Shown here: piece after piece, positions 1 through 64,000 of the stretch
How positions within the stretch are numbered: position 1 is the stretch's first letter
How the letters are laid out: each line of letters starts with the position of its first letter
Origin: Qaidamihabitans albus
GTDB taxonomy: Bacteria; Actinomycetota; Actinomycetes; Mycobacteriales; Pseudonocardiaceae
Length of the DNA: 64,000 nt
Reading direction: 5' to 3'
NCBI RefSeq assembly: GCF_016464705.1
Contig: NZ_JAEHOB010000009.1
Location: 1-64,000 of the forward strand
Program-made: the position numbers and the translations under genes
Notes under the pieces: generated by a model
Told to the model about the DNA's origin: nothing
Database searches by the model: none
Seen by the model: the letters and a program-made list of their open reading frames with translations, nothing else

Positions 1-1
1 C

Positions 2-760
2 TCACGCCGTCAGCGCCTCATCCAGCCGCGCCCGCAACTGGGCGTCCACCTCGGCGAAGGTCTCACCTGCCGGGGTGAATTCCTCCCCGTTGACGAAGAA
101 GGTCGGAGTGCTCGTGACGCCTGCCTTGGCGCCGTCGGCCTTGTCCCGTTCGACGCGCTGCGTCACCTGCTCGGAACTCATGTCGCGGTGGAACCGGTCG
201 AGGTCGAGTCCGATCTGCCGGGCGAAGTCGTCGAAGCGCGCCCGGGCTCGCTCCAGGTCCGCGCTCGCCTCGCTGCCGTCGGCTGTGCGGGCCCAGGACT
301 CGTAGTTGTCGTACAGCGCGTGGTACATCTCGCGGTAGCTGCCCTGCAGGGCGGCGGCCTCGGCCGCCCGCGCGGCAGGCTCGGCCAGCGGGTGCATCTC
401 CAGGGGGAAGTTCCGCGTGACGAAGGTGATGCGCCCCGCGTAGTCCTTCTCCAGCTTCTTCGTGATGTTCATGTAGTAGCCGGCGCAGGCGGGGCACTGG
501 TAGTCGAGGAACTCCACCACGGTGACCTTGTCACCGGGGGCCTCCAGCAGCGTGTTGCTGTCCGGCTTGCGCAGCACGTCGGCGGCCACGGTGTTCGCGC
601 CCTGTGCTGCGCCGCCCTGCGGGGCGTTGCCCTGCGCGTCGCTGCGGTTGAAAAGCAGGACGCCGCCGATCACGACGACCGCCACGAGCATGACGACCAG
701 GGTCAGCACGGTGTTGCTCGACACGCCCTTGCGCGTCAACGGGTTCTTGGTGTTCGGCAT
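2..760 (-). CDS. DsbA-family thiol:disulfide oxidoreductase, membrane-anchored
   Basis: Predicted extracytoplasmic thioredoxin-fold protein of 252 aa that oxidises or isomerises disulfides. A single hydrophobic segment at residues 18-37 should anchor the N-terminus, followed by a Gly/Ala/Gln-rich linker. The active site CPAC is at residues 89-92 and the cis-proline signature TPTFFVNG begins near residue 218; a helical insert lies between them, as in DsbA. The ATG at 760 is the only start that keeps the anchor. It is transcribed alongside the multicopper oxidase and has a BlaI-like box upstream. Family assignment is firm. The substrate, possibly the oxidase next door or other secreted proteins, is inference. 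Confidence 0.93.
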   Translation of the reverse strand: MPNTKNPLTRKGVSSNTVLTLVVMLVAVVVIGGVLLFNRSDAQGNAPQGGAAQGANTVAADVLRKPDSNTLLEAPGDKVTVVEFLDYQCPACAGYYMNITKKLEKDYAGRITFVTRNFPLEMHPLAEPAARAAEAAALQGSYREMYHALYDNYESWARTADGSEASADLERARARFDDFARQIGLDLDRFHRDMSSEQVTQRVERDKADGAKAGVTSTPTFFVNGEEFTPAGETFAEVDAQLRARLDEALTA

Positions 761-794
761 CGGATTCCCAGGGCCGGAGACGATCTCGCGGACA

Positions 795-817
795 ATTCTA
801 CTAGACGACTACGTAGG
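795..817 (-). promoter_or_regulatory. Putative BlaI box and -10 element upstream of the DsbA-like gene
   Basis: The 8-bp palindrome CTACGTAG (809-816), within ACTACGTAGG, lies about 35 bp before the ATG at 760. Read on the minus strand it is followed by TAGAAT (795-800), a good -10 hexamer, so a bound repressor would sit over the promoter. The same core occurs before the blaI gene of this window. Confidence 0.55.
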
Positions 818-846
818 TTCGTGGTGAGGTCGGTCGGTCCTGGGCT

Positions 847-2478
847 TCAGCCACCATCCGCCCGGTACGACACGACCGTGGCCATGCCGCTGGCCATGTG
901 ATACGCGTTGTGGCAGTGCACGAGCCACTGGCCCGGATTGTCGGCGACAAGGTCGGCCACGACGCGCTCACCCGGACCCACCATCACGGTGTCCTTGCGC
1001 GTCCCGCGCGGCAGTTTCGTGGTCTCGCGACGCGCGGTGTCACCGATCGCGCGGACGGCGAACGTATGGCCGTGCAGGTGCATCGGGTGATACATCGGCG
1101 TCTGGTTGATCATCTCCAGCCGTACCCGCTGCACCTCCCGGACCGGCATCGGCGTAATGCCCTCGAAGGGCTGCTGGTGGTGGTAGGTCTCGGCGTTGAT
1201 GCGCCACGCGAACCGGTTCATGTCCCCGGTGAGATACAAGGTGTGGGTCCGCTCGGGCGACTCGTCGAGGTGCACTGCAGGTGTCGCGCGCAGGTCGGAC
1301 AGGCCGAGCAGCCTGCCGGCCAGTTCGCTGGGCGCAGCAGTGGGCGGCGGGGCCGGGCCGCTCGCGGTACGTACGACGCCGAGTGCTTGAGCGCCCTTGC
1401 CCTCGGCCACCGCCACGAGCGGGAACACGCCGTCGGCGAGGGTGACCAGGAGGTCGTAACGCTCGCCGGAGGCGACCTGCAGGGTGTCGACGGTGACCGG
1501 TTCGACGGGGAAGCCGTCGGTGTGCGTCACCGTGAGCCGGTGACCGCCGAGAGCCAACCGGAACACCGACGCGCCGCCCGCATTGATCACCCGAATCCGT
1601 GCCCGCTGACCCGGCTTGGCCCGGAATGCCCGCGGTGCGGTGGGCAGCCGCCCGCCCAGTAGGTAGAACGGGAACTCGACGCTGCTGGCCATCCGCGAAG
1701 CCGGTGGTTCCGGCTCGATCCCCTTCGGCGGGTTCGCCAGCCCCGCGGGCACGTGGTACTCCCACGATGCCGAGGCGTCCGCGATCTTGCCGGCCCGGAC
1801 CGGCGTGGTGTAGCGCCCCTTCGCGCCCCGGGTCCGGAGCACGTCCAGCACGTCGTCGGGAGTCGCTCCGGCGCCGTCGATCCAGTCGTCGAGCACCACG
1901 ACGAACTCGACGTCGTAGTCCCCCGGCTCCCGCGGATCGTCGATGATCAGCGGGCAGTACAGGCCCCGTTCGCGCTGCACGCCCACGTGCGGATGCAGCC
2001 AGTACGTTCCCGCGTCCGGCGCGACGAACTCATACCGCATGTGCTCATCCGGTGCGACCGGCTCCTGGGTGAGGTGCGGCACGCCGTCCATGTCGTTGCG
2101 CAGCCGTAGTCCGTGCCAGTGCACGGTGGTCGGCTCCGGTAGCCGGTTGGCCACCTCGACCGTCAACTCGTCACCCGCGGTGCACCGGACGACCGGCCCG
2201 GGTAGCTGCCCGTTGTAGGCCCAGGTGCGCACCACCCGCCCGCCCAGGTCGATCTCGGCCGGCTCGGCCGTCAGCGCCGTCCGAGCCGTGCGCCCGGTAC
2301 CGCCGCCCTGCCGGGCCCGCTCGGTCCGCGCGACGGCATCCGAGGACGCCGGCACCCTCCCGTCGCCCGCGCCCTCCTCGGCGCGCAACGCCCACCACGT
2401 CCCGCCGGTCGCTACCGCTCCGGCCAGACCGGCCGCGCCCAGCAGCACGCTCCGGCGCGATACCGGAAGCTCCGACAT
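847..2478 (-). CDS. Multicopper oxidase, Tat-exported
   Basis: Three-domain laccase/CueO-type copper oxidase, 543 aa, predicted to oxidise cuprous ions or phenolics outside the membrane while reducing oxygen to water. Residues 1-27 carry a twin-arginine signal (SRRSVLLG plus a hydrophobic stretch), so it would be exported folded. All copper motifs are present: HWHG at 120-123, HPH at 162-164, HPMHLHGH at 464-471, and HCHNAYHMASGM at 521-532 with Cys522, His527 and Met532 as type 1 ligands. A BlaI-like inverted repeat and a TAGAAC -10 lie upstream. Its place beside a DsbA-like protein and a CcdA relic suggests an extracytoplasmic copper/redox unit. The exact substrate cannot be read from sequence. 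Confidence 0.95.
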   Translation of the reverse strand: MSELPVSRRSVLLGAAGLAGAVATGGTWWALRAEEGAGDGRVPASSDAVARTERARQGGGTGRTARTALTAEPAEIDLGGRVVRTWAYNGQLPGPVVRCTAGDELTVEVANRLPEPTTVHWHGLRLRNDMDGVPHLTQEPVAPDEHMRYEFVAPDAGTYWLHPHVGVQRERGLYCPLIIDDPREPGDYDVEFVVVLDDWIDGAGATPDDVLDVLRTRGAKGRYTTPVRAGKIADASASWEYHVPAGLANPPKGIEPEPPASRMASSVEFPFYLLGGRLPTAPRAFRAKPGQRARIRVINAGGASVFRLALGGHRLTVTHTDGFPVEPVTVDTLQVASGERYDLLVTLADGVFPLVAVAEGKGAQALGVVRTASGPAPPPTAAPSELAGRLLGLSDLRATPAVHLDESPERTHTLYLTGDMNRFAWRINAETYHHQQPFEGITPMPVREVQRVRLEMINQTPMYHPMHLHGHTFAVRAIGDTARRETTKLPRGTRKDTVMVGPGERVVADLVADNPGQWLVHCHNAYHMASGMATVVSYRADGG

Positions 2479-2504
2479 CCTTCTCCCTCACAGGCGGGGC
2501 GGGT

Positions 2505-2538
2505 GTTCTACGGGCAACGGTAGTAGGCGAGTGCCTAC
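2505..2538 (-). promoter_or_regulatory. Putative BlaI-like operator and promoter of the multicopper oxidase
   Basis: The inverted repeat GTAGGC-GAGT-GCCTAC spans 2523-2538. Reading toward the oxidase, TAGAAC (2505-2510) forms a likely -10 about 26 bp before the ATG. The half-sites resemble those before the DsbA-like gene (CTACGTAG) and blaI (CCTACGTACGTAGG), so a common repressor is plausible. Confidence 0.5.
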
Positions 2539-2690
2539 CTGCCTCGGACGGCGCCGAGCGGGCCGACCACGGGTGCCAGGTAGCCGGCCTCCGCCTGGCA
2601 TGCGGAGCAGCGGGCGAGGTGCCCGGCAAAGGCCGCGTCCTCGACAGGTTCCAGGCTGTCCAAGCAGGAAGGCGCCCCCGTGTCAGCGCA
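2535..2690 (-). pseudogene. Remnant of a zinc-finger anti-sigma factor
   Basis: On the minus strand the last 50 codons of an open frame read like the N-terminal zinc-binding part of actinobacterial anti-sigma factors: a SLEPVEDAAF stretch followed by HLARCSACQAE, the H-x3-C-x2-C signature. The normal downstream transmembrane and periplasmic parts are missing because the frame stops at 2535. No partner sigma factor is visible, and the upstream part of the frame is Arg-rich with no resemblance to a protein. The rest of 2690-2981 holds nothing recognisable. I read this as a decayed fragment. Confidence 0.4.
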
Positions 2691-2981
2691 GTCACCCACG
2701 TCCGCAGCCGCGCGGCCGTGCTGTTCATTTGGGCATCGGTTGACTTCGTCGCGAGCGCGGCGCCGCGCGATCCGCACAGCACGTGCAGCGCGCCGCGAGG
2801 ACGACCGAGAGCATGGTCGAGCCCTGATCGAGCTGGCCAAGCCAACGCAGGTCCTGCGCGAAGAGGAGGGCTCGCCATACCCGACGATCGGCGTCGCGGC
2901 GGTGAAGATCCGAGCCGATCACCCCGGCACCCCGGATGACTGCGGAGGGATGGCCTCGGCCGCACGGCGGAAAATGGCGTC

Positions 2982-3578
2982 ATGATTTACGAACATGAAG
3001 GCAAACGGCCGCGCATCGCATCCTCAGCCTACGTCGCGCCCAACGCGGTGGTCTGCGGCGATGTGACAGTAGGCGAGGACGCACGGATCTTGTTCGGTGC
3101 TGTGCTGACCGCCGAGGGTGGCTCGGTCGAGGTCGGTACGAGCTCGATCGTCATGGAACAGGCGCTCGTCCGGGGACGTGCTGCCGCTCCGGCACACATC
3201 GGCGACAACGTGCTCGTCGGCCCGCACTCGCACGTCAACGGAGGGCGTCTTGACGACGAGGTCTTCCTGGCCACCGGCGTCGCGGTATTTCCCGGTGCGC
3301 GCGTCGGCCGGGCAAGCGAAGTACGGATCAACGGAGTCGTCCACGTCAACGCCGCGCTCCCCGCGGAGACGACGGTCCCGATCGGCTGGATCGCGGTCGG
3401 CGATCCAGCACGCGTGTTCTCCCCCGAACAGCATGACCAGCTGTGGGAAATCCAGCGCCGGTCGGACTTCCCTAGCACCGTCTTCGGCCTCCCCCGTGAG
3501 GAAGCCTCGATGGAGCGCGTCACCGCCCGCTACGCCGAAATGTTCGGGCAGCACCGCCGTGATCGGCGGCTCGACTAG
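2982..3578 (+). CDS. Hexapeptide-repeat (left-handed beta-helix) protein, gamma-carbonic-anhydrase-like
   Basis: The 198-aa product has hexapeptide repeats from about residue 10 to 130 (for example AYVAPNAVVCGDVTVGEDARI), the fold of gamma-class carbonic anhydrases and related acyltransferase-like proteins. HIGDNVLVGPHSHVNG at about 72-87 holds histidines where gamma-class enzymes bind metal, but the full three-His set is not clear. The C-terminal 60 residues form a helical tail. The start ATG at 2982 directly precedes the first repeat. It stands alone on the plus strand between minus-strand genes. Catalysis is unproven, and a non-enzymatic relative is equally possible. Confidence 0.8.
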   Translation: MIYEHEGKRPRIASSAYVAPNAVVCGDVTVGEDARILFGAVLTAEGGSVEVGTSSIVMEQALVRGRAAAPAHIGDNVLVGPHSHVNGGRLDDEVFLATGVAVFPGARVGRASEVRINGVVHVNAALPAETTVPIGWIAVGDPARVFSPEQHDQLWEIQRRSDFPSTVFGLPREEASMERVTARYAEMFGQHRRDRRLD

Positions 3579-3681
3579 CACTCCACGTGGCTCGTCTCGC
3601 CAACTGGTGCTGTGTCAATCGTCGTTGCTCCGGAAACAGATGGCGCGCGCGGCGGTGACGTCCAGGTGCTCCGAACGCGGA

Positions 3682-3730
3682 ACTCGCGGTCCTGTACGCA
3701 GGACTCGCGAGCGGGAACGAGGGACTCGCG
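3682..3730. repeat. Short 21-bp-period repeat array
   Basis: The heptamer ACTCGCG occurs at 3682, 3703 and 3724, exactly 21 bp apart. The array begins where the recognisable part of the truncated ccdA-like gene ends. The spacer GTCCTGTACGC is nearly repeated (GTCCTGTGCGC) in the second 21-bp-period array at 58087-58157, so the two loci probably belong to one dispersed repeat family. Confidence 0.6.
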
Positions 3731-3922
3731 GTGCCTACGCCACACGTGCTGCTCGACCAGCAGCCGGCTCAACACCGTCGCCCCCAGACCGATCGGCAAC
3801 ATCACCGACAGGCAACACGGTGCCAGCCACGCCACCATGCCCCCGAAAAACGAAACCAGCAACGTCGTGCCGAACAGCAGCTCACCCACGCCGGAGACCT
3901 CTCGCCGACGCCCTTGCGCCAT
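3724..3922 (-). pseudogene. Truncated CcdA/DsbD-type membrane thiol transporter
   Basis: From the ATG at 3922, with a GGAGGG ribosome site ahead, about 50 codons encode a protein start that matches the first transmembrane helix of actinobacterial CcdA proteins, including the diagnostic FFGGMVAWLAPCCLSVMLP with its paired cysteines. A full-length CcdA has six or more helices. Here the similarity ends near codon 50, and the reading frame continues into the 21-bp repeat array and then low-complexity sequence to a stop at 3575. CcdA normally passes electrons across the membrane to DsbA/TlpA-type proteins, so this relic explains the neighbouring DsbA-like gene historically. It is divergent from blaI and shares its operator region. 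Confidence 0.65.
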
Positions 3923-3955
3923 CACGATCCCTCCAGAACCACGGCCTGTCTACTG

Positions 3956-3969
3956 CCTACGTACGTAGG
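3956..3969. promoter_or_regulatory. Putative BlaI operator between ccdA relic and blaI
   Basis: CCTACGTACGTAGG is a perfect 14-bp palindrome located 43 bp before the blaI start and 34 bp before the divergent ccdA relic. A further half-site CACGTAGG follows at 3972-3979. BlaI repressors normally bind inverted TAC/GTA-rich repeats in their own promoter, so autoregulation and control of the divergent gene are likely. Confidence 0.65.
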
Positions 3970-4011
3970 GCCACGTAGGCTGGATGCGGCCACTGTGACA
4001 CGGGAGGGTGG

Positions 4012-4380
4012 ATGCGCGGATTCGGTGAACTCGAAGCGGTCGTCATGGACCGGGTGTGGGACAGCCCGGAGACGATCACGGTGCGCGAGGTCTTCGAGGC
4101 ACTGAAGACGACCCGGGACATCGCCTACACCACCGTGATGTCCACGATGGACAACCTGCACCGCAAGGGCTGGCTCGCCCGTGAGCGGAAGGGCAAGGCG
4201 TTCCTGTACTGGCCCACACTCACTCGTGAGGAGTACAGCGCCCGCCTGATGCGGGACGCGCTGGACACCGGCGGCGATCCCGGAGTCGTGCTCACCCGAT
4301 TCCTCGAGCAGATGACCGACGACGAGTCCCACCGGCTGCGCGGCGTCTTCCAGCGGTGGGCGAGCAAGGAGACCGATTGA
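4012..4380 (+). CDS. blaI: BlaI/MecI-family transcriptional repressor
   Basis: A 122-aa winged-helix repressor of usual length for the family. Residues 1-75 form the DNA-binding domain, with the characteristic FGELEAVVMDRVW start and TTVMSTMDNLHRKGWLARERKGKAFLY region (recognition helix and wing). The C-terminal helices mediate dimerisation. It overlaps the downstream M56 protease gene by four bases, the standard repressor and sensor-protease pairing, in which the protease is thought to inactivate the repressor. The palindrome at 3956-3969 is its likely operator. Similar boxes upstream of the DsbA-like and multicopper oxidase genes extend the likely regulon. No beta-lactamase is present nearby. 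Confidence 0.95.
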   Translation: MRGFGELEAVVMDRVWDSPETITVREVFEALKTTRDIAYTTVMSTMDNLHRKGWLARERKGKAFLYWPTLTREEYSARLMRDALDTGGDPGVVLTRFLEQMTDDESHRLRGVFQRWASKETD

Positions 4381-5342
4381 GCATCGCCGCCTGTCTGCTG
4401 CTCTACAGCCTGGTGGTGACCTTGCTCGGTCCACGCCTGCTGACCCGGTGGACGCGTACCGGGATCGCACCCCGGCTCGGCGTCACGGCATGGCTGGTCG
4501 CGATCGTCAGCGTGCCGGCCTCCTGGGCCGCGGCGGCGGGCTTCCTGGCGATCGAGCTGGCCCGCGACTGGGAACGGCCCGGCCAGATCCTCACCAGCTG
4601 CCTCGCCGTACTGCAGGCCGTAGCCGCAGGTGGCGCCGGCATCGCCATCCAACTCGGACTGCTCGCGCTCACCGCGCCGGCACTGGCCGCCGCGACGGTG
4701 CTGGCAGCACGGCTGGGCCGGTCCCTGCTCGGTGCCCGGTCCCGCACCCACGACCACGCCCGCATGGCCCGCATGGCCGGCCGCCACCTGCCGGGGTCCG
4801 AGGCCGTCGTCCTCGACGCCCCCGAACGCGTCGCCTACTGCGTGGCCGGCAGGCCGAACACCATCGTCGTCACCCGCGGCGCCCTGAACGCACTCGACGA
4901 GCCCCACCTCGCCGCCGTCCTGGCCCACGAACGCGCCCACCTCGCCGGCAGGCACCACCTCCTGCTCGCGACCACCCGCGGCCTGGCCACGGCACTGCCC
5001 AAGGTGTCCCTCTTCCCGCTCGGCGCCACCGAGATCGCCCGCCTCCTGGAGATGTGCGCCGACGACCACGCCGCACGGACCCATGGCGCCCGCACCGTGC
5101 TCGGCGCACTGCTTGCCCTCTCCGGCGCGGTCTCACTACCCACCGGCGCGCTCGGCGCCACGGGCGTCGGCGTCGTGGCGCGCGCCGAGCGCCTCGCCGA
5201 ACCGGCCACCCGTCCACAACGGTGGCACGCGCGCATGCTCCTCACCGCGATGGTGACCCTCCTGGCGGTCGGCCCCCTCCTCACGGGGCTGCTCGCCGCG
5301 ACCGGCCTCGCCTTCTGCGACCCGCTGCTCCTGATCGGCTGA
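4377..5342 (+). CDS. M56-family membrane metallopeptidase (BlaR1-like, no sensor domain)
   Basis: Integral membrane zinc protease of 321 aa from the TTG at 4377, which overlaps the blaI stop. The catalytic HERAH motif is at residues 184-188 in VLAHERAHLAGRHH, with several hydrophobic helices around it. Unlike BlaR1/MecR1 it ends after the last helix and lacks the extracellular penicillin-binding sensor domain, so it is the short actinobacterial form. It probably cleaves or triggers loss of BlaI in response to a membrane or envelope signal. That signal is unknown, and the neighbouring copper and disulfide genes suggest envelope redox or metal stress (inference). Confidence 0.9.
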   Translation: MSIAACLLLYSLVVTLLGPRLLTRWTRTGIAPRLGVTAWLVAIVSVPASWAAAAGFLAIELARDWERPGQILTSCLAVLQAVAAGGAGIAIQLGLLALTAPALAAATVLAARLGRSLLGARSRTHDHARMARMAGRHLPGSEAVVLDAPERVAYCVAGRPNTIVVTRGALNALDEPHLAAVLAHERAHLAGRHHLLLATTRGLATALPKVSLFPLGATEIARLLEMCADDHAARTHGARTVLGALLALSGAVSLPTGALGATGVGVVARAERLAEPATRPQRWHARMLLTAMVTLLAVGPLLTGLLAATGLAFCDPLLLIG

Positions 5343-5708
5343 GCAAACGGCTACCCGGCGCGGGAGGCTGCGTCACGGTTGCGGCGCTCTGTCCGGCAGC
5401 ACGCGACCTTCGGCGTCACGATTGCCCGTCGTTGCCGCCCGGGCCGGCGGCGCCGCAGCGATGACACCGGCCGCGACGAGCGCGGCGACCAGCGTGGACA
5501 TCACCTGGCCCCATCCGCGCGCTGCGCGACCCGCTCGTCCTTGAGCTGGTCGACCTCGGCCCGCAGCTCCTTCACCTGGGCACCGTTGTCCTCGCCACCC
5601 TTGCCCGGTTGACGCCGACTCCGAGAACGTAGGAGACGACGATGGTGTCCCGCTGCGGTCTTCGCCCGCGTGGCGGTGCCACCGCCGCACCGGGGACACC
5701 CGCACGGG
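5343..5708. other. Gap without a convincing gene
   Basis: Between the M56 gene and the LacI regulator no complete gene is supported. On the minus strand one frame holds a short coiled-coil-like stretch (VKELRAEVDQLKDERV), and an overlapping frame holds a signal-like MSTLVAALVAAGVIAAAPPA, which could be halves of a small frameshifted membrane protein. The evidence is too thin for a gene call. Confidence 0.3.
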
Positions 5709-6755
5709 TCACCGGGTGCGGCCGTCGGTGGACTCCCGCCGGACGAGGGACACCGGGAGAACCCGGTGGCGGGCGCGCACCGGCCGACCACCGAGCAGCC
5801 GCGTCAGCATCGCGACCATCTCCCGGACTTGCTCGCGCGGGTCCTGGTGCACCGAGGTGAGCGGTGGGTTCAGCGCGGGCGCGAGCGTGGGATGATCGTC
5901 GAACCCGACGACGGCCACGTCGTCCGGCACCCGTCGCCCGGCGGCGCGCAACGCCCGCAGCGCTCCGGCCGCCATCGGGTCGCTCGCGGCGAACACCGCG
6001 TCCAGATCGGGGCAGCGATCGAGCAGCAACGTCATCGCCCGCTCGCCACCGCCGAGCGTGAAGTCCCCTTCCTCCTGGATGCCGTCGCCGTCGAGATGGT
6101 GGGCGGCGAGCCCATCGCGCCAGCCGGTCAGCCGGGCCACCGCGGCGGGATGGTCGCTGGGACCGGCCACCGTCGCGATCCGCCGCCGGCCGAGTTCGAA
6201 CAGATGGTCAACGGCCAGCCTGGCGCCGGCCTCGTTGTCGAAGTCGACGGTGTAGAGGCCACGGTCGCCGCTGCCGGTGCGGCCGCCGAACACCACGGGC
6301 AGCCGGAGGTCTCGCAACGCGGCCGGCAACCGATCACCCTTGTGCGGGGCGAACACCAGCGCACCGTCGACGTGGCCGCCGTCGAGGAACCGCACCGTGC
6401 TCCGCACGTCCTCCCTGCTGTCCACGAACATCACGAGCAACTGGTCACCCACCGCGGCGAGCTCGTGGAAGGCCGCGCGCATGACGACGGCGAAGTACGG
6501 GTCGTCGAGCACCTTGGCCTCGGGCTCGGACAGGACCAACGCCACGGCGCCGGTGCGGCGGGTGACGAGTGAGCGGGCGGCCTGGTTGGGCGAGTAGCCG
6601 AGTTCCTCGGCCGCGGCGAGCACGGCCTCCCGGGCGCCTGGGCTGACGTAGCCGTCGTCGTTCAACGCGCGCGATGCGGTCGACCGGGACACGCCGGCGC
6701 GAGCGGCGACATGGTCCAGCCTCGGCCGGCTGCCCTGCCCGCGTTGAGCCGTCAC
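5709..6755 (-). CDS. LacI-family transcriptional regulator
   Basis: A 348-aa regulator starting at GTG 6755 with GGAGA upstream. Residues 12-58 form the LacI helix-turn-helix (LDHVAARAGVSRSTASRALND) and hinge (GYSPNQAARSLVTRRT). The remainder is a periplasmic-binding-protein-like effector domain with typical motifs such as VFAASDPMAAGALRALRAAGRRVPDDVAVVGFDD. A CCAGCGCTGG palindrome lies directly before the start. The lactate-permease family gene about 370 bp upstream is divergent and could be controlled by it, but LacI proteins usually answer to sugars, so this link is only suggestive. Confidence 0.93.
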   Translation of the reverse strand: MTAQRGQGSRPRLDHVAARAGVSRSTASRALNDDGYVSPGAREAVLAAAEELGYSPNQAARSLVTRRTGAVALVLSEPEAKVLDDPYFAVVMRAAFHELAAVGDQLLVMFVDSREDVRSTVRFLDGGHVDGALVFAPHKGDRLPAALRDLRLPVVFGGRTGSGDRGLYTVDFDNEAGARLAVDHLFELGRRRIATVAGPSDHPAAVARLTGWRDGLAAHHLDGDGIQEEGDFTLGGGERAMTLLLDRCPDLDAVFAASDPMAAGALRALRAAGRRVPDDVAVVGFDDHPTLAPALNPPLTSVHQDPREQVREMVAMLTRLLGGRPVRARHRVLPVSLVRRESTDGRTR

Positions 6756-6760
6756 GTTGT

Positions 6761-6774
6761 CTCCAGCGCTGGCG
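6761..6774. promoter_or_regulatory. Possible LacI-type operator
   Basis: A perfect palindrome with a central CpG, CCAGCGCTGG (6763-6772), lies 8 bp before the GTG start of the LacI-family gene. LacI-family operators are typically symmetric around a central CG, so autoregulation is plausible. The rest of the 6756-7121 intergenic region shows no further clear element. Confidence 0.35.
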
Positions 6775-7121
6775 AACAGATCCGTGCGAAGCCTATCTCG
6801 GCCGCGCGGGCAGCGCGGGCAGGTTATGACGAATCATTCCATCCCGTATCGCGCTCTTCGGGCGCAGCGCATCGCCACCGGCGACCGGGCCGGCAACCTC
6901 GGGCAACATCGCGCACCGGTGCCCGTCTGCGAGCGGGCGTGAGGCCACGTTACGCAGGATCGTGAGGCCCGGTCCGGTCCACCATGGACTGTCCCCGGCC
7001 GCCGCCGTGCCTTGTCCCGGCAGCGATTCCGGATGGAGTCCTCGCCTCGCCGGCCGTTATGCTCCGGCCGGAGAAGGCCGGGCACCAGGCGAGGACGACA
7101 GGGGACCGCACCGGAGGAGAC

Positions 7122-8606
7122 GTGGACGCTGCCCTGGCCGCGGTGCCGCCGGCGGTGGCGCTGGCACTGCTGCTCGCCAGAGTGCCGGCGATGTGGGCGG
7201 CCCTGCTGTCCCTGGTCAGCGCCGCCCTCGTCACCGCGCTCGCGTTCCCCACTCCCCTGCCCACGATCGCCGCCGCCGAATGGCGCGCGCTGCCGACCTG
7301 TGCCGAGGTCGCGCTGATCCTGCTCGGCGGTGTCCTGCTGAACCAGCTGATGAGCGCGGCGGGCGCGAACCAGCGACTCGCGGACTGGCTCGCAGGCGCG
7401 TGCCGCTCGCAACCACGAGCCGTCGTGCTGGTGGTCCTCGGCGTGACACCGTTCGCCGAGTCCGTCACGGGTTTCGGCATCGGGGTGGTGGTCGCCGTGC
7501 CGCTGCTGCGCCGCCTCGGGCTGCCGCCGCTGTGCGCCGCCGTGGTCGGGTTGCTCGGCCTGGTCACCGTCCCCTGGGGTGCGCTGGGACCGGGGACCCT
7601 GGTGGCCGCCCAGCTCACCGGAGTCGGCTTCCAGCAGCTGGGAGTGCTGTCCGCGCTGTTCTCCCTGCCGGTGTTTCTGCTGGTCGGCGCCGCCGCGCTG
7701 GGTATCGCGGTCGGCCTGCGGCCCGCGTTGTCGGCGCTGCCCGAACTGCTCACCGCCGCGACCACCCTCGGTGTCACCGTGTGGGCGGTCAACGCGACGA
7801 TCGGGGTTCCGCTCGCCGGTGCGCTCGGCAGCTTCGTCACCGTGCTGGTCAACCTGCTGCTCGCGGCGTTGCGCGAAGGACGCCGTCCACCTGCGGGGCC
7901 CGATGTCCGGCACGCGCTCGCCCCCTATCTGGTCCTGCTCGGCTGTCTCCTCGGGGCGCAGATGGTCGTCGCGGCAGTGCCCGGCCCTGCCGGGCCATGG
8001 GCCGCGGTGGCCACCAGTCCCGCGCTGTGGCTCCTGTTCACCTGCGCGCTCGTCCCGAGAATGTTCGCGATGACCGCACCGTCAGCCCGCACCGCCTTCG
8101 CCGCGGCCGTGCGCCGGTGGTGGCCGGTCGCCGTGGCGACGGTGGCGTTCATCGCGCTCGGTGTGCTGCTGACCGTCACCCGCATGAGCGACACACTGGC
8201 CGCGGCGGCGGCCGGCCTCGGCACCGGCTACCTTTTGCTCGCTCCGTTCGTCGGAGCCCTCGGCGGCTTCCTGACCGGTTCCAATGCCGGAGCCAACGCC
8301 ATGTTCGCGTCGGGCCAGGCGGCCACCGCGCAGGCTATCGGCGTGAGCACCGCCGGCTTGGTCGCGGTGCAGAACGTCTCGGCCTCGCTGGCCACGATGG
8401 CCTCGATTCCCCGGGTCGCGCTCGCCACCGGTGTCGCCCAGGACAGCGTGCCGGAGCCCCTGCGCACACCGCCGAACGCCGGTCAGGCGGGCCGGGACGC
8501 GGAGCACACAGCCCCGATCGCTCCCGGCCGCGTGCTACCGCCCGTGCTGGCGGTGGACCTGTGCGTGCTCGCCGTACTCGGCGTCATCGCGATGGTGGTT
8601 CTCTAG
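7122..8606 (+). CDS. L-lactate permease family transporter
   Basis: Polytopic membrane protein of 494 aa with a dozen or more hydrophobic helices. Diagnostic LldP-family segments are TPFAESVTGFGIGVVVAVP near residue 110 and GFLTGSNAGANAMFASGQA near 380, together with VAVQNVSASLATMASIPRV. It should import lactate or a related 2-hydroxy acid with protons. The GTG at 7122 is chosen because GGAGGAG sits just upstream and the residues before it are not membrane-like. Its 3' end overlaps that of the convergent hydrolase gene by four bases. No lactate dehydrogenase gene is adjacent. Confidence 0.88.
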   Translation: MDAALAAVPPAVALALLLARVPAMWAALLSLVSAALVTALAFPTPLPTIAAAEWRALPTCAEVALILLGGVLLNQLMSAAGANQRLADWLAGACRSQPRAVVLVVLGVTPFAESVTGFGIGVVVAVPLLRRLGLPPLCAAVVGLLGLVTVPWGALGPGTLVAAQLTGVGFQQLGVLSALFSLPVFLLVGAAALGIAVGLRPALSALPELLTAATTLGVTVWAVNATIGVPLAGALGSFVTVLVNLLLAALREGRRPPAGPDVRHALAPYLVLLGCLLGAQMVVAAVPGPAGPWAAVATSPALWLLFTCALVPRMFAMTAPSARTAFAAAVRRWWPVAVATVAFIALGVLLTVTRMSDTLAAAAAGLGTGYLLLAPFVGALGGFLTGSNAGANAMFASGQAATAQAIGVSTAGLVAVQNVSASLATMASIPRVALATGVAQDSVPEPLRTPPNAGQAGRDAEHTAPIAPGRVLPPVLAVDLCVLAVLGVIAMVVL

Positions 8607-9442
8607 GCCCGCCCGCCCGCGGACGGCTGTTCGACCGCCCGCAGCACATCGCCGACGGCGGTGGCGATCCGGTCCGGATGGTCCTCGGGAGTGAAGTGCC
8701 GCCCGCCCGCGATCCGGTCCAGCTCGGTACCGAGGTCGCGGGCCAGCCGCTCGCCGTAGGACACCTGCTGAAACTGGTCCGCCGCACCCCACACCACCCG
8801 CGCAGGCAGGTCCAGAGCAGGCAGCCGGTCGGCCACGGCGAGCGTGTCACGCACGTCCAGCGCGCTCACCTGGCGGGCCAGGCTGCGCGCGGCACCATGG
8901 GTGACGTAATGCCGCCAATGCGTTCCGATGGACTCGGCCGCGCGGGCGGGATCGTCGTGGCCGCGGCGCAGCAGGTTGACGAACGCCGGATACACCGCCA
9001 CGTCCGGCAGCAGGCGCAGGCCGCCCGCGAACCTCCGCATCGCCCGCACACTGGGAATGGGCCACGAGTCGTAGCCGATCGAGTTGGTGAGCACGAGCCC
9101 GGCGACGCGCTCCGGCTCCCGGGCCGCGAGGATCTGTGCGACCCCGCCACCGAGGTCGTGACCGGCGAGCACCGCACGGCTCAGACCGACATGCCGCAGC
9201 CACGCCGCGAGATACCCGGCCTGCCGGGCCACCGAGATGTCCCGGTCGCGGCCCGCCGCGATGCTCCCGCCGAAGCCGACCATCTCCCACGCCAGCCGCC
9301 GCGCGCCGGTGACCCGGGGGACCACGTGCCGCCACAGCTCCGGCGAGGTCGGCACACCGTGGACGAACACCACCGGCGTGCCCTCCCCCTCGTCCAGCCA
9401 TCGCATCGGGATCGTGCCGACGACCGCGGTCCGCTCCTGCAC
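8603..9442 (-). CDS. Alpha/beta hydrolase (Asp-nucleophile type)
   Basis: A 279-aa cytoplasmic alpha/beta-fold enzyme. The nucleophile elbow is GHDLGG with Asp96, as in haloalkane dehalogenases and epoxide hydrolases rather than Ser esterases. The oxyanion region is VHGVPTSPELW (28-38), and the likely catalytic His lies in GGRHFTPEDHPD near the C-terminus. The GTG at 9442 is preferred over an in-frame ATG 33 bp upstream because AAGGGAG is placed correctly before it. Substrate unknown. It is convergent with the lactate-permease gene, so no shared pathway is implied. Confidence 0.85.
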   Translation of the reverse strand: MQERTAVVGTIPMRWLDEGEGTPVVFVHGVPTSPELWRHVVPRVTGARRLAWEMVGFGGSIAAGRDRDISVARQAGYLAAWLRHVGLSRAVLAGHDLGGGVAQILAAREPERVAGLVLTNSIGYDSWPIPSVRAMRRFAGGLRLLPDVAVYPAFVNLLRRGHDDPARAAESIGTHWRHYVTHGAARSLARQVSALDVRDTLAVADRLPALDLPARVVWGAADQFQQVSYGERLARDLGTELDRIAGGRHFTPEDHPDRIATAVGDVLRAVEQPSAGGRA

Positions 9443-9512
9443 GTGAAAACCTCCCTTCCCGGACGCTTTCACCACGATAAGCCCGCACGCTGGGGCTTGT
9501 CGTCGCGAAGGT

Positions 9513-10205
9513 TCAGGGGCGCACGGGTTCGCAGAGGACCGGCATGGCCTTCATGTCGTGCGCGGCGAGCCGGGCCCTGACGAACCTGTGGAAGCTCGGC
9601 CGGAGAAGCTGCTGGAACAGGAACCGGCCGGGGCCGTCGGGCAGGCGGGCGTAGTTCACCAGCGCGTACGGTGCCTCTTCGAGCGGCACGAGAGCGGTGG
9701 AGTTGTCGATACCGGTCTTGTCCGTGTACCAGCCGGTGAGGGTCTGCCAGACGGCCACCGCCCGGTCCGGGTCCGGTGCGGTGAAGTGGTTGAACAGCAT
9801 CGTGCCCGGCCTGCTCGCGTCGGTACGACCGATGCGTTCGACGTTCCGCGCCGGCATGGCGAAGGTGGCGCCGATATCCCGGTAGTGCGAGGTCGACCGC
9901 ACCGCGGAGATGTCCTCCGGCGACGTCGTCTCGACGAGTACGGCCAGATCGAAACGCGGGCCGCCCCGGATCGGCGGGATCATCACGGCGCGGTAGACGT
10001 GCACGGCGGCGACCTCCGGCACCTTCTCCAGCGCCTCGGCGAGTTCGGTGAGACCCGCCACCTCCGTGTCGCGCTCGGCACTGCGCCGCACGAACGGCCC
10101 GGGTCCGGGTGCGACGACTTCGAGGCCGAGATACAGGAAACCCCGCGGGGACGGTTCGGTGAACGTGGCCATCGGAAACTTCGGGTGCGGTTCGGCAGCT
10201 GTCAT
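9513..10205 (-). CDS. Conserved hypothetical protein, target of divergent TetR
   Basis: A 230-aa soluble protein I do not recognise at family level. The alternating beta/alpha pattern and segments such as AAVHVYRAVMIPPIRGGPRFDLAVLVET and MLFNHFTAPDPDRAVAVWQTLTGWY suggest a duplicated ferredoxin-like (dimeric alpha/beta-barrel) fold, as in small monooxygenase-like proteins. No catalytic motif is evident. The ATG at 10205 lies ten bases from a perfect 20-bp palindrome shared with the divergent TetR gene, so its expression is very probably TetR-controlled, which hints at response to a small hydrophobic ligand. Confidence 0.75.
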   Translation of the reverse strand: MTAAEPHPKFPMATFTEPSPRGFLYLGLEVVAPGPGPFVRRSAERDTEVAGLTELAEALEKVPEVAAVHVYRAVMIPPIRGGPRFDLAVLVETTSPEDISAVRSTSHYRDIGATFAMPARNVERIGRTDASRPGTMLFNHFTAPDPDRAVAVWQTLTGWYTDKTGIDNSTALVPLEEAPYALVNYARLPDGPGRFLFQQLLRPSFHRFVRARLAAHDMKAMPVLCEPVRP

Positions 10206-10214
10206 GGGGATAAA

Positions 10215-10234
10215 ATAATCGATCGATCGATTAT
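10215..10234. promoter_or_regulatory. TetR operator, 20-bp perfect palindrome
   Basis: ATAATCGATCGATCGATTAT is a perfect 20-bp palindrome and by far the most AT-rich stretch nearby. It lies midway between the divergent hypothetical gene (start 10205) and the TetR gene (start 10275), the classic place for a TetR operator that represses both. Confidence 0.75.
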
Positions 10235-10274
10235 ATTGCAACGGCGAGTATCTGAACGCGGCGAGTGTGATCGG

Positions 10275-10958
10275 ATGACGACCATGAGCGGAAGCGCCAC
10301 GAGGAAGCGACGGCCCGGACGGCCGCGAAAAGCCGATGCGGGTGACACCAAGGAGGCGCTCGAACGGGCCGCCCTGGCACTGTTCGCGCGCAACGGCTAT
10401 GCCGGAACCTCGATCCGGGCGATCGCCGGCGAGGTCGGCCTCAGCGAGAGCGTGCTCTACGCCCACTTCGAGAGCAAGCAGGCCATCTTCGACGCCGTTC
10501 TCGCGCGACTCGGCCCGCGGCGCCCCGTCGACGTGGCCGGGCGGATCGATCCCGATCTCGCCGACACCGACCCGCCACGGTACCTCCGGGAACTCGTACA
10601 CGCCTTCCTCGACGACTGGGACGGTCACGACGCCCGGCTCCTGATCAGCCTGATGACCAGGGACGGCCTTCTGCACACCCCCGCGCTCCAGGACGCGCTC
10701 GCGCACACCAGAGCCGCCGTGGCCCACCTGTTCGACCGCTGGATCGCCGCCGGCCACGTACCGGCCGACATCGGCTCGCCGCCGGATCTCGCCTTGTCCT
10801 TCACCGGCCCCATCGGCCTGATCCGGGTACTGCACCTGCACGCGGATGCTGGCGAGCAGGAGCGCGCCGCGGCCCGCGCGGAGGTCCACCGGCACGTGGA
10901 GACGTTCACGCGCGCGGTGTTCCGGCGCCCGTCGGGTATGCCAAGTACCGAGACATGA
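10275..10958 (+). CDS. TetR-family transcriptional regulator
   Basis: A 227-aa TetR regulator. Residues 28-74 form the HTH (ALERAALALFARNGYAGTSIRAIAGEVGLSESVLYAHFESKQAIFDAVL). An Arg/Lys-rich extension (TRKRRPGRPRKA) precedes it and may add minor-groove contacts. The ATG at 10275 is used; a second ATG at 10284 is possible. It is divergent from the hypothetical gene at 9513 with the palindrome at 10215-10234 between them. Its stop overlaps the next start (ATGA), so the Imm5-like gene is co-transcribed. Confidence 0.92.
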   Translation: MTTMSGSATRKRRPGRPRKADAGDTKEALERAALALFARNGYAGTSIRAIAGEVGLSESVLYAHFESKQAIFDAVLARLGPRRPVDVAGRIDPDLADTDPPRYLRELVHAFLDDWDGHDARLLISLMTRDGLLHTPALQDALAHTRAAVAHLFDRWIAAGHVPADIGSPPDLALSFTGPIGLIRVLHLHADAGEQERAAARAEVHRHVETFTRAVFRRPSGMPSTET

Positions 10959-11470
10959 CGTTCGACGAGAGGCAGCACCGGCCGCTGGCGCTCTGGGCGG
11001 CCGACTGCGCGGAGCACGTTCTCGTGTACTTCGAAGAACGGCATCCGGACGACACGCGCCCGCGGGACGCGATCGAGGACGCACGCGCATGGGTGCGCGG
11101 TGAGCTGGCGGTGACCGCCGCTCGCGAGGCCGCGTTCACCGCCCACGCCGCGGAACGTGCGGCGGGGCATGCCGCGGCGACCGCGCACGTCGCCACCCAC
11201 GCACCTGCACCCGGTGCTCTGCCCGGCTCCCCAGCGAAAGCCCGGTCCGTGATCGGATCGGCCCCGCCGATACCGCACGTCCGCCCGGGCGGTCAGCGCC
11301 CCAGCAGACCGCCACCGACCTCCAGCACGCCGCTGATCGTGCCGGTGACCGGGTCGAGAACGGGGTCGAGCACGCTGCCGCCCTGGTCGTCACCGCCCTG
11401 GTCACCGCCGTCGCCTGTGTCGCTGTCGCCTGTGTCGCTGCCGCCGGGCCTGGTGGTCTCCGGCTGCTGA
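10955..11470 (+). CDS. Imm5-like putative immunity protein, C-terminus doubtful
   Basis: Residues 1-80 (LALWAADCAEHVLVYFEERHPDD, then AREAAFTAHAAERAAGHAAATAHVATHA) resemble proteins annotated as putative immunity proteins of the Imm5 type, Ala/His-rich helical proteins common in actinobacteria. It starts at the ATGA overlapping the TetR stop. From about residue 85 the similarity ends, and after 11293 the frame is simply antisense to the acidic repeat of the convergent gene. The C-terminus has therefore probably been lost by frameshift or truncation. No toxin gene is adjacent, so an immunity role is not supported by context. Confidence 0.45.
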   Translation: MTFDERQHRPLALWAADCAEHVLVYFEERHPDDTRPRDAIEDARAWVRGELAVTAAREAAFTAHAAERAAGHAAATAHVATHAPAPGALPGSPAKARSVIGSAPPIPHVRPGGQRPSRPPPTSSTPLIVPVTGSRTGSSTLPPWSSPPWSPPSPVSLSPVSLPPGLVVSGC

Positions 11471-12150
11471 ACAGCCGGTTCCGACCGGGCGGCGGGCAGG
11501 CTGGACGACGACGGCGGTGGCGCCGCGGGCGCCGAGGTGGCGGTCGCACCGCTGTTGCGGGCACCCGCATCGCTGGCCGTGCTCGGAGGCGCCGTGCCAC
11601 CGGACTCGCGCGTGGGCGGGGCCGCGTCCGCCGCGGCGTCGAGTGAAGCCCCGGCCGCGGTCGTGGTCGGGGTCGCTCCGCCGCCGGTTCGCGTGGTCTC
11701 GGCGGACGAACCGGGCTGCGCGCCCTGCGGCGCGGCGAGCACCCGGCCGGAATCCCGCGGAGCGTCGGCGACCGGCGAGGATGCGACGGCGGGCTTCAGC
11801 GCGATGAACCCGGCGACGGTCAGACCGAACAGCGCGACAGTCCGGCTCACGGTGAGTGTGCGAGCGAGTGGGCCTTCCTTCGTCGCCTGCCTGGCGGGCG
11901 CGGACGCCACGGCGGCCGGGAAGCGATCGGTGGGGGCGCTGTCCCCTGCGAACTCGACACCCTCCCTGCGCAGCAGGTGAGCGACGGGAAGGTACTCACG
12001 GGGCGCGTCGTTGGTGTCGATGCCACCGATCGCCGGCGGAATCGCCGTCGCCGTCGCCCGCTCGCGTGCCAACAGCTCGGCGACCGTGTATCGGCGCGCC
12101 GACCTCTGCCGGTCATCGTTCTGCCGGTCGTCCACCACGTTCGTCGACAC
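11293..12150 (-). CDS. Pro/Ala/Ser-rich single-pass membrane protein
   Basis: The 285-aa product has three parts. A cytoplasmic N-terminus of about 100 residues contains YTVAELLARE (residues 21-30) and YLPVAHLLRREG, short motifs I know from Pseudonocardiaceae membrane proteins of unknown role. One transmembrane helix follows near 103-122 (TVALFGLTVAGFIALKPAVA). The extracellular tail is low-complexity, rich in Ala, Thr, Ser and Pro, with repeated GDSDTGDGGDQGGDD acidic units. No enzymatic domain is seen. A wall-spanning or regulatory role is possible but unproven. Confidence 0.75.
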   Translation of the reverse strand: MSTNVVDDRQNDDRQRSARRYTVAELLARERATATAIPPAIGGIDTNDAPREYLPVAHLLRREGVEFAGDSAPTDRFPAAVASAPARQATKEGPLARTLTVSRTVALFGLTVAGFIALKPAVASSPVADAPRDSGRVLAAPQGAQPGSSAETTRTGGGATPTTTAAGASLDAAADAAPPTRESGGTAPPSTASDAGARNSGATATSAPAAPPPSSSSLPAARSEPAVQQPETTRPGGSDTGDSDTGDGGDQGGDDQGGSVLDPVLDPVTGTISGVLEVGGGLLGR

Positions 12151-12298
12151 CTTCGGCTCTCTCGTTCGTTCGACGTTGCGAACGCCACTACGGTCTGTCT
12201 GGCTCCAGGGGGCCAGATAGTACCCGTTCGTAGGAAAAAGCCAAGAGCTCGCACACTGTGAGTAATAGACTGACCGCCGTCGGGAGGGCGGCGCCGGC

Positions 12299-12685
12299 TC
12301 ACCGCCGCCGGTACCAGACCCGCCGCTCTCCGGAAGGCAGCGCGATCCGGGAGATCAGCGTGTTGAGCACGGCGCCGATGATCAGCCACACCGCGGCCGC
12401 GATACCGTTGTTGAGCGCCACACGCAGGTTCTCGTTGGCCGGCGTGAACAGGTCGCGCAGGCCGAGCGACACCCCGGCCGCCCAGTCGTTGACGAACTGC
12501 GCGAACGCGTTGGCCGGATTGGCGTTGCCGAGAACGAGCACGATGTGCAGTACCAGCACCGCGGCGAACAGTCCGGTGACCACGCTGATCAGCGCGGTCA
12601 CCACGCGTACCGCACGCGTACGGCCGCTGACGCGCTCGACGACTTCCTCCCGTTCGACGGGTTCGTCAGGCTCCGGACCGGTCAT
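12299..12685 (-). CDS. Small membrane protein (YggT-like topology, unknown function)
   Basis: A 128-aa protein starting at the ATG of 12685, beginning with an acidic cytoplasmic segment (MTGPEPDEPVEREEVVERV). Two or three hydrophobic helices follow at about 25-50 (VVTALISVVTGLFAAVLVLHIVLVL) and 95-115, then a basic C-terminus ending WYRRR. It lies 126 bp downstream of the symporter gene on the same strand and may be co-transcribed. Family not recognised with certainty. Confidence 0.65.
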   Translation of the reverse strand: MTGPEPDEPVEREEVVERVSGRTRAVRVVTALISVVTGLFAAVLVLHIVLVLGNANPANAFAQFVNDWAAGVSLGLRDLFTPANENLRVALNNGIAAAVWLIIGAVLNTLISRIALPSGERRVWYRRR

Positions 12686-12811
12686 CGTCCGAGTGTCCCA
12701 CGGGGAGGCTTCTGCCGCTTGGCGCCGACCGCGGGTCCCGGCCGTGCCGGTGCGGGTCACCGTGGCGAGCCGGAACACGGCCACGGTGACCCGCACCCAC
12801 AGGCGGACGCG

Positions 12812-14515
12812 CTACGACACGTCCTGCTCCGGTGGCGGCTCGCTCGTCGTCCCGGTGGCCGGCGTCCGCCGGGCGGCCGGGTAGCGCAGGCTCTCCACCA
12901 TCTCCTCGAGGTGCTTCGGCGGCGGCGTTGTCGCCTTCGACACGATGATCGCGACGATGAAGTTGACCGCGGCGCCGATCGCACCGATCGCCTCAGGGCT
13001 GATGCTGAGGATGTGCTCGTTCTCCGCGGTGCCGAACACCTCGAGCGTGTAGATCATGTAACTGATCGTCACGACGAGGCCCGCGAGCATGCCCGCCGCG
13101 GCGCCCTTGTCGTTGCACCGTTTCCAGAAGACGCCGAGCACGATCGCCGGGAAGAAGCTGCACGCGGCCAAGCCGAACGCGAACGCCACCACCTGAGCCA
13201 CGAACGCGGGCGGGTTGATGCCCGCGATCACCGCGACGACCACCGCGCCGCCCATCGCGACCCGGCCGACGAGCAGTCGCTCGCGGTCGTCGGCCGTCTT
13301 GCGGAACCGGCGGAAGTAGAAGTCGTGCGACACCGACGACGAGATCACCAGCAGCAGGCCCGCCGCCGTCGACATCGCTGCCGCCATACCGCCGGCCGCG
13401 ACGAGCCCGACGATCGGTGCGGGCAACCCGGCGATCTCCGGTGAGGCCAGAACCAGGATGTCGTTGTTGATCGTGAGATCGGCGCCCGCGTCGGCGCTGT
13501 TGCTCACCGACTCGATGGTCGTGGCATCCGGCGCGATCGTCACCAGCCCGGTGCCCGACCAGTTCTCGATCCATTGTGGAAGGGCGTCCACCGACTTGCC
13601 CTGCACACCTTCCAGCAGGTTGAACTTGGTGAACGCGCCCACCGCGGGAGCGGTCGTGTAGAGCAGCGCGATGAACAGCAGCGCCCAGAACGCGGAGTAG
13701 CGCGAGCCACGTACGGTTTTCGTCGTGTAGAAGCGGATGATCACGTGCGGCAGCCCGGCGGTGCCGATCATCAGTGTCAGCGTCACCAGGAAGATGTCGA
13801 TCATCGGACGCGCGGTGAACGCCTCAGTGTAGCGATCCAGCCCGAACTCGGCGCTCAGCGCGTTCAGCTCGTCGAGGATCTGGCCGAACGACACCTGCGG
13901 GATCGGAATTCCGGTGACCAGCTGCGCGACCGCCACTGCCGGAATGAGGTAGGCGACGATCAGCACGGTGTACTGGGCCACCTGGGTCCAGGTGATGCCT
14001 TTCATGCCGCCCAGCACGGCGTAGGTGAAGATGATCCCCGCGGCGATGATGACGCCGCCGGTGATGTTGATGTTGAGGAAGCGGCTGAAGACGATGCCGC
14101 CGCCGTTCATCTGCCCGACCACATAGGTGAACGAGATGATGATCGCGGCACCCGCCGCGACCGTGCGCACGAACTCGGAGTAGCGGTCACCGACGAACTC
14201 CGGCACCGTGAACTTGCCCCACTTACGCAGGTAGGGCGCGATCAGCATCGCCAGCAGGACGTAGCCGCCGGTCCACCCCATGAGGTAGACGGACCCGTCC
14301 GAGCCGAGGAACGCGATGAGGCCGGCCATCGAGATGAACGAGGCGGCCGACATCCAGTCCGCGGCGATCGCCGCGCCGTTGGCGACCGTGGGAATGCCGT
14401 GCCCCGCGACGTAGAAGCCCTCGGTCTCGGCGACCCGGCTGCGCCACGCGATGAAGATGTAGGTTCCGAAGGACAGGATGATGAAGACAAGAGTCCAGAC
14501 CTGGATGTTGCTCAT
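12812..14515 (-). CDS. Sodium:solute symporter (VC_2705/ActP-like)
   Basis: A 567-aa SSS-family transporter with about 13 helices. Landmarks are FYVAGHGIPTVANGAAIAADWMSAASFI (substrate/Na site region), YAVLGGMKGITWTQVAQYTVL and GTAGLPHVIIRFYT. It matches the subfamily that pairs with a DUF4212 small subunit, and exactly such a gene overlaps its start. Known relatives import acetate or other short monocarboxylates with sodium. The C-terminal tail is polar and proline-rich. Together with the second symporter at 15921 and the LytS/LytR pair it forms a carboxylate-uptake neighbourhood. Confidence 0.92.
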   Translation of the reverse strand: MSNIQVWTLVFIILSFGTYIFIAWRSRVAETEGFYVAGHGIPTVANGAAIAADWMSAASFISMAGLIAFLGSDGSVYLMGWTGGYVLLAMLIAPYLRKWGKFTVPEFVGDRYSEFVRTVAAGAAIIISFTYVVGQMNGGGIVFSRFLNINITGGVIIAAGIIFTYAVLGGMKGITWTQVAQYTVLIVAYLIPAVAVAQLVTGIPIPQVSFGQILDELNALSAEFGLDRYTEAFTARPMIDIFLVTLTLMIGTAGLPHVIIRFYTTKTVRGSRYSAFWALLFIALLYTTAPAVGAFTKFNLLEGVQGKSVDALPQWIENWSGTGLVTIAPDATTIESVSNSADAGADLTINNDILVLASPEIAGLPAPIVGLVAAGGMAAAMSTAAGLLLVISSSVSHDFYFRRFRKTADDRERLLVGRVAMGGAVVVAVIAGINPPAFVAQVVAFAFGLAACSFFPAIVLGVFWKRCNDKGAAAGMLAGLVVTISYMIYTLEVFGTAENEHILSISPEAIGAIGAAVNFIVAIIVSKATTPPPKHLEEMVESLRYPAARRTPATGTTSEPPPEQDVS

Positions 14516-14823
14516 CGCCGCTGTCCCTCCTCATCCCGCTCGCTCACGCCGAACTTGTCGTCGAGGCGGTCCATCCGCACGGCATAGATGAGGATCAGCA
14601 CGAGGAACGTGTAGATCGACCCCTGCTGGGCGATCCAGAACCCGAGCGGGTATCCGCCGAAGCTGACCTGGTTCAGCTGCTCGACGAACAGCACGCCGCC
14701 TCCGAACGGCACGATGAACCAGACACACAGCAGAGTGAGCATCAGCCGGAGATTCCGGCGCCAGTACTCCCGCCGCCAGTCCCCTTCGGACGGCGCTTGC
14801 CCTTCGTCCTCTGTTCGAGCCAC
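14512..14823 (-). CDS. DUF4212 small subunit of the sodium:solute symporter
   Basis: A 103-aa membrane protein with two helices. The WRREYWRRNLRLMLTLLCVWF start and FGGGVLF...GYPLGFWIAQQGSIYTFL core identify DUF4212, the conserved companion of VC_2705-type symporters. The GTG at 14823 has AGGGAG six bases ahead. Its stop overlaps the symporter start (ATGA), implying coupled translation and a stoichiometric complex. Confidence 0.9.
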   Translation of the reverse strand: MARTEDEGQAPSEGDWRREYWRRNLRLMLTLLCVWFIVPFGGGVLFVEQLNQVSFGGYPLGFWIAQQGSIYTFLVLILIYAVRMDRLDDKFGVSERDEEGQRR

Positions 14824-15069
14824 AGCAGGCTCCCTTCGGTCTCGACCTCGCGAGTTACGGCAGGATCGAGGGGCCGGCCGAGGCCGGGCAAGGATTCGTC
14901 CGTGGGCGCGCGGCAGCGGCTCCCGAACGGTCACGACGGCTCCGCCGGCGCCGGTCGCACGGCGTTCGTGGCCACTCGGCAGGGGAATCCGGCCGCCCGG
15001 TCGCACGCCGCGACCTCTCGGCAACCGATCGCTGGGAACGTCGCCATCCGCCGCCCTACACTTCCGGCC

Positions 15070-15489
15070 ATGTCACCGCTCACCCGCGCCGCCACGGCCA
15101 CGCCGGGCCGGCGCCGCATCATGCATGCCGGCAGCCCCGGCATGATCCTGGGCGGACTGCTGCTGCTGGTCGGCTCGCTCATGCCGTGGGTGTCGACGCC
15201 GGTGGGACACCTCTCCGGAGCCGCGGGCGCCGGCCTGTGGACCCTCTGCGCAGGCACGATCGCCATCGCGGGTGCGCTGATGCCGTACCAGCGGGTGGCC
15301 TTCGCCCACGCGCTGCTGCCCGGCGCCGCCGCTGCCGTACTGGTGCTCTGGCAGCTCGCCCGGCTCATGCAGCTCAGCGCGAGCACGGACAGCTGGGGCA
15401 AGCTGCTGCCCGGTATCGGACTCGTTCTGGTCGGCGGCGCCGCGGTCATCCTGCTGCGCACGGCCCTGCGAATTCGTTCCGCCGGGTAG
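15070..15489 (+). CDS. Hypothetical four-helix membrane protein
   Basis: A 139-aa protein with four hydrophobic helices separated by short loops (GMILGGLLLLVGSLMPWV, AGAGLWTLCAGTIAIAGALM, and two more). The LMPWVSTPVG after the first helix resembles small actinobacterial membrane proteins of unknown function. The ATG at 15070 precedes a basic segment that should remain cytoplasmic. It stands just upstream of the second symporter operon but 36 bp from it, so it may or may not be part of it. Confidence 0.7.
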   Translation: MSPLTRAATATPGRRRIMHAGSPGMILGGLLLLVGSLMPWVSTPVGHLSGAAGAGLWTLCAGTIAIAGALMPYQRVAFAHALLPGAAAAVLVLWQLARLMQLSASTDSWGKLLPGIGLVLVGGAAVILLRTALRIRSAG

Positions 15490-15525
15490 TTCTCGCCGGC
15501 CCGAAACACGCAGTAGGGTTCGCCC

Positions 15526-15924
15526 GTGGCCTCCTCCGGTGGACATTCGCCGTGGGCCGACCCCGACGAAGGGGGTCAGTGGGTTTCCGATCTCGGAGAC
15601 GAGTACGACATGCCCACTGACGTCGACGCGGCCTTTCGCACCCTGCGGCGGGTCGCCGTCGGACACTTCATGGTGTTCCTCGGCGTGGTCGTCGCGGTGC
15701 CCGTCCTCACGCTGACCGTCGACTGGTGGTCCGAGGGCAGGCTGATCGGCGGGATGACGCCGAGCTTCGTGATGGCGGCGGTCGGGCTCTACGTCTTCTT
15801 CTTCCTCCTCGCGATCGCCGCATCGACCCTGTCGAACGCCGTCGAGGACCGCATGCTCGGTGATCCCGAGCCCCCGGACGGGGGTCCGACGACGCACGCC
15901 GAGCAGCGCGGTGACTCGCCATGA
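15526..15924 (+). CDS. Small membrane partner of the second symporter
   Basis: A 132-aa protein beginning at GTG 15526. An acidic soluble N-terminus of about 40 residues is followed by two helices (HFMVFLGVVVAVPVLTLTV and FVMAAVGLYVFFFLLAIAA). This resembles the DUF485-type or DUF4212-type small subunits encoded before ActP-like symporters, and its stop overlaps the symporter start by four bases. Probably a structural or regulatory subunit of that transporter. The exact family is uncertain. Confidence 0.7.
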   Translation: MASSGGHSPWADPDEGGQWVSDLGDEYDMPTDVDAAFRTLRRVAVGHFMVFLGVVVAVPVLTLTVDWWSEGRLIGGMTPSFVMAAVGLYVFFFLLAIAASTLSNAVEDRMLGDPEPPDGGPTTHAEQRGDSP

Positions 15925-17627
15925 ACGTGGCAAGCCTGCTGGTGCTCGCCGTACTGCTCGGCGCCGTGATCGTGCTCGGGCTGGTGCTGCGCCCCCGGCG
16001 TGCCTCCACTCTCGAGTTCTACCTCGCGGGCAGGCGGGTCGGCGTGATGACCAACGCCTGCGCGATCTGCGGCGACTACTTCTCCGCGGCGTCCTTCCTC
16101 GGCGTCGCCGCCGCGGTCTACGCCTCGGGTCTCGACGGTGTCTGGTACGCGACCGGTTTCGCCGCGGGCTTCGTGCCGGTGCTGCTCTTCGTCGCCGCAC
16201 CGCTGCGCCGGTTCGGCGAGTTCTCCATCCCGGACTTCCTCGGCCGTAGGCTCGGCTCGGACCGGGTCCGGTTGGTCGCGGTCGTCGTCGTGCAGCTCGT
16301 GATCCTCTCCTACCTGGTTCCGCAGGCCGTCGGCAGCGGCATCACCTGGGAGCTGCTCGTCGGGGACGGCATCGCCGGCCTCACGCCGTACGCCACCGGG
16401 GTCGTGGTGTCCACCGTGGCCATCACCGCGCTGGTGATAGTCGGCGGCATGCGCGGCACCACCTGGACGCAGGCGGTGCAGTTCCTCTTGCTGCTTTCCG
16501 CTTTCATCTGGCTGGTCATCGTCGTGATCGCCTCCGGCTTCGACTATCCGCGGTCCGTCGCCGAGCTCACCACCGACCCGCTGGCGAATCCGGCCGAGGT
16601 GGACGGACAGTGGCGGCTGGAGGCCGAGTCGAACCGGCTCGAGGAGGGGGAGCTCGCGTACTTCGGGCATCCGGGCGGGCGCTACGGGCCGCTCGGTCAG
16701 ATCACCCTGATCATCACGCTCATGCTGGGCACGGCCGGGCTGCCGCACGTGATGAACCGGTACTTCACCAGTCCGACCGGCACCGCGGCCCGGATGACGA
16801 CGGTGTGGGTGCTCGGTCTCGCCGGGCTGTTCTACGCCCTCGCCGTGCTGCTCGGCACGGCGGCACGGTCGCTGATCCCGGGTGCCGCGCCGGATCAGCC
16901 GTGGCTGGCGGAGCTCACCGTCGACGGGGTGCTGCGGGTGCCAGAGCACGCACCGCTCGTGCTCGGGCGTCTCTACGGGGGTGAGGCCGGGCTCGCCGTC
17001 GTGGCGGTCGGGGCACTGGTCGCCGTGCTGTCCACGATCGCGGGGCTGCTCCTCGCGTCGGCGGCCTCGTGGGGGCACGACGTATACGAGCGCCACATCA
17101 ACCCGAACGCCACCCAGCGGCAGGCCGTGTGGGCGGGCCGCGCGGCAGTGGTGGTCGTGGCCGTGCTGTCCGCCGCGCTCGCGCTGGGTCTGCGGCCCTA
17201 CTCGCTGACGGCGCTCTTTCCCTCGATCGTCGCGACGATGGTGACCTGGGCCTTCGCCCTGGCCGGGTCGGCGCTGGCGCCCGTCTTCATCCTGGCGATC
17301 TGGTGGCGCGGCACCACCGCGCGGGGCGCGGTCGCGGGCATGACCGTCGGCGCGGTGACGGCGGTGGGCATGGTAGCGGCGGCTACCGTGATCGGTGACC
17401 GGAGCATCGGCGAACTGCTGCTGACGCCGACTGTGATCGCGGCCCCGCTGGCCGCGGCGGTGACGGTGGTGGTCTCGCGCCGCACCCATCCCCCTGCAGA
17501 GCTGGACCGGTTGTGGGCGAAGCTGCACGGGACCGCGGCCGATCGTCGTGCGGTACGGCTGGCCCGGCTGACCGTTACCGGGATCAACGGCCCGGACGGC
17601 GGGAAAGACTCGGAGAAGAAGCGATGA
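15921..17627 (+). CDS. Sodium:solute symporter, acetate permease ActP-like
   Basis: A 568-aa SSS-family transporter with about 13 helices. Key segments are EFYLAGRRVGVMTNACAICGDYFSAASF, IVGGMRGTTWTQAVQFLLL, and GTAGLPHVMNRYFTSP. The domain order equals that of ActP/MctC carriers for acetate, propionate or pyruvate. It overlaps both the small membrane protein upstream and the LytS-type kinase downstream by four bases, so transporter and sensor are translated together. This suggests that the kinase senses the transported acid or controls the carrier. Confidence 0.93.
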   Translation: MNVASLLVLAVLLGAVIVLGLVLRPRRASTLEFYLAGRRVGVMTNACAICGDYFSAASFLGVAAAVYASGLDGVWYATGFAAGFVPVLLFVAAPLRRFGEFSIPDFLGRRLGSDRVRLVAVVVVQLVILSYLVPQAVGSGITWELLVGDGIAGLTPYATGVVVSTVAITALVIVGGMRGTTWTQAVQFLLLLSAFIWLVIVVIASGFDYPRSVAELTTDPLANPAEVDGQWRLEAESNRLEEGELAYFGHPGGRYGPLGQITLIITLMLGTAGLPHVMNRYFTSPTGTAARMTTVWVLGLAGLFYALAVLLGTAARSLIPGAAPDQPWLAELTVDGVLRVPEHAPLVLGRLYGGEAGLAVVAVGALVAVLSTIAGLLLASAASWGHDVYERHINPNATQRQAVWAGRAAVVVVAVLSAALALGLRPYSLTALFPSIVATMVTWAFALAGSALAPVFILAIWWRGTTARGAVAGMTVGAVTAVGMVAAATVIGDRSIGELLLTPTVIAAPLAAAVTVVVSRRTHPPAELDRLWAKLHGTAADRRAVRLARLTVTGINGPDGGKDSEKKR

Positions 17628-18901
17628 GAAACGGCAGCTTTCCGCTGGCGGCCGCGGTCGCGCTCGCCTGGGGAGTTGTCTACGTCTTCACCCAGGTGCT
17701 CGCCGATCCCCCGCTCGGCGTCGCCACCACCGTCCTGGTCGGCGTCGGCATCACCGTCGTGCTGACGATCGGTTACCCGTCGGCGTTGCGCGGGCCACGC
17801 AGCGCCCGGCCCGTCCGGCGGCCCGCCGGACGGCACGGCGGGCCGCTCGCCGCCGTCGGCCGGTCGATGCCACTGCGCTCGGGCCTGACCACGGAGGCGG
17901 CCCGCCGCGCGGTCCAGCTCCTGCATCCGGTTCTCGGCGGCGACTCCGTGGCGATCACGGACCGGGAACGGGTACTCGCCTTCCTCGGCCCTGGCTCGGA
18001 CCACCACACGATAGGCGACGCGCCGCAGACGGACTCCTCGGCGAAGGTGCTCGCCCGCGGCCGGACGACGGTGGTGCGGAGCAAGGCGAAGCTCGGCTGC
18101 CCGCACCCGGACTGTCCGCTGCAGAGTGCGGTGATCGCTCCGCTCGCGATCGGCAAGCGCGTGATGGGGACGTTGAAGGTCTACCGGTTGGACGACATCC
18201 CACCGCCCCGTGGCGTGGTGGAGGGGCTGGCCGGAATCCTGTCGCTGCATCTCGAACTGGCCGAACTGGACCATGAGCGCAAGCTCGCGGTCGACGCCAA
18301 GCTCAACGCGCTGCGCGCCCAGATCAACCCGCACTTCCTGTTCAACACGCTGAACACCATCTCTTCGAAGGCCCGGACCGACCCGGAGGAGGCGCGCAGG
18401 CTGCTGCTGCGGCTGTCCGACTTCTTCCGCTACGCCGTGCGCCAGGACCGCCATCTCGTCGAGTTCGGCCAGGAGTACTTCTTCGTCCGGACCTACCTCT
18501 CGCTGGAGCAGGCCCGCTACGGCGAGCGCCTGCGGGTGCGTTACGACGTCGAGCCGCAAGTGCTCACGGCGCACGTCCCGGTGCTCACGATCCAGCCGCT
18601 GGTGGAGAACGCGGTCAAGCACGGCCTCGCCGACAAGCTGGACGGGGGTACGGTGACGCTGAAGGCCCGGGTCGATCCGCTGACCAGGACCACCTCGATC
18701 CGGGTGTCCGACGACGGTGTGGGCATGGATCCCGACGTGCTGGAGCGGCTGACCTCCGGCGCCGGTGCGGCGAACGGCGGAGTGGGGCTGCGCAACATCT
18801 CGGAGCGGCTGGAGACCCTCTACGGCGAGCGTTATCGTCTCGACATCCAGTCGCACTACGGTGACGGCACCATTATCGACCTGCGGATTCCGTTGGGGTG
18901 A
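17624..18901 (+). CDS. LytS-type sensor histidine kinase
   Basis: A 425-aa kinase. Two N-terminal helices (residues 7-25 and 33-53) are followed by a GAF-like domain (about 85-210) containing a Cys/His cluster KLGCPHPDCPLQSAV (157-169) that might bind a metal or react to redox. The His_kinase domain has phospho-acceptor His237 in QINPHFLFNTLNTI, and a HATPase domain has N-box PLVENAVKHG and GVGLRNISERL. Its 5' and 3' ends overlap the symporter and the LytR-type regulator genes. The pairing resembles bacterial pyruvate-responsive LytS/LytR systems, but the ligand here is unknown. Confidence 0.92.
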   Translation: MRNGSFPLAAAVALAWGVVYVFTQVLADPPLGVATTVLVGVGITVVLTIGYPSALRGPRSARPVRRPAGRHGGPLAAVGRSMPLRSGLTTEAARRAVQLLHPVLGGDSVAITDRERVLAFLGPGSDHHTIGDAPQTDSSAKVLARGRTTVVRSKAKLGCPHPDCPLQSAVIAPLAIGKRVMGTLKVYRLDDIPPPRGVVEGLAGILSLHLELAELDHERKLAVDAKLNALRAQINPHFLFNTLNTISSKARTDPEEARRLLLRLSDFFRYAVRQDRHLVEFGQEYFFVRTYLSLEQARYGERLRVRYDVEPQVLTAHVPVLTIQPLVENAVKHGLADKLDGGTVTLKARVDPLTRTTSIRVSDDGVGMDPDVLERLTSGAGAANGGVGLRNISERLETLYGERYRLDIQSHYGDGTIIDLRIPLG

Positions 18902-19653
18902 TCGGCATGCGCGCCCGTTGCCTGATCGTCGATGACGAGGCGCCCGCGCGAGCCGAGCTACGCTACCTGCTGAGCACGTTCGAGCACGTCCAGGTGGTTG
19001 GTGAGGCGACCAACGCGGAGGAAGCGCTGGTGCTCCTGCGTTCACTGGCGTACGACGTGGTCTTGCTGGACATCAAAATGCCGGGCGGCACCGGCCTCGA
19101 TGTGGCCGCCGCGGTGCGCAAGGCGCCGAACGCGCCGAAGGTCATCTTCACCACCGCCTACCCGGACTACGCGGTGGCCGCCTTCGACGTGGAAGCCGTC
19201 GACTACCTGATCAAGCCGTTCGACGAGGAGCGGCTCGGCAGGGCACTCGACCGGGCGCTGTCGGGCAGCGCGGCCGAGGACGGCGAGCCGCAACCGCCTC
19301 CGCGGAACACGGCGCCGGATCCGCTGGGGCGCATCCCGGTCCAGCAGGGCGAGCGAACCGTGCTCGTCGACGAGTCGTCGATCCTCTACGCCAGCGCCGC
19401 GCGGGGATACTCCTACCTTCAGCTGTCCGGTGAACGGGTACTGGTGAGCTTCTCGCTGAATGAGCTGGAACGCAGGCTGAGCGGCCATTTCTTCCGGACC
19501 CACCGGTCCTATCTGGTCAACCTGCACCACGTGCGCGAGCTCCGGCCCGACTTCAACGGCGCGCTCGTGCTGGTGCTCGACGACCACCGGCGGAGCCGGG
19601 TGGAGGTCTCCCGCAGGCATGCCCGCGAGCTCCGGCGCCTGCTCGGACTGTAG
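18898..19653 (+). CDS. LytR/AlgR-type response regulator (LytTR DNA-binding domain)
   Basis: A 251-aa regulator. The receiver domain spans residues 6-125, with acidic pocket VDDE (11-14), phospho-acceptor Asp58 in VVLLDIKMPGG, and the Lys in DYLIKPFDEE. A Pro-rich linker leads to a LytTR domain (about 145-250; RGYSYLQLSGERVLVSFSLNELERRL, FFRTHRSYLVNLHHVREL). The GTG start overlaps the kinase stop; an ATG three codons later is possible. It likely controls the symporter operon and perhaps the divergent DUF4212-symporter pair. Confidence 0.93.
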   Translation: MIGMRARCLIVDDEAPARAELRYLLSTFEHVQVVGEATNAEEALVLLRSLAYDVVLLDIKMPGGTGLDVAAAVRKAPNAPKVIFTTAYPDYAVAAFDVEAVDYLIKPFDEERLGRALDRALSGSAAEDGEPQPPPRNTAPDPLGRIPVQQGERTVLVDESSILYASAARGYSYLQLSGERVLVSFSLNELERRLSGHFFRTHRSYLVNLHHVRELRPDFNGALVLVLDDHRRSRVEVSRRHARELRRLLGL

Positions 19654-19744
19654 GCGGGCCCAGCCGTAGGACTGGAACCAGGAAGGCGCGGCATTGCGCC
19701 TGGTCACCTCTCGGGAGTGTGCAGCCGGGTTAGAACACGGTTAC

Positions 19745-20047
19745 TCACTCACGACCGGTGAGGGGCTGGTAGTCGAGTTCGAGGAAGTCCTCAACCTCGG
19801 GCACCCAGCGTTCGGCCACGAAACCGGTGTGCGTGGGGTGCGCGTTGTAGCGCGTGTAGGCCGCCTCGTCCGCGAACTCCATGGAGAAGCCGAAGTGGAA
19901 GGCGTTCTTGCCGCTGGTCTGCCGCAGTTGCTCGAAGCGCTCGACCCCGGGGATCTCGGCGAGCGCGAGGGCGGCGCGCAGGAACTCCCGCTCCTGCTCC
20001 GAGCCGGGAGCGTGCCGGAGCCGGAATGCGACGGTGTGGCGGATCAT
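19745..20047 (-). CDS. Dabb (stress-responsive A/B barrel) domain protein
   Basis: A 100-aa single-domain protein. The MIRHTVAFRLRHAPGSE start, central FHFGFSMEFADEAAYTRYNAHPTHTGFV and C-terminal VEDFLELDYQ are typical of Dabb proteins, small dimeric alpha/beta-barrels found as stress proteins or as cyclases and monooxygenases in secondary metabolism. It stands alone, divergent from the F420-type gene. Biochemical role unknown. Confidence 0.88.
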   Translation of the reverse strand: MIRHTVAFRLRHAPGSEQEREFLRAALALAEIPGVERFEQLRQTSGKNAFHFGFSMEFADEAAYTRYNAHPTHTGFVAERWVPEVEDFLELDYQPLTGRE

Positions 20048-20094
20048 GACGTCACCTTAGCGTCGGCGAGCCCTTCCCCGGGCACAATGGCCGT

Positions 20095-20490
20095 ATGACG
20101 ATCACTTTCGGCGAAGACACCCGCAACCTTCTGGACGGACGGAACTTCGCCACGGTCTCAACCGTGGATCCGGACGGCGGGCCACAGTCGTCGGTCGTGT
20201 GGTACCGGCGGGACGGTGACACCATCCTGTTCTCCGTCACCAGCGACAAGCGAAAGGCCCGCAATCTGCGCAGGGATCCGCGGATCAGCGTGGCCGTCTT
20301 CGATATCGAGAACCCTTACCATTCGGTGGCGATCCGCGGCACCGCCGAACTGGTGGAGGACAGGGACAAGACACTGCCCACCGAGCTCGCGCACAGGTAT
20401 CTGGGTGAGGACCCGCCCGCGGAGCCAGATGACGTGACGCGGCTGATCGTCCGCGTGCGACCGGAGAAGGTGTCCACCTTCTCGGTGTGA
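20095..20490 (+). CDS. PPOX-class F420-dependent oxidoreductase
   Basis: A 131-aa split-beta-barrel flavin/deazaflavin-binding protein. NFATVSTVDPDGGPQSSVVWYRRDGDTILFS, KARNLRRDPRISVAVFD and the terminal RVRPEKVSTFSV are hallmarks of the actinobacterial F420-binding PPOX family. It probably uses reduced F420 or binds it. It abuts the convergent TetR gene with no gap, so no shared terminator is visible. Confidence 0.9.
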   Translation: MTITFGEDTRNLLDGRNFATVSTVDPDGGPQSSVVWYRRDGDTILFSVTSDKRKARNLRRDPRISVAVFDIENPYHSVAIRGTAELVEDRDKTLPTELAHRYLGEDPPAEPDDVTRLIVRVRPEKVSTFSV

Positions 20491-21249
20491 TCAGTAACCG
20501 GCCCGCGGCGGTGTGCTGCCGGCGCTGCCGCGGGTCGCCTCCAGGCCGGTCATGAGCAGGTCCAGTCCGCGCGCGAACGTCGCGTCCTCATCCTCGGGTC
20601 CGAGGTTCGCCGCGAGGGTCGGATAGTCCCCGGCACGCTCGCGGATGTGCTCGTCGGCGGCGTCGCGAGCGCCGGGTGCGCCGATCTGCCGCCAGCTGGC
20701 CTCGGTCAGCGCCGAGCCGACGACATAGTTGGCGAGCGCATGCGCCGCCGCGACCAGGTCGGTTCCGGTGAACCCGGCCCGGGTCAGCGCGGCGTGCAGG
20801 AACTCGGTCCGCCTGAGCACGTTGGGCCCGAGCATCGGGCGCCCGATCAGGGCGGCCGACCAGGGATGCCGCAACATCGCCTCGCGCCATCCGGTGATCA
20901 GGGCGCGGATCTCGGCCCACCACTGCCCCTGCCCCGCCTCGGCGGTGGGCATCTCCACCTCGGCGAAGATCGCGTCCAGGGCCAGGTCGACGACGTCGTC
21001 CTTGGTGCGGACGTGCCAGTACAACGTCGTCGGTCCGGCACCGAGATGCTCGGCGAGCCGGCGCATCGTCAGCCGGCCGGCGCCTTCCGCGTCCAGCAGT
21101 GCCACCGCGGCTTCGACGATGCGGTCCCGAGTCAGCGGCGCATCACGGTACGCGCGGCTCTCCCGCAGCCACACGCTGCCCGGCACACCGTTGCTGCGCC
21201 CGTCACGGCCTCCGCCACGAAACGGCTTTGACTCATTCACGGCGCCCAT
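20491..21249 (-). CDS. TetR-family regulator with tetracycline-repressor-like C-terminus
   Basis: A 252-aa regulator from the ATG at 21249. The HTH occupies about residues 40-87 (RIVEAAVALLDAEGAGRLTMRRLAEHLGAGPTTLYWHVRTKDDVVDLAL), with the YWHV variant typical of TetR_C_1 proteins. The C-terminal ligand domain has the family pattern ending NLGPEDEDATFARGLDLLMTGLEA. It is divergent from the ABC-F gene across 47 bp that must hold both promoters, so it probably represses the ABC-F resistance gene and is induced by the antibiotic. Confidence 0.92.
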   Translation of the reverse strand: MGAVNESKPFRGGGRDGRSNGVPGSVWLRESRAYRDAPLTRDRIVEAAVALLDAEGAGRLTMRRLAEHLGAGPTTLYWHVRTKDDVVDLALDAIFAEVEMPTAEAGQGQWWAEIRALITGWREAMLRHPWSAALIGRPMLGPNVLRRTEFLHAALTRAGFTGTDLVAAAHALANYVVGSALTEASWRQIGAPGARDAADEHIRERAGDYPTLAANLGPEDEDATFARGLDLLMTGLEATRGSAGSTPPRAGY

Positions 21250-21296
21250 CCTAGTATCTCGCTCGATCTCTAGACCAACGTTCGAGAAGAGGAACG

Positions 21297-21356
21297 ATGT
21301 ACGAGACACCGATCGCGTTCGCGTCGGTGCACCTGACGAGCCCCGGGGGGCGGTAG
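21297..21356 (+). CDS. Leader peptide (19 aa) upstream of the ABC-F gene
   Basis: An ATG at 21297, preceded by GAAGAGGAA, opens a 19-codon frame (MYETPIAFASVHLTSPGGR) that ends TAG at 21354-21356, two bases before the ABC-F ATG at 21359. A short translated frame so placed, with its own ribosome site, is the arrangement used by ribosome-stalling leader peptides of antibiotic-resistance ABC-F and erm genes. Without it the ABC-F gene has no obvious ribosome site of its own, since only GGGGGGCGG lies ahead. Translational coupling or drug-induced stalling is therefore likely. Confidence 0.6.
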   Translation: MYETPIAFASVHLTSPGGR

Positions 21357-21358
21357 CG

Positions 21359-22960
21359 ATGGCGCATGTGGCGGCCACCGACCTCAGCTATGCCCTGCCG
21401 GACGGCAGGATGCTGCTCGATCGCGTGTCCTTCCGGGTCGGCAGCGGCGTCACCGCGGGTGTCGTCGGACCGAACGGAGCGGGGAAGACGACCCTGCTCC
21501 GGTTGATCGCCGGGGACGTCCGGCCCAGTAGCGGGGAGCTCGCCAGCAGTGGCGGGCTCGGAGTCATGCGGCAGTTCATCGGGGACCTACGAGATCGCAG
21601 CACTGTCCGGGACCTGCTGCTGTCCGTGGCGCCGGCCCGCGTCCGCGCCAGCACGGCCGCTCTGGCCGCCGCGGAGACGGCACTCGCCGATCTCGGTGAT
21701 GAGCCGAGCCAGCTCAGGTACGCCACGGCACTGAGCGAGCACATCGACGCGGGTGGCTACGAGATCGAGGCCACCTGGAACGCCTGCACCACCGCCGCCC
21801 TCGGAATGTCGTTTGACCAGGCGGCCGACCGCGAGGTGACCACGCTCTCCGGTGGCGAACAGAAGCGGCTGGCGTTGGAGGCGCTGCTCCGCGGCCCGGA
21901 CGAGCTGCTGCTGCTCGACGAACCCGACAACTACCTCGACATCCGCGGCAAGCAGTGGCTCGAACACCGGCTACGGGCCAGCACGAAGACCATCCTGCTG
22001 GTGTCCCACGACCGCCAGCTGCTCGCCAATGCCGCTGATCGCATCGTCACGGTCGAGGACCGCGACGTCTGGGTCCACGGCGAGGGATTCGCGACCTACG
22101 CGCAGGCCCGCCGGCACCGCATCGACCGGCTGGACGAGCGCCGCCGCCGGTGGAACGACGAGCACCGCAGGCTCACCACGCTGGTCCGCACACTGCGCCA
22201 GACCGCCGCGCGCAACGACTCCGTTGGCTCGGCCTACCGCGCCGCCCGGACCCGGTTGGCTCGCTTCGAGGACGCCGGACCGCCGCAGCGTCCGCCCAGG
22301 GAGCAGAACATCAGGGTTCGCCTTCGCGGTGGCCGCACGGGCAAACGTGCGCTGATCTGCGATCGGCTGGAGCTCCCCGGGCTGGTGGCTCCCTTCGACC
22401 TGGAGGTGTGGTTCGGCGAGCGCATCGCGATCCTGGGCTCCAACGGTTCGGGCAAGTCGCGGTTCCTGAGCCTGCTCGCGCAGAGCCCACCGGTCGAGCA
22501 GCCCTCGATTCGGCACAACGGGAACGTTTCCCTCGGCGCTCGCGTGCTACCCGGACACTTCGCGCAGACCCATATCCGGCCGGACCTGCACGGACGCAGA
22601 CCCGCGGACATCGTGATGGCCGACTGCCGGATGGAGCGCAACGACGCCATGTCGGCACTCGCCCGGTACGAGATCGCGCCGGCCTGGAACCAGCCGTTCG
22701 AGTCCCTGTCCGGCGGACAGCAGGCGCGACTGCAGATCCTGCTGCTCGAACTCACCGGGGCGACCATGCTCCTGCTCGACGAACCCACCGACAACCTCGA
22801 TCTGGCCAGCGCCGACGCGCTGCAGCACGGACTGGGGAGGTTCAGCGGCACCGTTCTCGCCGTCACGCACGATCGCTGGTTCACCGCCGGCTTCGACCGC
22901 TACCTGGTGTTCGGCGGGGACGGTCGCGTCCGCGAGACGGACGAACCCGTGTGGACCTGA
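21359..22960 (+). CDS. ABC-F family ATP-binding protein (ribosomal protection type)
   Basis: A 533-aa soluble protein with two ABC domains and no transmembrane helices. Domain 1 has Walker A GPNGAGKTT (37-45), signature LSGGEQKR and Walker B LLLLDEPDNYLD. The inter-domain linker is Arg-rich and helical (RRHRIDRLDERRRRWNDEHRR). Domain 2 has GSNGSGKS, LSGGQQAR and LLLLDEPTDNLD. Relatives include macrolide, lincosamide and pleuromutilin resistance proteins of producers, which displace drug from the ribosome. The divergent TetR and the 19-aa leader peptide support drug-inducible expression. Which drug cannot be told from sequence. Confidence 0.9.
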   Translation: MAHVAATDLSYALPDGRMLLDRVSFRVGSGVTAGVVGPNGAGKTTLLRLIAGDVRPSSGELASSGGLGVMRQFIGDLRDRSTVRDLLLSVAPARVRASTAALAAAETALADLGDEPSQLRYATALSEHIDAGGYEIEATWNACTTAALGMSFDQAADREVTTLSGGEQKRLALEALLRGPDELLLLDEPDNYLDIRGKQWLEHRLRASTKTILLVSHDRQLLANAADRIVTVEDRDVWVHGEGFATYAQARRHRIDRLDERRRRWNDEHRRLTTLVRTLRQTAARNDSVGSAYRAARTRLARFEDAGPPQRPPREQNIRVRLRGGRTGKRALICDRLELPGLVAPFDLEVWFGERIAILGSNGSGKSRFLSLLAQSPPVEQPSIRHNGNVSLGARVLPGHFAQTHIRPDLHGRRPADIVMADCRMERNDAMSALARYEIAPAWNQPFESLSGGQQARLQILLLELTGATMLLLDEPTDNLDLASADALQHGLGRFSGTVLAVTHDRWFTAGFDRYLVFGGDGRVRETDEPVWT

Positions 22961-23075
22961 CGTCGGCCTGCCGCACCGGCAACCGGCGGCGCCGCTCGAA
23001 ACACCCGCATAACCTCCTCACCTTCGGGCAATACCAGGGCCGGTGGGGGAACACGGTGACCGACGAGGAGGCGTG

Positions 23076-23297
23076 ATGAACGAGCAACGGCAGGGGGCGC
23101 CGGAGCCGGCGTCGCCGACACCGGAGAAGGACCGCGAGGAGTGGGTCACCGGTGACGAGCCGATGACCGGCCCGCAGCGTTCCTACCTGCACACGCTGGC
23201 GCAGGAGGCGGGCGAAGAGGTGCCCGACGACATGAGCAAGGCCCGCGCGTCCGAGCTGATCGACGAGCTCAAGCAACGCACCGGTCGCGGGACCTGA
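23076..23297 (+). CDS. DUF3072 protein
   Basis: A 73-aa protein with a polar, Pro/Glu-rich start and the DUF3072 core DEPMTGPQRSYLHTLAQEAGEEVPDDMSKARASELIDELK (second half). The fold is probably a short helical unit; related segments occur in proteins that bind nucleic acid or act as adaptors, but the role is unknown. GAGGAGG precedes the ATG at 23076. A strong hairpin terminator follows the stop. Confidence 0.85.
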   Translation: MNEQRQGAPEPASPTPEKDREEWVTGDEPMTGPQRSYLHTLAQEAGEEVPDDMSKARASELIDELKQRTGRGT

Positions 23298-23303
23298 CGG
23301 ACG

Positions 23304-23335
23304 CGGCGCCCGGCGGGCATCGTCGCCGGGCGCCG
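23304..23335 (+). terminator. Hairpin terminator after the DUF3072 gene
   Basis: CGGCGCCCGGCG (23304-23315) pairs perfectly with CGCCGGGCGCCG (23324-23335) across an 8-nt loop, starting seven bases after the stop codon. No U-tract follows, as is common for actinobacterial terminators. Confidence 0.7.
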
Positions 23336-23351
23336 TGGGTATCCGAGGGCG

Positions 23352-23531
23352 ATGACGACTTCTTCTCCGTTCGAACCGAACCTCGACCCCGACCGCGATG
23401 TCATCCCCGCAGCCGACCCGGGCCGGGGCGCACCGGAACCGGCGCCCGGTTTCGGCCCGGTCGAAGGCGACGAGCCGGAGGACGACCCAACGCAACAACC
23501 GGACCCCACGGAGCCGGACGCCGACGAGTGA
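23352..23531 (+). CDS. Small acidic, proline-rich protein (59 aa)
   Basis: An ATG at 23352 opens 59 codons ending TGA at 23529-23531. The product starts MTTSSPFEPNLDPDRDV and is otherwise Pro, Asp, Glu and Gly-rich (PEPAPGFGPVEGDEPEDDP), with net strong negative charge, no cysteine and no hydrophobic segment. Third-codon positions are G/C-biased as in real genes. GAGGGCG precedes it. Small acidic disordered proteins of this look are frequent in Pseudonocardiaceae. Function unknown, and the 49-bp palindrome follows as a likely terminator. Confidence 0.55.
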   Translation: MTTSSPFEPNLDPDRDVIPAADPGRGAPEPAPGFGPVEGDEPEDDPTQQPDPTEPDADE

Positions 23532-23546
23532 GCGGCGCCGCGCGCC

Positions 23547-23595
23547 CCCCAATGTGGCGTCAGGTGCGTTGAACGCACCTGATGCCACATTGGGG
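23547..23595. repeat. 49-bp palindromic element (CCAATGTGGC type)
   Basis: The arms run from CCCCAATGTGGC to GCCACATTGGGG around a single central base at 23571, 24 bp each with one mismatch. A second 49-bp copy lies at 42935-42983 with the same outer 12 bp and a different, still largely paired centre. Both follow a stop codon within about 20 bp, so they may double as terminators. Confidence 0.8.
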
Positions 23596-23744
23596 CATGC
23601 GTGCGCGCGTTGGCAGTACCGCCTGTTGGCATCGCCACATCATTTCGGGTCCCTGCCTGGCGGGAGCCGGTCTCGTCGCTGAGCTGAGCGAGCAGAGGCA
23701 CGGTCGCCGTTCAAGCGCCGAGGACCCTCACGTAACGTGAAGGT

Positions 23745-25436
<1,692 letters not shown>

Positions 25437-25679
25437 TCGAGGGGAGCTCTCATGCCGGCGCAGTCCGGCCGGAACGGATATGCCGGACATGGCCGCCGTA
25501 CGGGTAACGGATCGGCAACGGCCCCGCTCAGGGCCGGGATTCGCAATGAACTAGCCTCGGGCGCAACCGGGTAAACCGCCTGAGCTCCCCACCGTCTGCG
25601 GTCGGTTCAGCTGATGCCACCACGTTGCGTCAGTTTTCCGCTCCGTCGATCGCGTGGACATTCGACGGGAGGAGATCGT

Positions 25680-26411
25680 GTGACTGACGACGGACAGGGC
25701 CTTGGCGCGTTCAACGCGGCGACCGGCCGGGGGCTGGAGAGCGACCACGGAAAGCCGCGGTACCTCAAGTACCAGCGAGAGCTCATCCGGCCGCACTGCG
25801 GGCGCAGTGTGCTTGAGGTCGGGGCCGGGCTCGGCGAGTTCGCCGACGGCTTCACCGGTGCCGACCGCTACGTCGCGACCGACGTGGACCCCGGCGCGGT
25901 ACAGAGCATGAAGGAGCGCTTCGCCGACCGTCACGAGATCGAGGTGCAGCAGTTCGACATCGACGGCCAGTCGACGCTCGCCGAACCGGTGGACACGCTG
26001 ATCGCGATCAACGTGCTGGAGCACATCGAGGACGACACCGACGCTCTGCGCCGGCTCTCCGACTCGATCCGCCCTGGCGGGAACATCGTCCTCTTCGTCC
26101 CCGGCTACCAGCAGCTCTACGGCGAGTTCGACCGCAAGGTCGGTCACTTCCGCCGGTACACACCCGGCACCGTGACCGAGGCGGCCGAGGCCGCCGGCCT
26201 GTCCGTGCGGCTGGCCCGTCCCGTCAACTTCCTCGGCGCCTTCGCGTGGTGGGCCGCGGTGCGCAAGGGGGGCGCCGGGGCACCGAACCGCAAGCTGGTC
26301 GCCATCTACGACCGGCTCGTCGTACCGGTGACCAAGGCCGTCGAGAAGGTGGTGAGGGTGCCGTTCGGCCAGTCCGTGCTGTGCGTGGCCCGTAAGCCGG
26401 ACGGTGCGTGA
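25680..26411 (+). CDS. Class I SAM-dependent methyltransferase
   Basis: A 243-aa Rossmann-fold enzyme. Motif I VLEVGAGLGEFADGF binds SAM, followed by ATDVDPGAV, the post-I DTLIAINVLEHIEDD and the RPGGNIVLFVPGYQQLYGEFD segment. This last stretch and the FRRYTPGTV that follows are typical of methyltransferases next to glycosyltransferase loci acting on lipid-linked or small molecules. GGGAGGAG precedes the GTG at 25680. Substrate unknown. It is convergent with the AtuA-like operon with an 18-bp gap. Confidence 0.88.
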   Translation: MTDDGQGLGAFNAATGRGLESDHGKPRYLKYQRELIRPHCGRSVLEVGAGLGEFADGFTGADRYVATDVDPGAVQSMKERFADRHEIEVQQFDIDGQSTLAEPVDTLIAINVLEHIEDDTDALRRLSDSIRPGGNIVLFVPGYQQLYGEFDRKVGHFRRYTPGTVTEAAEAAGLSVRLARPVNFLGAFAWWAAVRKGGAGAPNRKLVAIYDRLVVPVTKAVEKVVRVPFGQSVLCVARKPDGA

Positions 26412-26429
26412 CGGGTCGTTCACGCCCGC

Positions 26430-26759
26430 TCAGCCCGGCTGATCCGGTAGTGGGAGCCGCAGGGTCAGCAGGTAGAAACCGAGCGTCTTGCCGTGGCCGT
26501 CGAGGATCGTCGATCCCGTGACGCCACCGGCGAGCACGCCCGGCAGGCGGAACACGAACGCAGGCAGGCCGGGTACGACGTGTCGCCGCACCTGCCCCGT
26601 GACCACCGGACCGAAGTGCTCCCGCACCACCGCCGCGGTGAGCTCGCGGTCCAGTAGCCGGAACGCCGCCGCGTCACGGGGAAGGACGGCGAGCATCAGG
26701 GTGTCGCCCTTGTCCCCCGCGCGGACGTCCGCCAGTTCGTCCAGGCTGATCCGGCTCAT
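26430..26759 (-). CDS. AtuA C-terminal-domain-like protein (small subunit)
   Basis: A 109-aa protein that corresponds to the C-terminal domain of AtuA-type proteins: ELADVRAGDKGDTLMLAVLPRD at the start, then VVREHFGPVVTGQVRRHVVPGLPAFVFRLPGVLAGGVT and DGHGKTLGFYLLTLRL. In many bacteria this domain is fused to the DUF1446 part. Here it is a separate polypeptide whose ATG overlaps the stop of the large subunit gene, so the two are likely made in equal amounts and act together. Confidence 0.85.
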   Translation of the reverse strand: MSRISLDELADVRAGDKGDTLMLAVLPRDAAAFRLLDRELTAAVVREHFGPVVTGQVRRHVVPGLPAFVFRLPGVLAGGVTGSTILDGHGKTLGFYLLTLRLPLPDQPG

Positions 26760-28102
26760 CGGGGCTCCAGGAACCGCACCGCCGCGGCCACCTGCGCACG
26801 GCTGATCAGGCACGACCGCACCACGACGACCTCACGGCGGTCCTGCCGCGCGCCGCCACCCCCGGCCGGACCATTGGTGTACAGGGACTCCACTTCCCAA
26901 CCCACGGCACCGGCGAGCTCCGCGGTGGGCACCCGGGCCGACACCCGGAGCCGCACCTCCGCGGGCTCGGGCACGGCGAGCAGGCCACGGAAAGCGGCGG
27001 CCGCACCGATGAACTCGGTCTCGATCGCGCCTGCGGCCAGGCCGTGCACGGACACCAGGCGCTCGCGGACGATATCCGCCGCCAACCGGGCGCGGTCGAG
27101 GCAGCGCGGACCGGCGTAGCTGATCTGCCCCTCCCCCAGCCAGCCGCCGCGGAAGCCGAGCGTCACCTTCAGCTCCTCCGGGCGCGGGCGCCCGGTTGCT
27201 CCCCGCGCCCGGACCTCGTCCCGGGCGGACTGCCCGAAGGTGACCCCGGTGAAGTCCGCGACCACATCGGGAGTCACGTAGGCGGCGGGATCGTCCACCT
27301 CGTAGAGGAGCTGCTCACCACAGGTCCTCGGATCGAGGCGGCCACCGGATCCGGCGAGCTTGCCCAGCACGGCCATTCCGTTCCGGTCGACGTCCGCGTA
27401 GGGAAAACCGAGCCGGGCCATGCCGGGTACCGGCTTGGTGCCGGGATCCGCGAAGTAGCCGCCGGTCAGCTGTCCGGCGCACTCCAGCAGGTGGCCGACC
27501 ATCGTGCCCCTGGCGAGCAGATCGTGCTCGCCGGCGCCCCAGCCGAACTCGTGCATCAGCGGCCCGACGTAGAGCGCCGGGTCGGCGAGCCGTCCCGTGA
27601 TGACCAGGTCCGCTCCCCCGTCCAGCGCCTCGGCGACGGGTTCCGCGCCCAGGTAGGCGTTGGCCGAGATGAGCTCGTCGGCACAGCCGGACAGCCGCTC
27701 GCCGGTCTCCCAGACCACCGGGTCGAGGCGTCGCACCGTGTCGAGGACGTCGTCACCGGTGACGATCCCGATCCGCGGCGGCGGCAGGCCGAGCTCCCGC
27801 ACCACCTCGGCCGCCCGCGCACCGGCCGCCGCGGGGTTGGCCGCGCCCGAGTTGGTCACCACCGCGGTCCCCGACGACCGGCACGCCGGCAGCACGGCCC
27901 TCAGTCGGGCCCCGAGCAGCGGGTCGTAGCCGTCGTCCGGGTCCCGCAGCCGCCGTGCGTGGCCGGCCGCGACGGTGCGCTCGCCCAGGCACTCGAAGAT
28001 CAGATAGTTCAGGCTTCCGCGGCGGGCCAGATCCACCGCCGGGTCGATCCGGTCGCCGGCGAAACCGGCACCCGCCCCCAGCCGCACGGTATGCGGGGTC
28101 AT
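26756..28102 (-). CDS. DUF1446 / acyclic terpene utilisation AtuA-like protein (large subunit)
   Basis: A 448-aa soluble protein matching the N-terminal region of AtuA: VRLGAGAGFAGDRIDPAVDLARRGSLNYLIFECLGERT at the start, VTNSGAANPAAAGARAAEVVREL, and DLVITGRLADPALYVGPLMHEFGW. AtuA is needed for growth on citronellol and geraniol, but the family is widespread and its reaction is not established. The ATG at 28102 overlaps the transporter stop; a GTG nine bases upstream is possible. Organised as transporter, large subunit, small subunit under a divergent LysR. Confidence 0.85.
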   Translation of the reverse strand: MTPHTVRLGAGAGFAGDRIDPAVDLARRGSLNYLIFECLGERTVAAGHARRLRDPDDGYDPLLGARLRAVLPACRSSGTAVVTNSGAANPAAAGARAAEVVRELGLPPPRIGIVTGDDVLDTVRRLDPVVWETGERLSGCADELISANAYLGAEPVAEALDGGADLVITGRLADPALYVGPLMHEFGWGAGEHDLLARGTMVGHLLECAGQLTGGYFADPGTKPVPGMARLGFPYADVDRNGMAVLGKLAGSGGRLDPRTCGEQLLYEVDDPAAYVTPDVVADFTGVTFGQSARDEVRARGATGRPRPEELKVTLGFRGGWLGEGQISYAGPRCLDRARLAADIVRERLVSVHGLAAGAIETEFIGAAAAFRGLLAVPEPAEVRLRVSARVPTAELAGAVGWEVESLYTNGPAGGGGARQDRREVVVVRSCLISRAQVAAAVRFLEPR

Positions 28103-29484
28103 GCGGACCACAGCGGGACGGCTCCGGTGGCCATGGCGACGGCCAGCATGACGAGGCCGACCAGCCAGGCCCAGCCGAGCAGATGCCGGATGTGCCTGCC
28201 GATCTCCACTCCGCTGAGCCCGACGAGCAGGTAAAAGGCGCCGGTGAGCGGGCTGATGGGGAACCCGACCGTCTCCTCACCGAGCAGCGAGGCCTGCGCG
28301 ATGGCGGCCCCGCTGACCCCGAACTGCTCCCCGACGCCGATCAGCACGGGAAGAACTCCGAAGTAGTAGGCGTCCGGGCCGAAAAGCAGGCTCAGCGGCA
28401 CGCCGAGGATCCCCACGATCAGCGGCAGCGCGGGGGCCGCCGCCCCGGGGATCGCCTCCGCCGCGGTGGCGGCCATCGCGTCGATCATGCCCGTACCGTC
28501 CAGCACTCCCAGGAACACCCCCGCGGCCAGCAAGGTCGTCGCCATCAGCATGGCGCCCCGCGCGTGTGCCTCGATCCTGTCGGTCTGCCGTTTCAGGCCC
28601 GGGTAGTTCACGACCAGGGCGATGACGACGGCGACGAGGAACAGCAGCTCCGCCGGAGCCACCGCGGCGATGAGGCAGCCGATCACGGCGATCGTGAGGG
28701 CGACGTTGAACCAGAGCAACCTGGGCCTGCGCAGGTCACCGGCCGGATCGTGCCCGGCCGCTGCCGGATCGCTGTCCCCAGGGAGCCCCGGAGAACCGGC
28801 CGAACCGCTCGCAGGCACGCCGCCCGCTGCCACGGCAACACCGTCCTGGACCACGCCCGGCCGGTCCACGGCGAGCCTGCGCGCCTCGCGCCTGCCGAGG
28901 AACCACGCGATGCCCAGGACCGTGGCGACCCCGGCGATCTGGGCGGGGATCAGCGGGACCCACAGGTCGTTGACCGGCACACCGGTCGTCGTCGCCGCGC
29001 GCGCCGTTGGCCCGCCCCACGGCAACAGGTTCATCACCCCGGCACCCAGACCGACACAGGTGGCGAGCACCAGCCTGCGCATCCCGAGCCGGTCGAAGAT
29101 GGGCAGCATGGCGGGGATGGTGATCAGGAACGTCGTCGCCCCAGCGCCGTCGAGGTGCGCCGCGCAGGCCAGCGCCGTCGTCGCCAGGCAGACGGTGACC
29201 GGTGCGTTCCCGGCGAAGGCGACGATCCGGGAGATGACCGGATCGAACATGCCGGCATCCCGCATCACTCCGAAGTAGACGATCGCGAAGACGAACATCG
29301 TGGTAACCCCGACCACGTCCCCGAGGCCGGACGCGGCGAACTCCCCTACCTCCGCGGGACCGAACCCGGCGACGAGGCCGGTCACGACCGGAACACCCGC
29401 GAGTGCCACGACCGCCGCGACCCGGTTGGTCAGCAGCAGCGCCAGGATCGCACCGACGGTCAGGAACCCCAGTGAAGACAGCAT
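28099..29484 (-). CDS. CitMHS-family carboxylate transporter
   Basis: A 461-aa polytopic carrier with about 12 helices. MLSSLGFLTVGAILALLLTNRVAAVVAL opens it, and AHLDGAGATTFLITIPAMLPIFDRL plus LPWGGPTARAA are signature segments of CitMHS carriers that import metal-citrate or similar organic acids. The ATG at 29484 is preferred over an upstream in-frame start because GAGAGGG precedes it and the first helix follows directly. First gene of the operon with the AtuA-like proteins, so these probably handle the imported acid. Confidence 0.88.
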   Translation of the reverse strand: MLSSLGFLTVGAILALLLTNRVAAVVALAGVPVVTGLVAGFGPAEVGEFAASGLGDVVGVTTMFVFAIVYFGVMRDAGMFDPVISRIVAFAGNAPVTVCLATTALACAAHLDGAGATTFLITIPAMLPIFDRLGMRRLVLATCVGLGAGVMNLLPWGGPTARAATTTGVPVNDLWVPLIPAQIAGVATVLGIAWFLGRREARRLAVDRPGVVQDGVAVAAGGVPASGSAGSPGLPGDSDPAAAGHDPAGDLRRPRLLWFNVALTIAVIGCLIAAVAPAELLFLVAVVIALVVNYPGLKRQTDRIEAHARGAMLMATTLLAAGVFLGVLDGTGMIDAMAATAAEAIPGAAAPALPLIVGILGVPLSLLFGPDAYYFGVLPVLIGVGEQFGVSGAAIAQASLLGEETVGFPISPLTGAFYLLVGLSGVEIGRHIRHLLGWAWLVGLVMLAVAMATGAVPLWSA

Positions 29485-29614
29485 TGTCCGGGCCCTCTCA
29501 CGAGACGACAGAAAGCGGGTAACGCCGAGCGCCGGCACCGGCGGTCAGCCCGGCCAAAGTGTGCGGCGGGCCGCACCTGGCGTCCAACATTGATCGGACA
29601 TAGATTGATGCTGT
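29485..29614. promoter_or_regulatory. Divergent promoter region with LysR-type sites
   Basis: The 130 bp between the CitMHS operon and the LysR gene is relatively AT-rich next to the LysR start (TTGATCGGACATAGATTGATG, partly symmetric ATTGAT repeats at 29588 and 29604). A LysR-type activator would be expected to bind here. No stronger motif is visible. Confidence 0.35.
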
Positions 29615-30583
29615 ATGAGCATTGATCTGGCCGTGCGGCACCTCCGCGTGATCGTCGCCGTGGCCGACGCGGGCGGCTACACGGCCGCCGCGCACACGCT
29701 GCACACCGCGCAGTCCTCGTTGAGCCGGACCGTGCTGGAAGCGGAACGCAGGCTGGGCGTCCCGCTGTTCGAACGCACGACGAGACACGTCCGGCCGACG
29801 CCCGACGGAGAACACTTCCTGGCCATCGCCCGCAGGCTGCTCGCGGAGTTCGACGCGGCCCTCAACCATTTTCAGGGCTACCTGGACGGCACCCGGGGGT
29901 CGATCGCGATCGCGGCACTGCCCTCCCTCGCCGCGACCGTACTGCCGCCCGTACTGTCCGCGTTCCGCGAGGACCGGCCGCAGGTCGCCGTCACCATCCA
30001 CGACGGACTCTCCCGTGAGGTACTCGACCATGTGGTCGCCGGGTCGGTCGACATGGCCGTGACCGTGGCTCCCACCGTCCCACCGTCCTTGCACGCCGAG
30101 CGGATCGCGGTGGACCGCTTCGTCTGCGTGTTCCCGCCCGGCCACCGGTTCGGCCGGCTCGACCGGGTGGCGTGGCAGGACCTCCGAGGCGAGCCGTTCG
30201 TCGCGTTCGACCACAGCACAAGCATCCGCTCCTATGTGGACCAGGTGCTCGGCGACCAGGACATCGAGCTGGGACCGGTCACCGAAGCCCGCAACATCGG
30301 CGCCGTCGCGGGCCTGGCCGCCGCGGGGCTCGGGGTGTCGATGGTGCCGGCGCTGGTGCTGCCGATGATGCGGTTCGCCGGGCTCCGCCGGCGCACCGCG
30401 ACGGACCCCGTCGTGGAGCGGGACGTCTGCCTGGTCCACGACCCGCGGCGTCCCCGGTCCCGCACCGCGCAGGGACTGATGACGACTCTCGGGCAGGCGG
30501 GTGCGCAGGGACTGACGCTGCCGAGCGGCGCCAGGTGGGCGGGCGGCCCGAGCCGTCCTGACCGGTCCCGTTCGGCGCCGTGA
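29615..30583 (+). CDS. LysR-family transcriptional regulator
   Basis: A 322-aa LysR protein. The winged HTH covers residues 4-65 (VRHLRVIVAVADAGGYTAAAHTLHTAQSSLSRTVLEAERRLGVPLFERTTRHVRPT). The effector domain begins near residue 90 (GSIAIAALPSLAATVLPPVL) with the usual two alpha/beta lobes. It is divergent from the CitMHS and AtuA-like operon, the standard place for its activator. The inducer is probably the imported organic acid. Confidence 0.93.
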   Translation: MSIDLAVRHLRVIVAVADAGGYTAAAHTLHTAQSSLSRTVLEAERRLGVPLFERTTRHVRPTPDGEHFLAIARRLLAEFDAALNHFQGYLDGTRGSIAIAALPSLAATVLPPVLSAFREDRPQVAVTIHDGLSREVLDHVVAGSVDMAVTVAPTVPPSLHAERIAVDRFVCVFPPGHRFGRLDRVAWQDLRGEPFVAFDHSTSIRSYVDQVLGDQDIELGPVTEARNIGAVAGLAAAGLGVSMVPALVLPMMRFAGLRRRTATDPVVERDVCLVHDPRRPRSRTAQGLMTTLGQAGAQGLTLPSGARWAGGPSRPDRSRSAP

Positions 30584-30621
30584 GGGCGTATGCTGCGCTC
30601 CTGAAGGACAGGAAGGCCCGC

Positions 30622-31173
30622 ATGACGGCATCGCTGGTCACCGAACGGCTCATCCTGCGGCCCTGGAGCGTCGAGGACGCCCCCGCGGCACTCGACGTGT
30701 ACGGCGACCGCGCGGTCTCGCGCTGGCTCAGCCCTGCCCTGGACCAGGTGGCCGATCTTCCCGCGATGCGGTTGGTGCTGCAGCAGTGGATCGCCGAGGA
30801 TGCGAGGACGATCCCGCCGGCCGGCCGCTGGGCGATCGAGCGCAAGGGCGACGGGCGCGTCATCGGCGGCGCGATACTGCTCCCCCTTCCGCCGCGCAAC
30901 GAGGACCTCGAGATCGGCTGGCAGCTCCACCCGGACTGCTGGGGCCACGGCTACGCCAGTGAGGCCACCCACGCACTGGCCGACTGGGCCTTCCGGCACG
31001 ACATCGACGAGTTGTTCGCCGTCGTCCGCCCCGGCAACACCAGGGCCGCCGCCACCGTCCGCCGCAACGGCATGGAGTGGGTCGGTGAGACCGACAAGTA
31101 CTTCGGCCTCACGCTGCAAGTCTTCCGCCTGCGCCCGGCCGACCTCGACCGCCCGGCCGCCGCCGCCGACTGA
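30622..31173 (+). CDS. GNAT acetyltransferase, RimJ/RimL type
   Basis: A 183-aa N-acetyltransferase. TERLILRPWSVEDAPAALDVYGD opens it as in RimJ/RimL proteins. The acetyl-CoA motif appears as IGWQLHPDCWGHGYASEATHALADWAF, followed by VVRPGNTRAAATVRRNGMEWVGE. It could acetylate a ribosomal protein terminus, an amino acid or an antibiotic, and the sequence does not decide. The ATG at 30622 has AGGACAGGAAGG ahead. It follows the LysR gene by 38 bp. Confidence 0.9.
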   Translation: MTASLVTERLILRPWSVEDAPAALDVYGDRAVSRWLSPALDQVADLPAMRLVLQQWIAEDARTIPPAGRWAIERKGDGRVIGGAILLPLPPRNEDLEIGWQLHPDCWGHGYASEATHALADWAFRHDIDELFAVVRPGNTRAAATVRRNGMEWVGETDKYFGLTLQVFRLRPADLDRPAAAAD

Positions 31174-31224
31174 TCCGAACCCGGCCACGAGAGGGAGCGT
31201 TCTCACCGCGTAACGTGGCGTGCT

Positions 31225-31638
31225 ATGGACACCCAACCCGATGTCAGCTGGGCATTGCGGCTGGGCCTGGCCGGATACGTCCGGGCAGTGGCAGTCGCGG
31301 CGGACATCCCGCACGACGGTACGGGCTTCGAGATCAGCGACACGGCCACGGCCTATCTGGGACTCGCCGGACGCTGGGCCGAGCACCCCGGGCACGACCT
31401 GATGCTGGTGTGGAACGAACGGCACGGCTGGTCCGTCGCCGTGGAGACCGACCCGGCCGAGCAGCCGGTCGTGCTCGCGCACCTGGGCGGCACCGATCCG
31501 GTGCCCGACCCGCAGGTCGTCGCCCGGTTCGTCGCCGACGTGGTGGCGGGGCGCTGGAGCGAGCGGGCCCGCCCGGAGTTCCCGGCCGCGGAGAACCGCG
31601 GTGAGCTGTCCAGGCGGTTGGGCCGTTACGCGACCTGA
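31225..31638 (+). CDS. DUF6292-family protein
   Basis: A 137-aa soluble protein. ALRLGLAGYVRAVAVA near the start and the ending RGELSRRLGRYA match DUF6292, a family seen mainly in Pseudonocardiaceae and often next to regulators. HDLMLVWNERHGWSVAVETD forms a likely beta-hairpin. No enzymatic residues are recognised. It is the strongest single marker in the window for the host family. Confidence 0.75.
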   Translation: MDTQPDVSWALRLGLAGYVRAVAVAADIPHDGTGFEISDTATAYLGLAGRWAEHPGHDLMLVWNERHGWSVAVETDPAEQPVVLAHLGGTDPVPDPQVVARFVADVVAGRWSERARPEFPAAENRGELSRRLGRYAT

Positions 31639-31678
31639 CGAGAGTTGGTGGGCCGTGGAGCGTGTCGAACGCCGAGCG

Positions 31679-31694
31679 GTATAGGTCGTTATAC
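31679..31694. repeat. GTATAGGTCGTTATAC 16-mer (shared with 43000)
   Basis: This 16-mer with 5-bp inverted ends (GTATA/TATAC) differs by a single base from the one at 43000-43015 upstream of an IclR gene. Such an AT-rich sequence recurring by chance in DNA of this composition is unlikely. It lies about 230 bp before the STAS gene and 40 bp after the DUF6292 stop. Confidence 0.5.
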
Positions 31695-31922
31695 ATCTAC
31701 CGATCGCCTGCGGGTGAAAGACCACCGGAAACGAACCTCGCCCCCTGTAGCGGACCACGCACACGAATCAGTACGATCGGAAGCACGGTTGAGCCGTCAG
31801 CCGGTCGAGGCGAGATCTGTGGTCCATCGATCGACGTTCCGCTATCCCGCGAGCTGACGGCGTTATGGCTGTCACCACTCGTCCTCGACGCCTTTGCCGC
31901 AACCTGGACGGTGGGAGAAACC

Positions 31923-32291
31923 GTGTCCGACGCTCTGTGCATCACCCGAAACACCACCGGCGCCGCCGTGGTCGTCGCCGTGTCCGGCGACGTGGACCTG
32001 ACCACCGCACCCCGCTTCGAGGCCGCCCTGGTCGCGGCGTGCGACGAGGCCGGTACCGCGAACACGATGATCATCGACCTGACCGCAGTCTCCTTCTTCG
32101 GCTCGGTCGGCATGAGCCTGCTGATCGAGGGCCACGAACGGTGCCGCCAGCATGGCCTCGACCTGCGGGTTGTCGCGGACGGGCGCACCGTGCTGCGTCC
32201 GCTGCAACTCACCGGACTCGACCGGGTCCTCGACATCGTTCCCGCGGCGGACGGTGCCTTCGTACCGGGCAACGAGGATCCGGTGCGGTAA
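31923..32291 (+). CDS. STAS-domain anti-anti-sigma factor
   Basis: A 122-aa STAS protein. VVVAVSGDVDLTTAPRFEAALVAAC gives the first strand and helix. The phosphorylatable serine region is DLTAVSFFGSVGMSLLIEGH, with SVG in place of the usual SSG, so the first Ser of the pair (in VSFFGS) should be checked as phospho-site. The GTG at 31923 is chosen with GGGAGA upstream, because residues before it lack structure. Such proteins release sigma factors from anti-sigma kinases. No anti-sigma kinase gene is nearby. Confidence 0.85.
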   Translation: MSDALCITRNTTGAAVVVAVSGDVDLTTAPRFEAALVAACDEAGTANTMIIDLTAVSFFGSVGMSLLIEGHERCRQHGLDLRVVADGRTVLRPLQLTGLDRVLDIVPAADGAFVPGNEDPVR

Positions 32292-32311
32292 CCCGTACCG
32301 CCCGCCGGCGG

Positions 32312-32725
32312 TCAGCGGGCGGCGAGATCCGCCTCGACCGCGGCCAGAGCCGCGGCCGGCTCGGCGCCGCGGGTGAGCACCACACCGTCGCAGACCACCG
32401 CGCACGCGGCCGTGGCGGCGTTGACCTGCCTCAGCGCGGACCGGACGGACAGTCCGCGCCGCCGCGCGTCGCGCCACACCGCGGGCAACACCCACGCCGT
32501 GTTGCGCGGGTCGACGACGGTCAGCTCCAGCTCGTCCTCCGGGTAGCGCTCTCGCAGCGCCCGGTACACGGCACCGGCCCGTTCCATGTCGGGCCGTGCG
32601 TGTCCGTAGGGGTCGTCGGTCGCGTCGTTCAGCGTGCACACCGCATCGCTGCCCAGCCTGCCGCAACAGCCGGAACCGCCCATCTGCACATCCCACTGCC
32701 GGACCAGCAACACTCGGTGCCGCAT
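32312..32725 (-). CDS. Hypothetical protein with N-terminal GGSGCCGRL motif
   Basis: A 137-aa soluble protein that I do not recognise. The first 30 residues (VLLVRQWDVQMGGSGCCGRLG) form a strand followed by a paired-cysteine turn where a thioredoxin-like fold would have its active site. Next come an acidic loop (DATDDPYGHARPDM) and a helix-strand pattern (ELELTVVDPRN, then ACAVVCDGVVLTRG), so a thioredoxin-like or iron-sulfur-binding role is a guess. It is the last gene of the hydrolase-P450-PucR operon, with AGAGGTG before the ATG. Confidence 0.6.
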   Translation of the reverse strand: MRHRVLLVRQWDVQMGGSGCCGRLGSDAVCTLNDATDDPYGHARPDMERAGAVYRALRERYPEDELELTVVDPRNTAWVLPAVWRDARRRGLSVRSALRQVNAATAACAVVCDGVVLTRGAEPAAALAAVEADLAAR

Positions 32726-32736
32726 CACCATCACCT

Positions 32737-32940
32737 CTACCGCACCAGGATCGTCCCGTCCGCGCCCTCAGGCAACACCGCCGATTCCTGGAGGCGCAGC
32801 GAATCGGTACCGACGGGCCGGGCACGCTGTGCGAAACGGAACTTGGAACGCCCCGATTCACCTGCCAGAGTGACAGCGAGGAAATCCACGCCGTCCTGCC
32901 CGGCCGACACCGTGCACGTGCTGGTCTTGGGGGTGAGCAT
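32737..32940 (-). CDS. Hypothetical small protein (67 aa)
   Basis: A short frame between the PucR gene and the GGSGCCGRL protein gene, in the same direction, with stop and next start 11 bp apart. The product (MLTPKTSTCTVSAGQDGVDF, then SKFRFAQRARPVGTDSLRLQESAVLPEGADGTILVR) looks like a small beta-rich domain. No good ribosome site is seen at the ATG of 32940, and no homologous family comes to mind, so coding is probable but not certain. Confidence 0.4.
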   Translation of the reverse strand: MLTPKTSTCTVSAGQDGVDFLAVTLAGESGRSKFRFAQRARPVGTDSLRLQESAVLPEGADGTILVR

Positions 32941-32974
32941 GTTCGCCGCCGGACCGGGCACGGCGGCGAGGTGA

Positions 32975-34465
32975 TCACGGCGCGGTCGCCGCATCGTGCA
33001 CACGCAGCGCCAGGTACAGGTCGTAGCGCGCCGACGGGCCGTACAACAACGCGCGTTCGAGCAGCGCCTCGGCCCGCGTCAGCCGCTTGCGCACCGCCGC
33101 GGTGGAGACACCCAGCGCCGTGGCGGTCGCGTCCAGGCGGGCGTTGTTCCCGAGCCAGGCACGCACGGTGTCGGCGAGCCGCGCATCGCCGTCAAGCAAG
33201 GGAGCGAGCTGGTTCTCCGCCCAGCCCCCGGCCACCGCCGGGATGATCAGGGTGTCGAGCTCGTCGTCGGCCGGTTCGGGCCGCCGCGGCGCCGCGCCCT
33301 CCAGCAGCCGCAACGCCAGGTGCAGCCTCGCCTGCGTGCCGACGTCGTGCACGTCGCAGCCGAGAATCTCCTCGATGCGGGCCAGCCGCGCCGAGAGCGT
33401 GTTGCGGTGGATTTTCAGCTGCGCGGCGGCCCGGCGATGGAAGCTCAGCCACGAGTCGAGCGTGCTCACCAGCTCGGCCGCGCCGGGATCCTGCGGCCGG
33501 GCGGGCACGTGGTCGTGCAGCGGGGCCAGCAGCCGCGCGGCCCACCGGGTCCCGGCCGCTCCCAGCACCGCCGCGAGGTCGTACCTCGCACTGAACACCG
33601 CGAAGTGCGTGGGACCGGCGCGGGCACGGGCCAGCGCATGGAACGCCTGCTCGTAGGCGGTGCGGGCGTTCCGCAGCGCCACCGGCAGGCTGGCCCCGGC
33701 CCGCGGCCCGCCGGGCTCCCCGGCGAGCTCCCGCAGCCGGTCCCGGACCGCACCGTCCTCCCCCGAGTCCGGTGCCAGGACGATCACGTGCCCGGTGTAC
33801 ACCGGGCAACGCACGATCCAGGCCCGGCCGCCGGTGACCTCGGCGAGGCGGGCGGCGACCGCGTCCCGCCGCGGCCCGCCGGACTCCACGACGTACACGC
33901 GCATGGCGGCAGGAAGACGGGGGCCGAGGGCGGCGGCCACCCGCCTGGCAGCGTCCTGCTCGCCGAGCATCAGGAGATGGAGCACGGCTTCACGGATCGC
34001 GCTGTCGGCGCTGTCGACCCGCTGCCGCCCGCGTCGGGCCGTCTCGACCTGCCAGCACAGCCACAGCAGCCGGCCGGCGTCGGCGACAAGCCGGTTCGCC
34101 TCCCGCAGCCGCGGCTCGTCGGCCGCGACGAGGAGCACCGGCGCTCCCCTGCCGTCCCCGATCGCCATCGCGGAGACCGTCAGCGTGCCGTGCCGCACGG
34201 ACGCCGACCTCGCCCGGCCTTCCCGCAGCCGCGCGAGGTCACCCTCGGCGGCTGCGAGCAGGCCGGCCGGTACCCCGGGAAAGGCGTACTCCAGCCGTCC
34301 CGTCTCGTCCAGCAACGCCGCCCGGCCGTCCACCGCGCGAGCCAGCCTGCGCAGGACCAGGCGCAGGCCGTCGGTCCGGGCCGCGTCGCCGTGCATCCGC
34401 TGCAGTTGCTCGGCGTACTGCCACGAGTCGTGCGCGGTATGCGCGGCACCGCTCTGACCGGCCAC
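32975..34465 (-). CDS. PucR/CdaR-family transcriptional regulator with two C-terminal HTH units
   Basis: A 496-aa regulator starting at GTG 34465. The N-terminal half is GAF-like (ARAVDGRAALLDETGRLEYAFPG). The C-terminus has the PucR HTH: STLDSWLSFHRRAAAQLKIHRNTLSARLARIEEILG, normally the end of the protein. Here about 110 more residues follow, with a second similar HTH (LDATATALGVSTAAVRKRLTRAEALLERALL) and another YDLYLALRVHD terminus, so the DNA-binding unit appears duplicated. It is co-oriented with the P450 and hydrolase genes and probably controls them or senses their substrate. Confidence 0.9.
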   Translation of the reverse strand: MAGQSGAAHTAHDSWQYAEQLQRMHGDAARTDGLRLVLRRLARAVDGRAALLDETGRLEYAFPGVPAGLLAAAEGDLARLREGRARSASVRHGTLTVSAMAIGDGRGAPVLLVAADEPRLREANRLVADAGRLLWLCWQVETARRGRQRVDSADSAIREAVLHLLMLGEQDAARRVAAALGPRLPAAMRVYVVESGGPRRDAVAARLAEVTGGRAWIVRCPVYTGHVIVLAPDSGEDGAVRDRLRELAGEPGGPRAGASLPVALRNARTAYEQAFHALARARAGPTHFAVFSARYDLAAVLGAAGTRWAARLLAPLHDHVPARPQDPGAAELVSTLDSWLSFHRRAAAQLKIHRNTLSARLARIEEILGCDVHDVGTQARLHLALRLLEGAAPRRPEPADDELDTLIIPAVAGGWAENQLAPLLDGDARLADTVRAWLGNNARLDATATALGVSTAAVRKRLTRAEALLERALLYGPSARYDLYLALRVHDAATAP

Positions 34466-34524
34466 TCGACGAAGCGTCCCTTCGGTAGAAGTCCGAATCG
34501 TCAGGATAGTGACGCCGGGTCAGC

Positions 34525-35781
34525 TCACGAAACGGGCCAGCGCAACGGGAGGTGCGTCAGACCATTGATGAAGTTCGAGGTGAGCCGCGTCGGCGGACCG
34601 GCGAGCTGTACCTCGGGTAGCCGCCTCAGCAGTTCGGTGAAGAAGATCCGCAGCTGTAACCTCGCGAACTGGGCGCCGAGGCACACATGCGGTCCCTGTC
34701 CGAACGCGAGATGGTCGTTGGGTTCGCGGGTGATGTCGAAGCGGTGCGGGTCGGGGAAAGCGCGCTCGTCGAAATGCGCGGACACGTGGTAGACGACCAC
34801 CTTGTCGCCGCGCCGGATGCGCCGGCCCCGCAGCCGCACGTCCTCGGTGGCGGTGCGGCGGAAGCTGAGCACGGGCGGATGCCACCGCAGCATCTCCTCG
34901 ACCGCGCCGGGCAGCAGCGTGCGGTCCGCCCGCAGCCGCCGGTACTCCCCCGGGTGCTCCGCGAGCGCCAGCACACCGCCCGGCAGCGCGCTGCGCACGG
35001 TGTCGTTGCCGGCGATCACCATGAGGAAGAAGAACATCTCCAGTTCGGCGTCGTCCAGCGAGCGGCCGTCCACCTCCGCCCGCACCAGCGCGGTCATCAG
35101 GTCGTCCCCGGGCCGCGCCCGTTTGTGCTCCGCGAGCCGGTGGGCGTAGTCGAACATGTCCCGCAGCATCGCGGGGGAGCGCGGGTTGACCGGCTTCCCG
35201 TCGGGCCCGCGCACCACCTCGGCATGCTCGGGGTCCTGATAACCAATCACCCGGTTCGTCCAGTGCAGCAGCAGTTCCCGGTCCTCGATCGGGACACCGA
35301 TCAGGTCGGCCAGGTTCGCCAGCGGAAAGTCGTCGGTGACGTCGACCGGAAGATCACACTCGCCGCGCGGGGCCACCCGATCGAGCAACGCGCGGGCACG
35401 TTCGGCGATCGTGGAGGCGGAGCGTTCGAGCCTGCGGCGCGTGAAGACGGCCGACACCAGCCTGCGCAGCCGCAGGTGCTCGGGCGGGTCCATGTTGAGG
35501 ATCATCCTGCGGATGAAGGCCAGGTCGTCGGGTTCCGGATCGCGGATCTGTGTCGCGCCGAGCCACGACGAGAACACCTCCGGCGTGCGGAGCACGTGCC
35601 TGACGTCGTCGTAGCGGGTGATCGCCCAGTACCCGGGCCCGGCGGGCCAGCCGAGCACCTCGTGCTCGTCCTGCCAGGCCACCGGCGCCGTGTCGCGCAG
35701 GTGCCGGAACGCCTCGTGTGGCACCCCGGCGGCGAAGACCCGCGGGTCGAACACGTCCGGCAGGCCGGCGGCCGCCGTCAT
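34525..35781 (-). CDS. Cytochrome P450
   Basis: A 418-aa class I P450. The I-helix has AGNDTV (acid-alcohol pair Asp-Thr present), the K-helix EMLRWHP, and the heme loop FGQGPHVCLGAQFAR with axial Cys367. The stretch LNMDPPEHLRLRRLVSAVFTRRRLE is the usual C-helix Arg/His region. It resembles actinobacterial P450s that hydroxylate steroids, terpenes or fatty acids. It needs a ferredoxin and reductase encoded elsewhere. The ATG overlaps the hydrolase stop by one base (ATGA type), so the two act in one pathway. Confidence 0.93.
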   Translation of the reverse strand: MTAAAGLPDVFDPRVFAAGVPHEAFRHLRDTAPVAWQDEHEVLGWPAGPGYWAITRYDDVRHVLRTPEVFSSWLGATQIRDPEPDDLAFIRRMILNMDPPEHLRLRRLVSAVFTRRRLERSASTIAERARALLDRVAPRGECDLPVDVTDDFPLANLADLIGVPIEDRELLLHWTNRVIGYQDPEHAEVVRGPDGKPVNPRSPAMLRDMFDYAHRLAEHKRARPGDDLMTALVRAEVDGRSLDDAELEMFFFLMVIAGNDTVRSALPGGVLALAEHPGEYRRLRADRTLLPGAVEEMLRWHPPVLSFRRTATEDVRLRGRRIRRGDKVVVYHVSAHFDERAFPDPHRFDITREPNDHLAFGQGPHVCLGAQFARLQLRIFFTELLRRLPEVQLAGPPTRLTSNFINGLTHLPLRWPVS

Positions 35782-36539
35782 CACCGTGCTCCCAGAAAGT
35801 CCTCGATCGCGGTGGCCAGGGCCACCGGTGTCTCGTCGATCGCGTAGTGGCCAGCGTTGCCGAAGACCACGAGCTCGCAGTTCGGGTACCACTTCTCGAA
35901 CGTCGCGCCCATGGTTTCCGCGTCGAGCGCGGGGTCGTGCTCCCCCACGATGACCCGGACGGGCACGTCGCGGCCCTCGATCTCGCCGTGGAAGTCGGTG
36001 CGTGCCCACGCCTGGAGATACTCGGCGACGGCCCGCGGGTCCGAATGCTCCAGCGAGTGCCGGACCATCGCGTCCAGCCAGGTCCCGGTGAGGCGGTTGC
36101 CGGTGGTGAAGTCGATGATCGCGCGCCGGTTGCCCGGGTTCTCGGCCGCGCCGGAGAACAGCTCCCAGCTCTGCTCGTCGAAGGGCACACCGCAGGCGGG
36201 CACCGGTGAGATGCCGACGAGCGCCCGCACCCGCTCGGGCGCATCGGCCAGCACCCGCTGCATCACGCTGCCGCCCATCGAGTGACCGACAAGCGAGAAC
36301 CGGTCCAGCCCCTGCTCGTCCGCGAGGCCGATGACGTCGGCCGCGGCCTCGGCGATCGAATGCTCCCCCTGCTCAGATCTGCGCGCTCCGTACCCGCGGT
36401 AGTCCGGGAAGAGATAGCTGAACCGCTCTCCGTCCAGATAGGGCTGCACCGGCCGCCACGCGGCCGCGGAACCGAACCATCCGTGCAGTGCGATGACGGC
36501 GTGCGCACCGTCGCCGACACGCTGGACTTCACTGGCCAC
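35781..36539 (-). CDS. Alpha/beta hydrolase (Ser nucleophile)
   Basis: A 252-aa hydrolase starting at GTG 36539. The nucleophile elbow is GHSMGG with Ser87, the oxyanion loop is LHGWFGSAAAW, Asp of the triad lies in VGEHDPALD and His in GNAGHYAID. It is the first gene of the operon with the P450 and is divergent from an IclR regulator. Esterase, lactonase or C-C hydrolase activity on a P450 product or on its precursor is likely. Confidence 0.9.
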   Translation of the reverse strand: MASEVQRVGDGAHAVIALHGWFGSAAAWRPVQPYLDGERFSYLFPDYRGYGARRSEQGEHSIAEAAADVIGLADEQGLDRFSLVGHSMGGSVMQRVLADAPERVRALVGISPVPACGVPFDEQSWELFSGAAENPGNRRAIIDFTTGNRLTGTWLDAMVRHSLEHSDPRAVAEYLQAWARTDFHGEIEGRDVPVRVIVGEHDPALDAETMGATFEKWYPNCELVVFGNAGHYAIDETPVALATAIEDFLGAR

Positions 36540-36570
36540 CGTATCCTCCGAGTGCTATATTCGCTCCTCT

Positions 36571-36597
36571 GGTGCCGCTTTCGCACCTTGCGAGGTG
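36571..36597. promoter_or_regulatory. Inverted repeats between hydrolase-P450 operon and IclR gene
   Basis: Two overlapping inverted repeats, GGTGC-7 nt-GCACC (36571-36587) and CACCT-TGCG-AGGTG (36584-36597), fill the 59-bp space between the divergent starts at 36539 and 36599. IclR proteins bind such palindromes in their own promoter region, so this is the likely operator. Confidence 0.5.
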
Positions 36598-36598
36598 A

Positions 36599-37306
36599 AT
36601 GGTGAAACACACCACACACGGTGTCAACCGTCCGCCGTCCGCCTACTCGCAGACACTGGGCCGGGGGCTGCGCGTGCTCGAGATCCTGCGCGAGAACCCC
36701 GGCGGGCTCGGCGTGAACGGGATGGCGACGGCACTCGGCACGCACCGCACGGTCGTCTACCGGCTGCTCGGCACGCTGCGGGCACATGGACTCGTGGCGC
36801 AGGAGGCCGATGGGCGGTTCCGGCTCGGCGCGGGCCTGCTCGGGCTCGCGGGCGGCGTGCGCGCCGATCTCAGAGTGCTGGCCGAGCCGCGGCTCGCCGT
36901 GCTGGCGGACGAGGTGGCCGCGACGGCGTTCCTCACGCTCGCCGAGGGCGACGAGGCGGTCAACGCCTGCTCCGTCGAACCGCGCCGGGCACAGTTGCAC
37001 GTCGGCTACCGGGTGGGCGTGCGGCATCCGCTCACCGTGAGCGCCGCCGGTATCGCGATCCTCGCCGCCCGGCCGCCCGCCGCGGGTGAACGCGCAGCGA
37101 TCGCCCGCGCCCGTGAACGTGGCTACGCGGTCACCGCGGGCGAGCTGGAACCTGGCGCATGGGGGCTGGCCGTCGCGCTTCCCGTACGGGACGGCGAAGC
37201 GGAGGCCAGTATCGGCGTGGTGGCGCTCACCGAACTGGATGCCGAAGAGGTGGCCGGTGCCGTCCGGGCGACGGCGCGGGCGATCGCCGCGCAACTGATG
37301 TCGTGA
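36599..37306 (+). CDS. IclR-family transcriptional regulator
   Basis: A 235-aa IclR protein. The winged HTH lies at about 18-70 (LGRGLRVLEILRENPGGLGVNGMATALGTHRTVVYRLLGTLRAHGLV). The effector domain includes NACSVEPRRAQLHVGYRVGVRHPLTVSAAGIAILAARP. Typical IclR size is about 250 aa, so this is slightly short at the C-terminus. Divergent from the hydrolase-P450 operon, which it probably represses. A bidirectional terminator follows its stop. Confidence 0.92.
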   Translation: MVKHTTHGVNRPPSAYSQTLGRGLRVLEILRENPGGLGVNGMATALGTHRTVVYRLLGTLRAHGLVAQEADGRFRLGAGLLGLAGGVRADLRVLAEPRLAVLADEVAATAFLTLAEGDEAVNACSVEPRRAQLHVGYRVGVRHPLTVSAAGIAILAARPPAAGERAAIARARERGYAVTAGELEPGAWGLAVALPVRDGEAEASIGVVALTELDAEEVAGAVRATARAIAAQLMS

Positions 37307-37321
37307 CCCGGGCCCGGCATG

Positions 37322-37357
37322 CCGCCGCCCCCGCTGCCGGAGCTGCGGGGGCGGCGG
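37322..37357. terminator. Bidirectional hairpin terminator
   Basis: CCGCCGCCCCCGC (37322-37334) pairs perfectly with GCGGGGGCGGCGG (37345-37357) over a 10-nt loop. It sits in the 64 bp between the convergent IclR and betaine-binding protein genes and serves both. Confidence 0.75.
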
Positions 37358-37370
37358 GCGGAAAGGCCGG

Positions 37371-38312
37371 TTACAGGTTTCCGGCCTTGAGCGACTGAAT
37401 GTAGTCGGGGTTGTCCTGCAACCACTGGTCGACGGACTCGTCGTTCTTCTCACCGTTGTTCTCGAAGAACATGATCTTCTCGAGCGAGCTCAGCTGCTCG
37501 TCGGTGAGCTTGAAGTTGCTGATCCACTCCGCGGCCTGGCCGAAGTCCTCGGAGAAGCCGCTCCGCGCGAAGGCGTGGATCTCCTCCGGGTCGCCCAGCG
37601 CGTTCTTCGGGTCCTCGAGGTCCCGGATGGGGAACGCGTCGTAGGCCCAGTGCGGCCGCCACAGCGTCACGACCACGTTGTCGCCGCGGTCGATCGCACC
37701 CTCGAGCTCGGCGAGCATCGCCGGGGTCGAGGACTCGACGAGCTCCATGTCCTGCAGACCGTACTGCGGGATCACCTCTTCCTTGGTGATCCGGGTGAGG
37801 CCCGCGCCGGGCTCGATGCCGACGATCTGGTTGCCGAACTGGTCCGCGGCACCGGCGAGCTCCTCGAGAGACTGGATCGGAGCGTCCTCGTTGACCGCGA
37901 TGGTCAGCGGCGCGTTGTCGTACCAGACACCGAGGTCCTCGATGTTGTCCTTGTGCTCGTTCCAGTAGTCCTCGTGCGTGGAGGGCAGCCACGCGTCGAA
38001 CGACACGTCGAACTGGCCCTGCGCCACACCCGCGTAGATGGGGCCGGGGTCGGCGGTCTCGTAGCTGACGTTCGCACCCTCCTCCTCGAGGATGTGTCCC
38101 CACAGGTGCGAGGCCGCGATTCCCTCTTCCCAGCCGCTGAATACGCCGATCGTGACGTCCTTGCCCTGCAGCGAGCCGTTGCCACCAGCTTGGCCCTGGT
38201 CGCCGGCTTCGCCGCCTCCGTCGTCCCCGCCGCCACAGGCCGCGAGGACCAGAGCGGTGGCGGCGGCTCCGGCGATCAGTCGCGCTGACTTTCCGAACTT
38301 GCTTCTGTGCAT
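37371..38312 (-). CDS. opuAC: Glycine betaine/proline ABC transporter, substrate-binding lipoprotein
   Basis: A 313-aa lipoprotein. The signal ends LVLAACGGGDD, with Cys as the lipidation site. The mature domain has TIGVFSGWEEGIAASHLWGHILEEEG, FDAWLPSTHEDYW, IGIEPGAGLT and TLWRPHWAYDAFPIRDLEDPK, the OpuAC pattern whose Trp residues form the cation-pi cage for quaternary ammonium ligands. Third gene in the operon with ATPase and permease, 71 bp after the permease stop. Likely osmoprotectant uptake of glycine betaine, proline betaine or choline. Confidence 0.92.
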   Translation of the reverse strand: MHRSKFGKSARLIAGAAATALVLAACGGGDDGGGEAGDQGQAGGNGSLQGKDVTIGVFSGWEEGIAASHLWGHILEEEGANVSYETADPGPIYAGVAQGQFDVSFDAWLPSTHEDYWNEHKDNIEDLGVWYDNAPLTIAVNEDAPIQSLEELAGAADQFGNQIVGIEPGAGLTRITKEEVIPQYGLQDMELVESSTPAMLAELEGAIDRGDNVVVTLWRPHWAYDAFPIRDLEDPKNALGDPEEIHAFARSGFSEDFGQAAEWISNFKLTDEQLSSLEKIMFFENNGEKNDESVDQWLQDNPDYIQSLKAGNL

Positions 38313-38383
38313 GTCATTCTCTCCTCGGGCATCCGACCTAGGTCTGCGCGACACCCACGTTGTGACTCTGCGGTAATGGCGGC

Positions 38384-39238
38384 TCACGCCGTCTGTTCCA
38401 GACGCGCGACCGCCGACCGGGCCCCGAGGGCCGCGGTCACCCTGTCCAGGTAGATCGCGAGGATCACCACGGACAGGCCGGCCTCGACACCGAGACCGAC
38501 GTCCAATCGGGAAATTGCTGAAAGAACCTGCTGACCCAGTCCGGGCGCGCCGACGAAACCGGCGAGCACGACCATCGACAACGACAGCATGATGACCTGG
38601 TTGATGCCCGCCATGATCGTCACCAGCGCGAGCGGCAGCTGGATGTTGCGCAGGATGCTGCCCGGGGTGCTGCCGAAGGCGTGGCCCGCCTCCACCACCT
38701 CGGCGTCCACCTGCCTGATCCCGAGCTCGGTGAGGCGGATACCCGGGGGTACCGCGAAGATGACCGTGGCGATCATTCCCGGCACCACGCCGACCCGGAA
38801 CAGGACCACGGCGGGAATGAGGTAGACCAACGGCGGCATCGTCTGCATGAAGTCCAGCACGGGCCGCACCGCGTTGCTGACGATGCGCGAGCGCGCCGCC
38901 ACGATCCCGATCGGGATCGCCACGATCGTCGCGACCACGACGGCGATGGTCACCAGCGCGAGCGTCTGCATCGCGTTCTCCCACTGGTCTACGAACTGGA
39001 TCAGCAGCAGGGCGGCCGCGCCGACGACACCGAACCGCCAGCCACGCACCAGCCAGCCGAGCACACCGAGCAGCAGGACCATCACCCAGAACGGCGAGAG
39101 CTCGAGCAGGCTGGACAACTGTTCGTAGGCGGCGATCAGGACGTCGCGGATGAACGCGAAGACCGGCTGGAACGTGTCCTGGACCCAGTCGATGGCGTCC
39201 TCGACCCAGACACCGATCGGGATGCGCCACTCATCCAT
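38384..39238 (-). CDS. opuAB: Glycine betaine/proline ABC transporter, permease
   Basis: A 284-aa inner-membrane permease. An N-terminal soluble stretch (WVEDAIDWVQDTFQPVF) is followed by six helices. The binding-protein-dependent transport motif is EAGHAFGSTPGSILRNIQLPLALVTIMAGINQVI, which docks the ATPase. It overlaps the ATPase gene end by eight bases and precedes the binding protein gene. Confidence 0.93.
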   Translation of the reverse strand: MDEWRIPIGVWVEDAIDWVQDTFQPVFAFIRDVLIAAYEQLSSLLELSPFWVMVLLLGVLGWLVRGWRFGVVGAAALLLIQFVDQWENAMQTLALVTIAVVVATIVAIPIGIVAARSRIVSNAVRPVLDFMQTMPPLVYLIPAVVLFRVGVVPGMIATVIFAVPPGIRLTELGIRQVDAEVVEAGHAFGSTPGSILRNIQLPLALVTIMAGINQVIMLSLSMVVLAGFVGAPGLGQQVLSAISRLDVGLGVEAGLSVVILAIYLDRVTAALGARSAVARLEQTA

Positions 39239-40295
39239 GGGTGACCTCCCCTTCCGCCGTCAGCTCCGTCGGGGCGACGTCGCCGGCGGCCATCGAGCTC
39301 AGCAGCGTTTCACGGCGGATGACGCCGACCAGCCGCCGGTCGTCGTCGACGACCGCCACCGGCAGCGGGCTCTGCGCCGAGAGGCTGAAGACATCGGCGA
39401 GCATGGTGCCCGGCGACACCGTCGGCTGACCGCGCTCGAGGGCGCCGTCGCCGACGGGCTCCATCACGGTGGCCGCCGTCAGCACGCGCGTGCGATCGAC
39501 GTCCTGCACGAACTGGGCGACGTAGTCGTTCGCCGGCTTACGCAGGATCGCCTCCGCCGTGTCGATCTGCACGATCCGGCCTGCCCGCATCATCGCGATC
39601 CGGTCACCGAGGCGCATCGCCTCGTTGAGGTCGTGCGTGATGAACACGATCGTCTTGGCCAGCCGCTGCTGCAGTTCCAGGAGCTGGTCCTGCATCTCCC
39701 TGCGGATCAGCGGGTCAAGCGCGGAGAACGCCTCGTCCATGAGCATGATGTCGGTCTCGGCGGCGAGCGCGCGGGCAAGGCCGACCCGCTGCCGCATCCC
39801 GCCGGAGAGCTGCTGAGGCAGCTTGTCCTCCCAGCCGTCCAGGCCGACCATCGCCAGCGCGTCCCTGGCCTTGGCGGCTCGCTCGTCCTTCTTCAGCCCG
39901 CGCACCTTCAGCGGGTAGGCGGCGTTCTCCAGCACTGTCCGGTGCGGCAGCAGCGCGAAGTGCTGGAAAACCATGCTCATCTGGTCTCGGCGCAGCGTGC
40001 GCAGCGCGGCGGGGTTCAGTGCGGCGATGTCGTCCCCGCCGACGTAGACGTGCCCGGCCGTCGGTATCAGCAGCCCGTTCAGCGTCCGGATGAGTGTCGA
40101 CTTTCCCGAACCGGACAGTCCCATCACCACGAAGATCTCGCCGGGCTTGACGTCGAAGGTCACGTCGATCACGGCGGGAGTGGCTCCGAGCGGGATCACG
40201 TCCTCACGGCTCGCACCCTCCTGTAGCCGGCGTACCGCCTCATCGGCTCGCCGGCCGAAGACCTTGTAGAGCCCTTCCGTCCGTATCGCAGCCAC
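39231..40295 (-). CDS. opuAA: Glycine betaine/proline ABC transporter, ATP-binding protein with CBS domains
   Basis: A 354-aa ATPase. Walker A GLSGSGKST is at residues 59-67, signature LSGGMRQR, Walker B IMLMDEAFSALD, and the switch His in FITHDLNEAMRLGDRIAMM. The C-terminal 90 residues form tandem CBS motifs (VMEPVGDGALERG, VAVVDDDRRLVGVIRRE), which in OpuA-type proteins sense ionic strength or nucleotides and gate the transporter. Start at GTG 40295 because GAAAGG is five bases ahead; an in-frame GTG lies two codons upstream. Confidence 0.93.
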   Translation of the reverse strand: MAAIRTEGLYKVFGRRADEAVRRLQEGASREDVIPLGATPAVIDVTFDVKPGEIFVVMGLSGSGKSTLIRTLNGLLIPTAGHVYVGGDDIAALNPAALRTLRRDQMSMVFQHFALLPHRTVLENAAYPLKVRGLKKDERAAKARDALAMVGLDGWEDKLPQQLSGGMRQRVGLARALAAETDIMLMDEAFSALDPLIRREMQDQLLELQQRLAKTIVFITHDLNEAMRLGDRIAMMRAGRIVQIDTAEAILRKPANDYVAQFVQDVDRTRVLTAATVMEPVGDGALERGQPTVSPGTMLADVFSLSAQSPLPVAVVDDDRRLVGVIRRETLLSSMAAGDVAPTELTAEGEVTHG

Positions 40296-40655
40296 GATCA
40301 CCTTTCGCTCGGGGACAGCGCGGGACGGGTCCGCTCGCGCGTACGCCGCGTAACCGGTGCACTGCGCAGGGCACTCCGGGTCGTACCGGCGTCCCGGCAC
40401 GGCTCGATTCGCGACGCCGGGCGCCACCACGCGCAGCACGGTGGTCGCGACTGTGCAGACCCGCCCTCTCGTCGTTCGAATTGCAACCTACTCGCTCGGT
40501 GCCCGACATTTCGACACGCAACGTCCAATCGACGCGCTCGAATGGATCAATCGAGACCTGCTCGTGACACTCCGCAACATCGTTCAACGCTGAGTCCCGG
40601 TATGCGGACCGCATCGGTGACGCACCGTGGCCGAACAGGCACCAGGGGCACCAAG

Positions 40656-40703
40656 CCTCGTGAGTGCGCACATGAGTTCTAACTCACGTGCGCATTCACG
40701 AGG
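40656..40703. repeat. 48-bp palindrome at the end of the TetR gene
   Basis: Arms of 23 bp from CCTCGTGAGTGCGCAC to GTGCGCATTCACGAGG around CT, with two mismatches. It overlaps the TetR stop codon at 40696-40698 and could end that transcript. The rest of 40296-40655 upstream of the betaine operon holds no gene, only the promoter area of the operon, which I could not resolve further. Confidence 0.7.
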
Positions 40704-41292
40704 GCAGGATTCCGGCGATCAGGGTCTTCACCAGCCGGGTGGCCAGTTTCCGCAGCTCCTCCTCCGCCGGGCGCTCGCCGGTGAAGTTGAGCAGGAACGC
40801 CTGCTGGAAGCACGCTCCGCAGAGCAGGGTGGCGGCCGCGTCGACGTCCACCGCGCGGCCGACCCGGCCGAGCCGCTGCTCCGCCCGCAGGTACCCGGCG
40901 AGCCCGTCGACCGGCCCCCGTGGACCGGCGGAACCGAGTTCGCGCAGGCGGTCGCGGTGCGCGGTGAGTAGCCGCCGGGAGGAGAAGACCGACGCGGAGA
41001 TGGGGAAACCCTCGGAGTAGAAGGCGATCGCGGTGCGCGCCACCTCCACCAGGTTCGCACGCACGGTTCGCCGGCCCGCCCGCCCCGGCAGCTCGTCGAG
41101 CAACCTGCCCAGCTCCGGCAGCCGCTCGTCGAGGACGTTGAGGAAGATCTCGGTCTTGTCCTCGAAGTGCTTGTACAGCGCGGCCTCCGAGTAGCCCGCC
41201 GCGCGGGCGATCTGCTTGGTGGTCGCGTGCGCGTAGCCCTCGGCACGCATGATCTTCGCGGCGGCGGCGACGATGTCCTCGCGCGTGCCCAT
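40696..41292 (-). CDS. TetR-family transcriptional regulator
   Basis: A 198-aa TetR regulator from the ATG at 41292, which follows GAGGAG; an in-frame start at 41331 is less likely. HTH at about 9-55 (IVAAAAKIMRAEGYAHATTKQIARAAGYSEAALYKHFEDKTEIFL). The ligand domain is all-helical. It is divergent from an NAD(P)-binding protein gene with nested inverted repeats between, so it probably represses both. Confidence 0.93.
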   Translation of the reverse strand: MGTREDIVAAAAKIMRAEGYAHATTKQIARAAGYSEAALYKHFEDKTEIFLNVLDERLPELGRLLDELPGRAGRRTVRANLVEVARTAIAFYSEGFPISASVFSSRRLLTAHRDRLRELGSAGPRGPVDGLAGYLRAEQRLGRVGRAVDVDAAATLLCGACFQQAFLLNFTGERPAEEELRKLATRLVKTLIAGILPS

Positions 41293-41318
41293 CGCTGCTC
41301 CTCTGCTCCCTTGACGTG

Positions 41319-41359
41319 GGTAAGTGCTCACTCACTATAGTGGTGAGCAAACACTTACC
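41319..41359. promoter_or_regulatory. TetR operator with nested inverted repeats
   Basis: Two 17-mers, GGTAAGTGCTCACTCAC (41319-41335) and GTGAGCAAACACTTACC (41343-41359), form an inverted repeat with 13 of 17 positions paired. The perfect palindrome CACTATAGTG (41333-41342) lies in the centre. Two TetR dimers could bind, overlapping the divergent promoters. Confidence 0.65.
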
Positions 41360-41371
41360 AAGGAGGGCACG

Positions 41372-42007
41372 ATGCGACTCACGGTTCTGGGGGCCAGCGG
41401 CGGGACGGGCACGCAGGTGGTGCGCCAGGCACTCGAGTCGGGCCATCAGGTGACCGCCGTGGTGCGCGATCCCGCCCGGCTGGACGTTTCACCGCACGAC
41501 GGGCTCGACGTCGTGGCCGCCGACCTCGCCGATGTCGCGGCGATCGAGCCGCTGGTGAAGGACAGGGATGCGGTGATCTCCGCGCTCGGCAGCCGGGACC
41601 GCGGGCCCACGACGGTGTGCACGGACGGAGCGCGCTCCACGATCGCGGCGATGACGGCGACCGGCGGCGGGCGGCTGCTCGTGGTCAGCGCGAGCGGGTT
41701 CCACACGGCGGGTGACGGCATCGTGCCGCGGGCCGTCGTGAAGCCCCTGCTGAAGCGGCTGCTGCGCCATCCCTTCGCCGACATGGCGCGGATGGAGGAA
41801 CTTCTCCGCGAGAGCGGGCTGCGCTGGACCATCGTCCGGCCGCCACAGCTCACCGACGGCCCGCGTACCGGCGCTGTCCGCAGCCGGATCGACGCCAACG
41901 TCCGGGGTTCGTTCCGGATATCCCGCGCCGATCTGGCCGACTTCCTCCTCCGCGCAGCCGGGGACGAGTCACTGGCCGGCGTGGCGGTCTCCGTCGCCCG
42001 TGCGTGA
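41372..42007 (+). CDS. NAD(P)H-binding SDR-like protein (NmrA/atypical SDR)
   Basis: A 211-aa Rossmann-fold protein. The nucleotide-binding motif is GASGGTGTQVVRQAL at residues 7-21, followed by AVVRDPARLD and DAVISALGS as in NmrA-like flavin reductase or NAD-dependent epimerase relatives. VSASGFHTAG and WTIVRPPQLTD complete the fold. AAGGAGG precedes the ATG at 41372. It is divergent from the TetR gene, so likely part of a small-molecule response. Confidence 0.9.
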   Translation: MRLTVLGASGGTGTQVVRQALESGHQVTAVVRDPARLDVSPHDGLDVVAADLADVAAIEPLVKDRDAVISALGSRDRGPTTVCTDGARSTIAAMTATGGGRLLVVSASGFHTAGDGIVPRAVVKPLLKRLLRHPFADMARMEELLRESGLRWTIVRPPQLTDGPRTGAVRSRIDANVRGSFRISRADLADFLLRAAGDESLAGVAVSVARA

Positions 42008-42052
42008 GCACCCGCGCGGGCCGCACCCGGCACCGACTAGCATCCGTCGACC

Positions 42053-42931
42053 ATGGAGACCGGGCTGCGGGACGACGCGCTGCGCGCGTGGCATGCCGGG
42101 GGCGTCGAGCTGACGACGCCGTGGGGCAACGTGTTCACCCGGCACAACGAGGGCAGCGGCCCCACCCTGCTACTCCTGCACGGCTACCCCACCAGCTCCT
42201 ACGACTGGCATGCCCTGCTTCCGCTGCTCGGCGACCGTCCACTGCTGACACTGGACTTCCTCGGCTTCGGCCTGTCCGCCAAGCCGCGCCGCCACCGCTA
42301 CAGCCTGATCGAACAGGCGAAGATCGCGGAGCATGTGGTCGGCGCGCTCACCACCGGACCCGTCATCGTGTTCGGGCACGACATGGGGACCTCGGTGGCC
42401 ACCGAGCTGATGGCCCGCGACACCGAGCAGGCACTGAGCTTTCCACTCCAACGGGTGATCCTGTCCAACGGCAGCGTGCTGCTCGACCGGGCACGGCTGC
42501 GTCCCGTCCAGAAGCTGCTGCGCTCACCGGCCGGCCCGCTGGTGTCGGCGCTGAGCAACCGGCGCATGTTCCACCGGCAGCTCGGCGCGGTGTTCTCCAC
42601 CGGACACCCGCTCACCACGGCGGAGGCCGACCGGCACTGGGAACTGCTGACCGTCCACAATGGGCACCGCAGGTTGCACCGGCTCACCGCGTACCTCCGT
42701 GAGCGGGTCCGGTATGCCCCGCGCTGGCACGGCGCCGTCCGGGACTGGCCCGGCCAGGTCGGCTTCCTGTGGGGCCTGCGCGACCCGGTCGCCACGGCCG
42801 ACGTGCTCGACGGGCTGCGCGAGCTGCGCCCCGACGCCGCCGTCGTCGCCCTGCCCGAGCTCGGCCACTACCCGCAACTGGAGGACCCCGCCGCGGTGGC
42901 GCGCGGGCTGGAGGTCCTGCTCCCGAGCTGA
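42053..42931 (+). CDS. Alpha/beta hydrolase (haloalkane dehalogenase/epoxide hydrolase-like)
   Basis: A 292-aa enzyme with Asp110 in the nucleophile elbow GHDMGT, LHGYPTSSYDW for the oxyanion region, DFLGFGLSAKPRRHRYS, and His in ELGHYPQLEDP. Asp-type nucleophile and the cap domain pattern fit the haloalkane dehalogenase/epoxide hydrolase clade. It follows the NAD-binding protein gene by 45 bp and may be co-transcribed. A 49-bp palindrome comes right after the stop. Confidence 0.88.
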   Translation: METGLRDDALRAWHAGGVELTTPWGNVFTRHNEGSGPTLLLLHGYPTSSYDWHALLPLLGDRPLLTLDFLGFGLSAKPRRHRYSLIEQAKIAEHVVGALTTGPVIVFGHDMGTSVATELMARDTEQALSFPLQRVILSNGSVLLDRARLRPVQKLLRSPAGPLVSALSNRRMFHRQLGAVFSTGHPLTTAEADRHWELLTVHNGHRRLHRLTAYLRERVRYAPRWHGAVRDWPGQVGFLWGLRDPVATADVLDGLRELRPDAAVVALPELGHYPQLEDPAAVARGLEVLLPS

Positions 42932-42934
42932 TCT

Positions 42935-42983
42935 CCCCAATGTGGCAGCCGTCGCGTTCAACGCAACCGACGCCACATTGGGG
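42935..42983. repeat. 49-bp palindromic element, second copy
   Basis: Same outer arms as the element at 23547 (CCCCAATGTGGC / GCCACATTGGGG) around a central base at 42959. The inner arms differ from the first copy and pair with four mismatches. It begins four bases after the hydrolase stop codon. Confidence 0.8.
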
Positions 42984-42999
42984 CGGCCAGATCGCCGCC

Positions 43000-43015
43000 G
43001 TATAGGTCATTATAC
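43000..43015. promoter_or_regulatory. GTATAGGTCATTATAC element upstream of IclR
   Basis: Flanked by CC and GG it forms the inverted repeat CCGTATA-6 nt-TATACGG (42998-43017), 80 bp before the IclR start. A copy differing by one base lies at 31679. It could be an operator or a promoter -10 region. The short sequence alone does not decide. Confidence 0.5.
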
Positions 43016-43096
43016 GGCTAGCGTGTCCGAAGTATCGGACCCAGGTCGGGTATCTTGGACGGCGATCGACAACGACGGCGGCGAGAGGAGACGGGC

Positions 43097-43864
43097 ATGG
43101 CGCGGCTGGTGCCCGCGGTCCAGCGGGCCGCGGACGTCCTGGAGCTCTTCCTCGGCCCACAGGCCGCACTCACCGCGGCGGAGATCATCGAACGCCTGGG
43201 GCTTCCCCGCTCGACGACGCACGAACTGCTGACCACCCTCGTCGAACGCCACTATCTCGATCGCCGGACCGGCGAGGAGACGACCTACCGGCTCGGGCCG
43301 CGGCTGCTCGAACTCGGCTCCCGCTACCAACAGCGACTCGAGTTCGCCACCGAGGCGGACAAGGTCGCCCGCCAGGTCGCCGCCCAGTGCCAGGAGACCG
43401 TCCACGTCGGGACGCTCGACGAACTCGACGTCGTCTACATCTCCAAGATCGACTCCACCCACTCGGTCCGGCTCATCTCCGAGGTCGGCAGCAGGCTGCC
43501 CGCGCACTGCACCGCGGTGGGCAAGGTGCTCCTCGCCGGGTTGCCCGACGCCGAGCTCACCAACCGGCTGCGCGGCCGCAAGCTCGCTCCGCTCACCGAG
43601 CACAGCGTCACCTCGCGCAGCGCGCTGCGCGACCAGCTGGCGGAGGTCCGGCGCACCGGCGTCGCGCACGAACGCTCGGAGTCGAATCCGGACGCCGGCT
43701 GTGTCGCCGCGCCGGTGGTCGACGCGATGGGCCACTGGGTGGCGGGGATGAGCATCTCCATCCCGACCTCACGCCATTCCGACGACGCGTGGCCCCGCTG
43801 GGAGCAGCTGGTCCGCGACGGTGCCGCCGAGCTCTCCCGCAGGCTCGGCGGCCGGCTCAGCTGA
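43097..43864 (+). CDS. IclR-family transcriptional regulator
   Basis: A 255-aa IclR protein of standard length. Winged HTH at residues 5-60 (VPAVQRAADVLELFLGPQAALTAAEIIERLGLPRSTTHELLTTLVERHYL). Effector domain with VVYISKIDSTHSVRLISEVGSRLPAHCTAVGKVLLAG, where the His-Cys motif often lines the ligand site. GAGAGGAG precedes the ATG. No divergent partner is present, since the hydrolase gene is upstream in the same direction. Confidence 0.93.
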   Translation: MARLVPAVQRAADVLELFLGPQAALTAAEIIERLGLPRSTTHELLTTLVERHYLDRRTGEETTYRLGPRLLELGSRYQQRLEFATEADKVARQVAAQCQETVHVGTLDELDVVYISKIDSTHSVRLISEVGSRLPAHCTAVGKVLLAGLPDAELTNRLRGRKLAPLTEHSVTSRSALRDQLAEVRRTGVAHERSESNPDAGCVAAPVVDAMGHWVAGMSISIPTSRHSDDAWPRWEQLVRDGAAELSRRLGGRLS

Positions 43865-43956
43865 GCCCGCGGTGGCCGAGGGTTGGCCGTCCGATCGGCG
43901 GGTATCTCCTTTTCGAGGGACCGTGCCAGCGAGCCCACCACGAAGAGGAGGTTCCC

Positions 43957-44514
43957 GTGTCGGACGAGCGCGACCGCGAGGACGTCATCACCCTGCTCCG
44001 GCGCCAGCACGACGAGATCCGCGAGCTGTTCGAGCGGCTGACCCGCGAGACCGGTGATGCCCGCCGCGAGACCTTCCACCGCCTGGTGCAGCTGCTGTCG
44101 GTGCACGAGACCGCCGAGGAGGAGATCGTGCACCCGCAGGTCCAGGAGCTGACGGCAGGCAGGACCGTGGTCGAGGCCCGCCTCAAGGAGGAGAACAGCG
44201 CCAAGGAGCTGCTGTCCACGCTGCAGGAGATGGGGCCGGAGGCGGAAGGCTTCGACACGCTGCTCGGCCAGCTGCGCGAGGACGTGCTCGCCCATGCCGA
44301 CCACGAGGAGCGCGAGGAGTTCCCGCTGCTGGCGAGCAACTGCGACGAGCATCGCCTGCTGGACATGGCGGCCTCCGCTCGCGCGGCCGAGGCGATCGCG
44401 CCGACGCGTCCGCACCCCGGCGTGGAGAGCAGGGAGGCCAACATGCTGCTCGGCCCACCGGCAGCGATCATGGACCGGGCGCGGGACGCGATTCGCGGCG
44501 CACTCGGCCGCTGA
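43957..44514 (+). CDS. Hemerythrin-like HHE-domain protein
   Basis: A 185-aa four-helix protein. His18 in RRQHDEIRELFERL, His50 and Glu54 in LLSVHETAEEEIVHP, and the HADHEEREEFPLL segment in the third helix give the HHE pattern for a di-iron site. It could bind oxygen, NO or iron, or sense redox state. The C-terminal 50 residues are Pro/Ala-rich. GAGGAGG precedes the GTG at 43957. A strong hairpin follows it. Confidence 0.9.
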   Translation: MSDERDREDVITLLRRQHDEIRELFERLTRETGDARRETFHRLVQLLSVHETAEEEIVHPQVQELTAGRTVVEARLKEENSAKELLSTLQEMGPEAEGFDTLLGQLREDVLAHADHEEREEFPLLASNCDEHRLLDMAASARAAEAIAPTRPHPGVESREANMLLGPPAAIMDRARDAIRGALGR

Positions 44515-44570
44515 AGCCCATCATTTCGGTGCCGGCGGCCGGGATCCTGAGTCGGCTGCCCGCACCGTTG

Positions 44571-44595
44571 GCCGTGGCCGGGCGCCGGCCACGGC
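44571..44595. terminator. Hairpin terminator between convergent genes
   Basis: GCCGTGGCCGG (44571-44581) and CCGGCCACGGC (44585-44595) pair perfectly over a 3-nt loop in the 100 bp between the hemerythrin gene and the convergent zinc-ribbon gene. Confidence 0.65.
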
Positions 44596-44614
44596 GGGGC
44601 CGAAAGACCCCGGC

Positions 44615-45082
44615 TCACGACGGTGGTGCGTCGCCACGCGGAGAGGGCAGGGCGGCCGGCGCCCGGGCGGCCAGCTCCACCACCCGGTGCCTGGCCAGCC
44701 GCAGCCCGGCCGGCGCGGACGCCCGGTCCACACGCGGGTACCAGCGATGGTGGTACGGCTTCCGGCCAGCGCGATCGTCGAGATCGGCGTAGCAGCCGGG
44801 ACACACCGGCCGGTCGTCGCGGACGGCCACGATCGTCACCTCGTGGGAACGCGCACACTCCGCACACGACAGCTCCACCGGCGTGGCGAGGCTGTAGAGC
44901 CCCACCCCAGCGCGCACCGGGTAGGTGGCGAGGATACGCACGGGCCGCTCCCCGCCGGACAGGATCCGGGGCGTCCGGCCGCCGACGATCCGCACCGGTC
45001 CCGCGCCCAGCAGGACCGGGATGCCGAACTCGAAATCGGGTGGCTGCACGGCACGCGCATACCCGGCGCCCTCATGGCTCAT
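44615..45082 (-). CDS. Hypothetical zinc-ribbon protein
   Basis: A 155-aa soluble protein. CAEC and CPGC motifs about 26 residues apart (VELSCAECARSHEVTIVAVRDDRPVCPGCYADLD) should bind one zinc. The N-terminal half is beta-rich (FGIPVLLGAGPVRIVGG...RILATYPVRAGVGLYSLA), and the tail is Arg/Ala-rich. I do not recognise a family. The ATG at 45082 begins the acidic start MSHEGAG. Divergent from the MFS transporter with only 55 bp between starts. Confidence 0.65.
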   Translation of the reverse strand: MSHEGAGYARAVQPPDFEFGIPVLLGAGPVRIVGGRTPRILSGGERPVRILATYPVRAGVGLYSLATPVELSCAECARSHEVTIVAVRDDRPVCPGCYADLDDRAGRKPYHHRWYPRVDRASAPAGLRLARHRVVELAARAPAALPSPRGDAPPS

Positions 45083-45137
45083 GCACTGTGCCGGAAAAGG
45101 CTCGGAAAATTCGCCCCCCGTGGGTGAGACTGCTCGG

Positions 45138-46454
45138 GTGAGCCACGCTTCCGGCACTCCCCGCACCGACGCCGACCATCCTTCGGCGGACCGCTACCGC
45201 GCCGCCGTCCAGCGCCGCACAGTGGCGGTGCTGTCCGCCGCCCAGGTGCTCGGCGGTCTCGGCGTCGCGATCGGGCTCTCGGTGGGCGGCCTGCTCGCCG
45301 CCGAGGTCGCGGGCACCGAGGGGGTCGCCGGCCTCGCCCAGACCTGCGGCGTGCTCGGCGCCGCGGCGGCCGCCGTTCCTCTCGCTCGCCTCACCCGGCG
45401 CCACGGCAGGCGGGCCGGCCTGACCACGGGGCTGCTGATCGGCGCACTCGGTGCCGCTGTGGTGGTCGCCGCCACGGCGCTGCGGGCGCTGCCGCTGCTG
45501 TTCGCCGGCCTGTCGCTGTTCGGCGCGGCGACCGCGGCCGGGCTGCAGGCCCGCTACGGCGCGACCGACCTCGCCGAGCCACGCCGGACGGCGCGCGCCC
45601 TCGCGACCGTGGTGTGGGCCACCACCGTGGGTGCGGTGCTGGGGCCCAACCTCGCCGAGCCCGCGGGCAGGCTGGCCGGCGCCGTCGGCCTCCCTCCGCT
45701 GACCGGGCCCTACTTCGTGTCGCTGGTGGGCTTCAGCTGTGCGGCCGCCGTGCTGTTCGCGCTGCTGCGGCCGGATCCGCTGTGGCTGGCCGACCCGGAG
45801 CGGGCCACGGCGGGCGGCGCGCGCCCACGTCCGGCCGGGCTGTGGGCCACCCTCACGGTGATCGCAGCCCGTCCACGCGCCCTGGTAGGGCTGGTCGCGA
45901 TCGTCGCGGCGCACGTCGCGATGGTCTCGGTGATGGTCATGACGCCCGTGCACATGCACCACGACGGCGTGGCGCTCTCCCTGATCGGGCTCGTGGTCAG
46001 CGTCCACATCCTCGGCATGTACGGCCTCTCGCCGCTGACCGGCTGGCTGGCGGACCGCGCCGGGCGGGTGCCCGTCGTGGTCGGCGGCGCGCTGCTCTGC
46101 GCACTCGCCGCGCTGGTGAGCGGATCAGCCCCTGGCCACGACGCGGTCCTTCTCGGCATCGGGCTGTTCCTGCTGGGCCTCGGCTGGTCATGCGGGCTGG
46201 TGGCGGGCTCCACGCTGCTGTCGGAGTCGGTGCCCACGGCGGACCGGACGTCCGCGCAGGGCGTGTCCGACCTGGTGATGAACGGCAGCGCCGCCATCGG
46301 CGGCTCGCTGGCCGGGGTGGTCGTCGCCGTCTCCTCCTACGGCTGGCTGGCCTTCGGCACGGCCGTGCTGATGATCGGCGTCGCGCTGTACTCGGCCGCA
46401 CTCATCCGCGCAGCCACGCCGCGAGCCGGTCGAGGAAAACGCGCTGGCCCTTGA
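45138..46454 (+). CDS. MFS transporter
   Basis: A 438-aa major-facilitator protein with 12 predicted helices. Motif A-like LARLTRRHGRRAGLTTGLLIG lies between helices 2 and 3, and a second copy appears in the C-terminal half (LTGWLADRAGRVPVVVGGALL). HMHHDGVALSLIG forms a His-rich loop. Probably a drug or metabolite exporter, although the substrate is unknown. The GTG at 45138 is preferred; its last 53 bp overlap the 3' end of the convergent Nudix gene. Confidence 0.9.
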   Translation: MSHASGTPRTDADHPSADRYRAAVQRRTVAVLSAAQVLGGLGVAIGLSVGGLLAAEVAGTEGVAGLAQTCGVLGAAAAAVPLARLTRRHGRRAGLTTGLLIGALGAAVVVAATALRALPLLFAGLSLFGAATAAGLQARYGATDLAEPRRTARALATVVWATTVGAVLGPNLAEPAGRLAGAVGLPPLTGPYFVSLVGFSCAAAVLFALLRPDPLWLADPERATAGGARPRPAGLWATLTVIAARPRALVGLVAIVAAHVAMVSVMVMTPVHMHHDGVALSLIGLVVSVHILGMYGLSPLTGWLADRAGRVPVVVGGALLCALAALVSGSAPGHDAVLLGIGLFLLGLGWSCGLVAGSTLLSESVPTADRTSAQGVSDLVMNGSAAIGGSLAGVVVAVSSYGWLAFGTAVLMIGVALYSAALIRAATPRAGRGKRAGP

Positions 46455-46872
46455 CGATCTTCTCCCGGGCGCGCTCCAGTTCGAACCACTCGACCCGGTC
46501 CAGCTCGGGGAACTCCTGAAGCCGGCCGGATCCCCTCGGCCACTCCAGCTCGAACGTGCCGGGCACGATCGAGCCGGGGTCGAGGTCGCCCGCCAGCGCC
46601 CACACCGTCACCACCTTGCCCCCGGACTGCCGGACCTCGCCGAGCGGGGTCAGCTCTCCCTGCGGTACCGGCACGCCGAGCTCCTCGGTGAACTCGCGCC
46701 GGGCCGCCGCGCCCGGCTCCTCGTCCGCCGTGTACTCACCCTTCGGCACCGACCATGCGCCCGCGTCCCGGCGCGCCCAGAACGGGCCACCCATGTGTCC
46801 GAGGAGTACCTCGGGTGCCGCGCCATGGAGCACGCGGTACAGCAGGATGCCGGCGCTACGTTTCGCTGCCAC
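46402..46872 (-). CDS. Nudix hydrolase
   Basis: A 156-aa Nudix enzyme. The Nudix box lies at residues 45-67 (GEYTADEEPG, then REFTEELGV), preceded by WSVPKG. The FELEWPRGSGRLQEFPELDRVEWF tail is shared with the actinobacterial NTP pyrophosphohydrolase/ADP-ribose type (bis-5'-nucleosyl tetraphosphatase-like). It starts at GTG 46872, overlapping the end of the QcrB gene by 17 bp, so it is the last gene in the long formate/oxidase transcript. Substrate undefined. Confidence 0.9.
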   Translation of the reverse strand: MAAKRSAGILLYRVLHGAAPEVLLGHMGGPFWARRDAGAWSVPKGEYTADEEPGAAARREFTEELGVPVPQGELTPLGEVRQSGGKVVTVWALAGDLDPGSIVPGTFELEWPRGSGRLQEFPELDRVEWFELERAREKIVKGQRVFLDRLAAWLRG

Positions 46873-48388
46873 GGCGCTGATTGTGCCCGGACGGCACGCC
46901 ACGCTCGTCCGCGGGCTCCTCCGTCAGCTCGCGCGGCAGCGACGGCAGCCGGGCACCCGCGTATCGCGGACGCGTACCCGGGTCGTCTTCGGCGTGCAGT
47001 TCCTGCCTTGCCTCGACGTAGTACCCGCCGGGCCGCTCCTCGAGGACACCGGTGCGCACGCCCCGGAGCAGCACGTCCCGATCGGCCCGCTGCAGGCGCA
47101 GGCAGACGCGGTAGGTAACCAGGTAGGCCAGCGGCGGCAGCACGAGGACGCCGATCCGCAGGATCCATACCAGGGTCTCGACCGGGATCTCGAAGATGAA
47201 CGCCGCCACGTCGTCGACACCGGCCAGCACGAGAAGGACGTAGAAGGTCAGCAGCATCGTTCCGAGGCTGGTGCGCGCGGGCACGTCGCGTGGCCGTTGC
47301 AGCAGGTTGTGCCGGGACCAGTCCTTCGTGAGACGTCGCTCGATGAACGGATAGAGGATCAGGAATCCGAACAGCGCCACCGGCAGTACCACGGCGGGCC
47401 AGAAAGCGTCCGGGATCCGGTACTGCCCGAACAGGACGATCTCCCAGGACGGGAACAACCGGATCGCTCCCTCGACGAACAGCAGGTACCAGTCCGGCTG
47501 AGAGTTGATCGAGCTCTGCGCGGCGTTGAACGGGCCGTAGTTGAACACCGGGTTGATCTGCAGGAGCCCGCCCATGAGGATCAGCACCGCGGTGACGCCG
47601 GTGGCCAGGCCGGTGCTCTTCATCGCGAACGCGGGCACCGTGCGCGTGCCGACCACGTTGCTCTCGCTCCTGCGCCGTCCCGCGTACTGGGTGTGCTCCT
47701 GGTACCACACGGCCGCCAGGTGCACCGCCACGAGCGCGAGGATGATCCCGGGGATCACGAACACGTGCATCGTGAAGAACCGGGAGATGATGATGTCACC
47801 GGGGAACTCGCCACCGAACACCATCCAGTGCAGCCACGTGCCGACCACCGGGATCGACAGGATCATCCCGGACATGATCCGCACGCCCGCGCCGGAGAGC
47901 AGGTCGTCCGGCATGGAGTAGCCGATGAATCCCTCGATGAGCGCCAGGATCAGCAGGAAGATCCCGATCACCCAGTTCAGCTCGCGGGGCTTCCGGAACG
48001 CCCCGGTGAAGAAGATCCGCAGCATGTGGGTGAGGATCGCGGCCACGAAGACGAGTGCGGCCCAGTGGTGGATCTGCCGCACGAGCAGGCCGCCGCGCAC
48101 CTCGAACGAGAGGTTCAGCGCGGTCTCGTAGGCCCGCGACATCTCGATCTGCTGCATGTTCACGTATCCGCCGCGGTAGGTGACCTCGGCCATCGACGGG
48201 TCGAAGAACAGCGCGAGGTAGACGCCGGACAGCACCAGCACGAGCAGGCTGTAGAGGGCGATCTCGCCGAAGAGGAACGAGAAGTGCTCCGGGAAGACCT
48301 TGTTGGCCCTCGGCCGCAGGCCCTTGGCCACGTCGAACCGGGCGTCCGCAGCCTTCCCGGCCTTCCCCACCTTCGCTACGCCGACCAT
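46856..48388 (-). CDS. qcrB: Cytochrome b subunit of a bc1-type complex (QcrB paralogue)
   Basis: A 510-aa cytochrome b with nine or so helices. The actinobacterial start FPEHFSFLFGEIALYSLLVLVLSGVYLALFFDPSM is clear. Heme b ligands lie in IHHWAALVFVAAILTHML and in MHVFVIPGIILALVAVHL. The quinol-site motif is PDWY in NSQPDWYLLFVEG. QcrA (Rieske) and QcrC (cytochrome cc) genes, always next to the canonical qcrB, are absent. The gene sits at the end of the formate dehydrogenase-oxidase operon, overlapping the CtaG-like gene by 13 bp. It probably moves electrons between quinone and another redox partner in this alternative module. Confidence 0.92.
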   Translation of the reverse strand: MVGVAKVGKAGKAADARFDVAKGLRPRANKVFPEHFSFLFGEIALYSLLVLVLSGVYLALFFDPSMAEVTYRGGYVNMQQIEMSRAYETALNLSFEVRGGLLVRQIHHWAALVFVAAILTHMLRIFFTGAFRKPRELNWVIGIFLLILALIEGFIGYSMPDDLLSGAGVRIMSGMILSIPVVGTWLHWMVFGGEFPGDIIISRFFTMHVFVIPGIILALVAVHLAAVWYQEHTQYAGRRRSESNVVGTRTVPAFAMKSTGLATGVTAVLILMGGLLQINPVFNYGPFNAAQSSINSQPDWYLLFVEGAIRLFPSWEIVLFGQYRIPDAFWPAVVLPVALFGFLILYPFIERRLTKDWSRHNLLQRPRDVPARTSLGTMLLTFYVLLVLAGVDDVAAFIFEIPVETLVWILRIGVLVLPPLAYLVTYRVCLRLQRADRDVLLRGVRTGVLEERPGGYYVEARQELHAEDDPGTRPRYAGARLPSLPRELTEEPADERGVPSGHNQRRGSET

Positions 48389-48843
48389 GCGTGCTCCTCC
48401 CGCGTGATCCATCGCCACGTCACGCCGATGGCGGCCAGCCCGACCGGCAGCATCGCGACGATCATCGCGATCCCCCCGGCCGAGTGGCCTGCGATGATCG
48501 CGTAGACCGCCGCGAGATCGAGGGACGGGCCGGCGAGGAACAGGTACACGCTGCGGACGGGGTCGGGGGTGTGGTGGCCGGGCCCGATGACCGGCAGCCA
48601 GAACACGACCGCCCCCGCCAGCAGGACGGCGTACAGGGCACCGTCCCCCGACGGGGGAAGATGGTGCCCGACGTGGGCGACGGTGATCGCCCCGTGCAGC
48701 ACGACGAAGGCAGGGAGCACGACCAGCGGCGGCGCGGGCACCCGGTGCCACGGGACCCGGCCCGCCCCGAGTAGCACGATCGCGGGCGCGACCACCGACG
48801 TCAGCAGACCCATCGCCGCCATCCGCACGATCTCGCCGGTCAT
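48376..48843 (-). CDS. CtaG-like membrane protein
   Basis: A 155-aa membrane protein with four or five helices and several histidines: HGAITVAHVGHHLPP, and FWLPVIGPGHHTPDPVRSVYLFLAGPSLDL. These segments resemble the second half of CtaG (caa3-type) oxidase assembly proteins, which help copper insertion. It is shorter than full-length CtaG (usually more than 250 aa), so it is a reduced relative. ATG at 48843 overlaps the preceding stop by four bases. A role in assembling the adjacent oxidase is likely. Confidence 0.65.
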   Translation of the reverse strand: MTGEIVRMAAMGLLTSVVAPAIVLLGAGRVPWHRVPAPPLVVLPAFVVLHGAITVAHVGHHLPPSGDGALYAVLLAGAVVFWLPVIGPGHHTPDPVRSVYLFLAGPSLDLAAVYAIIAGHSAGGIAMIVAMLPVGLAAIGVTWRWITREEHAWSA

Positions 48844-49331
48844 CGGCGGCCACCTTTCCGAGACCGCCGCAGGGAACCCACCGCCCTGGCGACGAAACCC
48901 GCGGCCGTGGCGGCCTTCGTTGCCGCGGGCAGGGCACCCCGCTGCTCGTGCACCGCCGGGTCGGTGGGCACGGCGGTCGGCCCGGGCCGCGCCTGCACCG
49001 GCAGGCGTTCCCTGCGCACGTGCAGGACCGCGGCGAGCAGGAAGTAGACCGCGATACCGGTGAGCCACTGTCCGAAGACGACGCTCGCCCCGGCCAGGAT
49101 TGCCGCGACACCGAGGAACCCCGCCGACAGGCTGTTCACCGGCATCCGGATCGGCAGCCCCGTACGGCGCGCCCGGTGGGCGAGCCACACGATGCAGGCG
49201 GCCAGCGCCGTGGTCGTCGCCGCGAGCGCGTACATGCCGATGAACAGGACATTCTCCCCGTAGACCAGCATGACCAGCATGAGCACGGCGTTGAGTCCCG
49301 CCCAGCCGAGCATCACGTACGCGGGCTTCAC
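48840..49331 (-). CDS. Small membrane protein, oxidase-associated
   Basis: A 163-aa protein with four hydrophobic helices (YVMLGWAGLNAVLMLVMLVYG, VLFIGMYALAATTTALAACIVWL, and two more) and a basic Pro/Ala-rich tail. Its GTG start overlaps the ctaD stop (GTGA), and its stop overlaps the CtaG-like gene. Position and topology are those of an accessory or fourth oxidase subunit. No homologous family was identified with certainty. Confidence 0.7.
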   Translation of the reverse strand: MKPAYVMLGWAGLNAVLMLVMLVYGENVLFIGMYALAATTTALAACIVWLAHRARRTGLPIRMPVNSLSAGFLGVAAILAGASVVFGQWLTGIAVYFLLAAVLHVRRERLPVQARPGPTAVPTDPAVHEQRGALPAATKAATAAGFVARAVGSLRRSRKGGRR

Positions 49332-50959
49332 GACGACCGCTCCCTCCGCAGGTCGAGCAGGGGCGTGAAGCTGTGTATCGGCGGGATCGGGTGCCGCTCG
49401 TCGAAGTTCAGCGGTGGCGGCGGGGAGGACGTCGCCCACTCCAGGGTGTGCGCCTCCCAGGGGTTGTCCGGCGCCCGGCGCTCCCGGCGCCGCACGAACG
49501 AGAGCACGAGGTTCGCCGCGAACGCCAGCATGCCCAGTCCGATGATGCCCGCACCGATCGAGGCGATGAGGTTGAACGTGCCGAAGCCGTCGGTGGGCAG
49601 GTAGGTCGCGACCCGCCGCGGCATGCCGCCGAGGCCGAGCCAGAACATCGGCAGGAAGGTCACGTTCGTTCCCACCAGCAACAGCCAGAAGTGCGCGTGC
49701 CCGAGCCGGTTGCGGAGCATGATTCCCGTGGCCTTCGGGAACCAGAAGTAGAATCCGGCGAACAGGCCGAACAGGCTGCCGGCGAAAAGCGTGTAGTGAA
49801 AGTGCGCGACCACGAAGTAGCTGTCGTGCATCTGGTAGTCCAGCACGGGACTGGCGACCATGATCCCGGTCAGCCCGCCGACCAGGAACTGCACCACGAA
49901 GGTGAGCGCGAACAGCATCGGCAGGCGGAAGCGCAGCCGGGCCCCGAGGATCGTCCCCAGGAAGGCGAAGTACTCGATCCCCGCGGGCACGATCAGCAGG
50001 ATCGACGTCAGCGAGTAGTAGTCGTCGGCCGCCTGCCCGGTGGTGAACATGTGGTGTCCCCACACGCTCATGGACAGGGCGGCGAACGCCAGCAGCGACA
50101 GCACCGTGGCCTTGTAGCCGAAGAACCGCCGCTGCGCGAAGGTCGCGAGCACCTCCGCGACCGCGCCCACGAACGGGAAGAACATCACATAGACGACCGG
50201 ATGACCGTAGAACCAGAAGAGGTGCTGGTATCCGATGTTGTAGAGGTTGCTGTCGAACAGGTCCGGCGTCATCCGGCCCAGCGCGATCAGCCCCAGTGCG
50301 GCCAGCAGCGACGGGAACGCCGCGATCACCATGAGGTTCGTCGCCACGACCGACCAGCTCAGCACCGGCATCCGCAACATCGTCATGCCCGGCGCCCGCT
50401 TCAGCAGCGCCGTCCACAGCACGGTGCCGCCGATCAGGATCATGCCTACGGTCGACGTGAACGTGCCGAGCAGCCACAGATCCGTGCCCGCACCCGGCGA
50501 GAAGCGGGCCGTCGACAGCGGCGTGTAGGCGGTCCAGCCCTCCTTGGCGGCGCCACCCGAGGTGAGGAAGCCCGAGAGCACCGCGAGCGCACCGAAGACG
50601 TAGAGCCAGAAGCCCAGCATCGTCGTCCTCGGCGCGGCCACCGCCGGTGCGCCCACCTGCAACGGCACCAGGTAGAGCCCCAGTGCCAGCGCCAGTGGTG
50701 TGACGACCAGGTAGATCATCCCGGAGCCATGGATCGTGAACAGCTGGTTGTAGGTCTCGTTGTCCACGATGTTCTGCTCGGGCTGCGCCAGCTGTGCGCG
50801 CATGGTCAGGGCGAGCGCACCCATCACGAACAGCAGTACGAGCGCGACACCCGCGGTGAGCAAGGCGATCCGTTTGTGGTCGGTCGTGCCCAACCACGAG
50901 CGCAACAGGCGCTCCCTCGGCTCCGGGAGCTCCTCGGCGACCGTCAGATCGGTCGTCAT
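49328..50959 (-). CDS. ctaD: Heme-copper oxidase subunit I (CtaD-like) lacking D- and K-channel residues
   Basis: A 543-aa subunit I with 12 helices. All metal ligands are present: His77 (heme a) in TIHGSGMIY, His253 and cross-linked Tyr257 in GHPVVY, His302/303 in WGHHMF, His386/388 in VAHFHYTL. Proton-channel residues are not. At the positions of bovine Asp91, Glu242, Thr316 and Lys319 stand Ala106 (GAPAVAAPR), Val255 (HPVVY), Ala326 and Glu329 (PAGIEYF). The canonical enzyme carries these in GAPDMAFPR, HPEVY and PTGVKVF. The protein may reduce oxygen without normal proton pumping or use other routes. It overlaps ctaC and the next small gene by four bases each. Confidence 0.93.
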   Translation of the reverse strand: MTTDLTVAEELPEPRERLLRSWLGTTDHKRIALLTAGVALVLLFVMGALALTMRAQLAQPEQNIVDNETYNQLFTIHGSGMIYLVVTPLALALGLYLVPLQVGAPAVAAPRTTMLGFWLYVFGALAVLSGFLTSGGAAKEGWTAYTPLSTARFSPGAGTDLWLLGTFTSTVGMILIGGTVLWTALLKRAPGMTMLRMPVLSWSVVATNLMVIAAFPSLLAALGLIALGRMTPDLFDSNLYNIGYQHLFWFYGHPVVYVMFFPFVGAVAEVLATFAQRRFFGYKATVLSLLAFAALSMSVWGHHMFTTGQAADDYYSLTSILLIVPAGIEYFAFLGTILGARLRFRLPMLFALTFVVQFLVGGLTGIMVASPVLDYQMHDSYFVVAHFHYTLFAGSLFGLFAGFYFWFPKATGIMLRNRLGHAHFWLLLVGTNVTFLPMFWLGLGGMPRRVATYLPTDGFGTFNLIASIGAGIIGLGMLAFAANLVLSFVRRRERRAPDNPWEAHTLEWATSSPPPPLNFDERHPIPPIHSFTPLLDLRRERSS

Positions 50960-51609
50960 GCCGGGGTTCCCTGCTGCTGCCACTGCTCGTATTCCTGTGG
51001 CGAGACCGCCTTGACGTAGAAGTGCATCGACGGGTGGTACGGGCCGCAGAACTCGGCGCACCGGCCGAGCCACCTGCCCTCCTCGTCGAAGGTGATGGTG
51101 ACGGTGTTGGTCTGATGTGGAAAGGCGTCCAGCTTGACGGCTTTGTCCGGGATCCACAGCGAATGGATCACGTCACTCGAGGTCAACCGCAGCTCCACCG
51201 GCTTGCCGGTGGGCACCACGAGGGTGGGCAGGCCCGCGTCCTTCTCCCGGCACGTACCGGTGACCGACTTGGCCGTGTCGGCGTAGTCGAACCGCCAGCA
51301 CCACTGGAACGCCGTGACATCGACCGGTATGGCGCCGGCCTGGTTGGCGACCTGGTAGCCGTTGGGTCCTTCCTGGACGTCCTGGTGAGCGGACGCGGTG
51401 ACGTACACGATCACCCCGGCGACACCGGCCAGCAACAGGGCGTAGATGCCTTCGATCAGCGGGTGGCTGTCTCGTTTCCGCTTGTCCCCGGACGGTTTCC
51501 GGCTCAGCAGCAGCGCCACGACCAGCACGCCCAGGATGATCACGAAGACCGCGGCGGCCACCACGATCTCGAACGTGAAGATCCGCTCGAAGACCTCGAG
51601 GAAAACCAC
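50956..51609 (-). CDS. ctaC: Cytochrome c oxidase subunit II (CuA)
   Basis: A 217-aa subunit II with two helices (residues 11-35 and 52-74) and a periplasmic cupredoxin domain. The CuA site is complete: CAEFCGPYHPSM (Cys, Cys, His, Met) with the upstream His in SDVIHSLWIP. No heme c domain follows. FQWCWRF is the aromatic docking stretch, with FQWCW in place of the usual FQWxW. The GTG at 51609 follows GGAGGG. It overlaps ctaD by four bases and comes 71 bp after the holin-like gene. Confidence 0.92.
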   Translation of the reverse strand: MVFLEVFERIFTFEIVVAAAVFVIILGVLVVALLLSRKPSGDKRKRDSHPLIEGIYALLLAGVAGVIVYVTASAHQDVQEGPNGYQVANQAGAIPVDVTAFQWCWRFDYADTAKSVTGTCREKDAGLPTLVVPTGKPVELRLTSSDVIHSLWIPDKAVKLDAFPHQTNTVTITFDEEGRWLGRCAEFCGPYHPSMHFYVKAVSPQEYEQWQQQGTPA

Positions 51610-51680
51610 GTCGCCCTCCACTCACCCGTCGCCACGGCCAGGCTCGCGGTACCCGCTGGGTACCGAGCGCAAACTCGGTG

Positions 51681-52067
51681 TCACTCCGGTCGCGTGGAGC
51701 GGCGGACGGTCTCCGCGGTCTCCTCGGCCTGCGCCAGCGCCTCTTCGGGCACCGGCGTGATGTTCCGCAGTCCGAGCGCTCCGCAGGCCCCGAGAACGGC
51801 CGCCACCACGGTGAGCCCGCCTCCGGCGACCAGCGCCGCGAGCCACGGGGGCAGCCGCCGGGCGAGCGCGAGCACCAGGCCGGCGACCAGCGCGGCGCCT
51901 CCGTACAGCGCGAGGATGCCGGCCGCCGCCAGCAGGCCCCCGCTCATCCCCGCACGCCTGGCCTTCGTCCGCGTCTCGTCGAGCGCCAGCCGCAGCTCGT
52001 CGCGGACGAGCCTGCTGACCTGCTCGGAGAGGTCGTTCACCGCTTCGCGGGCGGACTTGTCCGTCAT
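51681..52067 (-). CDS. Phage holin-family / DUF1469 membrane protein
   Basis: A 128-aa protein. An amphipathic N-terminal helix (LSEQVSRLVRDELRLALDETRTKAR) is followed by two transmembrane helices (GGLLAAAGILALYGGAALVAGLVLAL and ALVAGGGLTVVAAVLGACGAL). This is the DUF1469 pattern (Phage_holin_3_6 superfamily), abundant in actinobacteria and not a phage lysis gene. Its ATG overlaps the NrfD gene stop. Possibly a membrane scaffold in this operon. Confidence 0.8.
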   Translation of the reverse strand: MTDKSAREAVNDLSEQVSRLVRDELRLALDETRTKARRAGMSGGLLAAAGILALYGGAALVAGLVLALARRLPPWLAALVAGGGLTVVAAVLGACGALGLRNITPVPEEALAQAEETAETVRRSTRPE

Positions 52068-53080
52068 GCCGCGCCTCCCTCGCGTTCACGTTTCCGCAGG
52101 CGTTCCCGCTGCGGCACGACGGTGTACTTCGGATCGTCGGCGGAGACCTTTCCGGCCTCGAAGATGCCCCACTTGGACAGTGCCGAGGCGGCGATCAGCC
52201 CCGCCCCGGATACCAGGCGGGCGATTCGGCTGCGCCTGCCGGCCACCGCGCCGGCGACGCCCGCCACGGCCAGCGCCTCACCGGCACGCACCATCGCGCC
52301 GGCTCTTCCACTGCGGTAGGGCTCGGCGACCATGCCGATGCGGCGCTCCATGCGCTGGAACGCGGCGAGCTCCAGCACCGTGCCGAAGGCCGCGAGGTTG
52401 CGGGCAGGGCCTGCCTCCCGCTCCGGCGCAGCGAGCAGCCCGAGCCCGCCCGCGGCGACCGCGCCTGAGCCGACGAACACGTAGGGCAGCTCGCGGTGCC
52501 CGTCGTGCCAGGCCGGCACGGCGGTGTCGCTGACAAGCGCTGCGGTGTAGGCGGCGACGGCCGGGCCGGTCAGCGCCGCTCCCGCGGTGGCGGCCGCACC
52601 GGTCCGCGGCAGCTTCCCGGTCACCGCCGACGCGGCCGCCGCGCCGGCGAGCGGGCCGTATCCGGCGAGCAGCCAGGAACCGATGTTCATCGGCGAGCTC
52701 GGTTTGAACACGCGCAGCATGTTGAGAAAGCGGGCCGGCCGTCCCAGGTCGTGCACGAGCGCCACGAGCGCGAGGGTCACCGCGCCGAAGGCGCCGGTCT
52801 TGGCCACCACGGCAACCCGCGACCGTCCGGTGAGCTGCGAGCCCGCGGCCAGCAGCGACGACGCGCCGGCGAGCCCGCCGAGGAAGAGGTATCCCGGGAC
52901 GTCCGGCGACTTCCAGACCGGACCGTTGATCACCGGCTTGCCGTAGTAGGAGGTGAACTCGGTGTCCGGCACCACCGGCTGTTCGCCGCGCTTGCGCTTG
53001 CGTCCGGTGGCGACGCCGGTCATGGCCTCCCGGGCCGGCCGGGAGGCGGGGTCCCCCTCGTTCGCGTCCTTTCCGGACAT
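52064..53080 (-). CDS. NrfD-type membrane subunit of formate dehydrogenase
   Basis: A 338-aa polysulfide reductase/NrfD protein. After a basic 50-residue leader, eight or so helices follow, including PGYLFLGGLAGASSLLAAGSQL and LVHDLGRPARFLNMLRVFKPSSPMNIGSWLL, the conserved NrfD loop with Asp/Arg and Asn. The tail has KWGIFEAGKVSADDPKYTVVPQRERL. It probably accepts electrons from the iron-sulfur subunit and passes them to menaquinone. Two bases separate it from the beta-subunit gene. Confidence 0.9.
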   Translation of the reverse strand: MSGKDANEGDPASRPAREAMTGVATGRKRKRGEQPVVPDTEFTSYYGKPVINGPVWKSPDVPGYLFLGGLAGASSLLAAGSQLTGRSRVAVVAKTGAFGAVTLALVALVHDLGRPARFLNMLRVFKPSSPMNIGSWLLAGYGPLAGAAAASAVTGKLPRTGAAATAGAALTGPAVAAYTAALVSDTAVPAWHDGHRELPYVFVGSGAVAAGGLGLLAAPEREAGPARNLAAFGTVLELAAFQRMERRIGMVAEPYRSGRAGAMVRAGEALAVAGVAGAVAGRRSRIARLVSGAGLIAASALSKWGIFEAGKVSADDPKYTVVPQRERLRKREREGGAA

Positions 53081-53082
53081 AC

Positions 53083-54021
53083 TCACCTTCCCTTCCCACC
53101 GAGGAACGCGGCGGCGGCGCCCGCCGCGAGGGTGGCGGCGGCGGTCGCGACGTGCCGCCACATCCGGGGCAGATCCCTGGTGGTGACCACCGGATCGGGC
53201 GGGAAGCCGTAGACCTCCGGCTCGTCGAACAGCAGGAAGAACGCCCCGTCGCCGCCGACGCCGTCGCCCGGATCGTCGCCGTAGAGCCGCGCGTCGGTCA
53301 CCCCTGCCTCGTGCAGCTGCTCGACCCGCTGCTGGGCACGTTCACGCAGCTCGTCGAGCGGTCCGAACTGGATGGAGTCGGTGGGGCAGGCCTTGGCGCA
53401 CGCGGGTTCCATGCCGTCGCCGAGCCGGTCGTAGCACAGGGTGCACTTCCACGCCCTGCCGTCGTCCTTGCGCTGGTCGATCACCCCGTACGGGCAGGCC
53501 GGAATGCAGTAGCCACACCCGTTGCAGATGTCCTCCTGCACCACGACCGTGCCGAACTCGGTGCGGAACAGCGAGCCGGTCGGGCACACGTCGAGGCAGG
53601 CCGCGTGCGTGCAGTGCTTGCACACGTCGGAGGCCATCAGCCAGCGGAAGTCGTCCCCGGAGCCGGGCGTGGTCGGCGTCATGCCCGCCGCGGGCGGCTG
53701 GGTCGCCGAACCGTGCTCGGCCATCGCGAGCACGTCCTGGTCGTGGTGCAGCCCCGGGTCCTGCTGCGCCATCGGCTTGCGCTGCTCGATGAACGCGACG
53801 TGCCGCCAGGAGTCCGCGCCGAGGCCGACGGTGTTGTCGTAGGACATGCCCGTCAGGTCGAGCCCGTCGGCGGGCACGGCGTTCCATTCCTTGCAGGCGA
53901 CCTCGCAGGCCTTGCAGCCGATACACACCGAGGTGTCGGTGAAGAAGCCCATCCTCGGTGGGTGGTCGGCGTAGCCGCTCTCCCCCGCCGGATCGGTGGC
54001 GGGAACGTGCGTCGTCGTCAT
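53083..54021 (-). CDS. Formate dehydrogenase iron-sulfur (beta) subunit
   Basis: A 312-aa ferredoxin-type subunit with four cysteine clusters for four [4Fe-4S] centres: CIGCKACEVACKEW, CKHCTHAACLDVCPTG, CNGCGYCIPACPYG and CTLCYDRLGDG..CAKACP. The C-terminal 25 residues form a hydrophobic anchor (VATAAATLAAGAAAAFLGG). It relays electrons from the alpha subunit to NrfD. The gene is one base from the alpha gene and two from the NrfD gene, so all three are made together. Confidence 0.95.
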   Translation of the reverse strand: MTTTHVPATDPAGESGYADHPPRMGFFTDTSVCIGCKACEVACKEWNAVPADGLDLTGMSYDNTVGLGADSWRHVAFIEQRKPMAQQDPGLHHDQDVLAMAEHGSATQPPAAGMTPTTPGSGDDFRWLMASDVCKHCTHAACLDVCPTGSLFRTEFGTVVVQEDICNGCGYCIPACPYGVIDQRKDDGRAWKCTLCYDRLGDGMEPACAKACPTDSIQFGPLDELRERAQQRVEQLHEAGVTDARLYGDDPGDGVGGDGAFFLLFDEPEVYGFPPDPVVTTRDLPRMWRHVATAAATLAAGAAAAFLGGKGR

Positions 54022-54022
54022 C

Positions 54023-57000
54023 TCACACCTCGGTCCCAGTATCTTCGGTGATGCCTGCCCTGCGCTGGTAGTCGCGGACGAACTCGACGCGGTCGGGGCC
54101 GCGCGGCCGGCGACCCGGCCTGATGTCGCAGGTCAGCGCCTTGACCTCCTGGATGTGCGTGTTCGGGTCCAGCGCCAGCGACGCGAGCTCGTTCGCCGCG
54201 TCGCCGGTGCTGAGGCCGTTCGGGCCCCAGTGGTACGGCAGGCCGACCTGGTGCAGCCGCCTGCCCTGCACGGTCAGCGGTGTCATCCGGTCGGTCACCA
54301 GCACCCTCGCCTCGATCACCGTGCGGGCCGAGACGACATGCGCCCAGCCGAGGTGTTCCAGCCCGCGTTCGACGGCCAGTTCGGGCGACACCTCGCAGAA
54401 GAACTCCGGTTGCAGCTCGGAAAGGTACGGCTGCCACCGCGACATGCCACCGGCCGTGTGGTGCTCGGTGAGCCGGTACGTGGTCAGCACATACGGGAAG
54501 ATCTCCGAGCCAGGCGTGTCCCCGCTGGGCTGCAGCCGGTTGTTCTCGTGCTTGAGGATCTGCCGGACCGGATTGTGCTGCTGGCCGTAGAGCAGGTTCT
54601 GGAACGGCGACTCCTGCGGCTCGTAGTGCGTGGGCAGCGGTCCGTCGGTCAGCCCGGCGGGCACGTACAGCCAGGCCTTCCCGTCGGCCTGCATGATGAA
54701 CGCGTCGGTACCCCGCAGGGCGTCGGGCCCCTTGGCGCCCTCCTCCGGCTCGAAGTCCGGGGGCTTGGTCGCCTTGAAGTCCGGGATGTCGTGCCCGGTC
54801 CACTTCTCCTGCTCGGCGTCCCACCACACGTACGCCTTGCGCTCGCTCCACGGCCTGCCGTCCGGGTCGGCGGACGCGCGGTTGTAGAGGATGCGCCGGT
54901 TGAGCGGCCAGGCCCACGCCCACTCGTTGGCCACCCAGTTCTGCTCGGTGCCGGGCTTGCGGCGGGCGGCCTGGTTGGTCCCGTCGGCGTAGACGCCACA
55001 GTAGATCCAGCAGCCGCACGCGGTGGAGCCGTCGGACTTGAGCTGCTCGTAGCTGCTCAGCGGCTCGGCGTCGGAGTTCCAGCCGTTGATCTCCGCGAGC
55101 ACGGCCTCGGCCTCCGGCTCCTCGAGCTCGGGACGGGTGGGCGAGGACTTGGTCGGGTAGTCCCAGGTCAGCTCGAGCACCGGCCGGTCGCGTTCCCGGT
55201 CGGTCTCCTTCCGCGTGCCGTCGTCCGCGGCCGCGGCCAGCTTCTCCCGGATCCTGTGGCCGAGGTGGTACATGAACCACAGGTCGCTGCGGGCGTCGCC
55301 CTCGGGCTCGACGGCCTGGTGGTGCCACTGCAGGAGCCGCTGGGTGTTGGTGAAGCTGCCGTCCTTCTCCGTGTGCGCCGCCGCGGGCAGGAAGAACACC
55401 TCGGTGGCGATGTCCTCGGTGCGCAGCTCGCCGGTCTCGATCTCCGGCCCGTCCTTCCACCAGGTGGCGCTCTCGATCAGCGAGAAGTCGCGTACGACCA
55501 GCCAGTCGAGGTTGGCCATGCCCAGCCGCTGCATCTTCGCGTTCGCGGAGCCCACCGCCGGGTTCTCACCCATCAGGAAGTAGCCGTCGCAGGTGCCGTT
55601 CAGCTGGGCCATGACCGTTTCGTACGTGCTGTGATTGCCGGTCAGCCGCGGCAGGTAGTCGAAGCAGAACTCGTTGCCCGGGGTCGCCGCGGGGCCCCAC
55701 CACGCCTTCAGCAGGCTCACCAGGTAGGACTCCATGTTGCCCCAGTAGCCCTTCTGCGCCGACTCCGCGTGGACGAACGTCGGCAGATCCAGGTTCGTGT
55801 GCGCGTGCGGCATGGGGATGTAGCCGGGCAGCAGGTTGAACAGCGTCGGGATGTCCGTGGAGCCCTGGATCGACGCATGCCCGCGCAGGGCGAGGATGCC
55901 GCCGCCGGGCCTGCCGATGTTACCGAGCAGCGCCTGCAGGATGCCGGCGGTGCGGATGTACTGCACGCCGACGGAGTGCTGCGTCCAGCCGACGGCGTAG
56001 GCGAACGCGCTGGTGCGCTCGCGGCCCGAGTTCTCCGTCAGCAGCTCGCACACCTGCAGGAACTTCTCCCGGGGCACCCCGCAGATCTGCTCGACCTTCT
56101 CCGGGGTGTAGCGCGCGTAGTGCCGCTTGAGGATCTGGAAGACACACCGCGGGTGCTGCAGCGTGTCGTCCGTGCGCGGCTCGGTCCCGATCTCGGCACC
56201 GCCGGAACCGTGCGCCTCACCGCGGGCGGAGGCGCGCACGCCGCGCCGGGTACGGGCGTTCCAGTGCTGATCGCGCTTGCCGGAAGCGGCCTGCACCTCG
56301 GCGCCGTCGTACTGCCACGTCTCGACGTCGTAGCTGCGTTCGTCACGGTCCAGCCCGGAGAACACGCCGTCCAGCTCGTCGGCTCCGGTGAACTTCTCGT
56401 TCACGATCGTCGACGCGTTGGTGTAGGTGAGCATGTACTCGCGGAAGTACTTCTCGTTCTCCAGCACATAGTTGACGATCCCGCCGAGGAACGCGATGTC
56501 CGAGCCGGCCCGCAGCGGGACGTGCAGATCGGAAAGCGCGCTGGTGCGCGTGAACCGCGGGTCGACGTGGATCACCTTGGCTCCGCGGGCCTTCGCCTCC
56601 ATCACCCACTGGAAGCCGACCGGATGGCACTCGGCCATGTTCGACCCCTGGATGACGATGCAGTCCGCGTTCGCCAGGTCCTGCTGGAACGTCGTCGCAC
56701 CACCGCGACCGAAGGAGGTCCCCAAACTGGGGACCGTGGAGGAGTGTCAAACACGCGCCTGGTTCTCGATCTGGACCGCGCCGAGCGCGGTGAAGAGCTT
56801 CTTGATCAGATAGTTCTCTTCGTTGTCCAGTGTCGCGCCACCGAGGCTGGCGAAGCCGAGCGTGCGCCGCGTCCGCGTACCGTCGACCTCCCACTGCCAG
56901 CCACGTTCCCGGCTGGCGATGGTCCGGTCGGCGATCATGTCCATCGCCGTGTCCAGGTCGAGTGTCTCCCACTCGGTGCCATACGGCCGCCGGTACAGCA

Positions 57001-57313
57001 CCTGGTGCTCCCGCGCGGAACCGGTGGTGAGCTGAAGGCTCGCGGCGCCCTTCGGGCACAGCCGACCGCGGCTCACCGGCGAGTCCGGGTCACCCTCGAC
57101 CTGGGTGACCCGGTCGTCCTTCACGTAGACGTTCTGGCCGCAGCCGACGGCGCAGTACGGGCAGATCGACTTGACCACTCGGTCGGCGTCGCTCGCCCGA
57201 GAGCCGAGGTTGTCGCTGACGCGGCTCTTCGCCGCCGCGCCGCGACCACTCGGATCCTTCTCCGCCCACTGGCGGTAGACCGGCCAGCCCTCGATCCACT
57301 GTCGGAAACCCAT
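54023..57313 (-). CDS. Selenocysteine-containing formate dehydrogenase, alpha subunit
   Basis: Read through an in-frame TGA at 56747-56749, this is one 1096-aa molybdopterin oxidoreductase from the ATG at 57313 (GGAGGG upstream). N-terminal [4Fe-4S] ligands are Cys51, Cys54, Cys58 and Cys86 (CPYCAVGC, RGRLCPKGA). The TGA falls at residue 189 in ENQARV-U-HSSTVPSL, exactly the active-site Sec of FDH-N/FDH-O. The downstream part has QGSNMAECHPVGF and C-terminal molydopterin-binding motifs such as PYVLTTYRLTEHHTAG. A hairpin 11 nt after TGA matches a bacterial SECIS. No Tat RR signal is evident, so it may face the cytoplasm. Oxidises formate to CO2. Confidence 0.93.
56717..56749 (-). promoter_or_regulatory. 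Sec codon with SECIS-like hairpin in fdh alpha gene
   Basis: On the coding strand the TGA (56747-56749) is followed by 11 nt and then GGUCCCC-AGUUU-GGGGACC (56735-56717), a perfect 7-bp stem with a 5-nt loop containing GU. Spacing, stem and loop fit the minimal bacterial SECIS (the E. coli formate dehydrogenase element also starts 11 nt after UGA). Confidence 0.8.
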
Positions 57314-57384
57314 CCGCTGCCCTCCGCAGTCGCTCCGATACACCGCAGCCGTCGCCAGTTACCCAGCTCCCCCAGGGGCCAAAC

Positions 57385-57681
57385 TCACGATTTTCCGGCT
57401 TGCCGCATCTGCTCGTCCGCCCGGACCCGTTCCGCCGTCCACCGGCGCACCCGTTCCCGGGCCGTCGGGTTCTCGTACCCGGGATTGGCCAGGTCCTGGC
57501 TCGCCGACCGGAGGCCGGGGCGCTGCCTGCGCTCCTCCGGGCTCGGGACGTCACCGGCGTCGGCGGGCAGTCCGGTGGCGATCAGATACGCCAGCCCGGG
57601 TGAGATACCGAGCCGCCGGGCGGCGTCGGGATAGTCGCAGCCCTGGTCGAGCAGTGCACGTACCTGGTCCCTCGTCGGCAT
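57385..57681 (-). CDS. Small HTH-like protein heading the formate dehydrogenase operon
   Basis: A 98-aa protein with a helix-turn-helix-like start (VRALLDQGCDYPDAARRLGISPGLAYLIATGLP), then a polar Pro/Arg-rich tail (SPEERRQRPGLRSASQDLANPGYENP). The first part resembles sigma region 4 or DUF-type HTH domains. Its gene stops 71 bp before the alpha subunit start, on the same strand, with GGAGGCG before the ATG. It could be a regulator or a maturation partner of the dehydrogenase. I believe similar small genes precede actinobacterial FDH genes, but this is from memory only. Confidence 0.65.
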   Translation of the reverse strand: MPTRDQVRALLDQGCDYPDAARRLGISPGLAYLIATGLPADAGDVPSPEERRQRPGLRSASQDLANPGYENPTARERVRRWTAERVRADEQMRQAGKS

Positions 57682-57844
57682 GTCCGCCTCCCGTCTCTCC
57701 CGGACAGGTCATGGTCTTCCCCCTCCCCACAGATCTCACACGAGCGGTTGGTACGGAAATTTCTTTCGGCTGTGGCGTGTGCCACCCCAACGCGAGGGTA
57801 CTCGCCGGGCGCCCGTGAAGAACCGAAACGGAAGGCACAGCGGC

Positions 57845-58081
57845 GTGATACCTACAGCGAACGGCAGGATCAGTTTCCATGCCCATGCCCCCGCCGTGGT
57901 GTGCGGCGAGTGCGGCTACCGGACGGCGCGGATCGCGTCGGTGACAGACGAGGCAGGGCGCCCGACCGGCAGCGCGGTGGTCTGCCTGCCGTGCCGGGAA
58001 CGGGAGCGCAAGCTCCTCGCCGTCGGCAACAGGCGCGCCCCGGCCCCGGTTCCGCGCCCGCGCACGGGAGGCCCCCGCTGA
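57845..58081 (+). CDS. Small zinc-ribbon-like protein
   Basis: A 78-aa frame from GTG 57845 (GGAAGG upstream), divergent from the formate dehydrogenase operon. CGEC and CLPC motifs 24 residues apart (VVCGECGYRTARIASVTDEAGRPTGSAVVCLPCRERER) suggest a zinc ribbon. The tail is Pro/Arg-rich. G/C bias in third codon positions supports coding. Function unknown, and it may share the promoter region 57682-57844 with the operon. Confidence 0.55.
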   Translation: MIPTANGRISFHAHAPAVVCGECGYRTARIASVTDEAGRPTGSAVVCLPCRERERKLLAVGNRRAPAPVPRPRTGGPR

Positions 58082-58085
58082 CCCG

Positions 58086-58157
58086 CGTGTCCGCACGCCA
58101 CGCACACGTGTCCGCACGCCACGCACACGTGTCCGCGTCCTGTGCGCGAGTGTCCGC
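58086..58157. repeat. 21-bp-period tandem repeat, four units
   Basis: GTGTCCGC recurs at 58087, 58108, 58129 and 58150, exactly 21 bp apart. The first two 21-bp units are identical, and the third spacer is GTCCTGTGCGCGA, close to the GTCCTGTACGC spacer at 3690. Not CRISPR, as there are no unique spacers. It lies between the zinc-ribbon gene and the flavodoxin gene. Confidence 0.75.
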
Positions 58158-58303
58158 GCGCTGTGTCACAGGACCCGCCGCCCCTGTGTCGTGAGGCGCC
58201 GCCTCCGGCCGAAGGTCCCGGTGAAACGACGTCCAACGGCACTAGGTGGCCGCCTCCGGCGCCGCGATCCTCGAAGCAGGACCTACCGAGGAGGCGAACG
58301 ACG

Positions 58304-58807
58304 ATGCGCGCGCTGGTGATCTACGAGTCGATGTTCGGCAACACGCAGACGATCGCGAAGGCCATCGCCGCGGGTCTTTCCGCACGAATGGACGTCGAGC
58401 TGGTGGAGGTCGGCGACGCCCCGGCGACGGTGGCCGGCGACGTCGGGCTGATCGTCGTCGGCGGGCCGACTCACGCGTTCGGCATGAGCAGGTCGTCGAC
58501 GCGGCAGGACGCGGCCGAACAGGCGAGCGAAGGGCTGGTGTCGGCGGGCAGGGGCATCCGCGAGTGGCTGGCCGAGGCGCGCATCCCGCACGGCACGGGC
58601 GTCACGGCGTTCGACACGAAGTCCGCCAAACCGCGGCTGCCCGGCTCGGCCGCCGCCAAGGCGCACAAACGGCTGCGCAGGCTCGGTGGCAGGCCCGTCG
58701 CGCCCGCCGAGACCTTCTATGTGACGGGCGTGAGCGGCCCGCTGGCCGAGGGCGAGACCGAGCGGGCCCGCCGCTGGGCCGAGCGGCTCGGGACCACGCT
58801 GAGGTGA
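58304..58807 (+). CDS. Flavodoxin-like protein
   Basis: A 167-aa flavodoxin fold. The FMN phosphate loop is YESMFGNTQTIAKAIAAGL (residues 8-26), and VVGGPTHAFGMS (56-67) is the second flavin loop. The basic tail (SAKPRLPGSAAAKAHKRLRRLG) is unusual and may bind acidic partners. CGAGGAGGCG precedes the ATG at 58304. It may shuttle electrons for a neighbouring redox enzyme, but no partner is adjacent. Confidence 0.9.
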   Translation: MRALVIYESMFGNTQTIAKAIAAGLSARMDVELVEVGDAPATVAGDVGLIVVGGPTHAFGMSRSSTRQDAAEQASEGLVSAGRGIREWLAEARIPHGTGVTAFDTKSAKPRLPGSAAAKAHKRLRRLGGRPVAPAETFYVTGVSGPLAEGETERARRWAERLGTTLR

Positions 58808-58984
58808 TCTGCCGCCCCGCCGAGGGAGAGAACAACGACATCCTCGGCGCGGACAAGCATCGCAGACGGCGCGATTTCGTGGACGAGCCGCACAGTGCGC
58901 GTCGCGCGGCACCGGCTACGTCGACCTGTCGCGACATGCCGTGCTCGGCGTGCGGCTCTCGCTCACCGGCAACGGTGCAGGGCA

Positions 58985-59290
58985 GCGGGATCACGTGTTC
59001 GCTCTCGTCTGCGGGAGCCCCTTCCGACGGTGTCGTCGCGGACTCGTTCGGTTTGGGCTGTCACGGCCAGGAACGCGGCGGGAGCCTGGACAAAGTGAGG
59101 TGCCGGTACCAGCCGTCGAATCGGCGGCATTGGTCGTGATCCGACCAGGTCCCGTTCTAGGCGAACTGGCAGGTTTCCTCGACGGCCCTAAGGGATCCTG
59201 CTACGCGGACGAGTTCGGCCAGGGTACCGGGTGTTGCGCTGTTGCAGATGCAGTAGGGCAGCTCCGCGAGCAGCCCCAGCAGGCACCGAT
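58985..59290 (-). pseudogene. Relic of an IS701-family transposase (C-terminal part)
   Basis: Minus-strand translation gives AELPYCICNSATPGTLAEL, VRVAGSLRAVEETCQFA, a stop (TAG 59158-59160 region), then NGTWSDHDQCRRFDGWYRHL and, after a frameshift, AAFLAVTAQTERV. These match the conserved C-terminal half of IS701-type transposases (the ELxYYICxxPxGTTLAELVRVAGxRWAVEE region and WYRHxTLxMLAHAFLAV). At least one stop and one frameshift make it dead. The rest of 58808-59423 holds nothing else I can identify. Confidence 0.7.
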
Positions 59291-59423
59291 CATCAGCTAC
59301 TGTGAGAACGTGGCAACCGCGCCTTCTTCGAGAACCGACACACCTTGAAGCTGATCACACGGTGGCCGTCCTCGTGATCACGACACGTCACGAGCACTGC
59401 ATGCGGCACACAGGGAGCACTGC

Positions 59424-59921
59424 GTGACGATGGCCCCTCGGCGCTGGCCGGACGAACTCGCGACCGACGAATTGCGGCTCCAACAAGAGTTTCTTCAGTT
59501 CCTACGGCAGACTGCGATCGACAAAATCGCCGGGCTCACCCACGCGCTCGCGACCGCGGCACCCCTTGCCACCTCACCCCGCACCACCGGCCTCGGTGTG
59601 ATCAAGCACCTCACGGCCATGGAACGGCACTGGATCTCGATCACCGCCGCCGGTGCCGACCTGCCCTCACTGTGGCAAGGCAGCCCGGACCCCTCGTGGA
59701 ACCTCTCCGACACCGACACACCCGAGGCGGTCATCGCCGCCTACCAGGCGGAGTGGACCCATTCCGCCGACGCGCTCGCCGACAAGAAACCGGATGACCT
59801 GGCGGAGGACGGCCAGCGAACCATCCGGTGGATCCTGGCGCACGTCAACCAGGAAACGGCCCGGCACGTCGGCCACCTCGACCTCCTGCGCGAACTCGCC
59901 GACGGCGAAGTCGGCGAGTGA
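59424..59921 (+). CDS. DinB-like mycothiol-dependent protein (DUF664)
   Basis: A 165-aa four-helix DinB-superfamily protein from GTG 59424. LTHALATAAPLATSPRTTGLGVIKHLTAMERHWI holds the first metal His, and HVNQETARHVGHLDLLRELADG near the end has the His-x3-Glu/His pattern of the DUF664 mycothiol-transferase-like branch. It may catalyse mycothiol-dependent detoxification. Flanked by relics, with no operon partners. Confidence 0.88.
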   Translation: MTMAPRRWPDELATDELRLQQEFLQFLRQTAIDKIAGLTHALATAAPLATSPRTTGLGVIKHLTAMERHWISITAAGADLPSLWQGSPDPSWNLSDTDTPEAVIAAYQAEWTHSADALADKKPDDLAEDGQRTIRWILAHVNQETARHVGHLDLLRELADGEVGE

Positions 59922-60084
59922 CCCAAGAACACAAGGTGCGGCTGCTGTAACAACGACGGCCCAATGGCAGTCCATTGTAGATCTCTTTACCCAGTGCGCT
60001 GACCACCGGCGTTCCCCGGGGTGTGCCAGCTGCCGATGGTAATCCACCACCCAGCTGACCGGGCCGGCTTCTGTGGTCACCGCA

Positions 60085-60426
60085 TCAGCCGGAGAACCTC
60101 TTCGCCAGGTCCCGGAGCCGTTCCACCGCCTCGGCCACCTGGTCGCCGGTTATGTTCACGCCAGGCGTCGGGCCTCGGCCGAGGCGCTCGATCTGATCGG
60201 CGAAGCGCAGGTACTCCCGGTGAGCGTGTTCCCGGCAGGCGAGGCAGGTGACGCTTTCGGGACGGGGAGAGGTCATCGCGTAGGGCACCTGGAGTCCGCA
60301 GCCGGCGGTGACGACGCTCGGTGCGTCGGTCGCGCGGCCCAGCATCGACGAGATCAGGTTGCGTACAGCGGGTCCGGCCTCCAGCACCTTCTGCTCGACG
60401 TGGACGTGCGGATCGGTCTCGCTCAT
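60085..60426 (-). CDS. Hypothetical protein with Cys motif
   Basis: A 113-aa protein. CGLQVPYAMTSPRPESVTCLACREHA places three cysteines (one CxxC plus one about 19 residues before) that could bind zinc, and the C-terminal half is helical (ADQIERLGRGPTPGVNITGDQVAEAVERLRDLAKRF). No family recognised. Its promoter should lie in 60427-60540. Confidence 0.55.
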   Translation of the reverse strand: MSETDPHVHVEQKVLEAGPAVRNLISSMLGRATDAPSVVTAGCGLQVPYAMTSPRPESVTCLACREHAHREYLRFADQIERLGRGPTPGVNITGDQVAEAVERLRDLAKRFSG

Positions 60427-60609
60427 CTGTCCCCGCGCCTTCGTCCGAGTTGTTCTGGAACCAGGCTATCGCCGCCGGGTCGGCGACACACCGAGTTGGG
60501 TCCCTCGCAGGGATTGGTGTTGATCTCACTCTTGACGGCATGACGGTGCTGTCAAGAGTGGAGGTGCGATGGCTGAACTGCCCGGGCGCGGCGGTTGTCC
60601 GAGGACGAG

Positions 60610-61300
60610 GCCGCCTCGTCGCCGCGCACGAGGACACCGTGCGGGACGCGATTCACGCGTTCAGCCAGCGAGGGCTGGCCGCGCTGGCCCCTCAGTGGGC
60701 GGGAGAGGCCGTCCCGGCCCGATCAACCCCGATGACATCGCGTTCATCGTGGCGACGGCCACTGCTCGCCCGATCACGCTCGGGTGGAACGACTCCGCCA
60801 GATCTTGCACGAGCAGGAGATCACCTTCCAGCGCACCCGCAACTGGAAGCAGTCCGCCGACCCGGAGTTCGACGCCAAGCTCGACCGGACCGAGCACGTC
60901 GTGCGCCGGTTTCCCGACCGGTGTTTCGCGTTCGACCAGTTCGGGCCGTTGTCGAGCCGTCCGCACCACGGCGCAAAGGCGGTGACCACAGCCTTCACGG
61001 CATTGAAGGCCATCCGCGCCGCCCGCCCGGGCGGCGCCCCGATCCACGTCATCCTCGACAACCTCTAGGCGAACAAGACGGCCGATCCGGGCGTGGGCCA
61101 CGCGCAACAACGTCACGCTCTGCTCCACGCCGACGAATGCGTCCTGGGCAAACCCGATCGAGCCACAGTTCGGTCCACTGCGGACGTTCACGATGAGCAA
61201 CGCCAACTACCCCAACCACACCGCACTCGCCCGCACCCTGAACTCCTACCTGCGCTGGCGCAACACCCACGCCCGCCACCCCGAGTGCTCGCAGGCCATG
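60610..61300 (+). pseudogene. Decayed IS630-family transposase
   Basis: Pieces in three frames match one IS630-type transposase: AAHEDTVRDAIHAFSQRGL in the frame at 60610, then INPDDIAFIVATATARPITL in a second frame, and ERLRQILHEQEITFQRTRNW, DRTEHVVRRFPDRCFAFDQF and RAARPGGAPIHVILDNL in a third. That frame ends at a TAG (61066-61068). Past the TAG, ANKT and then PIRAWATRNNVTLCSTPTNA and FGPLRTFTMSNANYPNH continue the protein. The part between the two catalytic blocks is deleted. The N-terminal DNA-binding region is missing. Confidence 0.85.
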
Positions 61301-61366
61301 TTGTTGTCACCGCACCAGTGTCACTCTCCGCGTTTGCCCTTGCTGTTCCGATCACCGTAACGTGTG

Positions 61367-61382
61367 TCGAACGCATGTTCGA
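61367..61382 (+). promoter_or_regulatory. LexA (SOS) box
   Basis: TCGAACGCATGTTCGA is a perfect match to the actinobacterial LexA site TCGAAC-N4-GTTCGA. A TATGCT -10 follows at 61391-61396, and the GTG start at 61403 lies only 7 bases after it, so the transcript would be leaderless. Confidence 0.85.
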
Positions 61383-61402
61383 TTCGCGGCTATGCTGATG
61401 TG

Positions 61403-62531
61403 GTGTACAGCGATCAGCAAGCCCCGGAACCACCGGACGTCCTCCTCCCCGGCTCGACCCGCCGAGGCATGCGGATGATGCAGAAGATCCAGCGACTCGG
61501 CACCGCGATCGCGAAACTGCAAGCCCGGCAACTCCAGGAAATCGCCGCCCACCCGGCCGACCGCCGCCACGCCCGCGACGTGGCCACCGAACTGGCGGCC
61601 ACACTGGCGATCAACGACCACGCCGCCGCGAAACAACTCGCACTCGCCCAGGCACTCACCACCCGGCTGCCCCGCACCCTGGCCGCGATGCATCGCGAAC
61701 TCCTCGATGCCGGCAAAGCCACGAAAATCGCCGAACCAACCGCCTGCCTCTCCGATGAACACGCCCGCCAGGTCGACACCCTGCTGGCCGGCTCGCCGGC
61801 CACGACCCCGGCAGCATCCGCCGCGCCACCGGTCGAGCTCCTCCACCACGGCGACGCCATGACCACCCTGGTCGCCGACCTGCCCGCGGAAACCGGCAGC
61901 GCCATCTACTCCCGCCTCGACCCCTCGCCCGCCGACGGCGCCGCACCGGCGACTCCCGCACCTCGACCAACTCCGCGCCGACGTGTTCGCCGACCTCCTG
62001 CTCACCGGCGCTCCCGAAGGCACCTCCGGCGGCAAAGCCGACATCCACGTCTACGTCGCCTGCACACCCTCACCGGACCCAACCAGCACCCCGCCGAACT
62101 CGCCGGACACGGACCCATCCCCGCCTGGCTCGCCCGCCACATCGCCGCCGACCCCCACAGCACGTGGCGGCGCATCATCACCGCCCCCTCCACCGGCCTG
62201 CCCCTCGATGTCGACGACGCCGCTACCGCCCACCCGCCGTCACCGCCGACTACGTCCGCATCCGCGACCGCGAATGCCGCCACCCCTCCTGCCACCGCCC
62301 CACCCAGTTCGGCGAGATCGACCACACCACCGCCTGGCAACACCAACACCCGAGAACTCGCCGGCTACTGCACCCGCCACCACCACACCAGACACCAACC
62401 CGAATGGAGCCACCACCCCGACCACCACAGCGGCACTCACCATCACCACCCCCTCAGGACGACAGCGCACCAGCACACTCGAACCACTGCACGAGCCACG
62501 CCCCCAACCCGACGATCCGCCACCGTTCTGA
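61403..62531 (+). pseudogene. DUF222/13E12-type HNH endonuclease, frameshifted
   Basis: From GTG 61403 the first 180 codons match DUF222 (MMQKIQRLGTAIAKLQARQL, KQLALAQALTTRLPRTLAAM). The reading then has to move between frames at about 61950, 62070, 62230, 62330 and 62450 to keep similarity: HVYVAC and PAELAGHGPIPAWLARHIA, then the HNH part DRECRHPSCHRPTQFGEIDH, then YCTRHHHTRHQPEWSH, ending PSGRQRTSTLEPLHEPRP and stop at 62531. Five or so shifts indicate a dead gene or uncorrected read errors in GC-rich DNA. 13E12 proteins are repeat-family HNH endonucleases. Confidence 0.85.
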
Positions 62532-62656
62532 CAACACACCTCACAACGGAAGGAGGCATGCCGGCGGTTACGCACGGCAGGGCGAGGGAGGCCGTGCGCC
62601 GCCGATCAACCAAAGGCGGTACTCACAGCTCCGGCCGGCACCACGCTCGATGAGTC

Positions 62657-62932
62657 CTAGACCGGGTCGAGGTCGGCCGCTTCCCTCGGCATCGGCGACA
62701 CCAGATCATCCGCCCCGTCCCGTCCCGGATGGGTCCACAGGAAAACGGGGGCACCCTCTTCGGCACCGGCAGCACCGATCGGTCGTTGCTCGGTGACGAT
62801 GCCAGAGGTCGGGGCGGCTACGCCGTCCGGTCCGAACGGCTCGAGCCCCGCCCGCCGGATGATCTCGCAGGCGTCTTCGGCGCCCAGTCCCACCACGTCG
62901 GGTACCTCGGTCACCGGTCGGCGTCCACGCAT
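62657..62932 (-). CDS. PASTA-domain small protein
   Basis: A 91-aa protein consisting of one PASTA repeat: VTEVPDVVGLGAEDACEIIRRAGLEPFGPDGVAAPTSGIVTEQRPIGAAGAEEGAPVFLW. PASTA units usually sit outside the membrane on PknB-type kinases or penicillin-binding proteins, but here no signal or anchor is seen, so it is a cytoplasmic single-unit form as found in many actinobacteria. Function unknown. Confidence 0.8.
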   Translation of the reverse strand: MRGRRPVTEVPDVVGLGAEDACEIIRRAGLEPFGPDGVAAPTSGIVTEQRPIGAAGAEEGAPVFLWTHPGRDGADDLVSPMPREAADLDPV

Positions 62933-63268
62933 GTCGTGATTGTAGGGGGCAACGGGTCTCCATAGCGCGCTCGCCGAGCGGAAACACTCAACTCAGCAGG
63001 AAGGAGACGAGATGTCATCACCGATGCCGGTAACGATCGTGCAACACAACCCGGCACAGGCGGTGCCTTGCTCCACTGTAGACGGTCGCAGGGAACCGCG
63101 TCGTCGGGCGGGCGGCGCCCATGGCACCGACGACGATGATCGGCCGGTGCCGCCACACGGATCCGAGATCGGCGGTCGGTCCGATGACAGGGCGCCGCCG
63201 TCTGCCCAGTCGTACAAGTGGGCGTGGCAGCCTCGATCCCGCCGATCCCGGCCCACGCGCTCGCCCGC
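62933..63268. other. Gap without a convincing gene
   Basis: The 340 bp between the PASTA gene and the AlkB promoter has no supported gene. Minus-strand translation shows PIIVVGAMGAARPTTRFPATV near 63100, reminiscent of the C-terminal part of universal stress proteins, but the flanks do not continue the similarity. Confidence 0.3.
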
Positions 63269-63284
63269 TAGAACACCAGTTCGA
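63269..63284 (+). promoter_or_regulatory. LexA (SOS) box upstream of AlkB-like gene
   Basis: TAGAACACCAGTTCGA differs from TCGAAC-N4-GTTCGA at two positions of the left half-site. TATCCT (63292-63297) is a likely -10, and the ATG at 63305 lies 7 bases later, the same box, -10 and leaderless-start geometry as at 61367-61403. Confidence 0.6.
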
Positions 63285-63304
63285 TGCAGGGTATCCTCGG
63301 AAAC

Positions 63305-63934
63305 ATGTCCACTCCACTGCAGGGGTGCCTCTTCGACGCGGCCGGGACGGCCGAACTCCGGCCGCTCGACGGCCTCCGGCGCAGCACGCTCGGCCAGGGC
63401 GCCTGGATCGACGTTCTGCCGGGCTGGCTGACCGGTGCCGATGCGCTGTTCGACCGGCTGATCAACGAGGTGCCATGGCACGCCGAACGCCGGCGCATGT
63501 ACGACCGGGTGGTCGATGTGCCGCGGCTGCTGAGCTTCTACGACGAGGACGATCCGCTACCCGATCCGGTACTCGCCGAGGCGCGGTCGGCGCTCAGCGC
63601 CCACTACGCCGCCGAACTCGGCGAACCGCTGCGCACCGCGGGCCTCTGTTACTACCGCGACGGACACGACAGCGTCGCGTGGCACGGCGACACCATCGGC
63701 CGCGGCAGCACCGAGGACACACTGGTCGCGATCCTCTCCGTCGGTGCGCCGAGGGCACTGCTGCTGCGCCCGCGGCGCGGCCGGGGCGGCACCGTGCGGC
63801 ACGCCCTCGGCCACGGCGACCTGATCGTCATGGGCGGCTCCTGCCAGCGCACCTGGGAGCACGCGGTGCCCAAGACGAACCGGCCGGTCGGCCCCCGGAT
63901 CAGCATCCAGTTCCGCCCCCGCGGGGTCCGCTGA
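63305..63934 (+). CDS. AlkB-like 2-oxoglutarate/Fe(II) dioxygenase (DNA repair)
   Basis: A 209-aa dioxygenase. Iron ligands are His127 and Asp129 in WHGDTIG and His186 in WEHAVPK, and Arg198 in PRISIQFRP binds 2-oxoglutarate. RLLSFYDEDDPLPDP is the nucleotide-recognition lid region. This fits AlkB-type repair enzymes that remove alkyl groups from bases. An SOS box and -10 directly precede the ATG. The remaining 66 bp of the window show nothing else. Confidence 0.92.
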   Translation: MSTPLQGCLFDAAGTAELRPLDGLRRSTLGQGAWIDVLPGWLTGADALFDRLINEVPWHAERRRMYDRVVDVPRLLSFYDEDDPLPDPVLAEARSALSAHYAAELGEPLRTAGLCYYRDGHDSVAWHGDTIGRGSTEDTLVAILSVGAPRALLLRPRRGRGGTVRHALGHGDLIVMGGSCQRTWEHAVPKTNRPVGPRISIQFRPRGVR

Positions 63935-64000
63935 CTCTTCCGGAACGGCGCCGTCGTGCGGCACGCTGGAGCCGGCCCGGCGCGCCTGGGTTGCGCACTC

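Follow-up and report, generated by a model that had tools for sequence, protein, structure and literature searches.

The window, as the whole 64,000-nucleotide stretch of Qaidamihabitans albus DNA analyzed here is called, belongs to a genome of 6.5 Mb. Its plus strand carries a gene for a protein of 533 aa, starting from the ATG at 21359 (21359-22960); PF00005 matches this protein twice, revealing the two ABC domains that identify it as an ABC-F ATPase. On the minus strand a divergent gene codes for a TetR-family repressor of the TetR_C_1 type (20491-21249), whose start is either the ATG at 21249 or a conserved GTG at 21240. The leader/ABC-F transcript is predicted to be served by a sigma-70-like promoter, TTGACT-18-TAGTAT (21228-21257, plus strand), the sole promoter-like site in 20900-23200, where 0.1 was expected. 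It is followed by a putative TetR operator, CTAGACCAACGTTCGAG (21270-21286), by the Shine-Dalgarno (SD) sequence AGAGGA (21288-21293, plus strand), with a short spacer of 3-4 nt, and by a 19-codon ORF, MYETPIAFASVHLTSPGGR, which runs on the plus strand from the ATG at 21297 to the TAG at 21354-21356. The leader described in the original prediction, with its own start and SD and a stop two nucleotides before the ABC-F ATG (TAG-CG-ATG), is indeed present at 21297-21356, and a short ORF with its own ribosome-binding site (RBS) is thus found between the promoter and the ABC-F gene. Its frame differs from that of ABC-F, making it an out-of-frame short ORF like the ppe2 uORF. Since the promoter lies upstream of the leader, the latter should be transcribed; judging from the promoter position, a transcript that includes the leader should start near 21264. 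This gives the ABC-F gene a 5' UTR of about 95 nt, with the leader starting about 33 nt after the inferred transcription start.

Neighbour genes at 17513-19653 resemble, when read by eye, a LytS-type sensor kinase and a LytTR response regulator. On the other side, a near-perfect 49-bp palindrome at 23547-23595, CCAATGTGGCGTCAGGTGCGTTGAACGCACCTGATGCCACATTGG, is a dispersed repeat. It occupies about 20 sites of this genome, among them 42935-42984 on the same contig; G329, a genome of the same genus, has it at several dozen.

Distribution of the cassette and of its leader

Protein search revealed an ABC-F match in 203 of 390 family genomes, the closest relatives within the family having about 70-72% identity; searches of the class and of a further family, f19, added more than 30 ABC-F proteins at 68-72% identity. 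These two families are named here Pseudonocardiaceae-type and, for f19, Streptosporangiaceae-type, labels that we take to be appropriate from the presence of Nonomuraea and Spongiactinospora among the matches listed. In a FastTree tree, the window ABC-F groups with those of L010, L012, L013, L014, L015 and L016 (support 1.0), and its N-terminus, M-A-H-V, matches the N-termini of the relatives.

TetR relatives with 52-64% identity are found upstream of ABC-F, and divergent to it, in 35 of the related loci examined. Most relatives have the -10 box CTAGTA(T/C) and, after it, a dyad; variants of the operator core are kept in L010, L012, L013, L014 and L016, while Streptosporangiaceae-type relatives have a different dyad in the same place. 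The exact operator sequence occurs once in the window's genome, and further near matches genome-wide are no more than those given by a reversed control. Since the divergent TetR, the operator-like sequence and the -10 box recur in dozens of relatives, comparison supports the putative TetR control layer of the original prediction. The conserved unit is, on these comparisons, a predicted TetR-controlled ABC-F cassette, common to Pseudonocardiaceae-type and Streptosporangiaceae-type actinomycetes. In L017 (1480-1530) the TetR and ABC-F genes are apparently joined: ABC-F codons 1-26 are missing, as is the entire promoter region; this junction is either a real deletion or an assembly join.

The 19-codon leader is absent in all the 35 related loci with an adjoining TetR relative, and its first 26 nt precede an ABC-F gene nowhere else in the 390 family genomes. 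A search with the promoter and leader DNA in 395 class genomes gave matches at chance level only; a recurrent 29-base match in one genus was rejected, as it apparently lies inside an unrelated longer coding frame. Matches to the leader start pattern in the 390 family genomes were discarded too, being internal KFETPIAFA-type segments of another gene and one unrelated sequence. The frame is thus absent from every relative examined, the very outcome that the original prediction had named as evidence against itself. As neither peptide nor frame is conserved, purifying selection cannot be shown, and the leader is, on this comparison, a putative lineage-specific uORF.

In five close Pseudonocardiaceae-type relatives (L012, L013, L014, L016 and L018), which have the promoter and operator region in common with the window, it is ABC-F whose start lies 32-50 nt downstream of the inferred transcription start, at about the position of the window's leader start. 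L010 (1300-1500) contains, between the same operator and ABC-F, an ORF of 63-66 codons with a hydrophobic stretch, whose TAA directly precedes the ABC-F GTG. This ORF has no homology to the window leader, and the search for its relatives within its genus gave chance-level matches only. A simple sequence model gives a stop so near to the ABC-F start a probability of about 6% in the window and 2% in L010.

Translation signals and RNA folding

The best anti-SD duplex of the leader has a predicted energy of -8.5 kcal/mol. GC at the three codon positions is 11/19, 11/19 and 18/19; this pattern looks coding-like, the excess at the third position being reached by 0.3% of random reorderings (p = 0.003). 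The 95-nt UTR was subjected to 20,000 dinucleotide shuffles: 1.2% of these contained an ATG uORF with an SD and 8 codons or more whose end fell between -20 and +5 of the ABC-F start, and 0.4% one with 15 codons or more whose end fell between -10 and +4. With comparable uORFs in about 1% of shuffles, many such cases are expected across several thousand genes: the leader stands out when a single gene is considered, but would not among the thousands of a genome, the case having been picked by eye.

The ABC-F gene had been thought to possess little ribosome site of its own. This is contradicted by the SD-like GGGGGG at 21345-21350 (plus strand, 8-nt spacer), whose anti-SD duplex reaches -9.4 kcal/mol (leader, -8.5). 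Such a strength is matched by less than 1% of random window positions and lies inside the range of the 35 relatives (-5.5 to -15.1 kcal/mol), many of which have an SD such as GGAGG near the same position. The gene has an ordinary SD of its own, predicted to be as strong as that of the leader.

Folding predicts pairing of the ABC-F start region, whose opening cost (20.6 kcal/mol, compared to a mean of 16.4, sd 3.5, in the relatives) is somewhat high yet inside their spread. The fold of the UTR is no stronger than that of shuffles (z 0.38 and -0.16). A 9-bp hairpin is predicted within leader codons 4-11 (21307-21329, plus strand; locally -13.6 kcal/mol); its z of -2.8 refers to a segment chosen around the hairpin itself, the surrounding region not being exceptional, and the ABC-F SD lies outside the hairpin. 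The same positions form a dyad with perfect arms, CACCGA-T-CGC-GTTC-GCG-TCGGTG, which may represent either a hairpin of the RNA or a second site on the DNA. No intrinsic terminator was found on the plus strand, and no Rfam family matches the leader/UTR.

Possible roles of the leader

The DNA architecture is directly visible: the leader stop falls within a few nucleotides of the downstream start and the promoter lies upstream of the uORF, as in coupled uORFs, and the TAG-CG-ATG geometry would allow coupling. TetR would repress the promoter from the operator at 21270-21286, until released by some ligand. Ribosomes would then bind at the RBS that directly follows the operator, the place where the closest relatives start ABC-F, translate the 19 codons and terminate two bases before the ABC-F ATG; here they could re-initiate, or their passage could open the paired ABC-F start region. 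Since ABC-F has its own SD, such coupling would raise expression, not be essential. Our preferred reading, to which we give about an even chance, is therefore a TetR-controlled ABC-F gene with a lineage-specific uORF in the 5' UTR, probably translated and contributing at most coupling to the ABC-F start. Coupling or ribosome delivery is the most likely working role of the leader, an incidental frame being nearly as likely. In favour of this reading are the position of the leader downstream of the promoter, its SD, the 2-nt gap, the rarity in shuffles, the codon-position GC, the start position of the close relatives and the predicted pairing of the ABC-F start, together with the unrelated L010 ORF that ends exactly at the ABC-F GTG. 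A precedent is ppe2 of Mycobacterium tuberculosis, whose uORF is required for expression, mainly by termination-reinitiation (PMC11260477); short ORFs that deliver ribosomes have been reviewed (PMC12548453). Against it are the unconserved peptide and frame, the SD of ABC-F, which may have no need of coupling, the predicted pairing of the ABC-F start within the spread of the relatives and a fold no stronger than in shuffles. A broader idea, which we consider rather improbable, is that inserts separating the TetR operator from ABC-F have at least twice, in the window and in L010, gained unrelated ORFs reaching within 2 nt of the ABC-F start, selection keeping a ribosome-delivering frame and not the peptide.

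The most serious alternative, somewhat short of an even chance, is that the leader is an incidental frame of the 5' UTR, ABC-F initiating on its own SD and control being exerted by TetR alone, as in the relatives. The ABC-F SD in the same range as in the leaderless relatives, the lack of conservation, the many comparable uORFs expected per genome and the spacer of merely 3-4 nt at the leader SD all agree with this view; the third-position GC and the tight stop/start spacing are harder to reconcile with it, as is the second, unrelated ORF of L010, which stops right where ABC-F begins. The coding-like bias could also indicate that ABC-F is longer and has the leader as its true N-terminus, joined through a frameshift or a sequence error at the G6 run of the junction, where one extra G would give MYETPIAFASVHLTSPGGAVAMAHV...; a minor frameshifted uORF fusion has been seen for ppe2 (PMC11260477). 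This is very improbable, as no relative is so extended, each starting either at the homologous M-A/G-H-V or no more than two residues from it, and the ATG at 21359 is an ABC-F start preceded by its own SD. Least probable of all is that the 5' end of ABC-F was duplicated and that the leader is its decayed copy, left at the ancestral start: the leader does lie where close relatives start, and SVHLTS-PGGR resembles SHLTQTLPDGR (peptide p 0.015 with the single relative L013; DNA p 0.008-0.27), but against all N-termini together the likeness is not significant (p 0.045-0.064).

The original prediction proposed drug-induced stalling as an alternative to translational coupling; in such stalling an antibiotic would arrest the ribosome in the 19-codon ORF and so switch on ABC-F, as for lmrC, tiaA/are5sc and msrD. 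General precedent exists in resistance ABC-F genes, actinobacterial ones included (PMC8546547, PMC12421871, PMC10314930), and a stalled ribosome could disturb the local hairpin at 21307-21329. However, known ABC-F attenuators combine a uORF with a terminator or an RBS-hiding fold (PMC10201436, PMC8546547, PMC12421871, PMC10314930), and conserved uORFs have been identified for several of them (PMC10201436, PMC12421871), whereas the frame of the window is unique. Neither a terminator nor an RBS-hiding hairpin that switches with leader translation was found; the local hairpin lacks the ABC-F SD, and the absence of an exceptional fold or an Rfam match also speaks against this mechanism. The window peptide has no significant similarity to seven known leaders (ErmCL, ErmAL1, ErmBL, ErmDL, MsrDL, MefAL and TiaAL), the best match being ErmAL1, with p 0.054 before correction.

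The ABC-F protein itself had been called resistance-type, and this is not established by the profile searches. Its score is 264.7 with ribo_prot_ABC_F (cut-off 380) and 219.5 with ABCF_producer (cut-off 800), the models for Msr, Vga, Lsa, Sal, OptrA and CarA are all far below cut-off, and among solved structures EttA proteins come closest to it. Patchiness of occurrence inside a genus has served as a hint of resistance ABC-F proteins (PMC6723617); at E<=1e-80 this ABC-F has no match in G329, the second of just two genomes of the genus compared. Membership of one of the actinobacterial AAF groups (PMC6723617) is possible, and a resistance-type function is a guess. With the frame unconserved, no terminator or notable fold, no significant likeness of the peptide and an ABC-F below the curated resistance cut-offs, drug-induced stalling has no support beyond analogy, and we consider it highly unlikely.

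An ABC-F gene with a leader ORF does not automatically imply drug-sensing attenuation, and this tempting reading is corrected here. The inducer of the TetR-controlled cassette could reveal what ABC-F protects against, and the leader represents a small test case of whether unconserved uORFs act by delivering ribosomes.

Comparison with known systems

The TetR-ABC-F cassettes of Streptosporangiaceae-type and Pseudonocardiaceae-type relatives are like the window in their divergent TetR, -10 box, operator dyad and ABC-F, at about 68-72% identity; differently from it, they are devoid of the 19-codon leader, in place of which L010 has its unrelated ORF of 63-66 codons. Among characterized genes, lmrC of S. 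lincolnensis and tiaA/are5sc of S. coelicolor are also actinobacterial ABC-F genes behind a short uORF (PMC8546547, PMC12421871). Their 5' UTRs are longer (194 nt for tiaA and 232 nt for are5sc, compared to about 95 nt in the window) and they undergo ribosome-mediated attenuation through terminator/anti-terminator folds (PMC8546547, PMC12421871), while no terminator was found at the window's leader; the uORFs of tiaA/are5sc are conserved (PMC12421871), that of the window is unique. The msrD leader, MYLIFM, is likewise a short ORF upstream of an ABC-F gene (PMC10314930); erythromycin stalls the ribosome at the stop codon of msrDL, controlling an intrinsic terminator (PMC10314930), whereas the window's leader has no terminator behind it and no significant similarity to this peptide. 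The ppe2 uORF of M. tuberculosis resembles the window leader in being out of frame, with its own SD and its stop at the start of the main gene (PMC11260477). The ppe2 uORF stop overlaps the start of the main gene (AUGA), which has no SD (PMC11260477), while in the window stop and start are 2 nt apart and ABC-F has its SD.
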